In this document: positions 1 through 46,136 of the stretch, piece by piece
Layout of the letters: each line of letters starts with the position of its first letter
How positions within the stretch are numbered: the first letter of the stretch is position 1
Assembly (NCBI GenBank): GCA_019115335.1
Contig: DXDT01000188.1
Span: 1 to 46,136 of the forward strand
Reading direction: 5' to 3'
From: Candidatus Brachybacterium merdigallinarum
GTDB lineage: Bacteria; Actinomycetota; Actinomycetes; Actinomycetales; Dermabacteraceae
DNA: 46,136 nucleotides
The notes under the pieces: model-generated
The model's input: only the letters and a program-made list of their open reading frames with translations
What the model was told of the DNA's origin: nothing
The model's database searches: none
Translations under genes and position numbers: made by a program

Positions 1-894
1 AAGATGGTCCACAACGGCATCGAGTACGCCGACATGCAGGTCATCTCCGAGGCCTACGACCTGATGTCCAAGGCCCTGGGCATGGGCGCCACCCAGATCG
101 GCGACGTGTTCGCCGAGTGGAACAAGGGCGACCTGGAGTCGTTCCTCATCGAGATCACCGCCGAGGTGCTGCACCACACCGACGTCACCACCGGCAAGCC
201 GTTCGTGGACGTCATCCTCGACCGCGCCGCCCAGAAGGGCACCGGCGCCTGGACCGTGCAGACGGCCCTGGACCTCGGCGTCCCGGTCACCGGCATCGCC
301 GAGGCCACCTTCGCCCGCTCCACCTCCGGCTCCACCCCGCAGCGCGAGGCGGGCCTGAAGGTCCTGCCGGCCGAGGCGCAGACCCTCGAGATCGCCGACG
401 AGGCCCAGTTCATCGACGACCTGCAGAAGGCGCTCTACGCCGCGAAGCTGGTCTCCTACTCGCAGGGCTTCGACGAGATCGCCGCCGGCGCGAAGGAGTA
501 CGGCTGGGACATCGACCTCGGCGCGATGGCGCGGATCTGGCGCGGCGGCTGCATCATCCGCGCCCGCTTCCTCAACCGCATCACCGAGGCCTACGAGCGC
601 GACGCCTCGCTGCCGCTGCTGCTGGCGGACGAGTACTTCACCACCGAGATCGCCAAGTGCATCCCGGCCTGGCGCCGCATCGTGGCCTTCGCGGCGGCCT
701 CCGGCTTCCCGGTCCCGGTGTTCTCCTCGACCCTGTCCTACTACGACGCGGTCCGTGCCGAGCGCCTCCCGGCCGCCCTGGTCCAGGCCCAGCGCGACTA
801 CTTCGGTGCGCACACCTACCAGCGCGTCGACGCCGAGGGCACCTTCCACGTGGAGTGGTCCGAGGATCGCCGCGAGACCAAGCAGGACTGGTGA
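1..894 (+). CDS. gnd: 6-phosphogluconate dehydrogenase, C-terminal part (5' end outside window)
   Basis: Frame open from base 1 (KMVHNGIEYADMQVISEAYDL...GTGAWTVQTALDLGVP...YYDAVRAERLPAALVQAQRDYFGAHTYQR), characteristic 6PGDH C-terminal domain. Confidence 0.96.
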   Translation, partial: KMVHNGIEYADMQVISEAYDLMSKALGMGATQIGDVFAEWNKGDLESFLIEITAEVLHHTDVTTGKPFVDVILDRAAQKGTGAWTVQTALDLGVPVTGIAEATFARSTSGSTPQREAGLKVLPAEAQTLEIADEAQFIDDLQKALYAAKLVSYSQGFDEIAAGAKEYGWDIDLGAMARIWRGGCIIRARFLNRITEAYERDASLPLLLADEYFTTEIAKCIPAWRRIVAFAAASGFPVPVFSSTLSYYDAVRAERLPAALVQAQRDYFGAHTYQRVDAEGTFHVEWSEDRRETKQDW

Positions 895-943
895 CAGCGC
901 ACTGCTGAGGACCTGCCACGGGGCATGATGATGCGGTGCACCG

Positions 944-985
944 CATGAGGAAGGCCCGGACCGAATGGTCCGGGCCTTCCTCATG
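944..985 (+). terminator. Intrinsic terminator-like hairpin downstream of gnd
   Basis: Perfect 19-bp inverted repeat catgaggaaggcccggacc-gaat-ggtccgggccttcctcatg, 49 nt after the gnd stop. Confidence 0.85.
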
Positions 986-1039
986 TCGCGGCGGAGTTCT
1001 GTGCGCCGCGCTGCGGGTCGTCTCCCCGTGCGAAGTGGC

Positions 1040-1324
1040 TCAGTTGGTCTCGATGGTGGCCGTGAAGGCACCGGTGAGTGCGAGGAGCACCCAGAGGAGG
1101 ATCATCAGGACCCAGACGATCGCGAAGACGATCCAGCCCCACTTGTAGTACTTGTTCGCGGCCTCGAGGTCGGTGTCCGCCTTGACCAGGCCCAGGATCG
1201 CCAGAATCACGGTGATGATGTTGCCGCCGCAGAGGAACGACACGACCAGCTGGACGATCCACTTGGTCTTGGGGACCGGTGCGGATCCGCCGGCAGGAGC
1301 GGAGCTGAAGTTCTGTGAGGTCAT
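1040..1324 (-). CDS. Small two-TM membrane protein, CD225/dispanin-like
   Basis: MTSQNFSSAPAGG...TKWIVQLVVSFLCGGNIITVILAILGLVKADTDLEAANKYYKWGWIVFAIVWVL; internal ATG at 1324 chosen over the ORF-track start; two hydrophobic helices. Confidence 0.7.
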   Translation of the reverse strand: MTSQNFSSAPAGGSAPVPKTKWIVQLVVSFLCGGNIITVILAILGLVKADTDLEAANKYYKWGWIVFAIVWVLMILLWVLLALTGAFTATIETN

Positions 1325-1500
1325 GGTGATCGTCCCTTCATCAAGGTGCGGAGCACGGTCCGCTGGACTCTTACTGAGCGCGCCGTGGGAAAATCCCCCC
1401 TCTGGCGTCGGCATAGCATAACCACCGGCGACCTCCTGAGTGCCATGGGGACCACTCCCCACGGCGAGTGTCGCGAAACGCGACATCGGCTGCGTTCCAC

Positions 1501-3669
1501 CTACCCCAGGGTCACGCGGTGCACGAGCACGGTGAACTCCTCCGCCCCGCCCTGCTCACGGGCGCGCAGCCGCCCGCCCTCGAGGGACACCGGGCGGGCG
1601 CGCCGCACAGTGACCCCGCCCTTGCCGTCGACGATCCCGAGCTCGATCTCGCTGCCGTGCGCGATCGCCTCCAGCAGGCGGTCGGTCACCGAGAGGTTCG
1701 CATCCCCGGCTTCCGCGGCGCGGATCCGTGCCACTGCCTCCGCGGGCGGCAGGCGCAGCTCCGGCCCATCCACGGTCACCAGCTCGGGTTCGGTTGCGCG
1801 TCCGGTCAGCGCATGGGTGAGCTCATCGTCGACCGGCCTCCCGTCGGTCCCGACCGCGGTCGGGGACAGGCCGGCCCGGCGCGCGGCCTGCAGGGCGAAT
1901 CCAGGGTCGGAGCGGGACACGGCGACCGTCGGCGCGAGCCGGTGCAGGGACAGGGGGGCGGCCTCCGGGGAGACCAGCAGCAGGTCCAGCACCTCGGGCT
2001 CCGCGGTCAGCACCGTGGTGGCCCGAGAGATCTGCACTCGGCCATGGCGACGCTGCTCATCGCGGATCAGGTAGTCCAGTGCCTGGGGGACAGGCGCGCG
2101 GGAGGTCTCCGCGAGCAGGTCGAGCAGCTGCTGAGGATCGCGCCCGGCCGCCATGCCCTCCCGCAGCGAGGCGGCGTCGAAGCGCAGTCGCAGGGCGCCA
2201 CCGCGGGAGAGCACCCGAGCCCAGTCCAGCAGGGCCAGCAGACGCTGGCTGGGCCTGCCCGGCACGGTGGCGGTGAGATCCGCGTCCAGCAGCACCTCGT
2301 CCACGGGCGGGGGAGCGGTCCTCTCCAGCGCCGCCGCCAGGCGCGCATCGGCCTCGGTCACCTCCAGATCCAGGGCCAGCACCAGCTCCTGGCCCAGCTC
2401 GGTCAGCGCTCCGGAGTCGAGCAGCCCGAGCACCTCGCCCTCGACCAGCAGGCAGCGGGTCTCCTCCTGGATCACCTCCGCGGGGACCAGGGGGAAGGCC
2501 CAGGCCAGGGCCGCGGCGAGGGAGTCCTCGGTGGCGGCGATGCCCGGCGTGGTGCGCAGCAGACGCAACAGGCTGCCGCGACGGGTGCGGACCCCGTCCC
2601 GCCGGGTGAGGTCCGAGAGCAGGGAGCGGTTGGTCCCGGCCGCATCGGGGGTGCCGACGATCGCGGCGAGATGGTGGCCCCGAGCCCATGCCAGGGCCAG
2701 CTCGGCCCAGCGCTGATCGGCGGGCAGCTCCCGGTAGGCGTCCCAGTCCCGGGAGGGGCGCCATTCCTGCCCGTCGTGGCCGAGCAGCCCGGCCTGCCAG
2801 CCGGCCTGCAGCACCGTGGCGTACGTGAGCAGCTCGGTCCCGGCCCGTTCGGCGAGCCGCCGCAGATCGCGCTGTGGGATCCCGCCTCGCCGCAGCACCC
2901 CGGGCGGGTCCTCGTCGAAGCCCCTGATCGTGCCGAGCAGGCGCAGCGCCTCGAAGGCCCGCTCGACGGCCTGTGCGGTGCGGCCGCCGGCGATGCGCTC
3001 GGTGAGCTCCTTCCCCTCCGGAGCGGGGCGCTGCGCGGTGAACGTCCGACGCACCCGGCCGTCCCGGAGCGCGAGATGGATGCTGCGCGGGATCTGCAGG
3101 GTCCCGTCCTCCTGGGCCACCACGATCCCGGCGGCCTGCAGCGCATGGGCGAGGCGGCCGCTGCCCGCCACGGTGGAGGGCCCCCAGGTCAGAGCGTCCA
3201 GTGCCGTCGAGAGCGCCTCATCGGACTGTGCGATGTCCACCAGGCGGGCGGCATCGCGCGCGGAGGGATCCGCGGGAGTGGCGGGAGCGAGGCCCGCGGG
3301 GGCGCGCATCCCGTCGCGCAGGGGCCGGATCAGGTGCAGCTCGTCCTCACCCCACACCAGTGCGATGGTCTCCAGTCGCTCCAGGGCCGGTGCGATGGTG
3401 GCCGGATCGGAGCTGACCGCGGCGGCCAGCTCGGCGGGGGAGGCGCCGTCCTCCAGCGCGGCCAGGGCCTCCACCAGGTGCAGCTCGGGGAGGGTGAGGG
3501 AGTCCAGCGCTCGTCGTGCGGAGGTGGCCCCGGCGCAGCGCGCCGCGAGCGGACCGATGCCGCCGGGCAGAGGCGAGGCGAGATCCGGTCGGGCGACGAG
3601 CAGAGCCTCCAGGCGATCATCGCCGAACCGTCGCAGGGAGTCCGCGAGGGACCGGATCACAGCGGTCAT
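1501..3669 (-). CDS. Helicase-associated domain protein (XPB/Ssl2-like, Helicase_C_3 type)
   Basis: 722-codon ORF starting MTAVIRSLADSLRRFGDDRLEALLVARPDLASPLPGGIGPLAARC; typical of actinobacterial helicase C-terminal/XPB-like proteins. Confidence 0.8.
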   Translation of the reverse strand: MTAVIRSLADSLRRFGDDRLEALLVARPDLASPLPGGIGPLAARCAGATSARRALDSLTLPELHLVEALAALEDGASPAELAAAVSSDPATIAPALERLETIALVWGEDELHLIRPLRDGMRAPAGLAPATPADPSARDAARLVDIAQSDEALSTALDALTWGPSTVAGSGRLAHALQAAGIVVAQEDGTLQIPRSIHLALRDGRVRRTFTAQRPAPEGKELTERIAGGRTAQAVERAFEALRLLGTIRGFDEDPPGVLRRGGIPQRDLRRLAERAGTELLTYATVLQAGWQAGLLGHDGQEWRPSRDWDAYRELPADQRWAELALAWARGHHLAAIVGTPDAAGTNRSLLSDLTRRDGVRTRRGSLLRLLRTTPGIAATEDSLAAALAWAFPLVPAEVIQEETRCLLVEGEVLGLLDSGALTELGQELVLALDLEVTEADARLAAALERTAPPPVDEVLLDADLTATVPGRPSQRLLALLDWARVLSRGGALRLRFDAASLREGMAAGRDPQQLLDLLAETSRAPVPQALDYLIRDEQRRHGRVQISRATTVLTAEPEVLDLLLVSPEAAPLSLHRLAPTVAVSRSDPGFALQAARRAGLSPTAVGTDGRPVDDELTHALTGRATEPELVTVDGPELRLPPAEAVARIRAAEAGDANLSVTDRLLEAIAHGSEIELGIVDGKGGVTVRRARPVSLEGGRLRAREQGGAEEFTVLVHRVTLG

Positions 3670-3750
3670 GATGCACACCAGCATAGGGGTCGCGCGTCGG
3701 CGCATAGACTTCTGCGCGCGGCGATGTCCGAGCGCCGCGCGCGGCTGTCC

Positions 3751-3827
3751 GCCCCTATAGCCCAATCGGCAGAGGCACCCGACTTAAAATCGGTTCAGTG
3801 TGGGTTCGAGTCCCACTGGGGGCACCA
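3751..3827 (+). tRNA. tRNA-Leu, anticodon TAA, encoded CCA, type I (short variable loop)
   Basis: 7-bp acceptor gccccta/tgggggc + A + CCA; anticodon loop cttaaaa (TAA at 3785-3787); T arm gtggg-ttcgagt-cccac; variable loop of 5 nt. Confidence 0.88.
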
Positions 3828-3856
3828 TGAATCGGCGGCAAGCGTTCGTGGTCATA

Positions 3857-4699
3857 TCAGACGATCGCGGCACCGCGGAACAGAGTCGTGGTCGCGCCGC
3901 CGACCCACACCGCTCCTGTCTCGTCCGGGGTGATCGTGATGTCACCTGCTCGACCGAGCTTGGTGCCCTGCGAGACACGATAGGCCCCGGCGACCTCGCC
4001 CGTGCGAATGAGCCACTGACCGACCGAGGCGTTCATCGACCCGCACACCGGGTCCTCCGGGACACCGAGCGCGGGCGCGAAGGTCCGCATCTCGAAAGCG
4101 TGCTCGGAGCCCTCCGGATAGGCGCCGATCGCGCCGACCATCGCATCAGGAATCAGAGAGAGGTCGGGATCGAGGTCGAGGACTTCCTGTGCAGTCGCCA
4201 GGCGGATGACCGTCCAGCCAGGGCCGTTGTCCACCCACTGATGCGAAAGCACCGTGTTCCGCGGGATGCCGAAGGCCGCGATGACCTGTTCCAGATGGGC
4301 CGCTTCCAGCGCACCGCTGCGGACCGTGGGCGGTGCCGCGAACGACAGGATGCCCTCTCCCCGGCGAATCTCCACGAGCCCCGTGGCGACCTCCTGCACG
4401 ATCGTGTCCTCCTCGTGCGGGGTGCCTCCGTTCTCCAGCCAGGCATGCGCCGAGCCGAGGGTGGGGTGCCCGGCGAAGGGCAGCTCACCACCCGGCGTGA
4501 AGATGCGCAGTCGATAGTCCGCCGCATCCGTCGAGGGCGGGAGGACGAAGGTGGTCTCCGAGAGGTTGGTCTACCTGGCGACTGCCTGCATCTCCTCGTC
4601 GCTCAGGCCTTCGCCGTCCAGGATCACCGCGACCGGGTTCCCCGTGTACGGCTGGGTCGAGAACACATCGACCTGGGCGAACGGGCGAGAACGAGGTAT
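3857..4699 (-). pseudogene. PhzF family (phenazine biosynthesis-like) isomerase, interrupted by in-frame TAG; expected start codon reads ATA
   Basis: Continuous reading frame [I][90 protein letters not shown]...EDPVCGSMNASVGQWL; TAG at 4573-4571. Confidence 0.85.
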
Positions 4700-4894
4700 G
4701 AGACCGGGGCCTTTCGTGAGCAGAGAAGTGGTGTGACGTCACTGAGAACAACGCTACGCGCTACGCCGCGGCAACGGATTGCGTCGTCTGCGCAGAGCCG
4801 CCTCCGGACGAGTGTGATCCTGTCGCTGATTCCGAGAACTGCGTAGCAGCGGGGACCGAGCACGGAGGAACAGGATCACCACAGGTGAGCCACA

Positions 4895-5665
4895 ATGGAT
4901 GTCATGTCCGCGCAGAACCCCGCCTCCCCGCCGTCGACCGAGCCCGCCTCCGGAGCCGACGCCCTCGCCGCGCGCCTCGATGAGGTCCTGGCCAGGATCG
5001 ACGCCGCCGCCGAGCGCGCCGGGCGCGACCCTCGCGAGATCACCGTGCTGCTGGCCACCAAGCTGCGCACCCCCGAGCAGATCGCCGGCGCCATCACCCT
5101 GCTGCGCGAGCGCGAGCGCACCATCGCGGTGGGGGAGAACCGCGCCCAGGAGATCGCCAAGCACGCCGACCCGCTGCTGGCGGGCAACGGCGTGCCGCGC
5201 CACTTCATCGGCCGCCTGCAGACGAACAAGGCCCGCGACGTGTTCGCCTTCGCCGAGCTCGTGCACAGCGTGGACCGTGACGACATCATCGACGCCCTCG
5301 CCCGCCGCGCCGCACTCGCCGAGCAGCCCCGCGACGTGCTGATCCAGGTCAACACCTCGGGGGAGGAGTCCAAGGGCGGGTACGCCCCCGACGCGGACGT
5401 GCTCGAGGCGGCGGTCCGCCGGGTCAGCGACACCGGGATGCTGCGGCCCGTGGGCCTGATGACCATCGGGGCGAACACCACTGACGAGACGGAGGTCCGG
5501 GCGTCGCTCGGCAGCCTGCGCCGACTGCGCGACGAGCTGCGCGAGCGCGGCCACGAGGACCTCCGCGAGCTCTCGATGGGGATGAGCGGCGACCTCGAGA
5601 TCGCCGTCGAGGAGGGTGCGACGATCGTGCGCGTGGGATCGGCGATCTTCGGCGCCCGCCCCTGA
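4895..5665 (+). CDS. YggS/PLPBP family pyridoxal-phosphate homeostasis protein
   Basis: LLATKLRTPEQI...GENRAQEIAKHADPLL...RHFIGRLQTNKARDV...LMTIGANTTDE...LSMGMSGDLEIAVEEGATIVRVGSAIFGAR. Confidence 0.92.
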   Translation: MDVMSAQNPASPPSTEPASGADALAARLDEVLARIDAAAERAGRDPREITVLLATKLRTPEQIAGAITLLRERERTIAVGENRAQEIAKHADPLLAGNGVPRHFIGRLQTNKARDVFAFAELVHSVDRDDIIDALARRAALAEQPRDVLIQVNTSGEESKGGYAPDADVLEAAVRRVSDTGMLRPVGLMTIGANTTDETEVRASLGSLRRLRDELRERGHEDLRELSMGMSGDLEIAVEEGATIVRVGSAIFGARP

Positions 5666-5759
5666 GGCGGACGACGAGCACTCCATGTGACCGTTCTCCC
5701 TGTCCGGGGACAGCACAGGGCTGGCATGCCGGGGCCCGGACCCTCTAGCGTGGGGTGCG

Positions 5760-5803
5760 AAGGTGCTGAGCGCGGATGCAGATGCCGCGGCGGCACCTTT
5801 TCT
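5760..5803 (+). terminator. Terminator-like hairpin in the leader of the MFS gene (candidate attenuator)
   Basis: aaggtgctg/cggcacctt outer stem (5760-5768 / 5791-5799), inner stem cgcgg/ccgcg (5771-5775 / 5785-5789), followed by TTCT. Confidence 0.55.
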
Positions 5804-5879
5804 GTGCCTGCGACCTCGCGCCCGCGAGCTCCTCGTATCCCGCCCTGATCCCCGCGACCCACCGGGAGGTGTCCTGTGA
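5763..5879 (+). CDS. Candidate 38-codon upstream ORF coupled to the MFS gene
   Basis: GTG start; VLSADADAAAAPFLCLRPRARELLVSRPDPRDPPGGVL*; its TGA (5877-5879) overlaps the MFS GTG start (5876-5878) as TGTGA. Confidence 0.4.
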   Translation: MLSADADAAAAPFLCLRPRARELLVSRPDPRDPPGGVL

Positions 5880-7261
5880 CTGCCGTGAGCCCTCGACCTG
5901 ATCATTCCGCCCCGTCGTCCAGGACCGGCGCCCCCGGCCCCACCCCGCCCGCGCTCAGCCGCGGCAAGCGCTGGGCGGCGCTGTTCGCCCTGGCCCTGGG
6001 CGGGTTCGGGATCGGCTCCTCCGAGTTCGTGACCATGGGGCTGCTGCCCCAGATCGCCGACGGGCTGCTGCCCGAGCTGATGGCCACCGACCCGGACCAG
6101 GGCCTGGCCCGCGCCGGCTGGGCGATCAGCGCCTACGCGATCGGCGTGGTGATCGGCGCGCCGGTGCTGTCCCTGCTCGCCGTGCGCTACTCCCGCACGG
6201 TGCTGATCATCGCCTTCGCGGTCCTGCTGACCCTCTCCACGCTGGCCTCCGGCATCCTGCCCAGCTTCGAGCTGACCCTGCTGGCCCGGTTCGTCGCCGG
6301 GTTGCCGCACGGCGCCTACCTGGGCGTCGCCGCCCTGCTGGCCAGCTCCCTGATGGGCCCCGGCTCCCAGGGCAAGGGCGCTGCGCTCGCCCTGTCCGGT
6401 CTGACGGTCGCGAACCTCCTCGGGGTGCCGCTGCTGACCGCTCTTGGCCAGGCCGCCGGCTGGCGCGCCGCCTTCCTCGCGATCGCCGCGCTGTTCGCCC
6501 TGACCGCAGTGCTGCTCGCCACCGTCGTCCCCGCCGCCCCGGCCCCGCAGGGCCGCCGCCTGGTCGACGAGCTGCGGGCCTTCCGCCGTGTGCAGCTGTG
6601 GATCGTGGTGCTGATCGCCGCGGTCGGCTTCGCGGGCTCCTTCGCCGTGTTCAGCTACATCGCCGACATCGGCACCCAGGTCGCCGGGATGAGCGCATCG
6701 ACCATCCCGTGGCTGCTCGCGCTCGCCGGGCTCGGCATGACCATCGGCAACGCGCTCGGCGGGATCGCTGCGGACCGCAGCCGCCGCGGCACCATGCTGC
6801 TCGGCTTCCCCGTGTACATCGCCGCGATGGGCGTGATGGTCGCCGTGGTGGAGAGCCCGGTGGGCCTGGCGATCACCTTCTTCGTCGCCAACCTCGCCCA
6901 CTCCGCGCTCAGCCCCACCATGCAGACCTGGCTGATGCACGTGGCCGGGCGCTCCGAGATGCTCGGCGCCTCCCTCCACCATGCCGCCTTCAACGTGGCC
7001 AACGCCGTGGGTGCGCTGCTGGGCGGCGCGGTGATCGCCGCGGGCTTCGGCCTGGCGGCTCCCACGGTGATCGGCACCGCCGTCGCCACCCTCGGCTTCG
7101 CGATGCTGCTGGCCACCTACGCACTCCTGGAGATCCGTTCCCGGCGCCGGGTCCGCCAGCTCGCGCAGGCCCGCATCGAGCACTCCGGGGACGACCTCGG
7201 CGGCGGCGACCATACCTCGACCTCGGACACCAGCACGCTCGAGCACGCCCCGATCTCCTGA
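5876..7261 (+). CDS. MFS transporter (DHA1/AraJ-like efflux)
   Basis: 461 aa, 12 TM-like pattern, GKRWAALFALALGGFGIGSSEFVTMGLLPQIA; SD-like gggaggt upstream of GTG. Confidence 0.9.
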   Translation: MTAVSPRPDHSAPSSRTGAPGPTPPALSRGKRWAALFALALGGFGIGSSEFVTMGLLPQIADGLLPELMATDPDQGLARAGWAISAYAIGVVIGAPVLSLLAVRYSRTVLIIAFAVLLTLSTLASGILPSFELTLLARFVAGLPHGAYLGVAALLASSLMGPGSQGKGAALALSGLTVANLLGVPLLTALGQAAGWRAAFLAIAALFALTAVLLATVVPAAPAPQGRRLVDELRAFRRVQLWIVVLIAAVGFAGSFAVFSYIADIGTQVAGMSASTIPWLLALAGLGMTIGNALGGIAADRSRRGTMLLGFPVYIAAMGVMVAVVESPVGLAITFFVANLAHSALSPTMQTWLMHVAGRSEMLGASLHHAAFNVANAVGALLGGAVIAAGFGLAAPTVIGTAVATLGFAMLLATYALLEIRSRRRVRQLAQARIEHSGDDLGGGDHTSTSDTSTLEHAPIS

Positions 7262-7357
7262 GAGCTCGCCACCATGGGGCGGCCCCACGGGCCGAGCCCC
7301 CGGAACCGCAGCTCGACGGGGCGCAGGCTCGGTACGTCACATTCCGTCACGCTTTCC

Positions 7358-7386
7358 TTGGGTGCTCCATAGCCTCAGCTTAGGAT
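7358..7386 (+). promoter_or_regulatory. Sigma70-type promoter of the transsulfuration gene
   Basis: TTGGGT (7358-7363) - 17 bp - TAGGAT (7381-7386). Confidence 0.55.
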
Positions 7387-7436
7387 GAGCGGTGGCCGGA
7401 GCCCCGGCCGTGATCACCGCGACACCGGAGGACAGC

Positions 7437-8573
7437 GTGCATATCCAGACCACTGCCGTGCAGACCCTGCGAGACCATGAGCATGGCGCCGTCGTCCCCC
7501 CGGTGCACCTGTCCTCCACCTTCGAGCTGGATCCGGAGACCGAGAGCAACCCCTTCGCCTACCAGCGCGGCAGCAACCCCACCCGCGCCCAGCTGGAGAC
7601 CGTGCTGGCCGCCCTCGAGGGCTCCGAGCACGCCTTCGCCTTCGCCACCGGGATGGCCGCGACCGCCGCCGCCTTCTCCACCCTCGAGTCCGGTGACGAG
7701 GTGCTGCTCTCCGCCAGTGTCTATGGCGGCACCTTCCGCTTCATCGACAAGGTCTTCCCGGGCCGCCGCCTCACCGGCCGTTTCGTCGCCGATCTCGGCG
7801 CCCTCACCGATGCGGATTTCACCGAGCACACCAAGATGGTCTTCGTCGAGACCCCGGCGAACCCGACCCTGCGGGTGACCGACCTGCGCCGCATCTCCGA
7901 GCTCGCCCACCGCCACGGCGCCCTGGTGGTGGTGGACAACACCTTCATGACCCCGGTCCTGCAGCGCCCTCTCGAGCTGGGAGCGGACGTCGTGGTGCAG
8001 TCCGCCACGAAGTTCCTCGCCGGCCACTCCGATCTGCTCGCCGGCACCGTCGCCACCAACGACGCCGGCCTCGCCGAGGCCTACGCTCTCTCCCAGAAGG
8101 CCGAGGGCGGGGTGCTCTCCCCGTTCGACGCCTACCGGCTGATCCAGGACCTCAAGACCCTCCCGCTGCGCCTCGAGCGCCAGCAGGCCAATGCCATCGC
8201 CCTGCGTCACTTCCTCGACGCGCGCGAGGACATCTCCCAGGTGTGGTTCCCCGGCTCGCACAGCGAGGAGGAGGCCCGCATCCACGCCTCGCAGGCTTCC
8301 GGCCCCGGTGCCGTGGTGTCCTTCGAGCTGGCACCCGGCCTGGACCGGGTCACCTTCCTGCGGGCGCTGCGCTTCCCCGCCTTCGCCGTGAGCCTGGGCG
8401 GGGTCGAGTCCCTGATCTGCCGCCCGGCCACCATGACCCATGAGGCCATGACCGACCAGGCGCGCAGCGAGGCAGGCATCAGCGACCAGATGCTGCGGCT
8501 CTCCGTCGGCATCGAGGACGAGCGCGATCTGATCGCGGACCTCGAGCAGGCGCTGGTCGCCGCCGCCCGCTGA
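7437..8573 (+). CDS. Cys/Met metabolism PLP-dependent enzyme (cystathionine gamma-synthase/lyase family)
   Basis: [31 protein letters not shown]...[13 protein letters not shown]...[18 protein letters not shown] at 7437 preceded by GGAGGA preferred over 7392. Confidence 0.92.
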
Positions 8574-8677
8574 GCCCCGCCCCACTCTCCCTCCGAGCAC
8601 CACACGCTTCACACCCCACGCCCGACACGCCACTCCACCCCGTTACGCCTCCGAACCCCTCCAGAAGGAGACCTGCC

Positions 8678-9544
8678 ATGAGCGCACTGTCCCGCCCCAC
8701 CCGTCGTCTCGCCCTCGCCGCCGGTGGCGGCCTCGGTCTCGCCGCCCTCCTCGCAGCCTGCGGGGAGAGCCAGAACCGCGATGGCAGCGCCCCCGGTGGG
8801 GATGCCGGCGCCTCCGACGGCGGCGGCTCCGGCGAGGACGTGCTGGCCCGCATCCAGGAATCCGGCACTGTGCGCATCGGCGTCGAGGGCACCTACCGCC
8901 CCTACGCCTTCCACGACGACTCCGGTGCCCTGGTCGGCTTCGAGAAGGAGATCGCCGACGCGGTCGCCGCGCAGCTCGGCGCCGAGCCCGAGTACATCGA
9001 GACCGAGTGGGATTCGCTGATCGCGGGCCTGGACGTGGATCGCTACGACATCGTCATCAACAACGTGGGCATCACCCCGGAGCGCGAGGAGGTCTACGCC
9101 TTCTCCGAGCCGTACGCCCGCTCGATCGGCCGCATCGCGGTGCCGGCGGACTCCGAGATCACCACTGTCGACCAGCTCGACGGGGTGCGCGCCGCCCAGA
9201 CCGCCACCAGCAACTGGGCCGCCGAGATGACCGAGCTCGGGGCCGAGGTGGTGCCGGTGCAGGGCTTCGCCGAGGCGGTGGAGCTGCTGGTCCAGGGCCG
9301 CGCCGATGCCTCCGCCAACGACCTGGTCTCCTTCCAGACCTACCTGGAGGAGAACCCCGACGCGCCCATCCGCCTGCTGGACGAGGAGCTGCCCACCGAC
9401 ATCCTGGTGGGCGTCATCATGCAGCAGGACCAGCAGCCCCTGCTCGACGCCGTCAACGAGGCGCTGGCCGCCATCACGGAGGACGGCACCCTGACCGGCA
9501 TCTACGAGGAGTGGGTGGGCCAGGACATCAGCCCCGAGGCCTGA
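8678..9544 (+). CDS. ABC transporter substrate-binding lipoprotein (polar amino acid/cystine type)
   Basis: Lipobox LLAAC; GTVRIGVEGTYRPYAFHDDSGALVGFEKEIADAVAAQLG...VINNVGITPEREEVYAFSEPY, FliY/TcyJ-like. Confidence 0.92.
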   Translation: MSALSRPTRRLALAAGGGLGLAALLAACGESQNRDGSAPGGDAGASDGGGSGEDVLARIQESGTVRIGVEGTYRPYAFHDDSGALVGFEKEIADAVAAQLGAEPEYIETEWDSLIAGLDVDRYDIVINNVGITPEREEVYAFSEPYARSIGRIAVPADSEITTVDQLDGVRAAQTATSNWAAEMTELGAEVVPVQGFAEAVELLVQGRADASANDLVSFQTYLEENPDAPIRLLDEELPTDILVGVIMQQDQQPLLDAVNEALAAITEDGTLTGIYEEWVGQDISPEA

Positions 9545-9594
9545 TGCCCCGCCGACCTGCTTCTGTGATTCCTACGTGATGCTCTGATGCTCTG

Positions 9595-10260
9595 ATGTCC
9601 AGAATCCTCGAACTGTGGATCGACTCCCTGCCCCGAATGCTGCTGGCGCTCGTGGAGACGACCGTCCCGCTGTCCATCCTCGCCTTCGCGATCGCGATGG
9701 CGATCGCCGTGGTGGTCGCTCTGGTGCGGCTGTACGTCCCCGGCCCGCTGGCCTGGCTGGCCTGGGCCTACGTGCAGGTGTTCCGCGGCACCCCGCTGGT
9801 GGTGCAGCTGTTCATCGTCTACTTCGGTCTGCCGAACGTCGGGATCGTGCTCGAGGCCTTCCCGGCCGCGGTGATCACGCTCGCTCTGAACTCGGGGGCC
9901 TACGCCTCCGAGGCGGTGCGCGCCTCGATCCTCTCCATCCCTCGCGGCCAGTTCGAGGCGGCGCAGACCCTCAACCTCTCCCGCGTGGCGACCTTCCGCC
10001 GGGTGGTCGCCCCGCAGGCGATCCGGATCGCGGTGCCGCCGCTGGCCAACGACTTCATCGACGTGGTCAAGGGCACCTCCCTGGTCTTCGCGATCACCCT
10101 GATCGACGTGTTCCAGGTGGGTCGACAGGTCGCGGCGGCCACCTACGAACCCCTGATCATGTACACCCTGGTCGCCCTGATCTACCTGGTGATGGTCTCC
10201 CTGCTCAGCCTCGGCCAGAGCGCTCTCGAGAGGAAGGTGTCCGCCCATGTCCGCAGCTGA
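9595..10260 (+). CDS. ABC transporter permease (His/Glu/cystine family)
   Basis: 221 aa; YVQVFRGTPLVVQLFIVYFGLPN...SGAYASEAVRASILSIPRGQFEAAQTL. Confidence 0.94.
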   Translation: MSRILELWIDSLPRMLLALVETTVPLSILAFAIAMAIAVVVALVRLYVPGPLAWLAWAYVQVFRGTPLVVQLFIVYFGLPNVGIVLEAFPAAVITLALNSGAYASEAVRASILSIPRGQFEAAQTLNLSRVATFRRVVAPQAIRIAVPPLANDFIDVVKGTSLVFAITLIDVFQVGRQVAAATYEPLIMYTLVALIYLVMVSLLSLGQSALERKVSAHVRS

Positions 10261-11035
10261 TCCGCAGCGCTCCACCGATCCCGCGGCCACCGGCCACCCG
10301 CTGCGCCTGAGCGGGATCCGCAAGACCTTCGGCGACCTGGTCGCACTGGACGACATCGACCTCGAGGTCGCCCGCGGCACCACCACGGTGCTGCTGGGCC
10401 CCTCGGGCTCCGGCAAGTCGACCCTGCTGCGCTGCGTGAACCTGCTGGAGAAGCCGGATGCCGGACAGATCGACCTCGGGGACGGCCCGATCGAGGTGGG
10501 CGGCGCGCTCAGCGCCCGCACCACCCGGGAGATCCGCTCCCGCTCGACCATGGTCTTCCAGCAGTTCAACCTGTTCCCGCACCTGACCGCGCTGGGCAAC
10601 GTGACCCTCGCTCCCGTCGAGACCCTGGGTCGCAGCAGCCGGGTCGCGGAGGAGGAGGGCCGCGCACTGCTGGCCAAGGTGGGTCTGGCGGACAAGGCCG
10701 ATGCCTACCCGGACCGTCTCTCCGGCGGCCAGCAGCAGCGCGTCGCGATCGCCCGTGCGCTGGCCATGGATCCCGACTTCCTGCTGTTCGACGAGCCGAC
10801 CTCCGCTCTGGACCCCGAGCTCGCCGCCGAGGTGGTCGCGGTGCTCGCCGACCTCGCCGCGGAGCAGCGCACCCTGGTGGTCGTCACCCACTCCCTGGCC
10901 TTCGCCCGCCGCGTCGCCGATCGAGTGGTGTTCCTCGAAGCGGGCAGGATCGTCCAGGACGGCTCCCCGGAGGAGTTCTTCTCCAGCCAGGAGCCCCGGC
11001 TGCGCCGCTTCCGGGAGGTCATCGGCTCGGTCTGA
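10247..11035 (+). CDS. Amino-acid ABC transporter ATP-binding protein
   Basis: Walker A GPSGSGKST, signature LSGGQQQRVAIARAL, Walker B LLFDEPTSALDPE; overlaps the permease by 14 nt. Confidence 0.96.
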   Translation: MSAADPQRSTDPAATGHPLRLSGIRKTFGDLVALDDIDLEVARGTTTVLLGPSGSGKSTLLRCVNLLEKPDAGQIDLGDGPIEVGGALSARTTREIRSRSTMVFQQFNLFPHLTALGNVTLAPVETLGRSSRVAEEEGRALLAKVGLADKADAYPDRLSGGQQQRVAIARALAMDPDFLLFDEPTSALDPELAAEVVAVLADLAAEQRTLVVVTHSLAFARRVADRVVFLEAGRIVQDGSPEEFFSSQEPRLRRFREVIGSV

Positions 11036-11204
11036 GTGCCGGATCAGCTGCCGTCCGAGCCCGGGATCCGGCGCCTGCCGACCCGATCTGAGTTGCCGAG
11101 CTGTTACCGCCCTTACAGCTGGCATTCGACAACGACCGATAGAGTGTCCTGGTCGGAGGTCCACGCCGCGACCTCCACCCGATATCTACTCCGTGAGGAG
11201 CCCC

Positions 11205-12095
11205 ATGGCCCGCCATAATGTGATCTTCGGTCGCGACCAGGCCGTTCAGCAGGGACGCCACAGCGGCCCCCAGTTCGGAACCTCCCCCCAGGGTGGTGCC
11301 CGTGGCCAGACCCAGTGGTCCTCCGGCTTCGAGCAGCAGGGCGGGGATCAGCTCGAGGCGATGTACGCCCGCCCCGCAGCGACCGGGCACGACACCGGCC
11401 GGATGACGATGCGCGATGCGCTCAACGCCATCACCGCGACCCTGGGCGTGATCATCATCGTCGGCACCGTCGTCGCGATCTCGCCGTACGTCCTGGGCTT
11501 CGTCGGCGGGGAGACCGGCCTGCAGCTGGGTCTGCTGCTGACCGGTGTGGCCACCGTGATCGGTGTTGTCGGCGGGCTGGTGACCGGCCTGATCAACGCG
11601 TTCAAGAAGGTGCCCTCCGCCGCCCTGGTGCTGCTCTACGCCCTCTTCGAGGGTCTGCTGCTGGGCGGCATCAGCGGCGCCATGGAGTACGTCTACTCCG
11701 GCATCGCCCTGCAGGCGGTGACCGGCACCCTGCTGGTGGCGGGCACCGTGCTGCTGTTCCAGCACCTCGGGATCCTCCGCACCTCCCCGGCGATGAACCG
11801 CATCATCGCGATCGCGATGGTCGCCTACCTCATCTTCGGCCTGGTCAACATCGGGTTCCTGCTGATCTCGGGCATCAGCCTGCGCGACGGCTGGGTGGGC
11901 CTGGCCATCGGCGGCCTCGCCGTCGTGATGGCCTCCTACTGCCTGGTGGGCGACTTCGAGGACGTCAAGGCCTCCGTCAACGGCGGCGTGCCCCGCGTCT
12001 ACGCCTGGCGCTGCGCCTTCGGCATCGCGGTCTCCATGGTCTGGCTGTACATCGAGATCCTGCGGATCATCGCGATCCTGCGCGGGAACGACTGA
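11205..12095 (+). CDS. Bax inhibitor-1/YccA family membrane protein
   Basis: MARHNVIFGRDQAVQQGR...; multi-TM; FEDVKASVNGGVPRVYAWRCAFGIAVSMVWLYIEILRIIAILR typical C-terminus. Confidence 0.92.
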   Translation: MARHNVIFGRDQAVQQGRHSGPQFGTSPQGGARGQTQWSSGFEQQGGDQLEAMYARPAATGHDTGRMTMRDALNAITATLGVIIIVGTVVAISPYVLGFVGGETGLQLGLLLTGVATVIGVVGGLVTGLINAFKKVPSAALVLLYALFEGLLLGGISGAMEYVYSGIALQAVTGTLLVAGTVLLFQHLGILRTSPAMNRIIAIAMVAYLIFGLVNIGFLLISGISLRDGWVGLAIGGLAVVMASYCLVGDFEDVKASVNGGVPRVYAWRCAFGIAVSMVWLYIEILRIIAILRGND

Positions 12096-12138
12096 CCACT
12101 CCGTTCCACCGGCGCGGTCTGTCGCGCCGCCTATGATC

Positions 12139-12170
12139 GGACGGCGGGCCCCGAACGGGGCCCGCCGTCC
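12139..12170 (+). terminator. Intrinsic terminator
   Basis: Perfect 14-bp stem ggacggcgggcccc-gaac-ggggcccgccgtcc followed by gtcttt. Confidence 0.85.
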
Positions 12171-12191
12171 GTCTTTCCCGGGAGGACCCCG

Positions 12192-13676
12192 ATGGTGCTG
12201 TGGCAGTGGATCCTGGATCACTGGGTCGTGGTGTGGACCTATGCCTACATCGCCCTGGACGTGGCGTTGCGCATCGCGGGGCTGATCCTGGTCCCGCGCA
12301 ATCGCCGCCCGGGCTCGGCGCTCGCCTGGCTGCTGGCGATCATGGTGCTTCCGCTGGTCGGATTCCCCCTATACCTGCTGCTGGGCAAGGCCGAGCTGCC
12401 GCGCAAGCGCCGCATCAAACAGGAGCGGATCAACGCCGTGATGCGGGCCCGCGCGGAGCGGATCCCCGACAGCGAGCTCGACCATGACGCGCCCAGCTGG
12501 CTGCAGTCCGCGGTGCGCCTGAACCGGGAGCTGGGCGCCTTCCCGCTGACCGGCAACAACTCCGCGGACCTCGAGATCGACTACGACTCCTCGATCGCGG
12601 CGATGGCGGCGGACATCCGCAGCGCCGAGCGGGATGTGCACGTGCTGTTCTACACGATGGTGCTCGACGAGGTCACCGAGGACTTCTTCGCCGCTCTCGC
12701 CGAGGTCGCCGACCGCGGGGTGCAGGTGCGGGTGCTGTACGACCACTGGGGCTCGCTCAGTCACGGCAAGGTGTACCGGGCGATGCGTCGCCTGCTGGAC
12801 GCTCACGGGATCGAGCACTACCCGATGATGCCGGTCAAGCCGTTCAGCGATGGCGCGTTCCAGCGCCCGGACCTGCGCAACCATCGCAAGCTGCTGGTCG
12901 TGGACGGCGAGATCGGCTGGATGGGCAGCCAGAACATGATCGCGCCCCACTACGACAAGCCCTCGAACATCCGGCGCGGCCTGCACTGGCAGGAGACCAT
13001 GATCCGCTTCCGCGGCCCGATTGTCTCGGAGATGAACCTGCTGTTCGCGATCGACTGGTACTACGAGTCCGATGAGCAGCTGGAGGAGGAGACCCTGGTG
13101 CGGCGGGCCTCGGACACCTCCGGCACGTACGAGTGCCAGCTGGTCCCCAGCGGTCCCGGTTTCGTGTTCGAGAACAATCTGCTGTTGTTCAACCAGCTTT
13201 TCTACTCCGCCGACCATCACATCCGCGCGGTCAGCCCGTACTTCGTGCCCGATGAGTCGATGCTCGCGGCGCTGATCACGGCGGCGCGGCGCGGCGTGGA
13301 GGTGGAGCTGTTCGTCTCCGAGATCGGGGACCAGTTCCTGGTCTTCCACGCCCAGCGCTCCTACTACACGGCGCTGCTGGAAGCCGGGGTGCGGATCTGG
13401 CTCTACCGGGCGCCGACGATCCTGCACGCCAAGCACGTGACGATCGACGAGTCCGTGACGGTGCTGGGATCCTCCAACATGGACATCCGCTCATTCCTGC
13501 TGGACATGGAGAGCTCGGTGATGGTGGGCGGCACCGACTTCATGGAGAAGATGCACGAGGTCGAGGAGGTCTACCGCTCCCGCAGCAGGGAACTGACCCT
13601 GGAGGAGTGGGAGCGGCGTCCCCGGGCCATGATGCTGCTGGACAACCTGTGCCGCCTCGCCTCGGCAGTGGTCTGA
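12192..13676 (+). CDS. cls: Cardiolipin synthase (PLD superfamily)
   Basis: Two HxK motifs: HRKLLVVDGEIGWMGSQNM and HAKHVTIDESVTVLGSSNMDIRSFLLD; N-terminal TM pair. Confidence 0.93.
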   Translation: MVLWQWILDHWVVVWTYAYIALDVALRIAGLILVPRNRRPGSALAWLLAIMVLPLVGFPLYLLLGKAELPRKRRIKQERINAVMRARAERIPDSELDHDAPSWLQSAVRLNRELGAFPLTGNNSADLEIDYDSSIAAMAADIRSAERDVHVLFYTMVLDEVTEDFFAALAEVADRGVQVRVLYDHWGSLSHGKVYRAMRRLLDAHGIEHYPMMPVKPFSDGAFQRPDLRNHRKLLVVDGEIGWMGSQNMIAPHYDKPSNIRRGLHWQETMIRFRGPIVSEMNLLFAIDWYYESDEQLEEETLVRRASDTSGTYECQLVPSGPGFVFENNLLLFNQLFYSADHHIRAVSPYFVPDESMLAALITAARRGVEVELFVSEIGDQFLVFHAQRSYYTALLEAGVRIWLYRAPTILHAKHVTIDESVTVLGSSNMDIRSFLLDMESSVMVGGTDFMEKMHEVEEVYRSRSRELTLEEWERRPRAMMLLDNLCRLASAVV

Positions 13677-13734
13677 GAGGTCGCTGGCGCCCCGGGACGC
13701 GGCACCGGGCCCGCGCTCCGCCCAGCCGCCCCGC

Positions 13735-14577
13735 TCAGCCGGACAGGCCGGTGAGCGACTCGTAGGCGGAGGCGGTCGCCTCCTCGTGCTCGGTCACTCC
13801 GATCGCCGTGTCGGAGTGGAAGAAGCTGGGGCCCTCGGGGGTCGTCAGCACCACCACCACGATCTCGGTGGCGGAGAACGTCTCGAGGTTGTGCTGGCCG
13901 AAGTGCAGCTCCGCCCGGGTGCGATAGCCCGGCATCCCGGCGATGGTGACGGGCTCGGTGACCTTGTTCTCCACGGTCCGCTGGCTGGTGTCGCCCCAGA
14001 TGGAGCCGTCGGCGACGATGCAGTCCACCATCCGGATGGAGGCCGCTTCGTCGCCCGGGTACTCGACGCCGGGCTGCCATTCCACGGCCCCCACGGCGAC
14101 GAGGGAGACCCAGGTCCCCTCGATCACGCCGTAGGCGGTCTGGGTGTCCGCCATGAAGGCGCCGTAGGTCAGCTCGCTGCGCGAGGTGTACGCGGCCGGG
14201 GGGATGAACTCGAGGCCGCCGCCCCGCAGCCGGCTGGAGGGGTTGGAGGAGGTGTGGCCGCGGTCGGTGTCCCAGCAGCGCTCCTCGGTGACCGGGGCGG
14301 CCGAGGTGGTGGTCTCGCCCGAGCTCGGGGTGGCGGAGTCGGTGAGCTCCGGTCGGGGCGAGGCGGAGGACGACGCGGAGGTGGTCGCTCCCGCTGACGG
14401 GTCCCCGCCTCCGCCGGGACCGCGCAGCAGCAGGTAGCCGACGGTCGCCCCCACGATCAGCAGGAACACCAGGGCGAAGGCGATGCCCCCGATCAGCAGG
14501 GCACTGCCCCCGCCGCTGCCGCCGGGTCCGCCGGCCGGGTGCTGGGGTGGGGTGTGCTGGGGAGGTGGGGTGTGCAC
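13735..14577 (-). CDS. Membrane-anchored proline/serine-rich protein of unknown function (paralogue A)
   Basis: MHTPPPQHTPPQHPAGG + TM + S/T/P linker + conserved extracytoplasmic domain; GTG start with AAGGAG upstream. Confidence 0.75.
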   Translation of the reverse strand: MHTPPPQHTPPQHPAGGPGGSGGGSALLIGGIAFALVFLLIVGATVGYLLLRGPGGGGDPSAGATTSASSSASPRPELTDSATPSSGETTTSAAPVTEERCWDTDRGHTSSNPSSRLRGGGLEFIPPAAYTSRSELTYGAFMADTQTAYGVIEGTWVSLVAVGAVEWQPGVEYPGDEAASIRMVDCIVADGSIWGDTSQRTVENKVTEPVTIAGMPGYRTRAELHFGQHNLETFSATEIVVVVLTTPEGPSFFHSDTAIGVTEHEEATASAYESLTGLSG

Positions 14578-14619
14578 GGATGCTCCTTCAGACCGCAGCG
14601 GGGCGCAGGGACGGGAGGA

Positions 14620-15570
14620 TCATTCGACGACCTCCAGGGATGCGATGATCTCCTCGAGTCCAGCGGCGTGGTCCTCGTGGTCGGCGGCGACGTCGGAGGA
14701 CAGCGCGCTGGGGCCGTCGGGTCCTTCGACGACGATCGCGGTGACGATGGAGGCGCTCGAGGTCTGCAGCGCGTCGGGATCCTCGAAGTGGTAAGTGGCC
14801 TGGACGATCCATCCCGGGTAGCCGTCCACGCTGGTCGCCTCGGTGCGGTAGTCCGTGACAGTGGGGTTCTCGCCGAAGGTGGTGATCACCCCGGCGGTGG
14901 TCGCGTAGCACTGGAAGATCGCCACCGCCGCCGTCTCGAGGCCTGGATAGCCGCCCTCGTCCTCGGGGAAGGAGACCTTGCCGAGGTTGACCACGCTGTA
15001 CCAGTTGTTCTCGACGTTGCGGCCCTGCCCGGCGACCTCCGACATGTACGGCAGGGCGCTGTGGTGCCAGGGGAAGTCCCATCCGTCCGGGATCGTGTAC
15101 TCGAGGTCGCCGCCGCGGATCCTGCCGCGCGGGGAGGGCTCTGCGCCGGCGCCGTCGTAGGGGATCGAGCACTCGGTGGTGGGCGCCTGGGTGAAGATCG
15201 GCGGGGGCGGGGCGATGTCCGGGTCATCGGGGTTGGGGACGTATTCGTCCTGCCCCTCGCCGGTACGGGGCGCGGCGGAGGGCGGTGCCCCGTCGGAGTC
15301 CTCCAGCACCGAGCGGAACACGGTCTGCGACAGGATCAGGGCGAGGATCGCCAGGACCACGACGCTCGCGCCGACCACCGAGAGAGTGATCGCCAGCGCC
15401 CGATTCCGGGAGCGCTCGGAGGGCTCGCCGAGGGTCGCCGGACCGGAGGTCTCCCCGAACTGGGGCAGGCCCTCGCCGTCCTGGGCGGGTCCGAAATCCG
15501 GCAGGGTGGTCAGCGGGGGCTCCTCCGACGGCGCCCCCTGCGCCTGCGGATCCTGCTGATCCTGAGTCAT
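14620..15570 (-). CDS. Membrane-anchored protein of unknown function (paralogue B)
   Basis: MTQDQQDPQAQGAPSEEPPLTTLPDF... + TM + domain similar to the 13735-14577 product. Confidence 0.78.
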   Translation of the reverse strand: MTQDQQDPQAQGAPSEEPPLTTLPDFGPAQDGEGLPQFGETSGPATLGEPSERSRNRALAITLSVVGASVVVLAILALILSQTVFRSVLEDSDGAPPSAAPRTGEGQDEYVPNPDDPDIAPPPPIFTQAPTTECSIPYDGAGAEPSPRGRIRGGDLEYTIPDGWDFPWHHSALPYMSEVAGQGRNVENNWYSVVNLGKVSFPEDEGGYPGLETAAVAIFQCYATTAGVITTFGENPTVTDYRTEATSVDGYPGWIVQATYHFEDPDALQTSSASIVTAIVVEGPDGPSALSSDVAADHEDHAAGLEEIIASLEVVE

Positions 15571-15715
15571 CGATTCCTCCCCACCCTCCCCGAGCCTCCG
15601 CGGCACTGCTGGGTGCCGTCCTCGCGCGGCACGACCGTACCCCGGAGATTCTCGCACTGCCGACCATGATAGGAGCTGTCCAGCACCCCTTGATACTCTC
15701 GCCGCACCCGAGCTG

Positions 15716-16603
15716 ATGGAGACCCGAATGCGCCCGCCCCTGGTCCTTGCGATGTCCAGCGCCGATTCCGACGGGGCGGCCGGGCTGCCGGCAGACCTCA
15801 AGACCTTCACCGCGCTCGGCGTGTACGGCGCCGGGGTCACCACCATGGTCTGCTCGGCCACCACGCAGGGCGTCGGAGATGTCCATCATCTGCCGCCCGC
15901 GGTGATCCGCTCCCAGATCGATGCGGTGGTCGGGGATCTGCTGATCGACGCCGTGAAGATCGGGGCCCTCGGCTCCGCCGCCGCCGTCGCCGCCGTCGCC
16001 CAGGCGGTGCGGGAGCACCGGGGCCGGCTGGGCCGGATCGTGCTGGATCCGGTCATGATCTCCTCCCAGGGTGAGGCGCTGATCTCGGCGGAAGGAGCGC
16101 AGGCGCTGCGCGACCAGCTGGTGCCGCTGGTGGACATGGTCTGCGCGAACATGTCCGAGGCCGCTCAGCTGCTGGGTCGACCGCTCGCCACCACCATCGA
16201 GGAGATGCGCGACCAGGCCCTCGCCCTGCAGGCCATGGGCCCCGACTCGGTGCTGATCACCGGCGGGCGCCTGGTGGATGCCGATGCGGTGGACGTCCTC
16301 GTCCATCCCGGGGGCACTGATCTGCTGCGCGCTGCCCGGGTCCCGGATCGCCGGGTGCGCGGGGCCGGTTCGACCCTGTCGGCCGCGATCGCCGCCCAGG
16401 TCGCACGCCTGGCCGACTTCGACCGCGCCGGGGAGCTCGGCGAGATCGGGGAGGAGGGTGCCGACGACGACGTGGTCACCGTGGTCGCCTCCGCCCGCGA
16501 GTTCCTGGCCAGCGCGATCGAGAACGCCGCCGACTGGCAGATCTCCCGCCGGCCGGGCGGCAGCGTTCCGGTCAACCACCTGATCACGCTCGACGCCCGC
16601 TGA
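15716..16603 (+). CDS. thiD: Hydroxymethylpyrimidine/phosphomethylpyrimidine kinase family (ThiD/PdxK)
   Basis: SDGAAGLPADLKTFTALGVYGAGVTTMV...DAVKIGAL...IVLDPVMISSQGEAL...GAGSTLSAAIAA. Confidence 0.85.
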   Translation: METRMRPPLVLAMSSADSDGAAGLPADLKTFTALGVYGAGVTTMVCSATTQGVGDVHHLPPAVIRSQIDAVVGDLLIDAVKIGALGSAAAVAAVAQAVREHRGRLGRIVLDPVMISSQGEALISAEGAQALRDQLVPLVDMVCANMSEAAQLLGRPLATTIEEMRDQALALQAMGPDSVLITGGRLVDADAVDVLVHPGGTDLLRAARVPDRRVRGAGSTLSAAIAAQVARLADFDRAGELGEIGEEGADDDVVTVVASAREFLASAIENAADWQISRRPGGSVPVNHLITLDAR

Positions 16604-16632
16604 CGAGCAGCATCCCGAGCAGCCCCCGGGCC

Positions 16633-17868
16633 TCAGCTCGTGAGCACTCCCCGCGCCGTCTTGACCCGCAGCATCCGGGCGGCGGACTCCCGGACCCGCT
16701 GCTCCTGCTCGGAGCTCTGCGCGGCCCAGTCCTCGATCGCATCGACCAGCTGCCCGGCGAGCCCCGGGTCCGCGGTCAGCACCGCGTCCCCGCCGGCGGC
16801 CAGCAGGCGGGTGGCGCGGTCGGCGACGGGGACGTCCGCCACCGCCTCGGCTGCCCCGATGTCATCGGTGACCACCAGGCCGTCGAAGCCGAGCTGATCA
16901 CGCAGCAGGTCCTGCACGCATGCGGCGGAGAACATCGCCGGCACTCCGTCCTCGAGGCGGGGGTAGATCGCCGAGGAGAGCATCACCGCGTCCGTGCCCG
17001 CCGCGATCCCGGCCCGGAAGGGCTCCAGGAACGGGTCCCTGGGCCCGGTGGTCTCGTCGACGATCCCCTCGGCGGAGAAGTCCGTGTTCTGCTCCACCCT
17101 GCCCAGGCCCGGGAAATGCTTGAGCGTCGCCCCGATCCCCGCCTCATCCAGCGTCTCGACGGCCGCCGTGACGCAGTCGGCGACCGCGGTGGGATCGGTG
17201 CCGAAGCCGCGGTCCAGACCGCCGACGGGCTCATTGGCGTCGCCCAGCTGCGGGTCCACCACGTCGGCCACCGGTGCCAGGTCCAGGTGCAGGCCCCGGG
17301 CCGCGAGGTCCTCACCGATCGTGCGATAGGCCGTTGCGACGGCCTCGGTCCCCTCCTCGCCGAGCGTCGCGGCGGAGTCGACCTCGCTCGCGGCGTCCCC
17401 GCGCAGCATCCGCACCTGGCCGCCCTCCTGATCCACCGCGAGCAGCGGCGGGACGGCGTCCTCGGGTCCGTCCTGGGCGGCGGCGACCATCGCCTCGACC
17501 TCCTCCGCGCTCTCCCAGACCCCCAGCAGGAAGTAGCCGCCCACCTGGTCGTCGGTGCGGGTCGAGCGCGGGAATTCGGTGCCGGCGGGGATCCCCACCA
17601 GCACCAGCTGGCCGGCGATGCCGCGGGGATCCAGGGCGTCGAGCCGCTCCTGGATCGCGGCCTCCGCCGGATCCTCGGTCCGTGTCGGCTCCGTCGGAGC
17701 GTCGGTCCTCTCCGGCGTCCCGGTGCCGCCGGCGTCGGAGGGATCTGCCGTCCCCGCGGGAGCACCCCCGCCCTCCGAGGGCCCGGTGGTGCCGGGGTCC
17801 TCCTCCAGCGCGGTGCAGGCCGCCGCGGCGAGCACAGGGGAGGCGAGCAGGAGCTGACGTCGGCGCAT
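16633..17868 (-). CDS. Glycoside hydrolase family 3 (NagZ-like) lipoprotein
   Basis: Lipobox AAAC; LLAVDQEGGQVRML...HLDLAPVADV...GIGATLKHFPGLGRVEQNTDFS...GFDGLVVTDDIGAAEA. Confidence 0.9.
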   Translation of the reverse strand: MRRRQLLLASPVLAAAACTALEEDPGTTGPSEGGGAPAGTADPSDAGGTGTPERTDAPTEPTRTEDPAEAAIQERLDALDPRGIAGQLVLVGIPAGTEFPRSTRTDDQVGGYFLLGVWESAEEVEAMVAAAQDGPEDAVPPLLAVDQEGGQVRMLRGDAASEVDSAATLGEEGTEAVATAYRTIGEDLAARGLHLDLAPVADVVDPQLGDANEPVGGLDRGFGTDPTAVADCVTAAVETLDEAGIGATLKHFPGLGRVEQNTDFSAEGIVDETTGPRDPFLEPFRAGIAAGTDAVMLSSAIYPRLEDGVPAMFSAACVQDLLRDQLGFDGLVVTDDIGAAEAVADVPVADRATRLLAAGGDAVLTADPGLAGQLVDAIEDWAAQSSEQEQRVRESAARMLRVKTARGVLTS

Positions 17869-17933
17869 GACCGCCAGTGTTCCACGCCCCCGGCACGGAT
17901 CCGCTCGAGTGACCTGGCGCACGGCGATCGACG

Positions 17934-17947
17934 TAGGCTGTGGTCCA
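17934..17947 (+). promoter_or_regulatory. -10 element of a putative leaderless transcript
   Basis: TAGGCT (17934-17939), 7 nt, then ATG at 17947; no SD. Confidence 0.45.
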
Positions 17948-18543
17948 TGGATCTCACCATGCCGCCCGCCGAGCATCCGCGCTCCGCCCCAATCGAGAAC
18001 GCCACCGCGGTGACCTTGGCGACCTGGGTGCAGCGCCTGGACGAGGCCGGGGGCCGCGACCTCGACCACACCGCCATCGCTCGCCTGCTCGTCGCGGAGT
18101 GGGACGTCCAGGAGTGGTGGGCGCAGGGCGTCACCGTCGCCTACGAGCAGCTGATCGGCCGCCGGGTGGTCGGGCAGAGCTGCGACGGGGACTTCAGCGC
18201 CTCCGCCTCCCGCACCCTGCCCGGGAGCATGGACTGGGTGCGCGAGGCCTGGGACGCGTTCATGACCGCGGACCGCCGCCAGGAGCTCGGCCTCGAGGAC
18301 CCCTCCCTGACGGACACCGCCGCCTGGCGCTACTGGCGCGCCGCCGTGCAGGACGGCACCCGGCTCTCGGTCAACATCACGGCGAGGACGACGGGCTCCG
18401 AGAACCCTGCCGCCGCCCGCTCCACCCTGGGCATCGAGCACAAGGGCCTGGAGACCGCCGAGGCCCGGGACGCCTGGAAGACCACCTGGAAGCGCACGCT
18501 GGACGCCTTCGTCACCCAGCAGAAGGAGAAGAACGACCGATGA
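17947..18543 (+). CDS. SRPBCC/AHSA1-like domain protein with DUF4287-like N-terminus
   Basis: IENATAVTLATWVQRLDEAGGRDLDHTAIARLLVAEWDVQEWWAQGVTVAYEQLIGRRVVGQSCDGDFSASASRTL. Confidence 0.7.
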   Translation: MDLTMPPAEHPRSAPIENATAVTLATWVQRLDEAGGRDLDHTAIARLLVAEWDVQEWWAQGVTVAYEQLIGRRVVGQSCDGDFSASASRTLPGSMDWVREAWDAFMTADRRQELGLEDPSLTDTAAWRYWRAAVQDGTRLSVNITARTTGSENPAAARSTLGIEHKGLETAEARDAWKTTWKRTLDAFVTQQKEKNDR

Positions 18544-20753
18544 CCGCCCCCCGGCCCGCGACCCCCTCCCAGCAGCCCGGTGCCCAGCAGCCCGGCGCCC
18601 AGCTGCCCGCCGCCGACGGCAGCGCCGATCCCCACCAGTGGCTCGAGGACGTCACCGGGGAGGACGCCCTGGCCTGGGTGCGGGAGCGCAACGCCCGCGC
18701 CGAGGCGGAGCTGGACACGGTGAAGGACCCGGTGACGGGGGAGCCCCTGGCCGCGCTGCTGGGCGAGGAGATCCGCGAGATCCTCGACGCCAAGGACAAG
18801 ATCCCCGGGGTCACCCTGCGCGGGGAGCACCTGTACAACTTCTGGACCGACGCCGAGCACGAGCGCGGGCTGTGGCGGCGCACCACGATGGACTCCTACC
18901 GCAGCGAGGATCCGCAGTGGGAGATCCTGCTGGACGTCGACGCCCTGAACGCCGCGGAGGGCGAGGACTGGGTGTGGCACGGTGCCCGCCTACTGCGGCC
19001 GGAGGGGCTCGAGGACGGCGAGCCGTACCGCCATGCCCTGATCGACCTCTCCCACGGCGGCTCCGATGCGGATGTGACGCGCGAGTTCGATCTCGAGACC
19101 CTGCAGTTCGTCGCCCCGGAGGACGGCGGCTTCCTGCGCCCCGAGGCGAAGGGCTCCCTGCACTGGATCGACCGCGACACCGTCTGGGCCACGACCGACT
19201 TCGGCGAGGGCACCATGACCACCTCGGGCTACGCCCGCCAGGCCCGCATCTGGCGCCGCGGCACCGCCCTGCTCGACGCCGAGCTGGTCTTCGAGGGCGC
19301 CGAGGACGACATGGGCATCTTCGCCCTCCACGACTCCACCCCCGGCTGGGAGCGCGACTGGATCGTCCAGAACCACGCCTTCTACGACGCCACCCTGCAC
19401 CTGGTGGACCGCAGCCAGCAGCCGCCGGCGCTGACCACCCTCGAGATCCCGCGGGACATGGAGGCCACCGCGCATCGCGACCTGGCGATCTTCCTGCCGC
19501 GCAGCGACTGGGAGGTCGGGGACGGTATCCACCCCGCCGGCTCCCTCGTGGTCGGCGACCTCGACGCCTTCCTGGCCGGGGAGCCCGGGCTGACCACCTT
19601 GTTCGAACCCACCGAGACCACCTCGCTGGCTGGGATGACGATCACCCGCACCACCGTGGTGCTGACCATCCTCGAGGACGTCGTCCACCGCCTCGAGGTG
19701 CACGTCCGCGACGAGCACGGCACCTGGGTGCGGGAGGACCTCCACCCCGAGCTGCAGGGATCGATCGGCGTCGCCGCCGTCGACGCTGACCGCAGCGACG
19801 AGATCTGGGTGACCGTCACCGGGTTCGTCGACCCCACCGCGCTGATGCTCGGCGACCTCGCCGACGTCCCCGGCGGCGGTGCCCCCGGCGAGCTGACGGT
19901 GATCAAGTCCACCCCCGCCCGGTTCGCGGCGGACGGCCTCGAGGTCACCCAGCACTTCGCCACCAGCGACGACGGCACCCGCATCCCGTACTTCGAGATC
20001 GCTCGGGTGGATCGTGCGGAGTCCGACGGCCCCGCCCCGACCCTGCTGTACGGCTACGGCGGCTTCGAGATCTCCCTGACCCCGAGCTACCTCGGGGCGA
20101 TCGGCAAGGCCTGGCTGGAGCGCGGCGGCACCTATGTGCTGGCGAACATCCGCGGCGGCGGCGAGTACGGCCCCCGCTGGCACCAGGCCGCCCTGAAGGA
20201 GAACCGCCACCGCGCCTACGAGGACTTCTCCTCGGTCGCGAAGGACCTCCTCGAGCGGGGCGTCACCGACCGGGAGCACCTCGCGGTGCGTGGCGGCTCC
20301 AACGGCGGCCTGCTCACCGGCAACATGGTCACCCGGTACCCGGAGCTGTTCGGCGCGGTCATCATCCAGGTGCCGCTGCTGGACATGAAGCGCTACTCGC
20401 ATCTGCTGGCCGGAGCCTCCTGGATGGCCGAGTACGGCGACCCGGACACCGAGGACTGGGAGTACATCCGCACCTTCAGCCCGTACCACCTGCTGCGCGA
20501 GGACGTCGACTACCCGCCGACCTTCCTGCTCACCTCGACCCGCGACGACCGGGTCCACCCCGGTCACGCCCGCAAGTTCGCGGCCGCGATGGAGTCCCTG
20601 GGCGCTCCCGTGCAGGCCTGGGAGAACATCGAGGGCGGCCACGGGGGAGCGGCGACCAATGCGCAGTCCGCCCGCATGAACGCGCTGATGTACACCTTCC
20701 TGTGGTCCACCCTCGGCGGGCGGCCGGAATCCCGCCGGGACGAGGGCGCATGA
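18540..20753 (+). CDS. S9 family peptidase (prolyl oligopeptidase)
   Basis: RGGGEYGPRWHQAALKENRHRAYEDF...LAVRGGSNGGLLTGNMVTRYPELFGAVIIQVPLLDM; ATGA overlap with the upstream gene. Confidence 0.94.
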   Translation: MTAPRPATPSQQPGAQQPGAQLPAADGSADPHQWLEDVTGEDALAWVRERNARAEAELDTVKDPVTGEPLAALLGEEIREILDAKDKIPGVTLRGEHLYNFWTDAEHERGLWRRTTMDSYRSEDPQWEILLDVDALNAAEGEDWVWHGARLLRPEGLEDGEPYRHALIDLSHGGSDADVTREFDLETLQFVAPEDGGFLRPEAKGSLHWIDRDTVWATTDFGEGTMTTSGYARQARIWRRGTALLDAELVFEGAEDDMGIFALHDSTPGWERDWIVQNHAFYDATLHLVDRSQQPPALTTLEIPRDMEATAHRDLAIFLPRSDWEVGDGIHPAGSLVVGDLDAFLAGEPGLTTLFEPTETTSLAGMTITRTTVVLTILEDVVHRLEVHVRDEHGTWVREDLHPELQGSIGVAAVDADRSDEIWVTVTGFVDPTALMLGDLADVPGGGAPGELTVIKSTPARFAADGLEVTQHFATSDDGTRIPYFEIARVDRAESDGPAPTLLYGYGGFEISLTPSYLGAIGKAWLERGGTYVLANIRGGGEYGPRWHQAALKENRHRAYEDFSSVAKDLLERGVTDREHLAVRGGSNGGLLTGNMVTRYPELFGAVIIQVPLLDMKRYSHLLAGASWMAEYGDPDTEDWEYIRTFSPYHLLREDVDYPPTFLLTSTRDDRVHPGHARKFAAAMESLGAPVQAWENIEGGHGGAATNAQSARMNALMYTFLWSTLGGRPESRRDEGA

Positions 20754-21400
20754 TGAGTCCCAGCCACCGCGCCGAGGTCCCGCGCGCCGCGGAGCCCCCC
20801 GCACCTTCCGACCCCGATGAGCTGGACTTCCTCGTCGACCGGCTCGCCCAGGAGCAGACCGATCAGGCCACCGCCCGGGAGATCGCGGAGGATGCGACGC
20901 CCGACCGTCCCCGCGCGCCCCTGGTGGGCGGGGAAGTCGAGACGCTCCACGGCACCCTCGAGGAGCTCCGCGCCTCGATCCGGTGGAAGGTCGAGGGGCT
21001 CAGCGACGAGCAGGCCTCCCGGCGCCTGGTCGGCTCCGACACCACGGTGATCGGCATGCTCCAGCACCTGGCCGACACCGAGCGCTACTGGTTCCGGGCG
21101 ATCCTCGGGGCCTATCCCGCGGAGGAGGTCGGCTACCGGTGGTCGCAGGACCATGACGCCGAGGCCGAGTGGTCCCTCGCCCTGGACGCCTCCCTCTCCC
21201 GCGCGTGCGAGGACTACGAGGACGCGATCGCCGCGTCCCGTGCCCAGCTGCTGGGCCGTGACCCGGACGAGGAGCTGCGGGCCGGGCCCGAGGTGCGGAC
21301 CGTGCGCTGGGTGCTCGTCCACATGATCGCCGAGACCGCGCGCCACGCCGGCCAGCTCGACATCCTCACCGAGCAGACCGACGGTCGGACCGGCGAGTGA
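20750..21400 (+). CDS. DinB superfamily (DUF664) protein
   Basis: LEELRASIRWKVEGLSDEQASRRLVGSDTTVIGMLQHLADTERYWF...RTVRWVLVHMIAETARHAGQLDILTEQTDGRTGE. Confidence 0.9.
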   Translation: MMSPSHRAEVPRAAEPPAPSDPDELDFLVDRLAQEQTDQATAREIAEDATPDRPRAPLVGGEVETLHGTLEELRASIRWKVEGLSDEQASRRLVGSDTTVIGMLQHLADTERYWFRAILGAYPAEEVGYRWSQDHDAEAEWSLALDASLSRACEDYEDAIAASRAQLLGRDPDEELRAGPEVRTVRWVLVHMIAETARHAGQLDILTEQTDGRTGE

Positions 21401-22767
21401 GCCCCCGCCCCCGCTCCCGCCGGACCGAGCTGTTCGAGCGCTCCGCCCAGGACGACCTGCTGCTGATGCGGAACGACCTGATGACGGTCTACCGCGAGCA
21501 CTCCGCGCAGGACCAGCGGCTGTTCCCGCTGCGCTATGCCCGCAGCGCGCCTCGCCGCGGGGCCCGGATCCCTCCGGAGGAGGCACCGCCGCAGGTGCCG
21601 GCGCTCATCATCCCCGACGGGCCCGGCACCGCCTCGGTGCTGCCCTACCATCTCCTGCGCAGCACCCTGGGCGGTCACGGCCTGGACGTGCTGATGATGG
21701 AGCATCGCGGAGTGGGCCTGTCCCGTCTCGATGCGCGAGGGGAGGATCTCCCGCTGTCGGCCATGCGGGTGACCGAGGTGGTCGAGGACCTGCGTGCCGT
21801 GCTCGACCATGCCGGGGTCGAGCAGGTGGCGGTCCTGGGCAGCGGCTACGGCGCCTATCTCGCGCTCGCGCTCGCCGCCCGGCACCCGCAGCGGGTCCAT
21901 TCCCTGGTGCTGGACTCCCCGCGCACCAGTGCCGAGGACGAGCGCATCAGCCAGGCGGCCCTGCGCGCCGCGTACTGGGACGGCGAGGATCCCCATACCG
22001 CCCGCACCGCCGCCTCCCTGCGTCGCCTCATCGAGGGTGAGGAGGTCGATGCGCAGCGCGCCGGGCCGATCATCCTGGCGGTCCACGAGCACGGCGGGGC
22101 GGAGTCGGTCCAGGAGCTGGTGCGCCTGCTCGAGGTCGGCCGAGGCCACCTCACCTGGAACAGCGTCCGCCAGGTGCTCACCCAGGGATGGCTCGAGTCC
22201 ACGCCGTACGTGGTCGAGCACGATCTGGTCGCCCCGATCTCCCACACCGAGCTCGGCTACGGCGCCTCGGCGGACGGGGAGCCGCTGGACGCGCTGGCGA
22301 TCACCGCGCAGCGTGCCCGTGCGGTCCCACCCTTCGCCGGGGAGCCCTGGGACCTGCCGGTGCTCGCAGAGTCCATCACGGTGCCGACGATCATCCTGTC
22401 CGGCACCCGGGACATGATCACCCCGGCGGTGATCGCCCAGGACCTCGCCCGCCGGATGCCCGCCGCGCAGCTGCTGAGCATCCCCGGGGCCGGGCACAAC
22501 CTGCTGGATGCTCGCAGCCGGATCGCACAGGTCGCGCTGCGCTGGTCGGCCGCCGGCATCGGTCAGCGGCTGCCACCGCTCGCCCCGCAGCTGGCCCGGC
22601 TACCGGTGAGCCCGGCGGACCGCTCCGTCTCCCGCGGTCTGCACATCGCGCTGGCCGCGGAGCGGCTCTCCCCGTGGCGGCTGGCGATGGAGAGCGCGCG
22701 CGAGCGTCGGGATCGGGCGCTGGTCGATCCCACGGCCCGCCGCACCCGCACCACTCGCGTGCGCTGA
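21397..22767 (+). CDS. Alpha/beta-fold hydrolase (proline iminopeptidase-like) with Ser-to-Gly at the nucleophile elbow
   Basis: LDVLMMEHRGVGLSR, VAVLGSGYGAYLALALAARHPQRVHSLVLDSPRTS, SGTRDMITP, IPGAGHNLLD. Confidence 0.85.
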   Translation: MSPRPRSRRTELFERSAQDDLLLMRNDLMTVYREHSAQDQRLFPLRYARSAPRRGARIPPEEAPPQVPALIIPDGPGTASVLPYHLLRSTLGGHGLDVLMMEHRGVGLSRLDARGEDLPLSAMRVTEVVEDLRAVLDHAGVEQVAVLGSGYGAYLALALAARHPQRVHSLVLDSPRTSAEDERISQAALRAAYWDGEDPHTARTAASLRRLIEGEEVDAQRAGPIILAVHEHGGAESVQELVRLLEVGRGHLTWNSVRQVLTQGWLESTPYVVEHDLVAPISHTELGYGASADGEPLDALAITAQRARAVPPFAGEPWDLPVLAESITVPTIILSGTRDMITPAVIAQDLARRMPAAQLLSIPGAGHNLLDARSRIAQVALRWSAAGIGQRLPPLAPQLARLPVSPADRSVSRGLHIALAAERLSPWRLAMESARERRDRALVDPTARRTRTTRVR

Positions 22768-22846
22768 GCGGTCTCCCCTGTGAGCAGTGTGATCGACGGA
22801 CGCACGCGCACGGTGACCACCAGCGCCCGGAGCAGGAGGAGGGGAC

Positions 22847-23662
22847 ATGGCTCGACGAGCCCGCGGCATCCGCAGCGTCGTGCCCCTGCCCGGCAGATCG
22901 CGGACCATGGCGGTCCTGGCGGCGGCGACCATCGCGGCCGTCGGCGCTCTGACCGGCCTCGGGGCGGTGGGCATGGGGCCCTTGGCCGCGCTCTCGGCGC
23001 GCACTGCCGAGACCGACGCCCGTGACGGCCAGCAGGACCCGGCTCCGGCCTCGCCCGCCGTCTCGGACGGGGGCGGGGAGGTCCCGCCGACCGGGGACCC
23101 CACCACGCAGACGACCCCGCCGCTGCCCCCGAGCAGCGAGCAGCCCACCATCGACGAGCCCTCGCCCGAGCTGACCGAGGGGGAGCCCGTCGAGGACGGC
23201 GGTGCGGGCGACCGAGGCACCTCGGGCGGCTCCTCCTCCGAGGGAGGCCGCTCCGGCGGATCCTCGAGCGGTGGTTCCGGTGGCTCCGGTGGCGATGGTT
23301 CCGGGAGCGGCGGCTCCGGTGGCGGTGATCCCAGTGGCGGAAGCTCCGGCGGGAACGACGGCTCCCCGGGCGACGGCGGCTCCGGCGGGGGTGAGGAGCC
23401 CGGTGACGGCGGCGGCTCAGGTGAGCCCCCGGGCGACGACGGAACTCCCAGCGACGGCTCCGACGGGGAGGAGGGCCCCGGCGACAGCGGTCCTGGTGGA
23501 GGTGACGAATCCCCGCCCGGCGATGGCACCACGCCCCCGGGCACCGGTGGCGGCGGCAGCGGCAGCGACGGCGGTGGCACGCCGAGCCCCGGCAGCCCCA
23601 CGCCGTCTGATCAGACGCGGCAGCTGACCACGAACTCGGACTCCTCGAAGACCGTCTCGTAG
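22847..23662 (+). CDS. Secreted or membrane-anchored Gly/Ser/Pro-rich low-complexity protein
   Basis: SD AGGAGGAGGGG before ATG; TM/signal-like MAVLAAATIAAVGALTGLGAVG then about 200 aa of GGS/GDG/PG low complexity. Confidence 0.6.
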   Translation: MARRARGIRSVVPLPGRSRTMAVLAAATIAAVGALTGLGAVGMGPLAALSARTAETDARDGQQDPAPASPAVSDGGGEVPPTGDPTTQTTPPLPPSSEQPTIDEPSPELTEGEPVEDGGAGDRGTSGGSSSEGGRSGGSSSGGSGGSGGDGSGSGGSGGGDPSGGSSGGNDGSPGDGGSGGGEEPGDGGGSGEPPGDDGTPSDGSDGEEGPGDSGPGGGDESPPGDGTTPPGTGGGGSGSDGGGTPSPGSPTPSDQTRQLTTNSDSSKTVS

Positions 23663-25014
23663 GCGGTTCCCCAGCGCTGCTGCGCCCAGATCGACGCCTC
23701 CGGGGGCGGGGTCCCGTTCCAGGAGAAGTTGAAGCGGTCCACCAGCACGCAGTCCGGGACCCGCTCGTTGGGGCCGTGGAGCCACTGCACCTCGTGATCG
23801 GTGACGGCGGGGGCGAGCAGCGTGATGTCGACGGCGAGCACCGACCCGTCGGGCACGGCGTCCAGGGCGGCCTCGGCGGCGGGAGCGCGCCAGGTCAGCT
23901 CCCACCGGTCTGTGCGCACCACGTCCAGCAGCGGCAGGGCGGAGCTGAGCACCAGGGTGGCGGCCGCCGAAGCCGCGACCGCCACCGTGCGCACCGTGGC
24001 AGACGGTCTCGGAGCGCGGTCGCGCAGCCAGGCTGTGGCGCGCCCGGTGCGGGGATCGCCCAGGGCGTCCAGCATCGCGGCCAGCGCGATCGGCATCAGC
24101 ACCGCGTTGTAGTGCCAGTACCAGTCCCAGTAGAACTCGACGGTGCCGGTGAAGCGCCACGCGAGGGTCGGCAGCATCAGCCAGATCAGCGGGGAGCGCG
24201 CCCCGATCACCCCGGCGGCCAGCACCAGCAGCCCCACCGTGAACCACTTCGCGGGCGGCCAGAACACCTCCAGCACGCTGCCGAGATTGTCGGTGTAGTC
24301 GTACTGCCCGGCGGTGTTCAGCAGCGGCAGGATCACGAAGGTCGACAGCAGGAACCAGCCGATCCCCCAGCAGGCCAGCCCCGCCCCCTCCAGCCGGTAG
24401 GCACGGTCTCGCAGGGCGATCACCCCGCCGAGCACCGCGACGGTCAGCCCGAGATCCTCCTTGACCAGCACCAGCGGTGCGGCCCAGAGGATCGCGGCGG
24501 GGATCCGGCCGCGCAGCAGTGCGGTCAGGGAGAACGCCAGCAGCGGCACCGCGAAGGCGATCTCGTGGAACTGCACGGCCGCCGCGGACTGCAGCCCGAA
24601 GGAGAACACGTAGGCGGTGCCGGCGAGGCTGCCGAGCACCGGTCCCAGTCGGTCTACGGCCATCCGGGTCAGCGGGATCGCGGAGATCCCGAAAAGCAGC
24701 GCCTGGGTCCACAGCAGCGCCAGGCCGGACGGCCAGATCCACCACACCGGGGCGAGCAGCACCAGGATGGGATGGAAGTGGTCGCCCAGCAGGTGGACGT
24801 CGTCCCCCTTGATCGGGACGATCGGTGCCCGCAGCTCGCCGTAGGCCTTCGCCAGCTGGGTGAAGATCCCCAGGTCCCAGGAGGGGGAGACGAGGTTCCG
24901 CCACTGCTGCAGCCCCAGCAGTCCGTAGGCGCCGGTGGCGAGCACGGCGAGCAGGACCGGTACGAGCCGCCGGGTCCACACTGCAGCGCGGCTCTCCGTC
25001 GGCTCAGGGATCAC
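23611..25014 (-). CDS. DUF2079-type multi-TM membrane protein
   Basis: 467 aa; WDLGIFTQLAKAYGELRAPIVPIKGDDVHLLGDHFHPILVLLAPVWWIWPSGLALLWTQALL characteristic of DUF2079. Confidence 0.88.
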   Translation of the reverse strand: MIPEPTESRAAVWTRRLVPVLLAVLATGAYGLLGLQQWRNLVSPSWDLGIFTQLAKAYGELRAPIVPIKGDDVHLLGDHFHPILVLLAPVWWIWPSGLALLWTQALLFGISAIPLTRMAVDRLGPVLGSLAGTAYVFSFGLQSAAAVQFHEIAFAVPLLAFSLTALLRGRIPAAILWAAPLVLVKEDLGLTVAVLGGVIALRDRAYRLEGAGLACWGIGWFLLSTFVILPLLNTAGQYDYTDNLGSVLEVFWPPAKWFTVGLLVLAAGVIGARSPLIWLMLPTLAWRFTGTVEFYWDWYWHYNAVLMPIALAAMLDALGDPRTGRATAWLRDRAPRPSATVRTVAVAASAAATLVLSSALPLLDVVRTDRWELTWRAPAAEAALDAVPDGSVLAVDITLLAPAVTDHEVQWLHGPNERVPDCVLVDRFNFSWNGTPPPEASIWAQQRWGTAYETVFEESEFVVSCRV

Positions 25015-25027
25015 ATGCTCGAGGGTA
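25014..25027 (-). promoter_or_regulatory. -10 element of a putative leaderless transcript
   Basis: Minus strand TACCCT (25027-25022), 7 nt, then GTG start at 25014. Confidence 0.4.
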
Positions 25028-25062
25028 GCGGTGCTCGTGCCCGGAGTGTGCGCGCTGCGCGA

Positions 25063-26649
25063 TCAGAGCGAGACGACGAGCTGGACCACGATGATCTTCA
25101 CGATGATGCCCATCGCGTAGAGCGCCGAGTACCCGGATTCGGCGCGCTCGTCGTCGATCATCGTGCCGACGTGGCTGAGCAGTGCGGGCTGGCCCACGAA
25201 TCCGGCCATCGCCCCGGCGGTGCGCGGGGCCGAGAGCCCCACTGCCCGGCCCAGCGCCCAGAAGGCGAGCAGACCCACCACCAGCATCACGACCGCGGCG
25301 AGCACCACCATCGCACCGGTCCGGCTGAAGGCGGTGGCGGCGAAGGCCTGCCCGTTGGACAGCCCCACCGCGGCCAGGAACAGCACCAGTCCGAGCTGGC
25401 GGATGGTGAGGTTCGCGGCCCCCGGCATCGCCCACACGAGCGGGCCGGTGCGCTCCAGCCGGCCCAGCAGCAGCCCGACCAGCAACGGCCCGGCGGCGCT
25501 GCCGAGCGCAAGGCTGATCCCGCCCAGCGGCAGGGTGATCAGCCCGGCCAGGACACCGACGGTGATCCCCAGGCCCACGGTCAGGAAGTCGACCTCGGTG
25601 ACCTTCTTCTCGGAGTCCCCGAAGAGGCGCGAGATCGCTGGCATCTGCTCCCGCGGCACCACCACTCGCACCCGGTCCCCGAGCTGCAGGCGCATGTCGG
25701 GCAGGGCCAGCAGGTCGCGGTCGCCGCGGCGGATCCGGGTGAGGATCCCGCGGAACCGTGCCGGGATCCGCAGCTGGGCGACGGTGCGGCCGGCGACCTG
25801 CGGGTCGGAGACGACGAAGCGGCGGAAGTCGACCACGGTGCGGTCGTCGGCCAGATGCCGGTCGGCGCGATGCCCGATCGCATCGGCCGCGTGCCGGACC
25901 GCCGCGGGGATGCCGACCAGCACCAGGTGGTCGCCGGGCTGGAGGGTGTCCTCGGGCAGCGCGACCCGCACCTCCGCCCCGCGCAGCAGGTAGGACATCC
26001 GCACCTGCCCGTCGGAGCGGCCCGGGGTGACGGCGATCCCGGGGATGTCCTCCACCCGCACCTCCCGTTCGATCTCGACGGTGATGTCCAGCAGCCCGGC
26101 GGCGGCCAGCGGCTCCGGGTCCCGCGTCCCCGGCAGCGGCCGACGCACCACGAGGGTCAGCATCAGCATGGTCACCAGCACCCCGACCGGGTAGGCGATC
26201 GCGTAGCCGACCGCGGGATCGGTCGAGCCGTCCAGGGCACTGGTGGCGGCGGCGAGGGCCGGGGTGGCGGTGAGCATCCCGGCGAAGGTGCCGCCGATGA
26301 CCCCGGGGTCCAGGCCCAGCAGGCGGGCGAGCAGGATCGCGATCGCCCCGATCACCACCAGCAGGGCGGCGGCCCCGGCCATCAGCGGGGTCTGGGTGCG
26401 CAGGTCGCGGAAGAAGGAGCCGCCGGCGGCGATGCCGATCGTGTAGACGAACAGGGCCAGGCCGATCGCCTGGGCGAGCCCCAGCCCTTCCCCGAGCCGG
26501 GGATCCAGCGCTCCGATCGCGAGGCCGACGAACAGTGCCCCGGCCGCACCGAAGCGCACCGGGCCGAGCTTGATCGCCCCCAGCGCAGACCCGAGCGCGA
26601 CCACCAGGAACACGGTCAGCAGCGGGGTCTGCGCGAGGATCTCGGTCAT
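25063..26649 (-). CDS. Aspartate-alanine exchanger-like (YidE/AspT) transporter with TrkA-C domains
   Basis: 528 aa; duplicated hydrophobic domains flanking two RCK_C-like segments (AGRTVAQLRIPARFRGILTRIRRGDRDLLALPDMRLQLGDRVRVVVP). Confidence 0.88.
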   Translation of the reverse strand: MTEILAQTPLLTVFLVVALGSALGAIKLGPVRFGAAGALFVGLAIGALDPRLGEGLGLAQAIGLALFVYTIGIAAGGSFFRDLRTQTPLMAGAAALLVVIGAIAILLARLLGLDPGVIGGTFAGMLTATPALAAATSALDGSTDPAVGYAIAYPVGVLVTMLMLTLVVRRPLPGTRDPEPLAAAGLLDITVEIEREVRVEDIPGIAVTPGRSDGQVRMSYLLRGAEVRVALPEDTLQPGDHLVLVGIPAAVRHAADAIGHRADRHLADDRTVVDFRRFVVSDPQVAGRTVAQLRIPARFRGILTRIRRGDRDLLALPDMRLQLGDRVRVVVPREQMPAISRLFGDSEKKVTEVDFLTVGLGITVGVLAGLITLPLGGISLALGSAAGPLLVGLLLGRLERTGPLVWAMPGAANLTIRQLGLVLFLAAVGLSNGQAFAATAFSRTGAMVVLAAVVMLVVGLLAFWALGRAVGLSAPRTAGAMAGFVGQPALLSHVGTMIDDERAESGYSALYAMGIIVKIIVVQLVVSL

Positions 26650-26661
26650 GGATCCAATCTA
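26649..26661 (-). promoter_or_regulatory. -10 element of a putative leaderless transcript
   Basis: Minus strand TAGATT (26661-26656), 6 nt GGATCC, then ATG at 26649; weak -35. Confidence 0.45.
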
Positions 26662-26713
26662 GGGCAGTAGCAGTGCGGGCAGGAGGGACCGTCGCCGCTC
26701 CCCGGGAGGAGGG

Positions 26714-27397
26714 TCAGGGTCCCTGCATCGCCGCGGCGAACCAGGAGGTGATGCTGGTGGGGTGCGTGATCGCCGTGCCGACCACCACCGCGAACGCCCC
26801 CGCCTCGCGGGCCGCGCGGGCCTGGGCGGGGGAGTGCACACGCCCCTCGGCGACCAGCACGGAGGTCGGGGGCAGCCTCCCGGCCAGCTCCTCGATCAGG
26901 GCCAGGTCCGGCCCGTCGGTCCGCTCCCGCGCGCCGGTGTATCCGGCGAGGGTGGTGCCGATGATCTCGACTCCCGCGTCGGCGGCCGCGAGCGCGGAGT
27001 CGACGCTGTCGCAGTCGGCCATCAGCGGCCCCTCGAAGCGCTCCCGCACCCGCTGGACGGTCTGCGCGAGGGTGAGACCGTCGGGCCGGGGCCGGGTGGT
27101 GCCGTCCAGGGCGAGGACGTCCGCCCCGGCATCGATCACGGCCAGGCAGTGCTCGAGGGTGGGGGTGATGAACACGCCCTCTGTGCCGTCCTTCCAGATC
27201 CCGATCACCGGGACGTCGACCGCGGTGGAGACCTGCCGGATGTCCTCGAGGCCCTGTGCGCGCACCGCAGCGGCGCCGCCGGCCCGCACGGCGGCGGCGA
27301 TCTGCGCCATGGTGCGCGGATCCCGCATCGGCTCCCCGGGGTAGGCCTGGCAGGAGACGATCAGGGCACCCTCGAGCGGGGCGATGAGGGGATGCAT
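26714..27397 (-). CDS. nanE: N-acetylmannosamine-6-phosphate 2-epimerase
   Basis: LIVSCQAYPGEPMRDPRTMAQIAAAVRAGGAAAVRAQG...VPVIGIWKDG...FITPT...ADVLALDGTTRPRP. Confidence 0.93.
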   Translation of the reverse strand: MHPLIAPLEGALIVSCQAYPGEPMRDPRTMAQIAAAVRAGGAAAVRAQGLEDIRQVSTAVDVPVIGIWKDGTEGVFITPTLEHCLAVIDAGADVLALDGTTRPRPDGLTLAQTVQRVRERFEGPLMADCDSVDSALAAADAGVEIIGTTLAGYTGARERTDGPDLALIEELAGRLPPTSVLVAEGRVHSPAQARAAREAGAFAVVVGTAITHPTSITSWFAAAMQGP

Positions 27398-27424
27398 GAG
27401 GGCTCCTTCGGCTGCCGGGCTGGG

Positions 27425-28432
27425 TCAGTTCACAGGGTGGGGGTCTGCGCTGTCCAGGCCGGTTCCCTCCGTGTCCCGACCGTTCCCGTCGGGGCGGAAC
27501 CTGTCCCGTGCCGCTGCGGCCGCGCCCAGCAGCGCGGCGTGGGTCCCGGCGGCGGCGGGCAGCACCGGGGTCTCGGCGACCACGTCCATCGCATCGGTCG
27601 CGATCCCGGCGTCCAGCGCCCCGCGCCATATCGGAGCGGCGGAGGCGACGCCGCCGGTCAGTGCGACCACATCGACGTCCAGCAGATTCAGGACGCCGCC
27701 GATCACCCGCCCGGTGGCGTGCCCGGCGAGCCGGTAGGCCTCGAGCGCGGCGCGATCGCCCTGCTCGGCGAGGCGGGCCAGATCGTGCCCGGTCCCGACG
27801 TCGCGGGCACCGAGCCGCTCGGCGAGGCGCACGATGCCGGGGCCGGCGGCGAGCCCCTCGAGGTGCCCGGTGCGGCCGCAGGGGCAGGGGACCCCCTCGG
27901 CCTCCGGGACGCTGAGGTGCCCGATGTGCCCGGCGGCTCCGCGGACCCCGGCGACAGGGGTGCCGTCGCGCACGATGCAGCCACCGATGCCGGTGCCCAC
28001 CGCGACCAGCAGCAGGGAGTCGTGCCCGGCGCCGACCCCGAAGCGATCCTCCCCGAGTCCGTGGGCGTGGACGTCGTTCAGCACGGTGACCGGTACCGCG
28101 AAGTGCTCCTGGAACGGATGGGCCACATCGGTCCCCGCCCAGCCCGGCAGGGAGTCGGTGGCATGGGTCACCTGGCTGGTGCCGGGAGCGATCACCCCGG
28201 CCGAGGCGATCCCGATCCCGGTGACCGCAGGGGACCCGGCGGGGGAGGAGGCCAGCACCGCCTGGGCGCAGTCCATCGCCGCCGCGATCACCGCGGAGGG
28301 GCCCTCCGGCGCGGGGGTGGGGATGGTGACCACCCGTTCGATCACCGGCCGGTCCCCGCCCAGGCGCACCCGGGCACCGGCGATCGTGGTGCCGCCGATG
28401 TCCAGGGCCAGGAGGTGCTGCTCAGGCATCAC
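27425..28432 (-). CDS. nanK: ROK family kinase (likely N-acetylmannosamine kinase by context)
   Basis: LLALDIGGTTIAGARV...VTVLNDVHAHGLGE...VGTGIGGCIV...CPCGRTGHLEGLAAGPGIVRLA; adjacent to nanE. Confidence 0.85.
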   Translation of the reverse strand: MMPEQHLLALDIGGTTIAGARVRLGGDRPVIERVVTIPTPAPEGPSAVIAAAMDCAQAVLASSPAGSPAVTGIGIASAGVIAPGTSQVTHATDSLPGWAGTDVAHPFQEHFAVPVTVLNDVHAHGLGEDRFGVGAGHDSLLLVAVGTGIGGCIVRDGTPVAGVRGAAGHIGHLSVPEAEGVPCPCGRTGHLEGLAAGPGIVRLAERLGARDVGTGHDLARLAEQGDRAALEAYRLAGHATGRVIGGVLNLLDVDVVALTGGVASAAPIWRGALDAGIATDAMDVVAETPVLPAAAGTHAALLGAAAAARDRFRPDGNGRDTEGTGLDSADPHPVN

Positions 28433-29192
28433 TTCTGCCCGGCAGTCCGGTCTGCTCGAGCACGGATTCCTGGCTGGGCAGCTGATCCTGGGGCTGCGGT
28501 TCGAGCGAGCAGGCCACGCCGTTGAAGCCGTGGTTGCAGTAGCCGCCGGGATTCTTGGCGAGGTACTGCTGGTGCTCGGGCTCCGCGGTGTAGTACACGC
28601 CGTTGCCGGCTTCGGCCAGGGGCTTCAGCTCGGTGGAGATCTGACCGCGTCCCGCCTGGTCCAGCGCCTGCTGGTAGCGCTCGGCGGAGTCGAGCACGAT
28701 CTCGCCCTGCTCCGCGGTGGTCCAGTAGACGGCGCTGCGGTACTCGGTGCCCACGTCATTGCCCTGCCGCATCGCGGTGGTGGGATCGTGCTGCTCCCAG
28801 AACTGGGTGAGCAGTGCCCGCAGGGTCGTCACGCCTCCGTGGTAGATCACGCGCACTGCCTCGGCGTGCCCGGTCCGTGCGGAGAAGACCTCCTCGTAGG
28901 TGGGGTGCGGGGTGTACCCGCCCGCGTACCCGCTGGAGGTGGTGTGCACGCCCGGGACCTTCCAGGCGATCCGCTCGATGCCCCAGAAACAGCCCCCCGC
29001 CAGGATGATCTCCTCAGCACCCGCCGGCCACGGAGCGGGGTCGAGCGGGGCGTCGGGGCCGAGCATGTCGGTGCCCAGGACCACGTGCTCGCGCGCCGGA
29101 CGGTACGGGTAGCGGTCGCGCCCGGGGAGGGCGTCCTCCGGCGCGACCATGTCCTTCTTGTGCGCGTACAGGAGATCCATCATCTGCCACAT
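28422..29192 (-). CDS. msrA: Peptide-methionine (S)-S-oxide reductase
   Basis: GGCFWGIERIAWKVPGVHTTSSGYAGGYTPHPTYEEVFSARTGHAEAVRVIY...YRSAVYWTT. Confidence 0.96.
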   Translation of the reverse strand: MWQMMDLLYAHKKDMVAPEDALPGRDRYPYRPAREHVVLGTDMLGPDAPLDPAPWPAGAEEIILAGGCFWGIERIAWKVPGVHTTSSGYAGGYTPHPTYEEVFSARTGHAEAVRVIYHGGVTTLRALLTQFWEQHDPTTAMRQGNDVGTEYRSAVYWTTAEQGEIVLDSAERYQQALDQAGRGQISTELKPLAEAGNGVYYTAEPEHQQYLAKNPGGYCNHGFNGVACSLEPQPQDQLPSQESVLEQTGLPGRSDA

Positions 29193-29779
29193 GCCCCCAC
29201 GGTACGCCGGGGAGGGTCACCTCGCCGTGGTCGCCATCACCTGAGGTCTCGCCGACGACGCTCGCGGAGGGAGGGGAGGTTTCTGTGCCCGCGGGACGAA
29301 ATAGCGAAAGAAGGGGCGCTTTCGAGAATATCCCTGCGATGCGACATTCGAAGATTCCGCTGTGGAGCCATGGTGTGGCGGAGTGGCGAGCTCGGCATTT
29401 CGACCTTGCGAGCTTCCGGAATGCCGTGATTCCGCAGGTGGCCCTCGCGGCCTGGGGCGGCGAGATGCCTGCCCCGGTGACTGCCCGCTGGCTGTGGGTG
29501 CCAGATGGCCTGGGGCTGCATGGTGGCCTGCGGATGCCTGGTGTGCTGCGAGCGCCAGATGCGGCGTCAGTGCCCGGTGCGATGTCGGTGCGAGGAGCGC
29601 TTTCGGCGTCAGAAGAGTCATCCATCGTTCCTCCTCAATGGATGGTCTTCCGCATTATTGACGAATTTCTGAATATCCCTTGTGGTGGCCGAATGGGTGC
29701 GGAAGAATGGGGTGAGTGGTCGGTGCAAGGATTCGTTCACGCCGTGATGGATATTCGGAGAGATCGAGGGGGTGAGGTC

Positions 29780-31280
29780 ATGAACGTCGGGATGCAGCAG
29801 TTGATGCAGGAGATGCAAATCATGGCGCACGCCGTTTCGGAGCGGGGGGGCTCTCGAGGCGGCAGATGACGCCGCCCTGATCGACCTCATCGCCCTCACC
29901 GAGTCGCTCAAGGGCACCCTCGCCGCGCTGCAGGCCGGTGCCGAGAAGGCGTTCCGGGACTCCCATCTCCGCCGACAGCGCGAGGCCGGAGTTCCGCGCG
30001 AGCATCTCGGGCGGGGCATTGCGGACCAGGTCGGTCTGGCTCGGCGGATCAGCCCCAAGCAGGCGGGTGATCAGATGGCCCTGCGCAGAGTGCTGCTGGA
30101 GAGCCTGCCGCGCACCACCGAGCTGCTCGCCCGCGGTGAGATCAGCGAGTGGACCGCGCACGAGGTCGCCAAGAACGTGCTCGTGCTCGATGACGAGGAC
30201 CGCGCACTCGTCGACGCCGGGCTCGCCGATCAGCTGCCGTCGATGAGCGCGACCCGAGCCGGGCGCACCGCGAGGGCACACGCCCAGGAGCTGGACCCGG
30301 CGGCAGCGGTCAAACGGGCCCGCAAGAAGATCTCCGAGCGCAACGTTTCCCTGCGACCGGCACCGGATGGAATGGCCATCCTCAGCGCTCTCCTCCCGCA
30401 GAAGGAAGGCGTCGCCGCCTACGCGGCGCTGCACCGCGAAGCGCGTTCCCGGAAGAGCCAGGGCGATCCGCGCCGCAAGGGTCAGATCATGGCCGACACC
30501 CTCGTCGAACGCGCCACTGGAGCGGCCACCGTCGATGACATCCCCGTCGAGATCCAGCTGCTCATGACGGACAAGGCCCTGCTGGACGGGGGAGAGGAGA
30601 CCGCATGGCTGAACGACCACCCGGTGCCCGCCGCTCTCGCTCGTGACATCGCACTGGGAGTCCGTGGCGCGAACATCGAGGGCAGCTCTACCGGGTCCGA
30701 GGAACAGCTCTCGGCACCGGAACTCTCCGAGGCACGGCGCTGGATCAGGCGCCTGTACAGCGATTCCCCCAGCGCCGAGTTCGCCGCCGTCGACTCCCGC
30801 CGCAGGCTCTTCACCGGGAACGTGCGACGCTTCATCCTGCTGCGCGACCAGCGCTGCCGCACACCGTGGTGCGATGCCCCGATCCGGGACATCGACCACG
30901 CCCATCGCAGCGCCGACGGCGGACTCACCACCGTCGACAACGGCGTCGGGCACTGCCAGCAGTTCAACCTCGCCCGCGAGACACCCGGCTGGGATTCACA
31001 GATCGTTCCGGCCGACGGGGCCGAGCCGAGCACTCTGCTCATCACCACCCCGACCGGCCACACCTACCGCTCACCGGCCCCGCGCCTGCGACCAGAACGA
31101 AGAACCCCCTCCGCCCCGACCGCCACGGCCCCGCCGGGCCTCAAGCCACCGGGCCCCGACCCAGCAGCTCCCGAACCACCGGAACGAGAACTCATGCTCC
31201 GCCGGCCGACCATCGAGCGAGGGGCCCAGCCGCTCAGACCAGCACGGGCAGCATCGGCGCCCCGCGCGGCCAGCGGCTAG
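29780..31280 (+). pseudogene. DUF222 + HNH endonuclease domain protein, frameshifted near the N-terminus at a G7 tract (29844-29850)
   Basis: Frame 2 MNVGMQQLMQEMQIMAHAVSERG and frame 0 ALEAADDAALIDLIALTESLKGTLAALQAGAEKAFRDSHLRRQREAGVPREHLGRGIADQVGLARRISPKQAGDQMALRRV... join if one G is removed; HNH CRTPWCDAPIRDIDHAHRSADGG. Confidence 0.85.
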
Positions 31281-31321
31281 CGCGAACCACGCATCAGCGC
31301 GAGGTCACCCCTTCTGCGCGT

Positions 31322-31879
31322 TCACTCCTTCTTGCGAGGCAGCAGCACGATCAGCAGCACTATCACCGCCAGCACCCCGACCACGGTGACCGCCGGCGCC
31401 AGATGGACCCCTGACAGGGCGAGCACGAGCCCGCCCGCTATGAGACTCCCGGCGAGCACCACGATCAGGACCACTCCCGCCGACCCCCACAGGGAGGAGA
31501 GGAACACCCCGTGCGCGGGACCGAGCGCCGCCCACGACCACGCCATGTGCGCGACCAGCATCAGCAGGCCCACCGCACCGACCCGCATCAGCGAGACCTC
31601 CCCCTGCCCGAGGAAGCACAGCACGATCAGCCCCATCGCCGCCAGGCCCGCCGCAGAATCCGGCAGGAACAGCTGGGCCAGCAGCAGCACGGGCACCAGC
31701 AGCAGCGCCACCGCGGAGAACACCCCCGCGGTCAGCCAGCCCCCAGGGGTCGCGAGGATCAGCGCCGACACCATCGTCCCCGCCCCCAGCAGGCGCAGCA
31801 GCCACTGCGCCCCGCTGATCGTGCGCAGCTCCAGGAGCTTCTCCGCCGCGGCGTCGACATACCGGGTCAGTCCGAGCAT
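31322..31879 (-). CDS. Multi-TM membrane protein in moxR operon
   Basis: MLGLTRYVDAAAEKLLELRTISGAQWLLRLLGAGTMVSALIL...; ATGA overlap with the DUF58 gene stop. Confidence 0.8.
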   Translation of the reverse strand: MLGLTRYVDAAAEKLLELRTISGAQWLLRLLGAGTMVSALILATPGGWLTAGVFSAVALLLVPVLLLAQLFLPDSAAGLAAMGLIVLCFLGQGEVSLMRVGAVGLLMLVAHMAWSWAALGPAHGVFLSSLWGSAGVVLIVVLAGSLIAGGLVLALSGVHLAPAVTVVGVLAVIVLLIVLLPRKKE

Positions 31880-33180
31880 CAGCCCCTCCTCCTGCGCGGT
31901 GCCGAACGCGCCACCGACAGCGACAGCAGCACCGGCGCGAGCGAGGCCGGCCCCTCCCACGCCGTCACCGGCACCCCCTGCTCGGTCAGCTCCTGCACCG
32001 TCTCCTCCCGCAGCATCCGCCGCAGCGCCCACGCCTCCGGCCAGAACCGATCCGGACCGGAGCCGCCGTCGCGCACCGGCGAGCCACGCAGCATCGAGAG
32101 ATCCCCGATGCTCGGCGGCAGCGTGTCCACCACGATCACATCGGCCCCCTGCACGCGCAGCAGTCCGATCTGCTCGATCGCCAGCTCGCTGAGCAGAGGC
32201 GAGCACACCACCACCAGCGTGCCCGGCCGGACCGTGCGCAGCGTGCGCGCCGGCCGCAGCTGCCCGTCGGCCCGTCGTGCCCGGGACAGCACCTCGGTGA
32301 GCACCCGCAGCTGACGGGGCCCGGTCCCGGCGCGCACCGGACCGATCAGCGAGCCCAGATCGAACACCGCCACCCGGTCCCCGGCGATCAGATAGTGCCG
32401 AGCGATCGCCGCGGTGGCCCGGATCGTCATGTCCAGACTGCTGGGGGCGTCCTCCGCTGCCCACGGCGCCGGCGGCACATCGGTGAGCGTGTCGGTCACC
32501 AGCAGCACATCCGTGTCCTGCTCGGTGAACGTCGCATTCGTGTGCAGCGTCCCGGTACGGCTGGTCACGCGCCAGTTGATCCGATGCAGCCGGTCCCCGG
32601 GACGGAACTCCCGCACCTCCGACAGCGCCGTGCCCTCACCCCGCCGGCGCGAGAGATGCATCCCGCTGACCCCGATCGGCGTCGGCACCTCCGTCGGGGC
32701 GTCCAGCACCGGGGCCGACGGCACCACCTGCACCGTCACCGGCTCCAGACGGTGCTGCCTGCGGTGCGCACCGAGCGGATCGGCGACCACCGTGTGCACC
32801 GGACCGACCTTCACCATCCCCCAGCGCGTCGCGGTCACCCGCAGCGGGACCTCGTGCCGCGCCGTCGCGGAGCCGAAACGGGGGAACAGGTCGGCGTGCG
32901 CGGTCAGCGGCACGCTCACGCTCAGCAGCAGGTCCGGCGAGGCGGTGACGGTGATCGCGGTGCTCCCGCCCTCCTCGATCGCCCGCACGCCGCGCCGGAT
33001 CCGCGGACTGTCCGGACGGGTCGCGTCGGCGTGCAGCAGCCGCCAGCAGGCGGCCACCAGGGCCCACACGAGCAGCGGCGCGCCCAGCAGCATCAGCTCG
33101 GTCCGCCCCACCAGAACGGCGAGCAGCACGGTGCCGACACCGATGCTCACGGCGCGGACCAGTGCGGGAGTGGGACTCAC
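31879..33180 (-). CDS. DUF58 domain protein
   Basis: MHLSRRRGEGTALSEVREFRPGDRLHRINWRVTSRTGTLHTNATFTEQDTDVLLVTDT; GTG start overlapping the moxR stop. Confidence 0.92.
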   Translation of the reverse strand: MSPTPALVRAVSIGVGTVLLAVLVGRTELMLLGAPLLVWALVAACWRLLHADATRPDSPRIRRGVRAIEEGGSTAITVTASPDLLLSVSVPLTAHADLFPRFGSATARHEVPLRVTATRWGMVKVGPVHTVVADPLGAHRRQHRLEPVTVQVVPSAPVLDAPTEVPTPIGVSGMHLSRRRGEGTALSEVREFRPGDRLHRINWRVTSRTGTLHTNATFTEQDTDVLLVTDTLTDVPPAPWAAEDAPSSLDMTIRATAAIARHYLIAGDRVAVFDLGSLIGPVRAGTGPRQLRVLTEVLSRARRADGQLRPARTLRTVRPGTLVVVCSPLLSELAIEQIGLLRVQGADVIVVDTLPPSIGDLSMLRGSPVRDGGSGPDRFWPEAWALRRMLREETVQELTEQGVPVTAWEGPASLAPVLLSLSVARSAPRRRRG

Positions 33181-34187
33181 GGGGCGGGTCGTGCGCTCGC
33201 CGCCGGGACCGGGACCTGGCCGAGCGCCCCCTCGACCACTCCGGCACCGGTCGCGTTCTGCAGCCACAGCTCGGGCTTGACCGTCACTCGGTGGTCCAGC
33301 ACCGGGTGAGCCAGCTCCTTGATGTCCTCCGGCACCACGAACCCGCGCCCCCGGATCACGGCCAGCGCACGGGCGCACAGGATCAGGGCGAGGGTGCCGC
33401 GCGGCGAGGCCCCCACCAGGGCCGACGAATGCACCCGGGTCGCCGCGACCAGCTCCACCGCGTAATGACCGATCGCCTCCTCCACGTGCACGGACTCCAC
33501 CGTCCGCTGCGCGGCGAGCAGGCCCTCCCCGTCCAGGATCTGCGGCACCGTGACTTCCTCGCGGGCACGGTCCAGGCGCCTGGCCACCACCTCCCACTCC
33601 TGCACGGGGCTCGGGTATCCGAAGGAGAGCCGCAGCAGGAAGCGATCGAGCTGCGCCTCCGGCAGCGGGTAGGTGCCCTCGTGCTCGATCGGGTTCGCGG
33701 TCGCCAGCACATGGAACGGCTGCGGCAGCGCGCGGGTGGTGCCCTCGACCGAGACCTGCCGCTCCTGCATCGCCTCCAGCAGGGCGGACTGCGTCTTGGG
33801 CGGGGTGCGGTTGATCTCGTCTGCCAGCAGCAGCCCCGTGAACACCGGGCCGGGGCGGAACACGAACTCGCCGGTGCGCTGGTCGAACACCTCCGCCCCG
33901 GTGAGGTCCGACGGCAGGAGATCAGGCGTGAACTGGGCACGGGTGAACGGCAGCCCGAGCGCCTGCGCGAAGGAGCGGGCAGCGAGGGTCTTGCCGAGGC
34001 CGGGCAGATCCTCGAGCAGCACGTGCCCGCCGGCCAGGATGCCGGCCAGGACCAGCTCCAGCTCCGGGCGCTTGCCGACCACCGCCGTCTCGACGGCGTC
34101 GAGCACCTGGCCGGTCGCCTCGGTCGCCTCGGACAGGGGCAGCGCGTGGTGGGGGGATGCGGTGGGGGAGACCGTGTGCTGGGGCAT
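33177..34187 (-). CDS. MoxR family AAA ATPase
   Basis: GHVLLEDLPGLGKTLAARSFAQALGLPFTRAQFTPDLLPSDLTGAEVFDQRTGEFVFRPGPVFTGLLLADEINRTPPKTQSALLEAMQERQV. Confidence 0.96.
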   Translation of the reverse strand: MPQHTVSPTASPHHALPLSEATEATGQVLDAVETAVVGKRPELELVLAGILAGGHVLLEDLPGLGKTLAARSFAQALGLPFTRAQFTPDLLPSDLTGAEVFDQRTGEFVFRPGPVFTGLLLADEINRTPPKTQSALLEAMQERQVSVEGTTRALPQPFHVLATANPIEHEGTYPLPEAQLDRFLLRLSFGYPSPVQEWEVVARRLDRAREEVTVPQILDGEGLLAAQRTVESVHVEEAIGHYAVELVAATRVHSSALVGASPRGTLALILCARALAVIRGRGFVVPEDIKELAHPVLDHRVTVKPELWLQNATGAGVVEGALGQVPVPAASARPAP

Positions 34188-34228
34188 GAGCCGACACTAC
34201 GTGAGACCTGCCCCACAGCGGGCGGACC

Positions 34229-34732
34229 TCAGCGCTCGGGCGTCGCCAGCTCGTGCAGGATGCGATGCAGGAAGCGGCGATCCACCGGTCGCGGTGCATC
34301 GTGCACCTTCGGATCCCGGGAGTGCCCGATCAGGTCCTGCAGGGCAGGGCTGAGGGGCGGCGTGCCCTGCGGCCCGGCACGGTGCTCGCGCTGGTCGGCG
34401 AGCCGGCCCAGCAGCTGACCGAGGGCTCGGGTGCTGGTCCGGCGCCGAGGCTGAGCCCCGTACAGCGTGTCCTCGATCCGGCGCACCGCGGGATCCTGGG
34501 CATGGGGCAGGGCGTAGCCGGGGTCCAGGTTCAGCTCGGGCGACTCCAGGGGGATCGCGACCTCGGCCCCGGCACCGACGATCCACCACAGAGCGCCGCC
34601 CGCCAGCGCGACCGCGAGCGGCACCGGGAGCGCGAGGTGCATGCCGATCAGCCGCAGCGCGATCACCAGCAGCAGCACCGCCGCGACGGCGAGGAGCAGC
34701 CGCGGGACCAGTCCGCGCAGGATCCGGGTCAC
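34229..34732 (-). CDS. Small membrane protein (2 TM) in moxR operon
   Basis: Starts GTG at 34732 (MTRILRGLVPRLLLAVAAVLLLVIALRLIGMHLALPVPLAVALAGGALWWIV...), overlaps the DUF4129 gene stop. Confidence 0.75.
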   Translation of the reverse strand: MTRILRGLVPRLLLAVAAVLLLVIALRLIGMHLALPVPLAVALAGGALWWIVGAGAEVAIPLESPELNLDPGYALPHAQDPAVRRIEDTLYGAQPRRRTSTRALGQLLGRLADQREHRAGPQGTPPLSPALQDLIGHSRDPKVHDAPRPVDRRFLHRILHELATPER

Positions 34733-35502
34733 GACGACGACCTCCCCGGCTGCGGGGCGGGCTCCGCCGGCTGGTCGAGCTGCGCCTGCTGATCGGGTTG
34801 CGCCGGCTGGTCGAGCTGCGCCATCAGGGCGTCCAGCAGCGCGATCGCCTCGCGGCGGTCGTGATCGGTCAGCGGCGCATCGTCGAACAGCGCCCGCTGG
34901 TAGAGCTCGGCGAGCCGTCGTACGGCGGAGACGTCCAGGGCATGCGCGCCCAGCACCGCGGAGACGAACTCGAAGGTGGTCTGGGAGGAGCCGCGCTGCA
35001 GTCCGGCCTCCGCGATCGACTCCTCGAGGGTGAGCCAGACGGCGATCACGGCGCCCTGCGCCTCCACGATCGTGTCCAGCCTCCGGCGCGCCATGTCCAG
35101 GGCCGCGCGGGCCTGCTCCTCGCTGAGCTCCTCGTCGCCGACCAGCTCCTCGGCCTCCGAGGCCGCGGTGCTCGGCAGGGCGCGGGCTCGCTGGAGGATC
35201 CGCACCACCAGCCATCCGATCCCCACCGCCGCCACGACGGCCAGCAGGATCAGCAGCCAGCGCAGCAGCGAGCCGTCCCCACCGGCCGACGGCGGGGGCT
35301 GCCACTGCTCCAGCGGATCATCGGTCGGACCGACCTCGATGGTCGGCGGGGGGACGGGATCCTCCTGCGGCGTGGCAGGGGCCGGGGGATCGAAGGTCAC
35401 CAGGGTGCCGCGCTCCGCCCCGGCCCCGAGCACCGCGAGGGCCAGGCACAGAGCGCTGAGCACGATCAGACCCAGCGCGGACAGCCGCGCACGGGAGGTC
35501 AT
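34729..35502 (-). CDS. DUF4129 domain protein
   Basis: MTSRARLSALGLIVLSALCLALAVLGAG...ARAALDMARRRLDTIVEAQGAVIAVWLTLEESIAEAGLQRGSSQTTFEFVSAVL; stand-alone DUF4129. Confidence 0.85.
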   Translation of the reverse strand: MTSRARLSALGLIVLSALCLALAVLGAGAERGTLVTFDPPAPATPQEDPVPPPTIEVGPTDDPLEQWQPPPSAGGDGSLLRWLLILLAVVAAVGIGWLVVRILQRARALPSTAASEAEELVGDEELSEEQARAALDMARRRLDTIVEAQGAVIAVWLTLEESIAEAGLQRGSSQTTFEFVSAVLGAHALDVSAVRRLAELYQRALFDDAPLTDHDRREAIALLDALMAQLDQPAQPDQQAQLDQPAEPAPQPGRSSS

Positions 35503-36788
35503 GAATCGGTGCCTGCCGCATGATCCTCCCGGTGCGGGGAGGCGACGATGACGGACTGCTCCCCGGCGATGCGGGTGAGGATCAGGGTGGCGGACTCGTC
35601 CCCGAAGCGTCGGGGTCGCAGGGAGCGACGCAGCTCGTCCGGCTCCACCGCCGTGCCCCGCTTCTTGATCTCCAGCACCCCCAGCCGATGCTCGCGCAGG
35701 TACGCGGTCAGGCGCTTCATCCCGAAGGGCATCACATCGCGCACCGTGAATCCGCGGGCGAACGGCGTGCTGGTCCGACGGTCCGAGGTCAGGTACGCGA
35801 TGGTGGGATCCAGGGTGCGGGCCTCGAGGGACCGGGCCAGGTGCCCGATCAGGCCGGCGCGGATCACGGCGCCGTCCGGTTCGTACAGATGATCCCCGAG
35901 GGCGCCCGGCTCGGGGTCGGGGACCGGTTCCTCCCCACCGGTCAGCTGGTGAGCGCCCGCGCGGTCGATCACCAGGGCCGAGGAGCTCACTCCCGGCTGG
36001 GCGAGCGGCCCGCACCACAGGGTCGCCTCCAGCACCTGGCCGTGGAAGGACAGCCACTGCACCTCGGCCTGCGCGGGCAGGGCGGAACGGTCGATGCCCG
36101 GTCCGAGCTTCGCTCCCAGCGGTCCGAGCCGATCCGGGTCACCGGGCAGGTCGTAGCCACCGAGCCGACGTGCCATCTCCAGCACCGCGGAGAGCGGCGG
36201 CTCGTACTCCTCCGGATCGTGCACGCGGCGGGAGCGGCCGTGCGTGGTCCGACGGGCCGGGTCCAGCCAGATCCCCTCCGTGAGCGTCGGATCGTGGTCC
36301 TCGGCGCTGCCGAGCCGGACCGCCACCGTCGGGAAGGGGCGCAGGTTCACGGTTGCGACGGCCACGGTCACCGGGTCCCGGTCCACCGCGAGGACCTCGA
36401 GATCCAGGCCCGCCATGGCCATCGCGTCCCCGCCGATGCCGCAGCCCAGATCCGCGACCGAGCTGATGCCGGCCCGCTGGTAGCGACGAGCGTGCAGAGC
36501 GGCGACGGGCAGCCGGGTCGCCTGCTCCAGACCGTGCGGGGTCAGCAGCATCCCGGCGGCGAACTCCCCGAACTTGTCGGCGGCGCGGGCGCGGAGGCGC
36601 GACTGGGTCATCACCGCGGAGACCAGCTCGGGGGAGTGCCCGGCGGCGCGCAGGGCCGATCCGCGCTGCAGCGCCTCCTGCTCGCGGTAGGGCGGCTGCG
36701 CGTTCAGCAGCGCGAACCCGGCAGGATGCAGGACCGGTTCGACGGCGGCGAGAGCGGCATCGGCATCATCGCTGCGGGGGGAAGGCAT
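35499..36788 (-). CDS. Class I SAM-dependent methyltransferase with THUMP-like C-terminal domain
   Basis: SVADLGCGIGGDAMAMAGLDLEVLAVDRDPVTVAVATVNL...WLDPARRTTHGR...LGVLEIKKRGTAVEPDELRRSLRPR. Confidence 0.9.
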   Translation of the reverse strand: MPSPRSDDADAALAAVEPVLHPAGFALLNAQPPYREQEALQRGSALRAAGHSPELVSAVMTQSRLRARAADKFGEFAAGMLLTPHGLEQATRLPVAALHARRYQRAGISSVADLGCGIGGDAMAMAGLDLEVLAVDRDPVTVAVATVNLRPFPTVAVRLGSAEDHDPTLTEGIWLDPARRTTHGRSRRVHDPEEYEPPLSAVLEMARRLGGYDLPGDPDRLGPLGAKLGPGIDRSALPAQAEVQWLSFHGQVLEATLWCGPLAQPGVSSSALVIDRAGAHQLTGGEEPVPDPEPGALGDHLYEPDGAVIRAGLIGHLARSLEARTLDPTIAYLTSDRRTSTPFARGFTVRDVMPFGMKRLTAYLREHRLGVLEIKKRGTAVEPDELRRSLRPRRFGDESATLILTRIAGEQSVIVASPHREDHAAGTDS

Positions 36789-36815
36789 ACCGGCGAGCGT
36801 ACCCGCCGGACGGCA

Positions 36816-37802
36816 TCAGGCGCGGGCGTCGAGGATCAGCTTGCCGCGGGTGTGGCCCTCCTCGAGCAGGCGATGGGCCCGCGCGATCTCCCCGAGCGGC
36901 AGCACCTGCGAGGCCTCGAGCGGGTAGCGGCCCGAGCGCATGCCCTGGACCAGGTGATCGAGCCGGTTCCGGCCCGCCACGATCCGGGGGATCACTGCGG
37001 TGATGCCACGCTCCTGCGCCGGGCTGAGGTCCGCGAGCGAGGGCAGAGGGATGATCCGCCCGCCCTCGGCCACATGGTCCAGGCTGGGCACGAAGGTCGA
37101 GAAGTAGTGGGTGTCCAGGATGACGTCCACCCCGCGACCGTCGGTCGCCTCGCGGATGACCTGCTGCCAGTCCTCCTGGTCGTAGGCGATCGCCGTGGCG
37201 CCGAGCTCCTCGATCCGGGTGGAGTTGCGGGCCCGGCCCGTGGCCCAGACACGGGCGGCCCCGGCCTCGAGGGCCATCGGGATCAGCAGCTGCCCCACCC
37301 CGCCGCTGCCTCCGTGGACGAGCACCGTCTGCCCCTCGGAGACCTCCGCGGCGTCCTGGATGGTCGCGATCGCGGTGAGCCCCGCGAGGGCGAGCCCGGC
37401 CCAGGCGGGCAGGGCCTCCGCCGTGACGTCGTCGGGGATCGGGGCGACGTCCTCTGCGCTGAGCGTGATCAGCTCGGCGGCGGTGCCCCGGCGATCCGTG
37501 GGCCCCCGCATCCCGAACACGCGGGTGCCGGGGGTCAGGCCGCGCGAGCCGAGCTCGGCCTCGTCGAGGTCGGCGCCGGCGCCGCGCACCACCCCGGCCA
37601 TCTCCCGGCCGGTCCCGGCGGGCAGCTGCAGGTCCTTCGCCATCCCGGAGGAGCCGTCGCGGATCTTGTAGTCCAGTGGGTTCAGGCCCACGTGGGTGAC
37701 CTCCACCAGCACCTCCCCGGGCCCGGGCTCCGGCTCGGGCGAGTCGGTGTGGAGGGTCAGCACCTCGGGACCGCCGAAGCGATCGAACAGAATCTCGCGC
37801 AT
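36816..37802 (-). CDS. NADPH:quinone reductase/zinc-type alcohol dehydrogenase-like MDR protein
   Basis: MREILFDRFGGPEVLTLHTDSPEPEPGPGEVLVEVTHVGLNPLDYKIRDG...VLVHGGSGGVGQLLIPMALEAGA; ATG at 37802 preferred. Confidence 0.9.
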   Translation of the reverse strand: MREILFDRFGGPEVLTLHTDSPEPEPGPGEVLVEVTHVGLNPLDYKIRDGSSGMAKDLQLPAGTGREMAGVVRGAGADLDEAELGSRGLTPGTRVFGMRGPTDRRGTAAELITLSAEDVAPIPDDVTAEALPAWAGLALAGLTAIATIQDAAEVSEGQTVLVHGGSGGVGQLLIPMALEAGAARVWATGRARNSTRIEELGATAIAYDQEDWQQVIREATDGRGVDVILDTHYFSTFVPSLDHVAEGGRIIPLPSLADLSPAQERGITAVIPRIVAGRNRLDHLVQGMRSGRYPLEASQVLPLGEIARAHRLLEEGHTRGKLILDARA

Positions 37803-37987
37803 GGATCCATTCTGCACCCGCTCGCCCCGGAACGGGGTGTCCACCTGTCTGCCGCCGGGATGTCCGCTCTCGGGCGGGGACGCGCCGGGGCAGGGGGCGC
37901 TCGAGCGTCATGGCAGGATCGTTGACGGAGTCCTCGAGGGACATCGAGGCAGGGGACACCGGGACTGGACCGGTCTGGACAGGCCCC

Positions 37988-38032
37988 GAGACAGGACCCC
38001 CCGAGACAGGACCCACCGAGACAGGAGCCGGA
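37988..38032. repeat. Three tandem 15-bp repeats just upstream of moeA
   Basis: GAGACAGGACCCCCC GAGACAGGACCCACC GAGACAGGAGCCGGA. Confidence 0.85.
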
Positions 38033-38035
38033 GCG

Positions 38036-39316
38036 ATGGGCGTCCACGAGATGACGGCCTGGCAGTGGCGGGCCGAGCTGCGGGCCGAGCTGGCGCCGGC
38101 CCTGGCCCGTCGCCGCGCCCGCGACGGAGCGATCCAGGAGCTGCCTCCGGATGCTGCCCTGGGACGACACCTCGCGGCTGCGGTGGAAGCACCCGAGGAC
38201 CAGCCCGCCGTGCCGGTCTCCGCGATGGACGGCTTCGCGGTGCGCGCCGCTGATCTCTCCGCCGACGCCCCGGTCGAGCTCGTGGTCCGCGGAGAGCTGG
38301 CGGCCGCTCCGCAGCTCGGCCCGGCCCCGACCGTCGGCCCGGGGGAGGCGCTGCGGATCATGACCGGTGCCCCGGTGCCACCCAGCACGGACACCGTGGT
38401 CGAGGTCGAGCGCACCGATGTCGATCCCCACGGCGCACTGCCCTCCCGCATCCGGATCCGACCTGACGGCTCGGTGCGGCCCGGCCGGCATGTGCGGGGG
38501 ATCGGGGAGGAGATCGCCCGCGGCGACCTGCTCGCCGAGACCGGGGACCGGATCGGACCCGGCCTGATCGCTCTGGCGGCGACGCTCGGGATCCGCACCC
38601 TGCCGCTCGCGCGCCCGCCGCAGATCGCGGTCGTCGTCACCGGTGACGAAGTGGTCGACACGCGCAGTGGACCGGTGCAGGACATCGCCCCGGGGGCGGT
38701 GCGGGACTCCAACGGGACGATGCTCGCCGCCGCGATCACCGTGACCGGTGGCCGGGCCGAGCTGCGCACCACCGACGACGATCCGGCGCGGCTGCGGACC
38801 CTGCTCGACACCCTCGCCGAGGGGTCGGACCTGGTGCTGACCACCGGCGGAGTGGGCCACGGCGCCTTCGACGTGGTCAAGGCCGCGCTCGGTGATCGCG
38901 GTGCCGGCCTCTCCCGGTTCGAGCACCTGCGCCTGCGGCCCGGCGGCCCCCAGGGGTATGGGATGCACCCGAGCGGGACCCCGATGATCCACCTGCCCGG
39001 CACCCCCGTGGGGGCCCTGGTCGGCTTCCATCTGTTCGTCGCGCCGCTGCTGGGCCACGGGCGGATCGAGCGCGCCCGCTGGGATCAGGCCGGGGGAGCG
39101 GAGCCCCGCCCGAGTGGGCGGAGGGCCTGGTCGGGCCTGCAGGTGCTGCCGGGCCGACGGATCGAGGCCGCGCGTGGGCCGTCCCAGCCGCAGGTCGAGG
39201 TGGTGCCCGGGCGGCGCCTGGCCCCGTTCGGGCGCGCCGACTGCCTGCTGCTGCACGAGGAGGATGCAGCCTCGACCGACCGTTCCTGGGTGCCGGTCAT
39301 CGACCTGCGGGCCTGA
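38036..39316 (+). CDS. moeA: Molybdopterin molybdotransferase
   Basis: VPVSAMDGFAVRAADL...IMTGAPVPPSTDTVVEVE...VVVTGDEVVD...DSNGTMLAAAI...LTTGGVGHGAFDVVKAALG...HLPGTPVGALVGFHLFVAPLL. Confidence 0.88.
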   Translation: MGVHEMTAWQWRAELRAELAPALARRRARDGAIQELPPDAALGRHLAAAVEAPEDQPAVPVSAMDGFAVRAADLSADAPVELVVRGELAAAPQLGPAPTVGPGEALRIMTGAPVPPSTDTVVEVERTDVDPHGALPSRIRIRPDGSVRPGRHVRGIGEEIARGDLLAETGDRIGPGLIALAATLGIRTLPLARPPQIAVVVTGDEVVDTRSGPVQDIAPGAVRDSNGTMLAAAITVTGGRAELRTTDDDPARLRTLLDTLAEGSDLVLTTGGVGHGAFDVVKAALGDRGAGLSRFEHLRLRPGGPQGYGMHPSGTPMIHLPGTPVGALVGFHLFVAPLLGHGRIERARWDQAGGAEPRPSGRRAWSGLQVLPGRRIEAARGPSQPQVEVVPGRRLAPFGRADCLLLHEEDAASTDRSWVPVIDLRA

Positions 39317-39329
39317 GCCAGCTCACCGA

Positions 39330-39629
39330 TCAGCCCTTCAGGGAGCGGTCCAGGTTCGCCCTCGTCGCGTCCCGCTGCTGGGCGCGCTCGTGACGGCGGG
39401 CCAGGGCGCGGCGGGACCAGATCGTGATGGTGCGGACCGAGATGCCCAGCGCGTACCCCAGCGACAGCGCTGCGAGCCAGGCGCTGTAGTACCAGCCGGC
39501 GGCGATCACCAGCGGGATCGTCGCCAGCGCCGCGATCCAGGTGCCGATCCTGGCGCGCTCCAGCAGATCGCACAGGGCAAGGGCGATCGCCACGCCGAGC
39601 GCGAGGACGATACAGTGCACGATGGTCAC
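39330..39629 (-). CDS. Small membrane protein of unknown function
   Basis: 99 aa, three hydrophobic segments, MTIVHCIVLALGVAIALALCDLLERARIGTWIAALATIPLVIAAGWYY. Confidence 0.65.
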   Translation of the reverse strand: MTIVHCIVLALGVAIALALCDLLERARIGTWIAALATIPLVIAAGWYYSAWLAALSLGYALGISVRTITIWSRRALARRHERAQQRDATRANLDRSLKG

Positions 39630-39766
39630 GATTCGAGCATATCCTCATGCCTGAACGTGCGATCCGCACCTGTTTACGGCACAGTAGCCCGATGCAGGAC
39701 CGCCGAAGACGTCGGCAGCAGGGAAAGGACACCGCCTCATGCAGGACCGCGTGACGAGGAGCCGTC

Positions 39767-40759
39767 GTGGCTAGATTCATCGCCATCCGCACGCTCACGT
39801 ACCTGATCCTCGCGTTCGTCGCGACCAGCTTCGCCTACCTGCTGGCGGCCTCGCTGATGAACCCCGAAGCGGTGCTGTACCCCCCGATCGCGACCAACCC
39901 GGTCCCGGCCGAGACCGCGCAGCAGTACCTCAACGTGCGCAACGTCAACCCCGACACCCCCCTGTTCGAGCGCTACGCGACCTGGCTCGGCGGCCTGATC
40001 CGCGGCGACATGGGCCTGACCACCGGCACCGACCGCCAGCTGCTCGAGGTCACCGACGTGATCCTCTCGCGGGTCCCGATCAGTCTGCAGCTCGTGGTCA
40101 TCGGCACCGTCATCGGCACCGTCGCCGGCGTGGCGCTGGGCATGTGGGCCGCGGTCAACCGCAACGGGATCGGCGACCGCCTCTCCACCCTCCTGGCCTT
40201 CGTGGTGCTGTCCCTGCCCACCCCGGTCATCATCCTGACCGTCCAGCAGACCAACGAGTTCATCGGCAACCGCAGCGGATTCAAGCTGCCCGCCATCAAC
40301 CGCGTGAACCCGCTGCTGACCGAGGGCACCTGGGCCTATACCGAATATCAACTGCTCGCGCTGATCATGCCCACCATCGTGCTGGCGCTCGCCGGCGCCG
40401 CCTCCTACTCGCGGTACATGAAGGTCACCACCCTGGACGTGCTGGGCAGCGACTACCTGCGCACCGCCCGCGCGAAGGGCCTCACCCGCTCCCAGGCGAT
40501 GCGCCGCCACGGCCTGCGGATGGCGCTGATCCCGATGGGCCAGTACTTCGCCTTCGCCGTCGGCGCGGCGTTCACCGGCTCGCTGTTCGTCGAGCTGATG
40601 TTCAACTGGGAAGGGGTGGGCCGGTACGCGATCTCCTCGATCGCGCTGGCCGATGTCAACGGCACCGCCGGCGTGGTGCTCTACACGGCGGCCCTCACCC
40701 TGCTCTCCGCGACCTTCGCCGACATCCTGCAGGCCGCTCTCGACCCGAGGATCCGGTGA
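39767..40759 (+). CDS. Oligopeptide ABC transporter permease (OppB/DppB-like)
   Basis: MARFIAIRTLTYLILAFVATSFAYLLAASLMNP...TARAKGLTRSQAMRRHGLRMALIPMGQYFAFAVGAAFTGSLFVELMFNWEGVGRY. Confidence 0.93.
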   Translation: MARFIAIRTLTYLILAFVATSFAYLLAASLMNPEAVLYPPIATNPVPAETAQQYLNVRNVNPDTPLFERYATWLGGLIRGDMGLTTGTDRQLLEVTDVILSRVPISLQLVVIGTVIGTVAGVALGMWAAVNRNGIGDRLSTLLAFVVLSLPTPVIILTVQQTNEFIGNRSGFKLPAINRVNPLLTEGTWAYTEYQLLALIMPTIVLALAGAASYSRYMKVTTLDVLGSDYLRTARAKGLTRSQAMRRHGLRMALIPMGQYFAFAVGAAFTGSLFVELMFNWEGVGRYAISSIALADVNGTAGVVLYTAALTLLSATFADILQAALDPRIR

Positions 40760-40763
40760 TCTC

Positions 40764-41777
40764 ATGACGAACCCCTCTGACATGCGATCCACGGACGACG
40801 CCGCTCAGCTGGCCCACGAGACGGACCCCTCCGAGAACCCGCTGATGGGCAACCCGGACTACGCCCCCGGGGCGGAGGACGCGACGGCACCGCCCGGCGG
40901 TCCGGCCATCGAGTCGATGGGCCGCGGCGAGCTGCTGCGGCGCCGCTTCCTGCGCAGCCGCAGCGGCTGGGTCGGGATGGTGGTCTTCACGATCCTGGTG
41001 CTGATGGCGATCTTCGCGCCGATGTTCTACCAGTACGAGCCGTTCGACCGCGACCTGCGCAATGTGCTCTCCGGCCCCACCCAGTACCACTGGTTCGGGG
41101 TCGACGACCGCGGCTACGACATCTTCGCCCGCACCATGGAGGGCCTGCGGATCTCGCTGATGATCGGCATCGGCACCGCCGTGCTCACCTCGATCCTCGC
41201 CCTGCTGGTGGGCACCACCGCCGGGTTCGTCAGCGGCAAGGGCAAGTGGGGCGCCTTCGTCGACGGCGGCCTGGTCAACGTGATCAACCTGTTCCTGGTG
41301 ATCCCCTCGATGCTGCTGCTGATGCTGTTCAGCCCGATCCTGCAGCAGGCCACCTGGCTGTGGCTGATCCCGCTGCTGGCGCTGTTCGCCTGGATGCTCA
41401 CCGCCCGTGTGCTGCGGGCGATGACCCAGCAGCTCGTGCGGACCGAGTACGTCGAGGCCGCGAAGTTCATGGGCGTCAATCCCGTGGTCAGCATCGTCCG
41501 GCACATCATCCCCAACATCGCCAGCTGGATCATCATCGACACCACCCTCGGGGTCAGCGCCGCGATCCTCGGGGAGACCGGCCTGTCCTTCATCGGCTTC
41601 GGCATCCAGTACCCGAACGTGTCGCTGGGCACCGTGCTGCAGGAGTACAACATCGCCTATCCCCACACCTGGGTGCTGCCCGCGGCGGTGCTCGCCGCCC
41701 TGATCATCTCCATCAACCTGATGGGTGAAGCGCTGCGTGACGCCCTGGATCCGACCAGCGGCTCGAGCCGGATCTGA
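40764..41777 (+). CDS. Oligopeptide ABC transporter permease (OppC/DppC-like)
   Basis: LLRRRFLRSRSGWVGMVVFTILVLMAIFAPMF...HWFGVDDRGYDIFARTMEGLRISLMIGIG...GETGLSFIGFGIQYPNVSLG. Confidence 0.94.
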   Translation: MTNPSDMRSTDDAAQLAHETDPSENPLMGNPDYAPGAEDATAPPGGPAIESMGRGELLRRRFLRSRSGWVGMVVFTILVLMAIFAPMFYQYEPFDRDLRNVLSGPTQYHWFGVDDRGYDIFARTMEGLRISLMIGIGTAVLTSILALLVGTTAGFVSGKGKWGAFVDGGLVNVINLFLVIPSMLLLMLFSPILQQATWLWLIPLLALFAWMLTARVLRAMTQQLVRTEYVEAAKFMGVNPVVSIVRHIIPNIASWIIIDTTLGVSAAILGETGLSFIGFGIQYPNVSLGTVLQEYNIAYPHTWVLPAAVLAALIISINLMGEALRDALDPTSGSSRI

Positions 41778-41798
41778 GACGAGCCGAGGAGATCACCC

Positions 41799-43592
41799 AT
41801 GACTGAACCGATCCTGTCCGTGAGGGACCTCAGCGTCACCTTCCCCTCCGAGTACGGCACCGTCCAGGCCGTCAGGAACCTCTCCTACGACGTGCACAAG
41901 GGCGAGGCCCTCGCGATCGTCGGCGAATCCGGCTCCGGCAAGTCCGTCAGCTCCCTGGCGGTGATGGGGCTGCTGCCCCGCACCGCGACGATCAGCGGCG
42001 AGATCGACCTGCTGGGCCGGCAGATGTTCACCCTGAACGACAAGCAGCTCTCCGATCTGCGCGGCAACGTGCTCTCGATGGTCTTCCAGGACCCGCTCTC
42101 GGCCCTGACCCCGGTGTACACGGTGGGCAGCCAGATCGCCGAGGTCGTGCGGATCCACCATCCTGACGTGTCGAAGGAGCAGGCCCACGGCCGCGCGATC
42201 GAGCTGCTGGACGCGGTGGGGATCCCCGAGCCGCAGCGTCGCGCGAACCAGTACCCGCACGAGTTCTCCGGCGGCATGCGCCAGCGCGCCGTGATCGCGA
42301 TGGCGATCGCGAACGAGCCCGAGCTGATCATCGCCGACGAGCCCACCACCGCCCTGGACGTGACGATCCAGGCACAGGTGATGAGCCTGCTGAAGTCCGC
42401 CCAGGAGCTGCTGGGCGCCGCGACCATCCTGATCACGCACGATATGGGCGTGGTCGCCGGCTTCGCCGATCGCGTGCTGGTGATGAAGGACGCGCAGCTG
42501 GTCGAGACCGGTGGGGTCGACGACATCTTCTACCGGCCCCGCGAGGAGTACACCCGCAGCCTGCTCTCCGCCGTGCCCCGCGTGGACCTGCAGAAGTCGG
42601 GCACGACCGACTCCGGCAGCCAGAGCGTGGCCGGCACCGCCTTCCGCGCTCTCGCCCGCGAGGAGGGCGAGGTCGCCCCCCGCGAGCAGCGCTCGACGGT
42701 CCTCGAGGTCGAGGATCTCCAGCGGATCTACCCCATCACCAAGGGGGCGCTGGTGCGCCGCAAGGTCGGCGAGCAGCGTGCGGTCGACGGCATCTCCTTC
42801 GACATCCGCGAGGGGGAGTGCCTGGCCCTGGTCGGCGAGTCCGGCAGCGGGAAGACCACCACCCTGATGGAGATCATGCAGCTGCGCGCCCCGCAGAGCG
42901 GCGCGGTGCGCATCGACGGCAAGGACACCCGGGCCCTGTCCCGGGCCGAGCGCTCCGCGATGCGCGCCCGCGTGACCATGGTGTTCCAGGATCCGATGGC
43001 GTCCCTGGACCCGCGCATGCCGATCGGCGACATCCTCAAGGAGCCGATGCGGGTGCAGGGCTACAGCAAGCAGCGGATGGACGAGCGGGTGGACTGGCTG
43101 CTGCGGAACGTGGGGCTCACCCCGGAGCACGCCGCCCGCTATCCCACCGAGTTCTCCGGCGGGCAGCGGCAGCGCGTGGGCGTGGCCCGGGCGCTGGCCT
43201 GCGACCCGACGCTGATCGTGCTGGACGAGCCCACCTCGGCGCTGGACGTCACGGTGCAGGCCGGCGTGCTGGCCATGCTCGCGGACCTGCGCAACCGGCT
43301 CGGCGTGAGCTTCCTGTTCGTCTCCCACGACCTCTCGGTGGTCCGCCATATCTCGGATCGCATCGCGGTGATGAGGAACGGGAAGATCGTTGAGATCGGC
43401 GATACCGAGGAGGTGTTCACGAACCCGCAGCACGAGTACACCCGTGAGCTCCTCTCCGCCGTGCCGATCCCGGACCCGCAGATCGCCCGCAACCGGCGTC
43501 ACACCGAGATCGACACGGACGCCTTCGCGCGCAGTCACGTGGATGCCACGACCGACGGCGACGCCCCCGAGGGGGAGGGCCTCGCAGGCTGA
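41799..43592 (+). CDS. Dual ATP-binding oligopeptide ABC ATPase (fused DppD-DppF)
   Basis: Two Walker A (GESGSGKSV, GESGSGKTT) and two signature motifs (FSGGMRQR, FSGGQRQR) in 597 aa. Confidence 0.96.
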   Translation: MTEPILSVRDLSVTFPSEYGTVQAVRNLSYDVHKGEALAIVGESGSGKSVSSLAVMGLLPRTATISGEIDLLGRQMFTLNDKQLSDLRGNVLSMVFQDPLSALTPVYTVGSQIAEVVRIHHPDVSKEQAHGRAIELLDAVGIPEPQRRANQYPHEFSGGMRQRAVIAMAIANEPELIIADEPTTALDVTIQAQVMSLLKSAQELLGAATILITHDMGVVAGFADRVLVMKDAQLVETGGVDDIFYRPREEYTRSLLSAVPRVDLQKSGTTDSGSQSVAGTAFRALAREEGEVAPREQRSTVLEVEDLQRIYPITKGALVRRKVGEQRAVDGISFDIREGECLALVGESGSGKTTTLMEIMQLRAPQSGAVRIDGKDTRALSRAERSAMRARVTMVFQDPMASLDPRMPIGDILKEPMRVQGYSKQRMDERVDWLLRNVGLTPEHAARYPTEFSGGQRQRVGVARALACDPTLIVLDEPTSALDVTVQAGVLAMLADLRNRLGVSFLFVSHDLSVVRHISDRIAVMRNGKIVEIGDTEEVFTNPQHEYTRELLSAVPIPDPQIARNRRHTEIDTDAFARSHVDATTDGDAPEGEGLAG

Positions 43593-43613
43593 GCCGGCGG
43601 TCGGGGCCGTGAG

Positions 43614-43651
43614 GTCTCGAACATGTGACCAGGAGGTTGCGAACCGGTAAC
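43614..43651. promoter_or_regulatory. Array of four GTNNC pentamers at exact 11-bp period; OmpR-family (GlnR/MtrA/PhoP-like) operator candidate
   Basis: + strand GTCTC-n6-GTGAC-n6-GTTGC-n6-GTAAC (43614, 43625, 43636, 43647); minus strand GTTAC-n6-GCAAC-n6-GTCAC-n6-GAGAC. Confidence 0.6.
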
Positions 43652-43690
43652 GGGCGGCGGCTATGAGGTTTCGCACGGGTGGAGTGTCCC

Positions 43691-43696
43691 TAGACT
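43691..43696 (+). promoter_or_regulatory. -10 element upstream of the peptide-binding protein gene
   Basis: TAGACT with a weak -35 (GTTTCG/TTTCGC) 16-17 bp upstream. Confidence 0.5.
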
Positions 43697-43805
43697 GTCC
43701 GCACCGCGCATGACGATGTGCCACGGCGGACATCTCCCCAGCGCGACGCATCATCACACCTGGCGGTACCGGCGATCCCGGTGCCGTGACTGAATGGAGA
43801 AACAC

Positions 43806-45542
43806 ATGCGATTCTCGCGGCGTTCCATGCTCGGAGCAACAGCGATGACGGCCTCGCTGGTGACCCTGGCGGCCTGCAGCCAGGACCCGGGCACCGGCGG
43901 GGGTGACGGGGGTTCCGACGGGGGCGGCGACGGCGGCGAAGCCATCGACGCGACCACCAACGACATCAACGCCACCGAGCGCGACGGCATGGGCCAGGGC
44001 GGCGTGCTCCGCATCGCCAACAACGCCTTCCCGGCGAACTGGAACCCGTGGCACTCGGACGGCAACGAGAAGAACACCTCCGACATCCTGCGTGCGATCT
44101 ACCCGCTGGAGCTGTGGTACTCGGATGCCGCCGGTGAGGTCACGGCGAACCCGCACTACCTCACGCGGATGGAACTCACCTCCGAGGATCCCCAGATCAT
44201 CGAGATCGAGCTCAGGGAAGGCATGACCTGGTCGGACGGCACCCCCATCGACTGGACCTCCATCGCTAACGTGTTCAACACGATGAACGGCACTCAGGAG
44301 GAGTACGGCATCGCCTCCTCCGAGGGCTACGACAAGGTCGAGTCCGTCGAGCAGGGCGAGAACGAGCTCACCGCCGTGGTCACCTTCGCCGAGCCCTACG
44401 CCGACTGGATGGGGCTTCCCGGGATCGCACCGGACTCCCTCGTGGAATCTGCCGACGCCTTCAACTCCGGCTGGCTCGCGGAGCCGCTGGTGACCGCCGG
44501 CCCGTTCAAGATCGGCCAGATCGACGCCACCAACCGCACCGTGCTCATCGAGCCGGACGAGAACTGGTGGGGCGACGCCCCGTTCCTGGACCAGGTCCTG
44601 TTCACCACCATCGAGGATCCCTCCGCGATGGCCACCAGCTTCCAGAACGGCCAGCTGGACGTCATCGAGACCACGGTCGCCGCCACCTACACCGTGGTCG
44701 AGCCGATGATCGGCAACGGGGCGACCCTGCGCCGCGCCGCCGGACCCAACTGGACCCACATCACCCTCAACGGGGTCGAGGGCCGCGCCCTCAACGACGT
44801 CGCGGTGCGTCAGGCGATCCACAAGGCGATCGACCGCGAGGAGGTGTTCCTCTCGGTGACCGCGGCCCTGCCGTACCCGGAGAACACCGAGCCCCTGAAC
44901 AACCACCTCCTGATGACCAACCAGGAGGGCTACCAGGACAACGCGGGGGACCTCGGCACCTACGACCCCGAGGGTGCCAAGGCGCTGCTCGAGGAGGCCG
45001 GCTACACCTTCGACGACGCGGGCCTCGCCTCCAAGGACGGCGCCCCGATCGAGATCAACTACGTCTACAACGACGGCTCCGCGACCAACGAGGCCGTGGT
45101 CCCGATCGTGCAGGAGGCCCTCGCAGCCATCGGCATCACGATGAACGTGCAGACCGTCCCGCCCACGGACCTGTTCACCCAGTACGTGATCCCCGGCGAC
45201 TTCGACCTCACCCTGTTCGGCTGGAACGGCACCCCGATCCTGTCCTCGGGCGATTCGATCTGGAAGACCGGCGGCGAGCAGAACTTCGGCCAGGTCAGTG
45301 ACCCGGAGTCCGACGACCTGCTGAACCAGGCCGCGGTCGAGACCGATCACGAGGCGCGCCTCGACCTGATCAACCAGGCCGATGCCGTCATCTGGCAGTC
45401 CGCCGGGGTGATCCCGCTGTGGCAGGCCTACGACTTCTTCGTCCAGCACGACGACCTCGCGAACTATGGTGCGTGGGGCTTCGAGAGCCCGGACTGGACC
45501 AAGATCGGCTACGTCGCCGGCTCGGACAAGCTGTCCGCCTGA
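43806..45542 (+). CDS. ABC transporter substrate-binding lipoprotein, family 5 (peptide)
   Basis: MRFSRRSMLGATAMTASLVTLAAC lipobox; SBP_bac_5-type LREGMTWSDGTPIDW...AGPFKIGQID...DVAVRQAIHKAIDREEV (alternative ATG at 43794). Confidence 0.94.
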   Translation: MRFSRRSMLGATAMTASLVTLAACSQDPGTGGGDGGSDGGGDGGEAIDATTNDINATERDGMGQGGVLRIANNAFPANWNPWHSDGNEKNTSDILRAIYPLELWYSDAAGEVTANPHYLTRMELTSEDPQIIEIELREGMTWSDGTPIDWTSIANVFNTMNGTQEEYGIASSEGYDKVESVEQGENELTAVVTFAEPYADWMGLPGIAPDSLVESADAFNSGWLAEPLVTAGPFKIGQIDATNRTVLIEPDENWWGDAPFLDQVLFTTIEDPSAMATSFQNGQLDVIETTVAATYTVVEPMIGNGATLRRAAGPNWTHITLNGVEGRALNDVAVRQAIHKAIDREEVFLSVTAALPYPENTEPLNNHLLMTNQEGYQDNAGDLGTYDPEGAKALLEEAGYTFDDAGLASKDGAPIEINYVYNDGSATNEAVVPIVQEALAAIGITMNVQTVPPTDLFTQYVIPGDFDLTLFGWNGTPILSSGDSIWKTGGEQNFGQVSDPESDDLLNQAAVETDHEARLDLINQADAVIWQSAGVIPLWQAYDFFVQHDDLANYGAWGFESPDWTKIGYVAGSDKLSA

Positions 45543-45570
45543 GCCTCCGACCCGCGCTGCAGCGCGACCC

Positions 45571-45606
45571 GGGAAGCCCTCGAGCCATCATGCTCGGGGG
45601 CTTCCC
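45571..45606 (+). terminator. Intrinsic terminator-like hairpin at the end of the peptide ABC operon
   Basis: gggaagccctcgagc-catcat-gctcgggggcttccc, 15-bp stem with one G.T pair. Confidence 0.8.
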
Positions 45607-45659
45607 CCGTCCGCGGAGGTCCTTCGCGCACCCTCGCCGGCTCGGGCAGACTGGAGCAC

Positions 45660-46136
45660 ATGAGCACGAGTCCTGAGACGGAGGCGCCCGGCAACGAGAC
45701 GGCGCCCCTGATCCGCGAGCGCGCGATCCCTGATGACCGTCTGCAGCGCACCGAGGGCTCGGAGGTCGCCCTCGAGGATCCCGCCGACCAGCAGCGGTAC
45801 CTGCGGCAGATGCGGCTGCCGCAGCTGGGCGCAGGCGGCCAACGACGGCTCGGGGCGGCCCGCGTCGCGGTGATCGGCGCCGGTGGCCTCGGGGCTCCGG
45901 TGCTGACGTACCTCGCCGCCGCGGGCATCGGTGAGATCACCCTGTTCGACCCGGACACCGTCGACGAGACGAACCTGCACCGGCAGGTTCTGTTCACCGG
46001 GGAGGACGTCGGGCGCTCCAAGGCGGTCGCTGCCGCCGAGCACCTGCACGCCCTGAACCCCCAGGTGCGGGTCAGCGCCGTGGTCGATGCGCTCACCCCC
46101 CGCAATGCGCTCGAGCTGCTGGCGGGCCATGACCTG
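45660..46136 (+). CDS. moeB: ThiF/MoeB family adenylyltransferase (3' end outside window)
   Basis: Open frame to window end: MSTSPETEAPG...QQRYLRQMRLPQLGAGGQRRLGAARVAVIGAGGLGAPVLTYLAAAGIGEITLFDPDTVDETNLHRQVLFTGEDVGRSKA; absent from the supplied ORF track. Confidence 0.92.
   Translation, partial: MSTSPETEAPGNETAPLIRERAIPDDRLQRTEGSEVALEDPADQQRYLRQMRLPQLGAGGQRRLGAARVAVIGAGGLGAPVLTYLAAAGIGEITLFDPDTVDETNLHRQVLFTGEDVGRSKAVAAAEHLHALNPQVRVSAVVDALTPRNALELLAGHDL

Follow-up and report, generated by a model that had tools for sequence, protein, structure and literature searches.

The opp cluster and its internal promoter

The window, by which is meant the whole stretch of 46,136 nucleotides that was analysed, contains an opp cluster (39767-45542) situated between a MoeA gene (37910-39316) and a ThiF/MoeB-type gene (45660-46136). 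The cluster comprises OppB/OppC-type permeases (39767-41777), a fused OppD-OppF-type ABC ATPase (41799..43592, plus strand) and a gene for a lipoprotein-like family-5 peptide/solute-binding protein (SBP_bac_5, hereafter SBP; 43806..45542, plus strand). The start codon of the latter is placed at ATG 43806 and not at 43794 by orthologue fit, and its ribosome-binding site GGAG (43796..43799, plus strand) is kept in all aligned orthologues. Upstream of oppB and divergent from it, the genus has a small membrane-protein gene of approximately 118 aa (HLLVLALGIVAAI...; L220-L231, about 300-750), which is located in the window at about 39340-39640 on the minus strand. The flanks of the cluster hold Moco genes (moaA, moaD, moeA-like) in most relatives and groEL in three others. 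A dedicated local regulator was considered and rejected, as conserved regulator genes were not observed next to the cluster, and a global regulator is therefore expected.

Between the ATPase stop (43592) and the SBP start lies an array of four GTNNC pentamers on the plus strand with an exact 11-bp period. An earlier note on this DNA had placed these at 43614, 43625, 43636 and 43647, and all four positions were confirmed. The outermost half-site GTCTC (43614..43618; 7-mer TCTCGAA, MtrA-matrix score 8.2) and the second, GTGAC (43625..43629; 7-mer TGACCAG), are both species-specific, while the inner pair, GTTGC at 43636 and GTAAC at 43647, forms a core GTTGCGAACCGGTAAC (43636..43651, plus strand) consisting of the two half-sites TTGCGAA and TAACGGG, 11 bp apart. 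The fourfold pattern occurs once in the window against 0.01 expected from dinucleotide shuffles. A genome scan for it, as proposed in the earlier note, found it to be rare, with two occurrences in 3.05 Mb, but alone not beyond chance, as the reversed control pattern occurs once. What raises the array above chance is the conservation of its last two pentamers and the spacer between them.

The same note had reported a GTTTC at 43668 and a TAGACT at 43691, and both are present there. The former coincides with a weak -35-like hexamer predicted from the alignment (GTTTCG, 43668..43673, plus strand; several relatives have a GTGTCG-like hexamer), 17 bp ahead of the -10 hexamer TAGACT (43691..43696, plus strand), and is less likely to be a fifth half-site. 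The -10 hexamer starts 39 bp past the core and reads TAGACT, CAGACT, TATGCT or TACACT among 16 loci. With a putative transcription start site (TSS) near 43703, the core would be centred at approximately -59.5, upstream of the -35, a position which suits activation. The predicted 5′ UTR is 103 nt long (43703..43805, plus strand) and 103-110 nt in Brachybacterium relatives. It may form two hairpins on the plus strand, one at 43715..43734 (GATGT...ACATC, in relatives GACC-AYGGW-GGTC) and one at 43764..43786, directly before the ribosome-binding site (CGGTACCGG/CCGGTGCCG). Both recur in the UTRs of L002-L014 with weak or slight covariation, and folding of the UTR as a whole was no better than that of shuffles (z -0.64). 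A riboswitch in this UTR was rejected, there being no Rfam match and little covariation in the hairpins.

Conservation of the core in orthologues

The orthologue set consisted of 17 Brachybacterium genomes including the window's own (60-100% identity), from among 38 genomes of the genus, together with an eighteenth orthologue (66% identity) on a contig labelled Microbacterium halophytorum. The core GTTGCRAANNRRTAAC is found upstream of the same family-5 SBP gene in 16 of these 18 (15 Brachybacterium and the one Microbacterium), with a mean column identity in the alignment of 0.92 inside the box vs 0.48-0.49 in the flanks. It has eight nearly fixed bp, followed by 2-3 variable bp and then RTAAC. 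Its first half-site is an invariant GTTGC in all loci, and its second is of the RTAACA/TAACRSS type, reading ATAAC in four orthologues. A direct repeat of at least two half-sites at a period of about 11 bp is present in 16/18 orthologues. The orthologues from G012 and G017 are without the core and without the promoter altogether. The conservation in orthologous promoters on which the earlier note had staked its reading extends to the last two pentamers and not to the first two, GTNNC being present at -11 of the core in 1/16 core-bearing loci and at -22 in 2/16. As judged from these alignments, the four-pentamer array is specific to the species of the window, while two of its half-sites are conserved.

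Allowing at most one mismatch, GTTGCRAANNRRTAACA was matched in 16 places of the 38 genus genomes, 15 of these being the SBP promoter. Matches elsewhere in the genus with up to two mismatches were examined and looked like chance, and within two mismatches the exact core has no further copy in the window's own genome. The distance from core to -10 is 38-40 bp in all 16 loci, and the core persists while the neighbours of the opp cluster change from Moco genes to groEL. Since the core is kept in 16/18 orthologues at this fixed distance, the internal promoter is real as a conserved sequence. The suggestion that the solute-binding gene has its own promoter inside the opp cluster is therefore supported, both by the conservation of core and -10 and by their spacing.

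Fit of the core to MtrA

Eight proteins with an OmpR-type DNA-binding domain (Trans_reg_C) were identified in the window's genome (81% complete). One of these is MtrA, a regulator of cell-envelope stress whose system is known to control cell-wall and division genes, scoring 380 bits against a cut-off of 300 with the curated NCBIfam model, and mtrA lies over this cut-off in 37/38 genus genomes, the window's own included. A 2026 paper reports 14 Streptomyces venezuelae MtrA half-sites bound by purified MtrA in SPR (PMC13189361). In these SPR-verified half-sites T1 and C4 are invariant, and they include TTGCGAA (bldM/whiD) and TGACAGG (PMC13189361). A paired matrix was made from these published half-sites alone, with TTGCGAA left out for ranking. 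With this matrix the core ranked first of 566 positions/strands in 13 of the 16 promoters, and second, third and eighth in the remaining three. In the window species it ranked third of 566, the two ahead of it being overlapping pairs within the same array, while the two core-less orthologues have no comparable MtrA-matrix site. All four half-sites of the window score, and the array beats every one of 459,122 background positions, although these come from other actinobacterial loci, are mostly coding and may flatter the p-values. Because its four-half-site score exceeds all background, the window array has the appearance of an extended MtrA array that has grown on the conserved two-site core. 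It should be mentioned that MtrA recognises a loose motif, which overlaps with the motifs of GlnR and AfsQ1 (PMC6988585). No MtrA-type core site was found before mtrA itself in the 29 mtrA loci scanned.

MtrA-type sites also appear elsewhere in the genus. The pattern RTRACA-n5-GTAAYT with at most one mismatch has ten matches in the window's genome and none with reversed controls; an NlpC/P60 gene is preceded by two of them and a BCCT transporter gene by one, though chance probably accounts for some of these matches. The NlpC/P60 orthologues retain ATAACAAYNGYGTAAYTA-like sites, and rpf promoters contain GTCACGAGCCTGTAACG, GTCACGCGCAGGTAACG and similar sites. The gene classes NlpC/P60, rpf and BCCT transporter are reported MtrA targets in Corynebacterium glutamicum or mycobacteria. 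As the rpf sites were picked with an MtrA-like filter, they serve as vocabulary and are no independent proof, and for the same reason a matrix built from them was discarded as evidence. A further feature of the NlpC/P60 gene (L204, L216, L218) is a long, strongly conserved leader after its MtrA-type site, which recalls the c-di-AMP riboswitch without an Rfam match at the gathering threshold.

The core beyond the genus

The exact core was searched for in 396 genomes of the order and in 395 of the class. Controls gave about 14 matches in the order, so that a single match there may be chance, while conserved groups are not. One other genus has the core in four genomes (L338-L341), upstream of an SBP_bac_5 gene that heads an opp operon and is not orthologous (25% identity), and in two further genomes (L342, L345) it stands in reverse orientation before SBP_bac_5 genes. 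It is also present (GTTGCGAAYAGGTAAC) approximately 150 bp before a DUF3071 gene, SepH by sequence, in 12 genomes of 6-11 Mb from one genus (L352-L363), which is probably Streptomyces. In these sepH promoters the 11-bp period continues into a third half-site (GTTGC-GTAAC-ATAAC). sepH has been reported to be a target of WhiAB and is presumed to have a further promoter independent of WhiAB (PMC7968930). The literature searched gave no link between MtrA and this gene.

Proposed regulation and comparison with known systems

The core is probably an MtrA-binding activator element belonging to a separate SBP promoter. This reading is built on what was computed, namely sequence, spacing, conservation, motif fit, mtrA presence and glnR absence, from which MtrA occupancy, activation rather than repression, the TSS and the inducing signal have been inferred. 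Phosphorylated MtrA, the response regulator of MtrAB, would bind head-to-tail to half-sites one helical turn (11 bp) apart, namely to the conserved pair of half-sites (TTGCGAA, TAACRSS) with its centre near -60 and, in the window species, to four. From a position upstream of the weak -35 (GTTTCG), on a face of the DNA shared with RNA polymerase, it would bring the polymerase to the TAGACT promoter. The outcome would be a binding protein with its own MtrAB-responsive expression, apart from that of the upstream permease and ATPase genes. There is no similar site before oppB, so that activation by MtrAB would probably be confined to the binding-protein gene.

The promoter architecture is a known one, and its target appears to be new. 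Like the Streptomyces MtrA sites (PMC13189361, PMC5650626), the core has tandem half-sites with a spacer of 5-6 nt, and its TTGCGAA is identical to the verified bldM/whiD half-site. Its location near -60 also resembles the activator placing at S. venezuelae whiI and ssgB, where MtrA sites lie at -55 (PMC13189361). However, the target in Brachybacterium is a peptide-binding protein, GTTGC is fixed and the species are without sporulation. The C. glutamicum MtrA site, (A/G)TAACAATttn(A/G)TAACAAT, is a direct repeat of 8 bp whose copies are joined by a 3-bp linker, and MtrA activates there from upstream of the -35 (PMC3353115). The 11-bp direct repeat, the 8-bp half-sites and the placing upstream of the -35 are shared with the core, and its second half-site fits RTAACA, whereas the first is a partial match (GTTGCGAA here vs RTAACAAT). 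In the literature searched, neither MtrA work in Brachybacterium nor a published link between MtrA and a peptide transporter was found.

The earlier note had taken the array for an OmpR-family operator of GlnR, MtrA or PhoP type. Its direct-repeat site stands, with MtrA as the candidate, while the other two regulators are not supported. By letters alone MtrA and GlnR are inseparable here and it is the absence of the glnR gene that separates them. The minus strand of the core, GTTAC-n6-GCAAC, agrees in 9/10 positions with the M. smegmatis GlnR box t/gTAAC-n6-Gc/aAAC (PMC10704036) and has the a-b pair GTNAC-n6-GNAAC; with actinomycete GlnR boxes (PMC10704036) the window species shares these letters, the 11-bp period and an a-b-a-b tetrad. 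Nevertheless, when the 38 genus genomes were screened for the GlnR N-terminal domain (PF21695), just three exceeded the cut-off, all of which look like genuine GlnR and one of which (G016) carries the core. Of the 15 core-bearing Brachybacterium genomes, 14 are without glnR, and 13 of these 14 are at least 99% complete. A GlnR box giving nitrogen control of peptide uptake is thus largely refuted for the genus and must be considered extremely unlikely. PhoP boxes (GTTCACC-type) have the same 11-bp direct-repeat architecture, but the core reaches 6-7/14 of their consensus positions and each promoter offers 4-36 better places, so that PhoP control was rejected for its poor fit.

Another OmpR-family regulator with near-identical half-sites could also bind the core and control peptide uptake, candidates being a further response regulator, a receiver-less winged-helix protein such as that at L037 or a GlnR replacement. 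The window's genome has seven further Trans_reg_C proteins, and in other families SBP_bac_5 genes that are not orthologous are likewise preceded by the core, as a peptide-uptake regulator would predict. The specificity could be that of another such protein, given that GTTGC is fixed whereas other MtrA-type sites in the genus are mostly RTNAC, and together with the conserved spacer bases this suggests a narrower specificity than that of MtrA. However, the core before the cell-division gene sepH in 12 genomes suits MtrA better and the SPR-based MtrA matrix by itself picks out the core, which leaves such a regulator a not very likely reader. It is quite unlikely that the core is recognised as an inverted repeat, GTTGC-n6-GTAAC (GTTRC...GYAAC), by a dimeric repressor or activator outside the OmpR family. 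The GTT...AAC symmetry and the reversed core before two SBP_bac_5 genes of other groups would agree with this, but ATAAC in four orthologues breaks the inner pair while leaving the direct-repeat half-site intact, and the continuation of half-sites at an 11-bp period past the core (four here, and at sepH) is not predicted by it. There is very little likelihood that the element acts otherwise, in a UP-like or architectural role, or that the array beyond the core is a functionless coincidence of letters. Although the bare fourfold pattern is at chance level genome-wide and the outer two half-sites are unconserved, core conservation is far above that of the flanks at a fixed distance from the promoter, the MtrA matrix gives a score to each of the four half-sites in the window species, and for a UP element the core is insufficiently A+T-rich.

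If MtrA does drive this promoter, peptide uptake would join cell-wall hydrolases, osmoprotectant transporters and division genes under the shared control of one conserved envelope-sensing system. More tentatively, GTTGCGAA-n3-RTAAC might mark a regulon conserved among actinobacteria, either distinct from that of MtrA or forming part of it, which couples peptide uptake, by unrelated family-5 binding proteins of several families, and cell division (sepH); this is possible rather than probable. As the core also stands before sepH and before peptide-binding genes unrelated to this one, there is a short list of promoters for testing, with Streptomyces among the testable cases, for which MtrA ChIP-seq data exist. 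It is also worth mentioning the contig labelled Microbacterium halophytorum (L227), on which the SBP at 66% identity has the core and promoter included, suggesting that the cluster was transferred together with its promoter.
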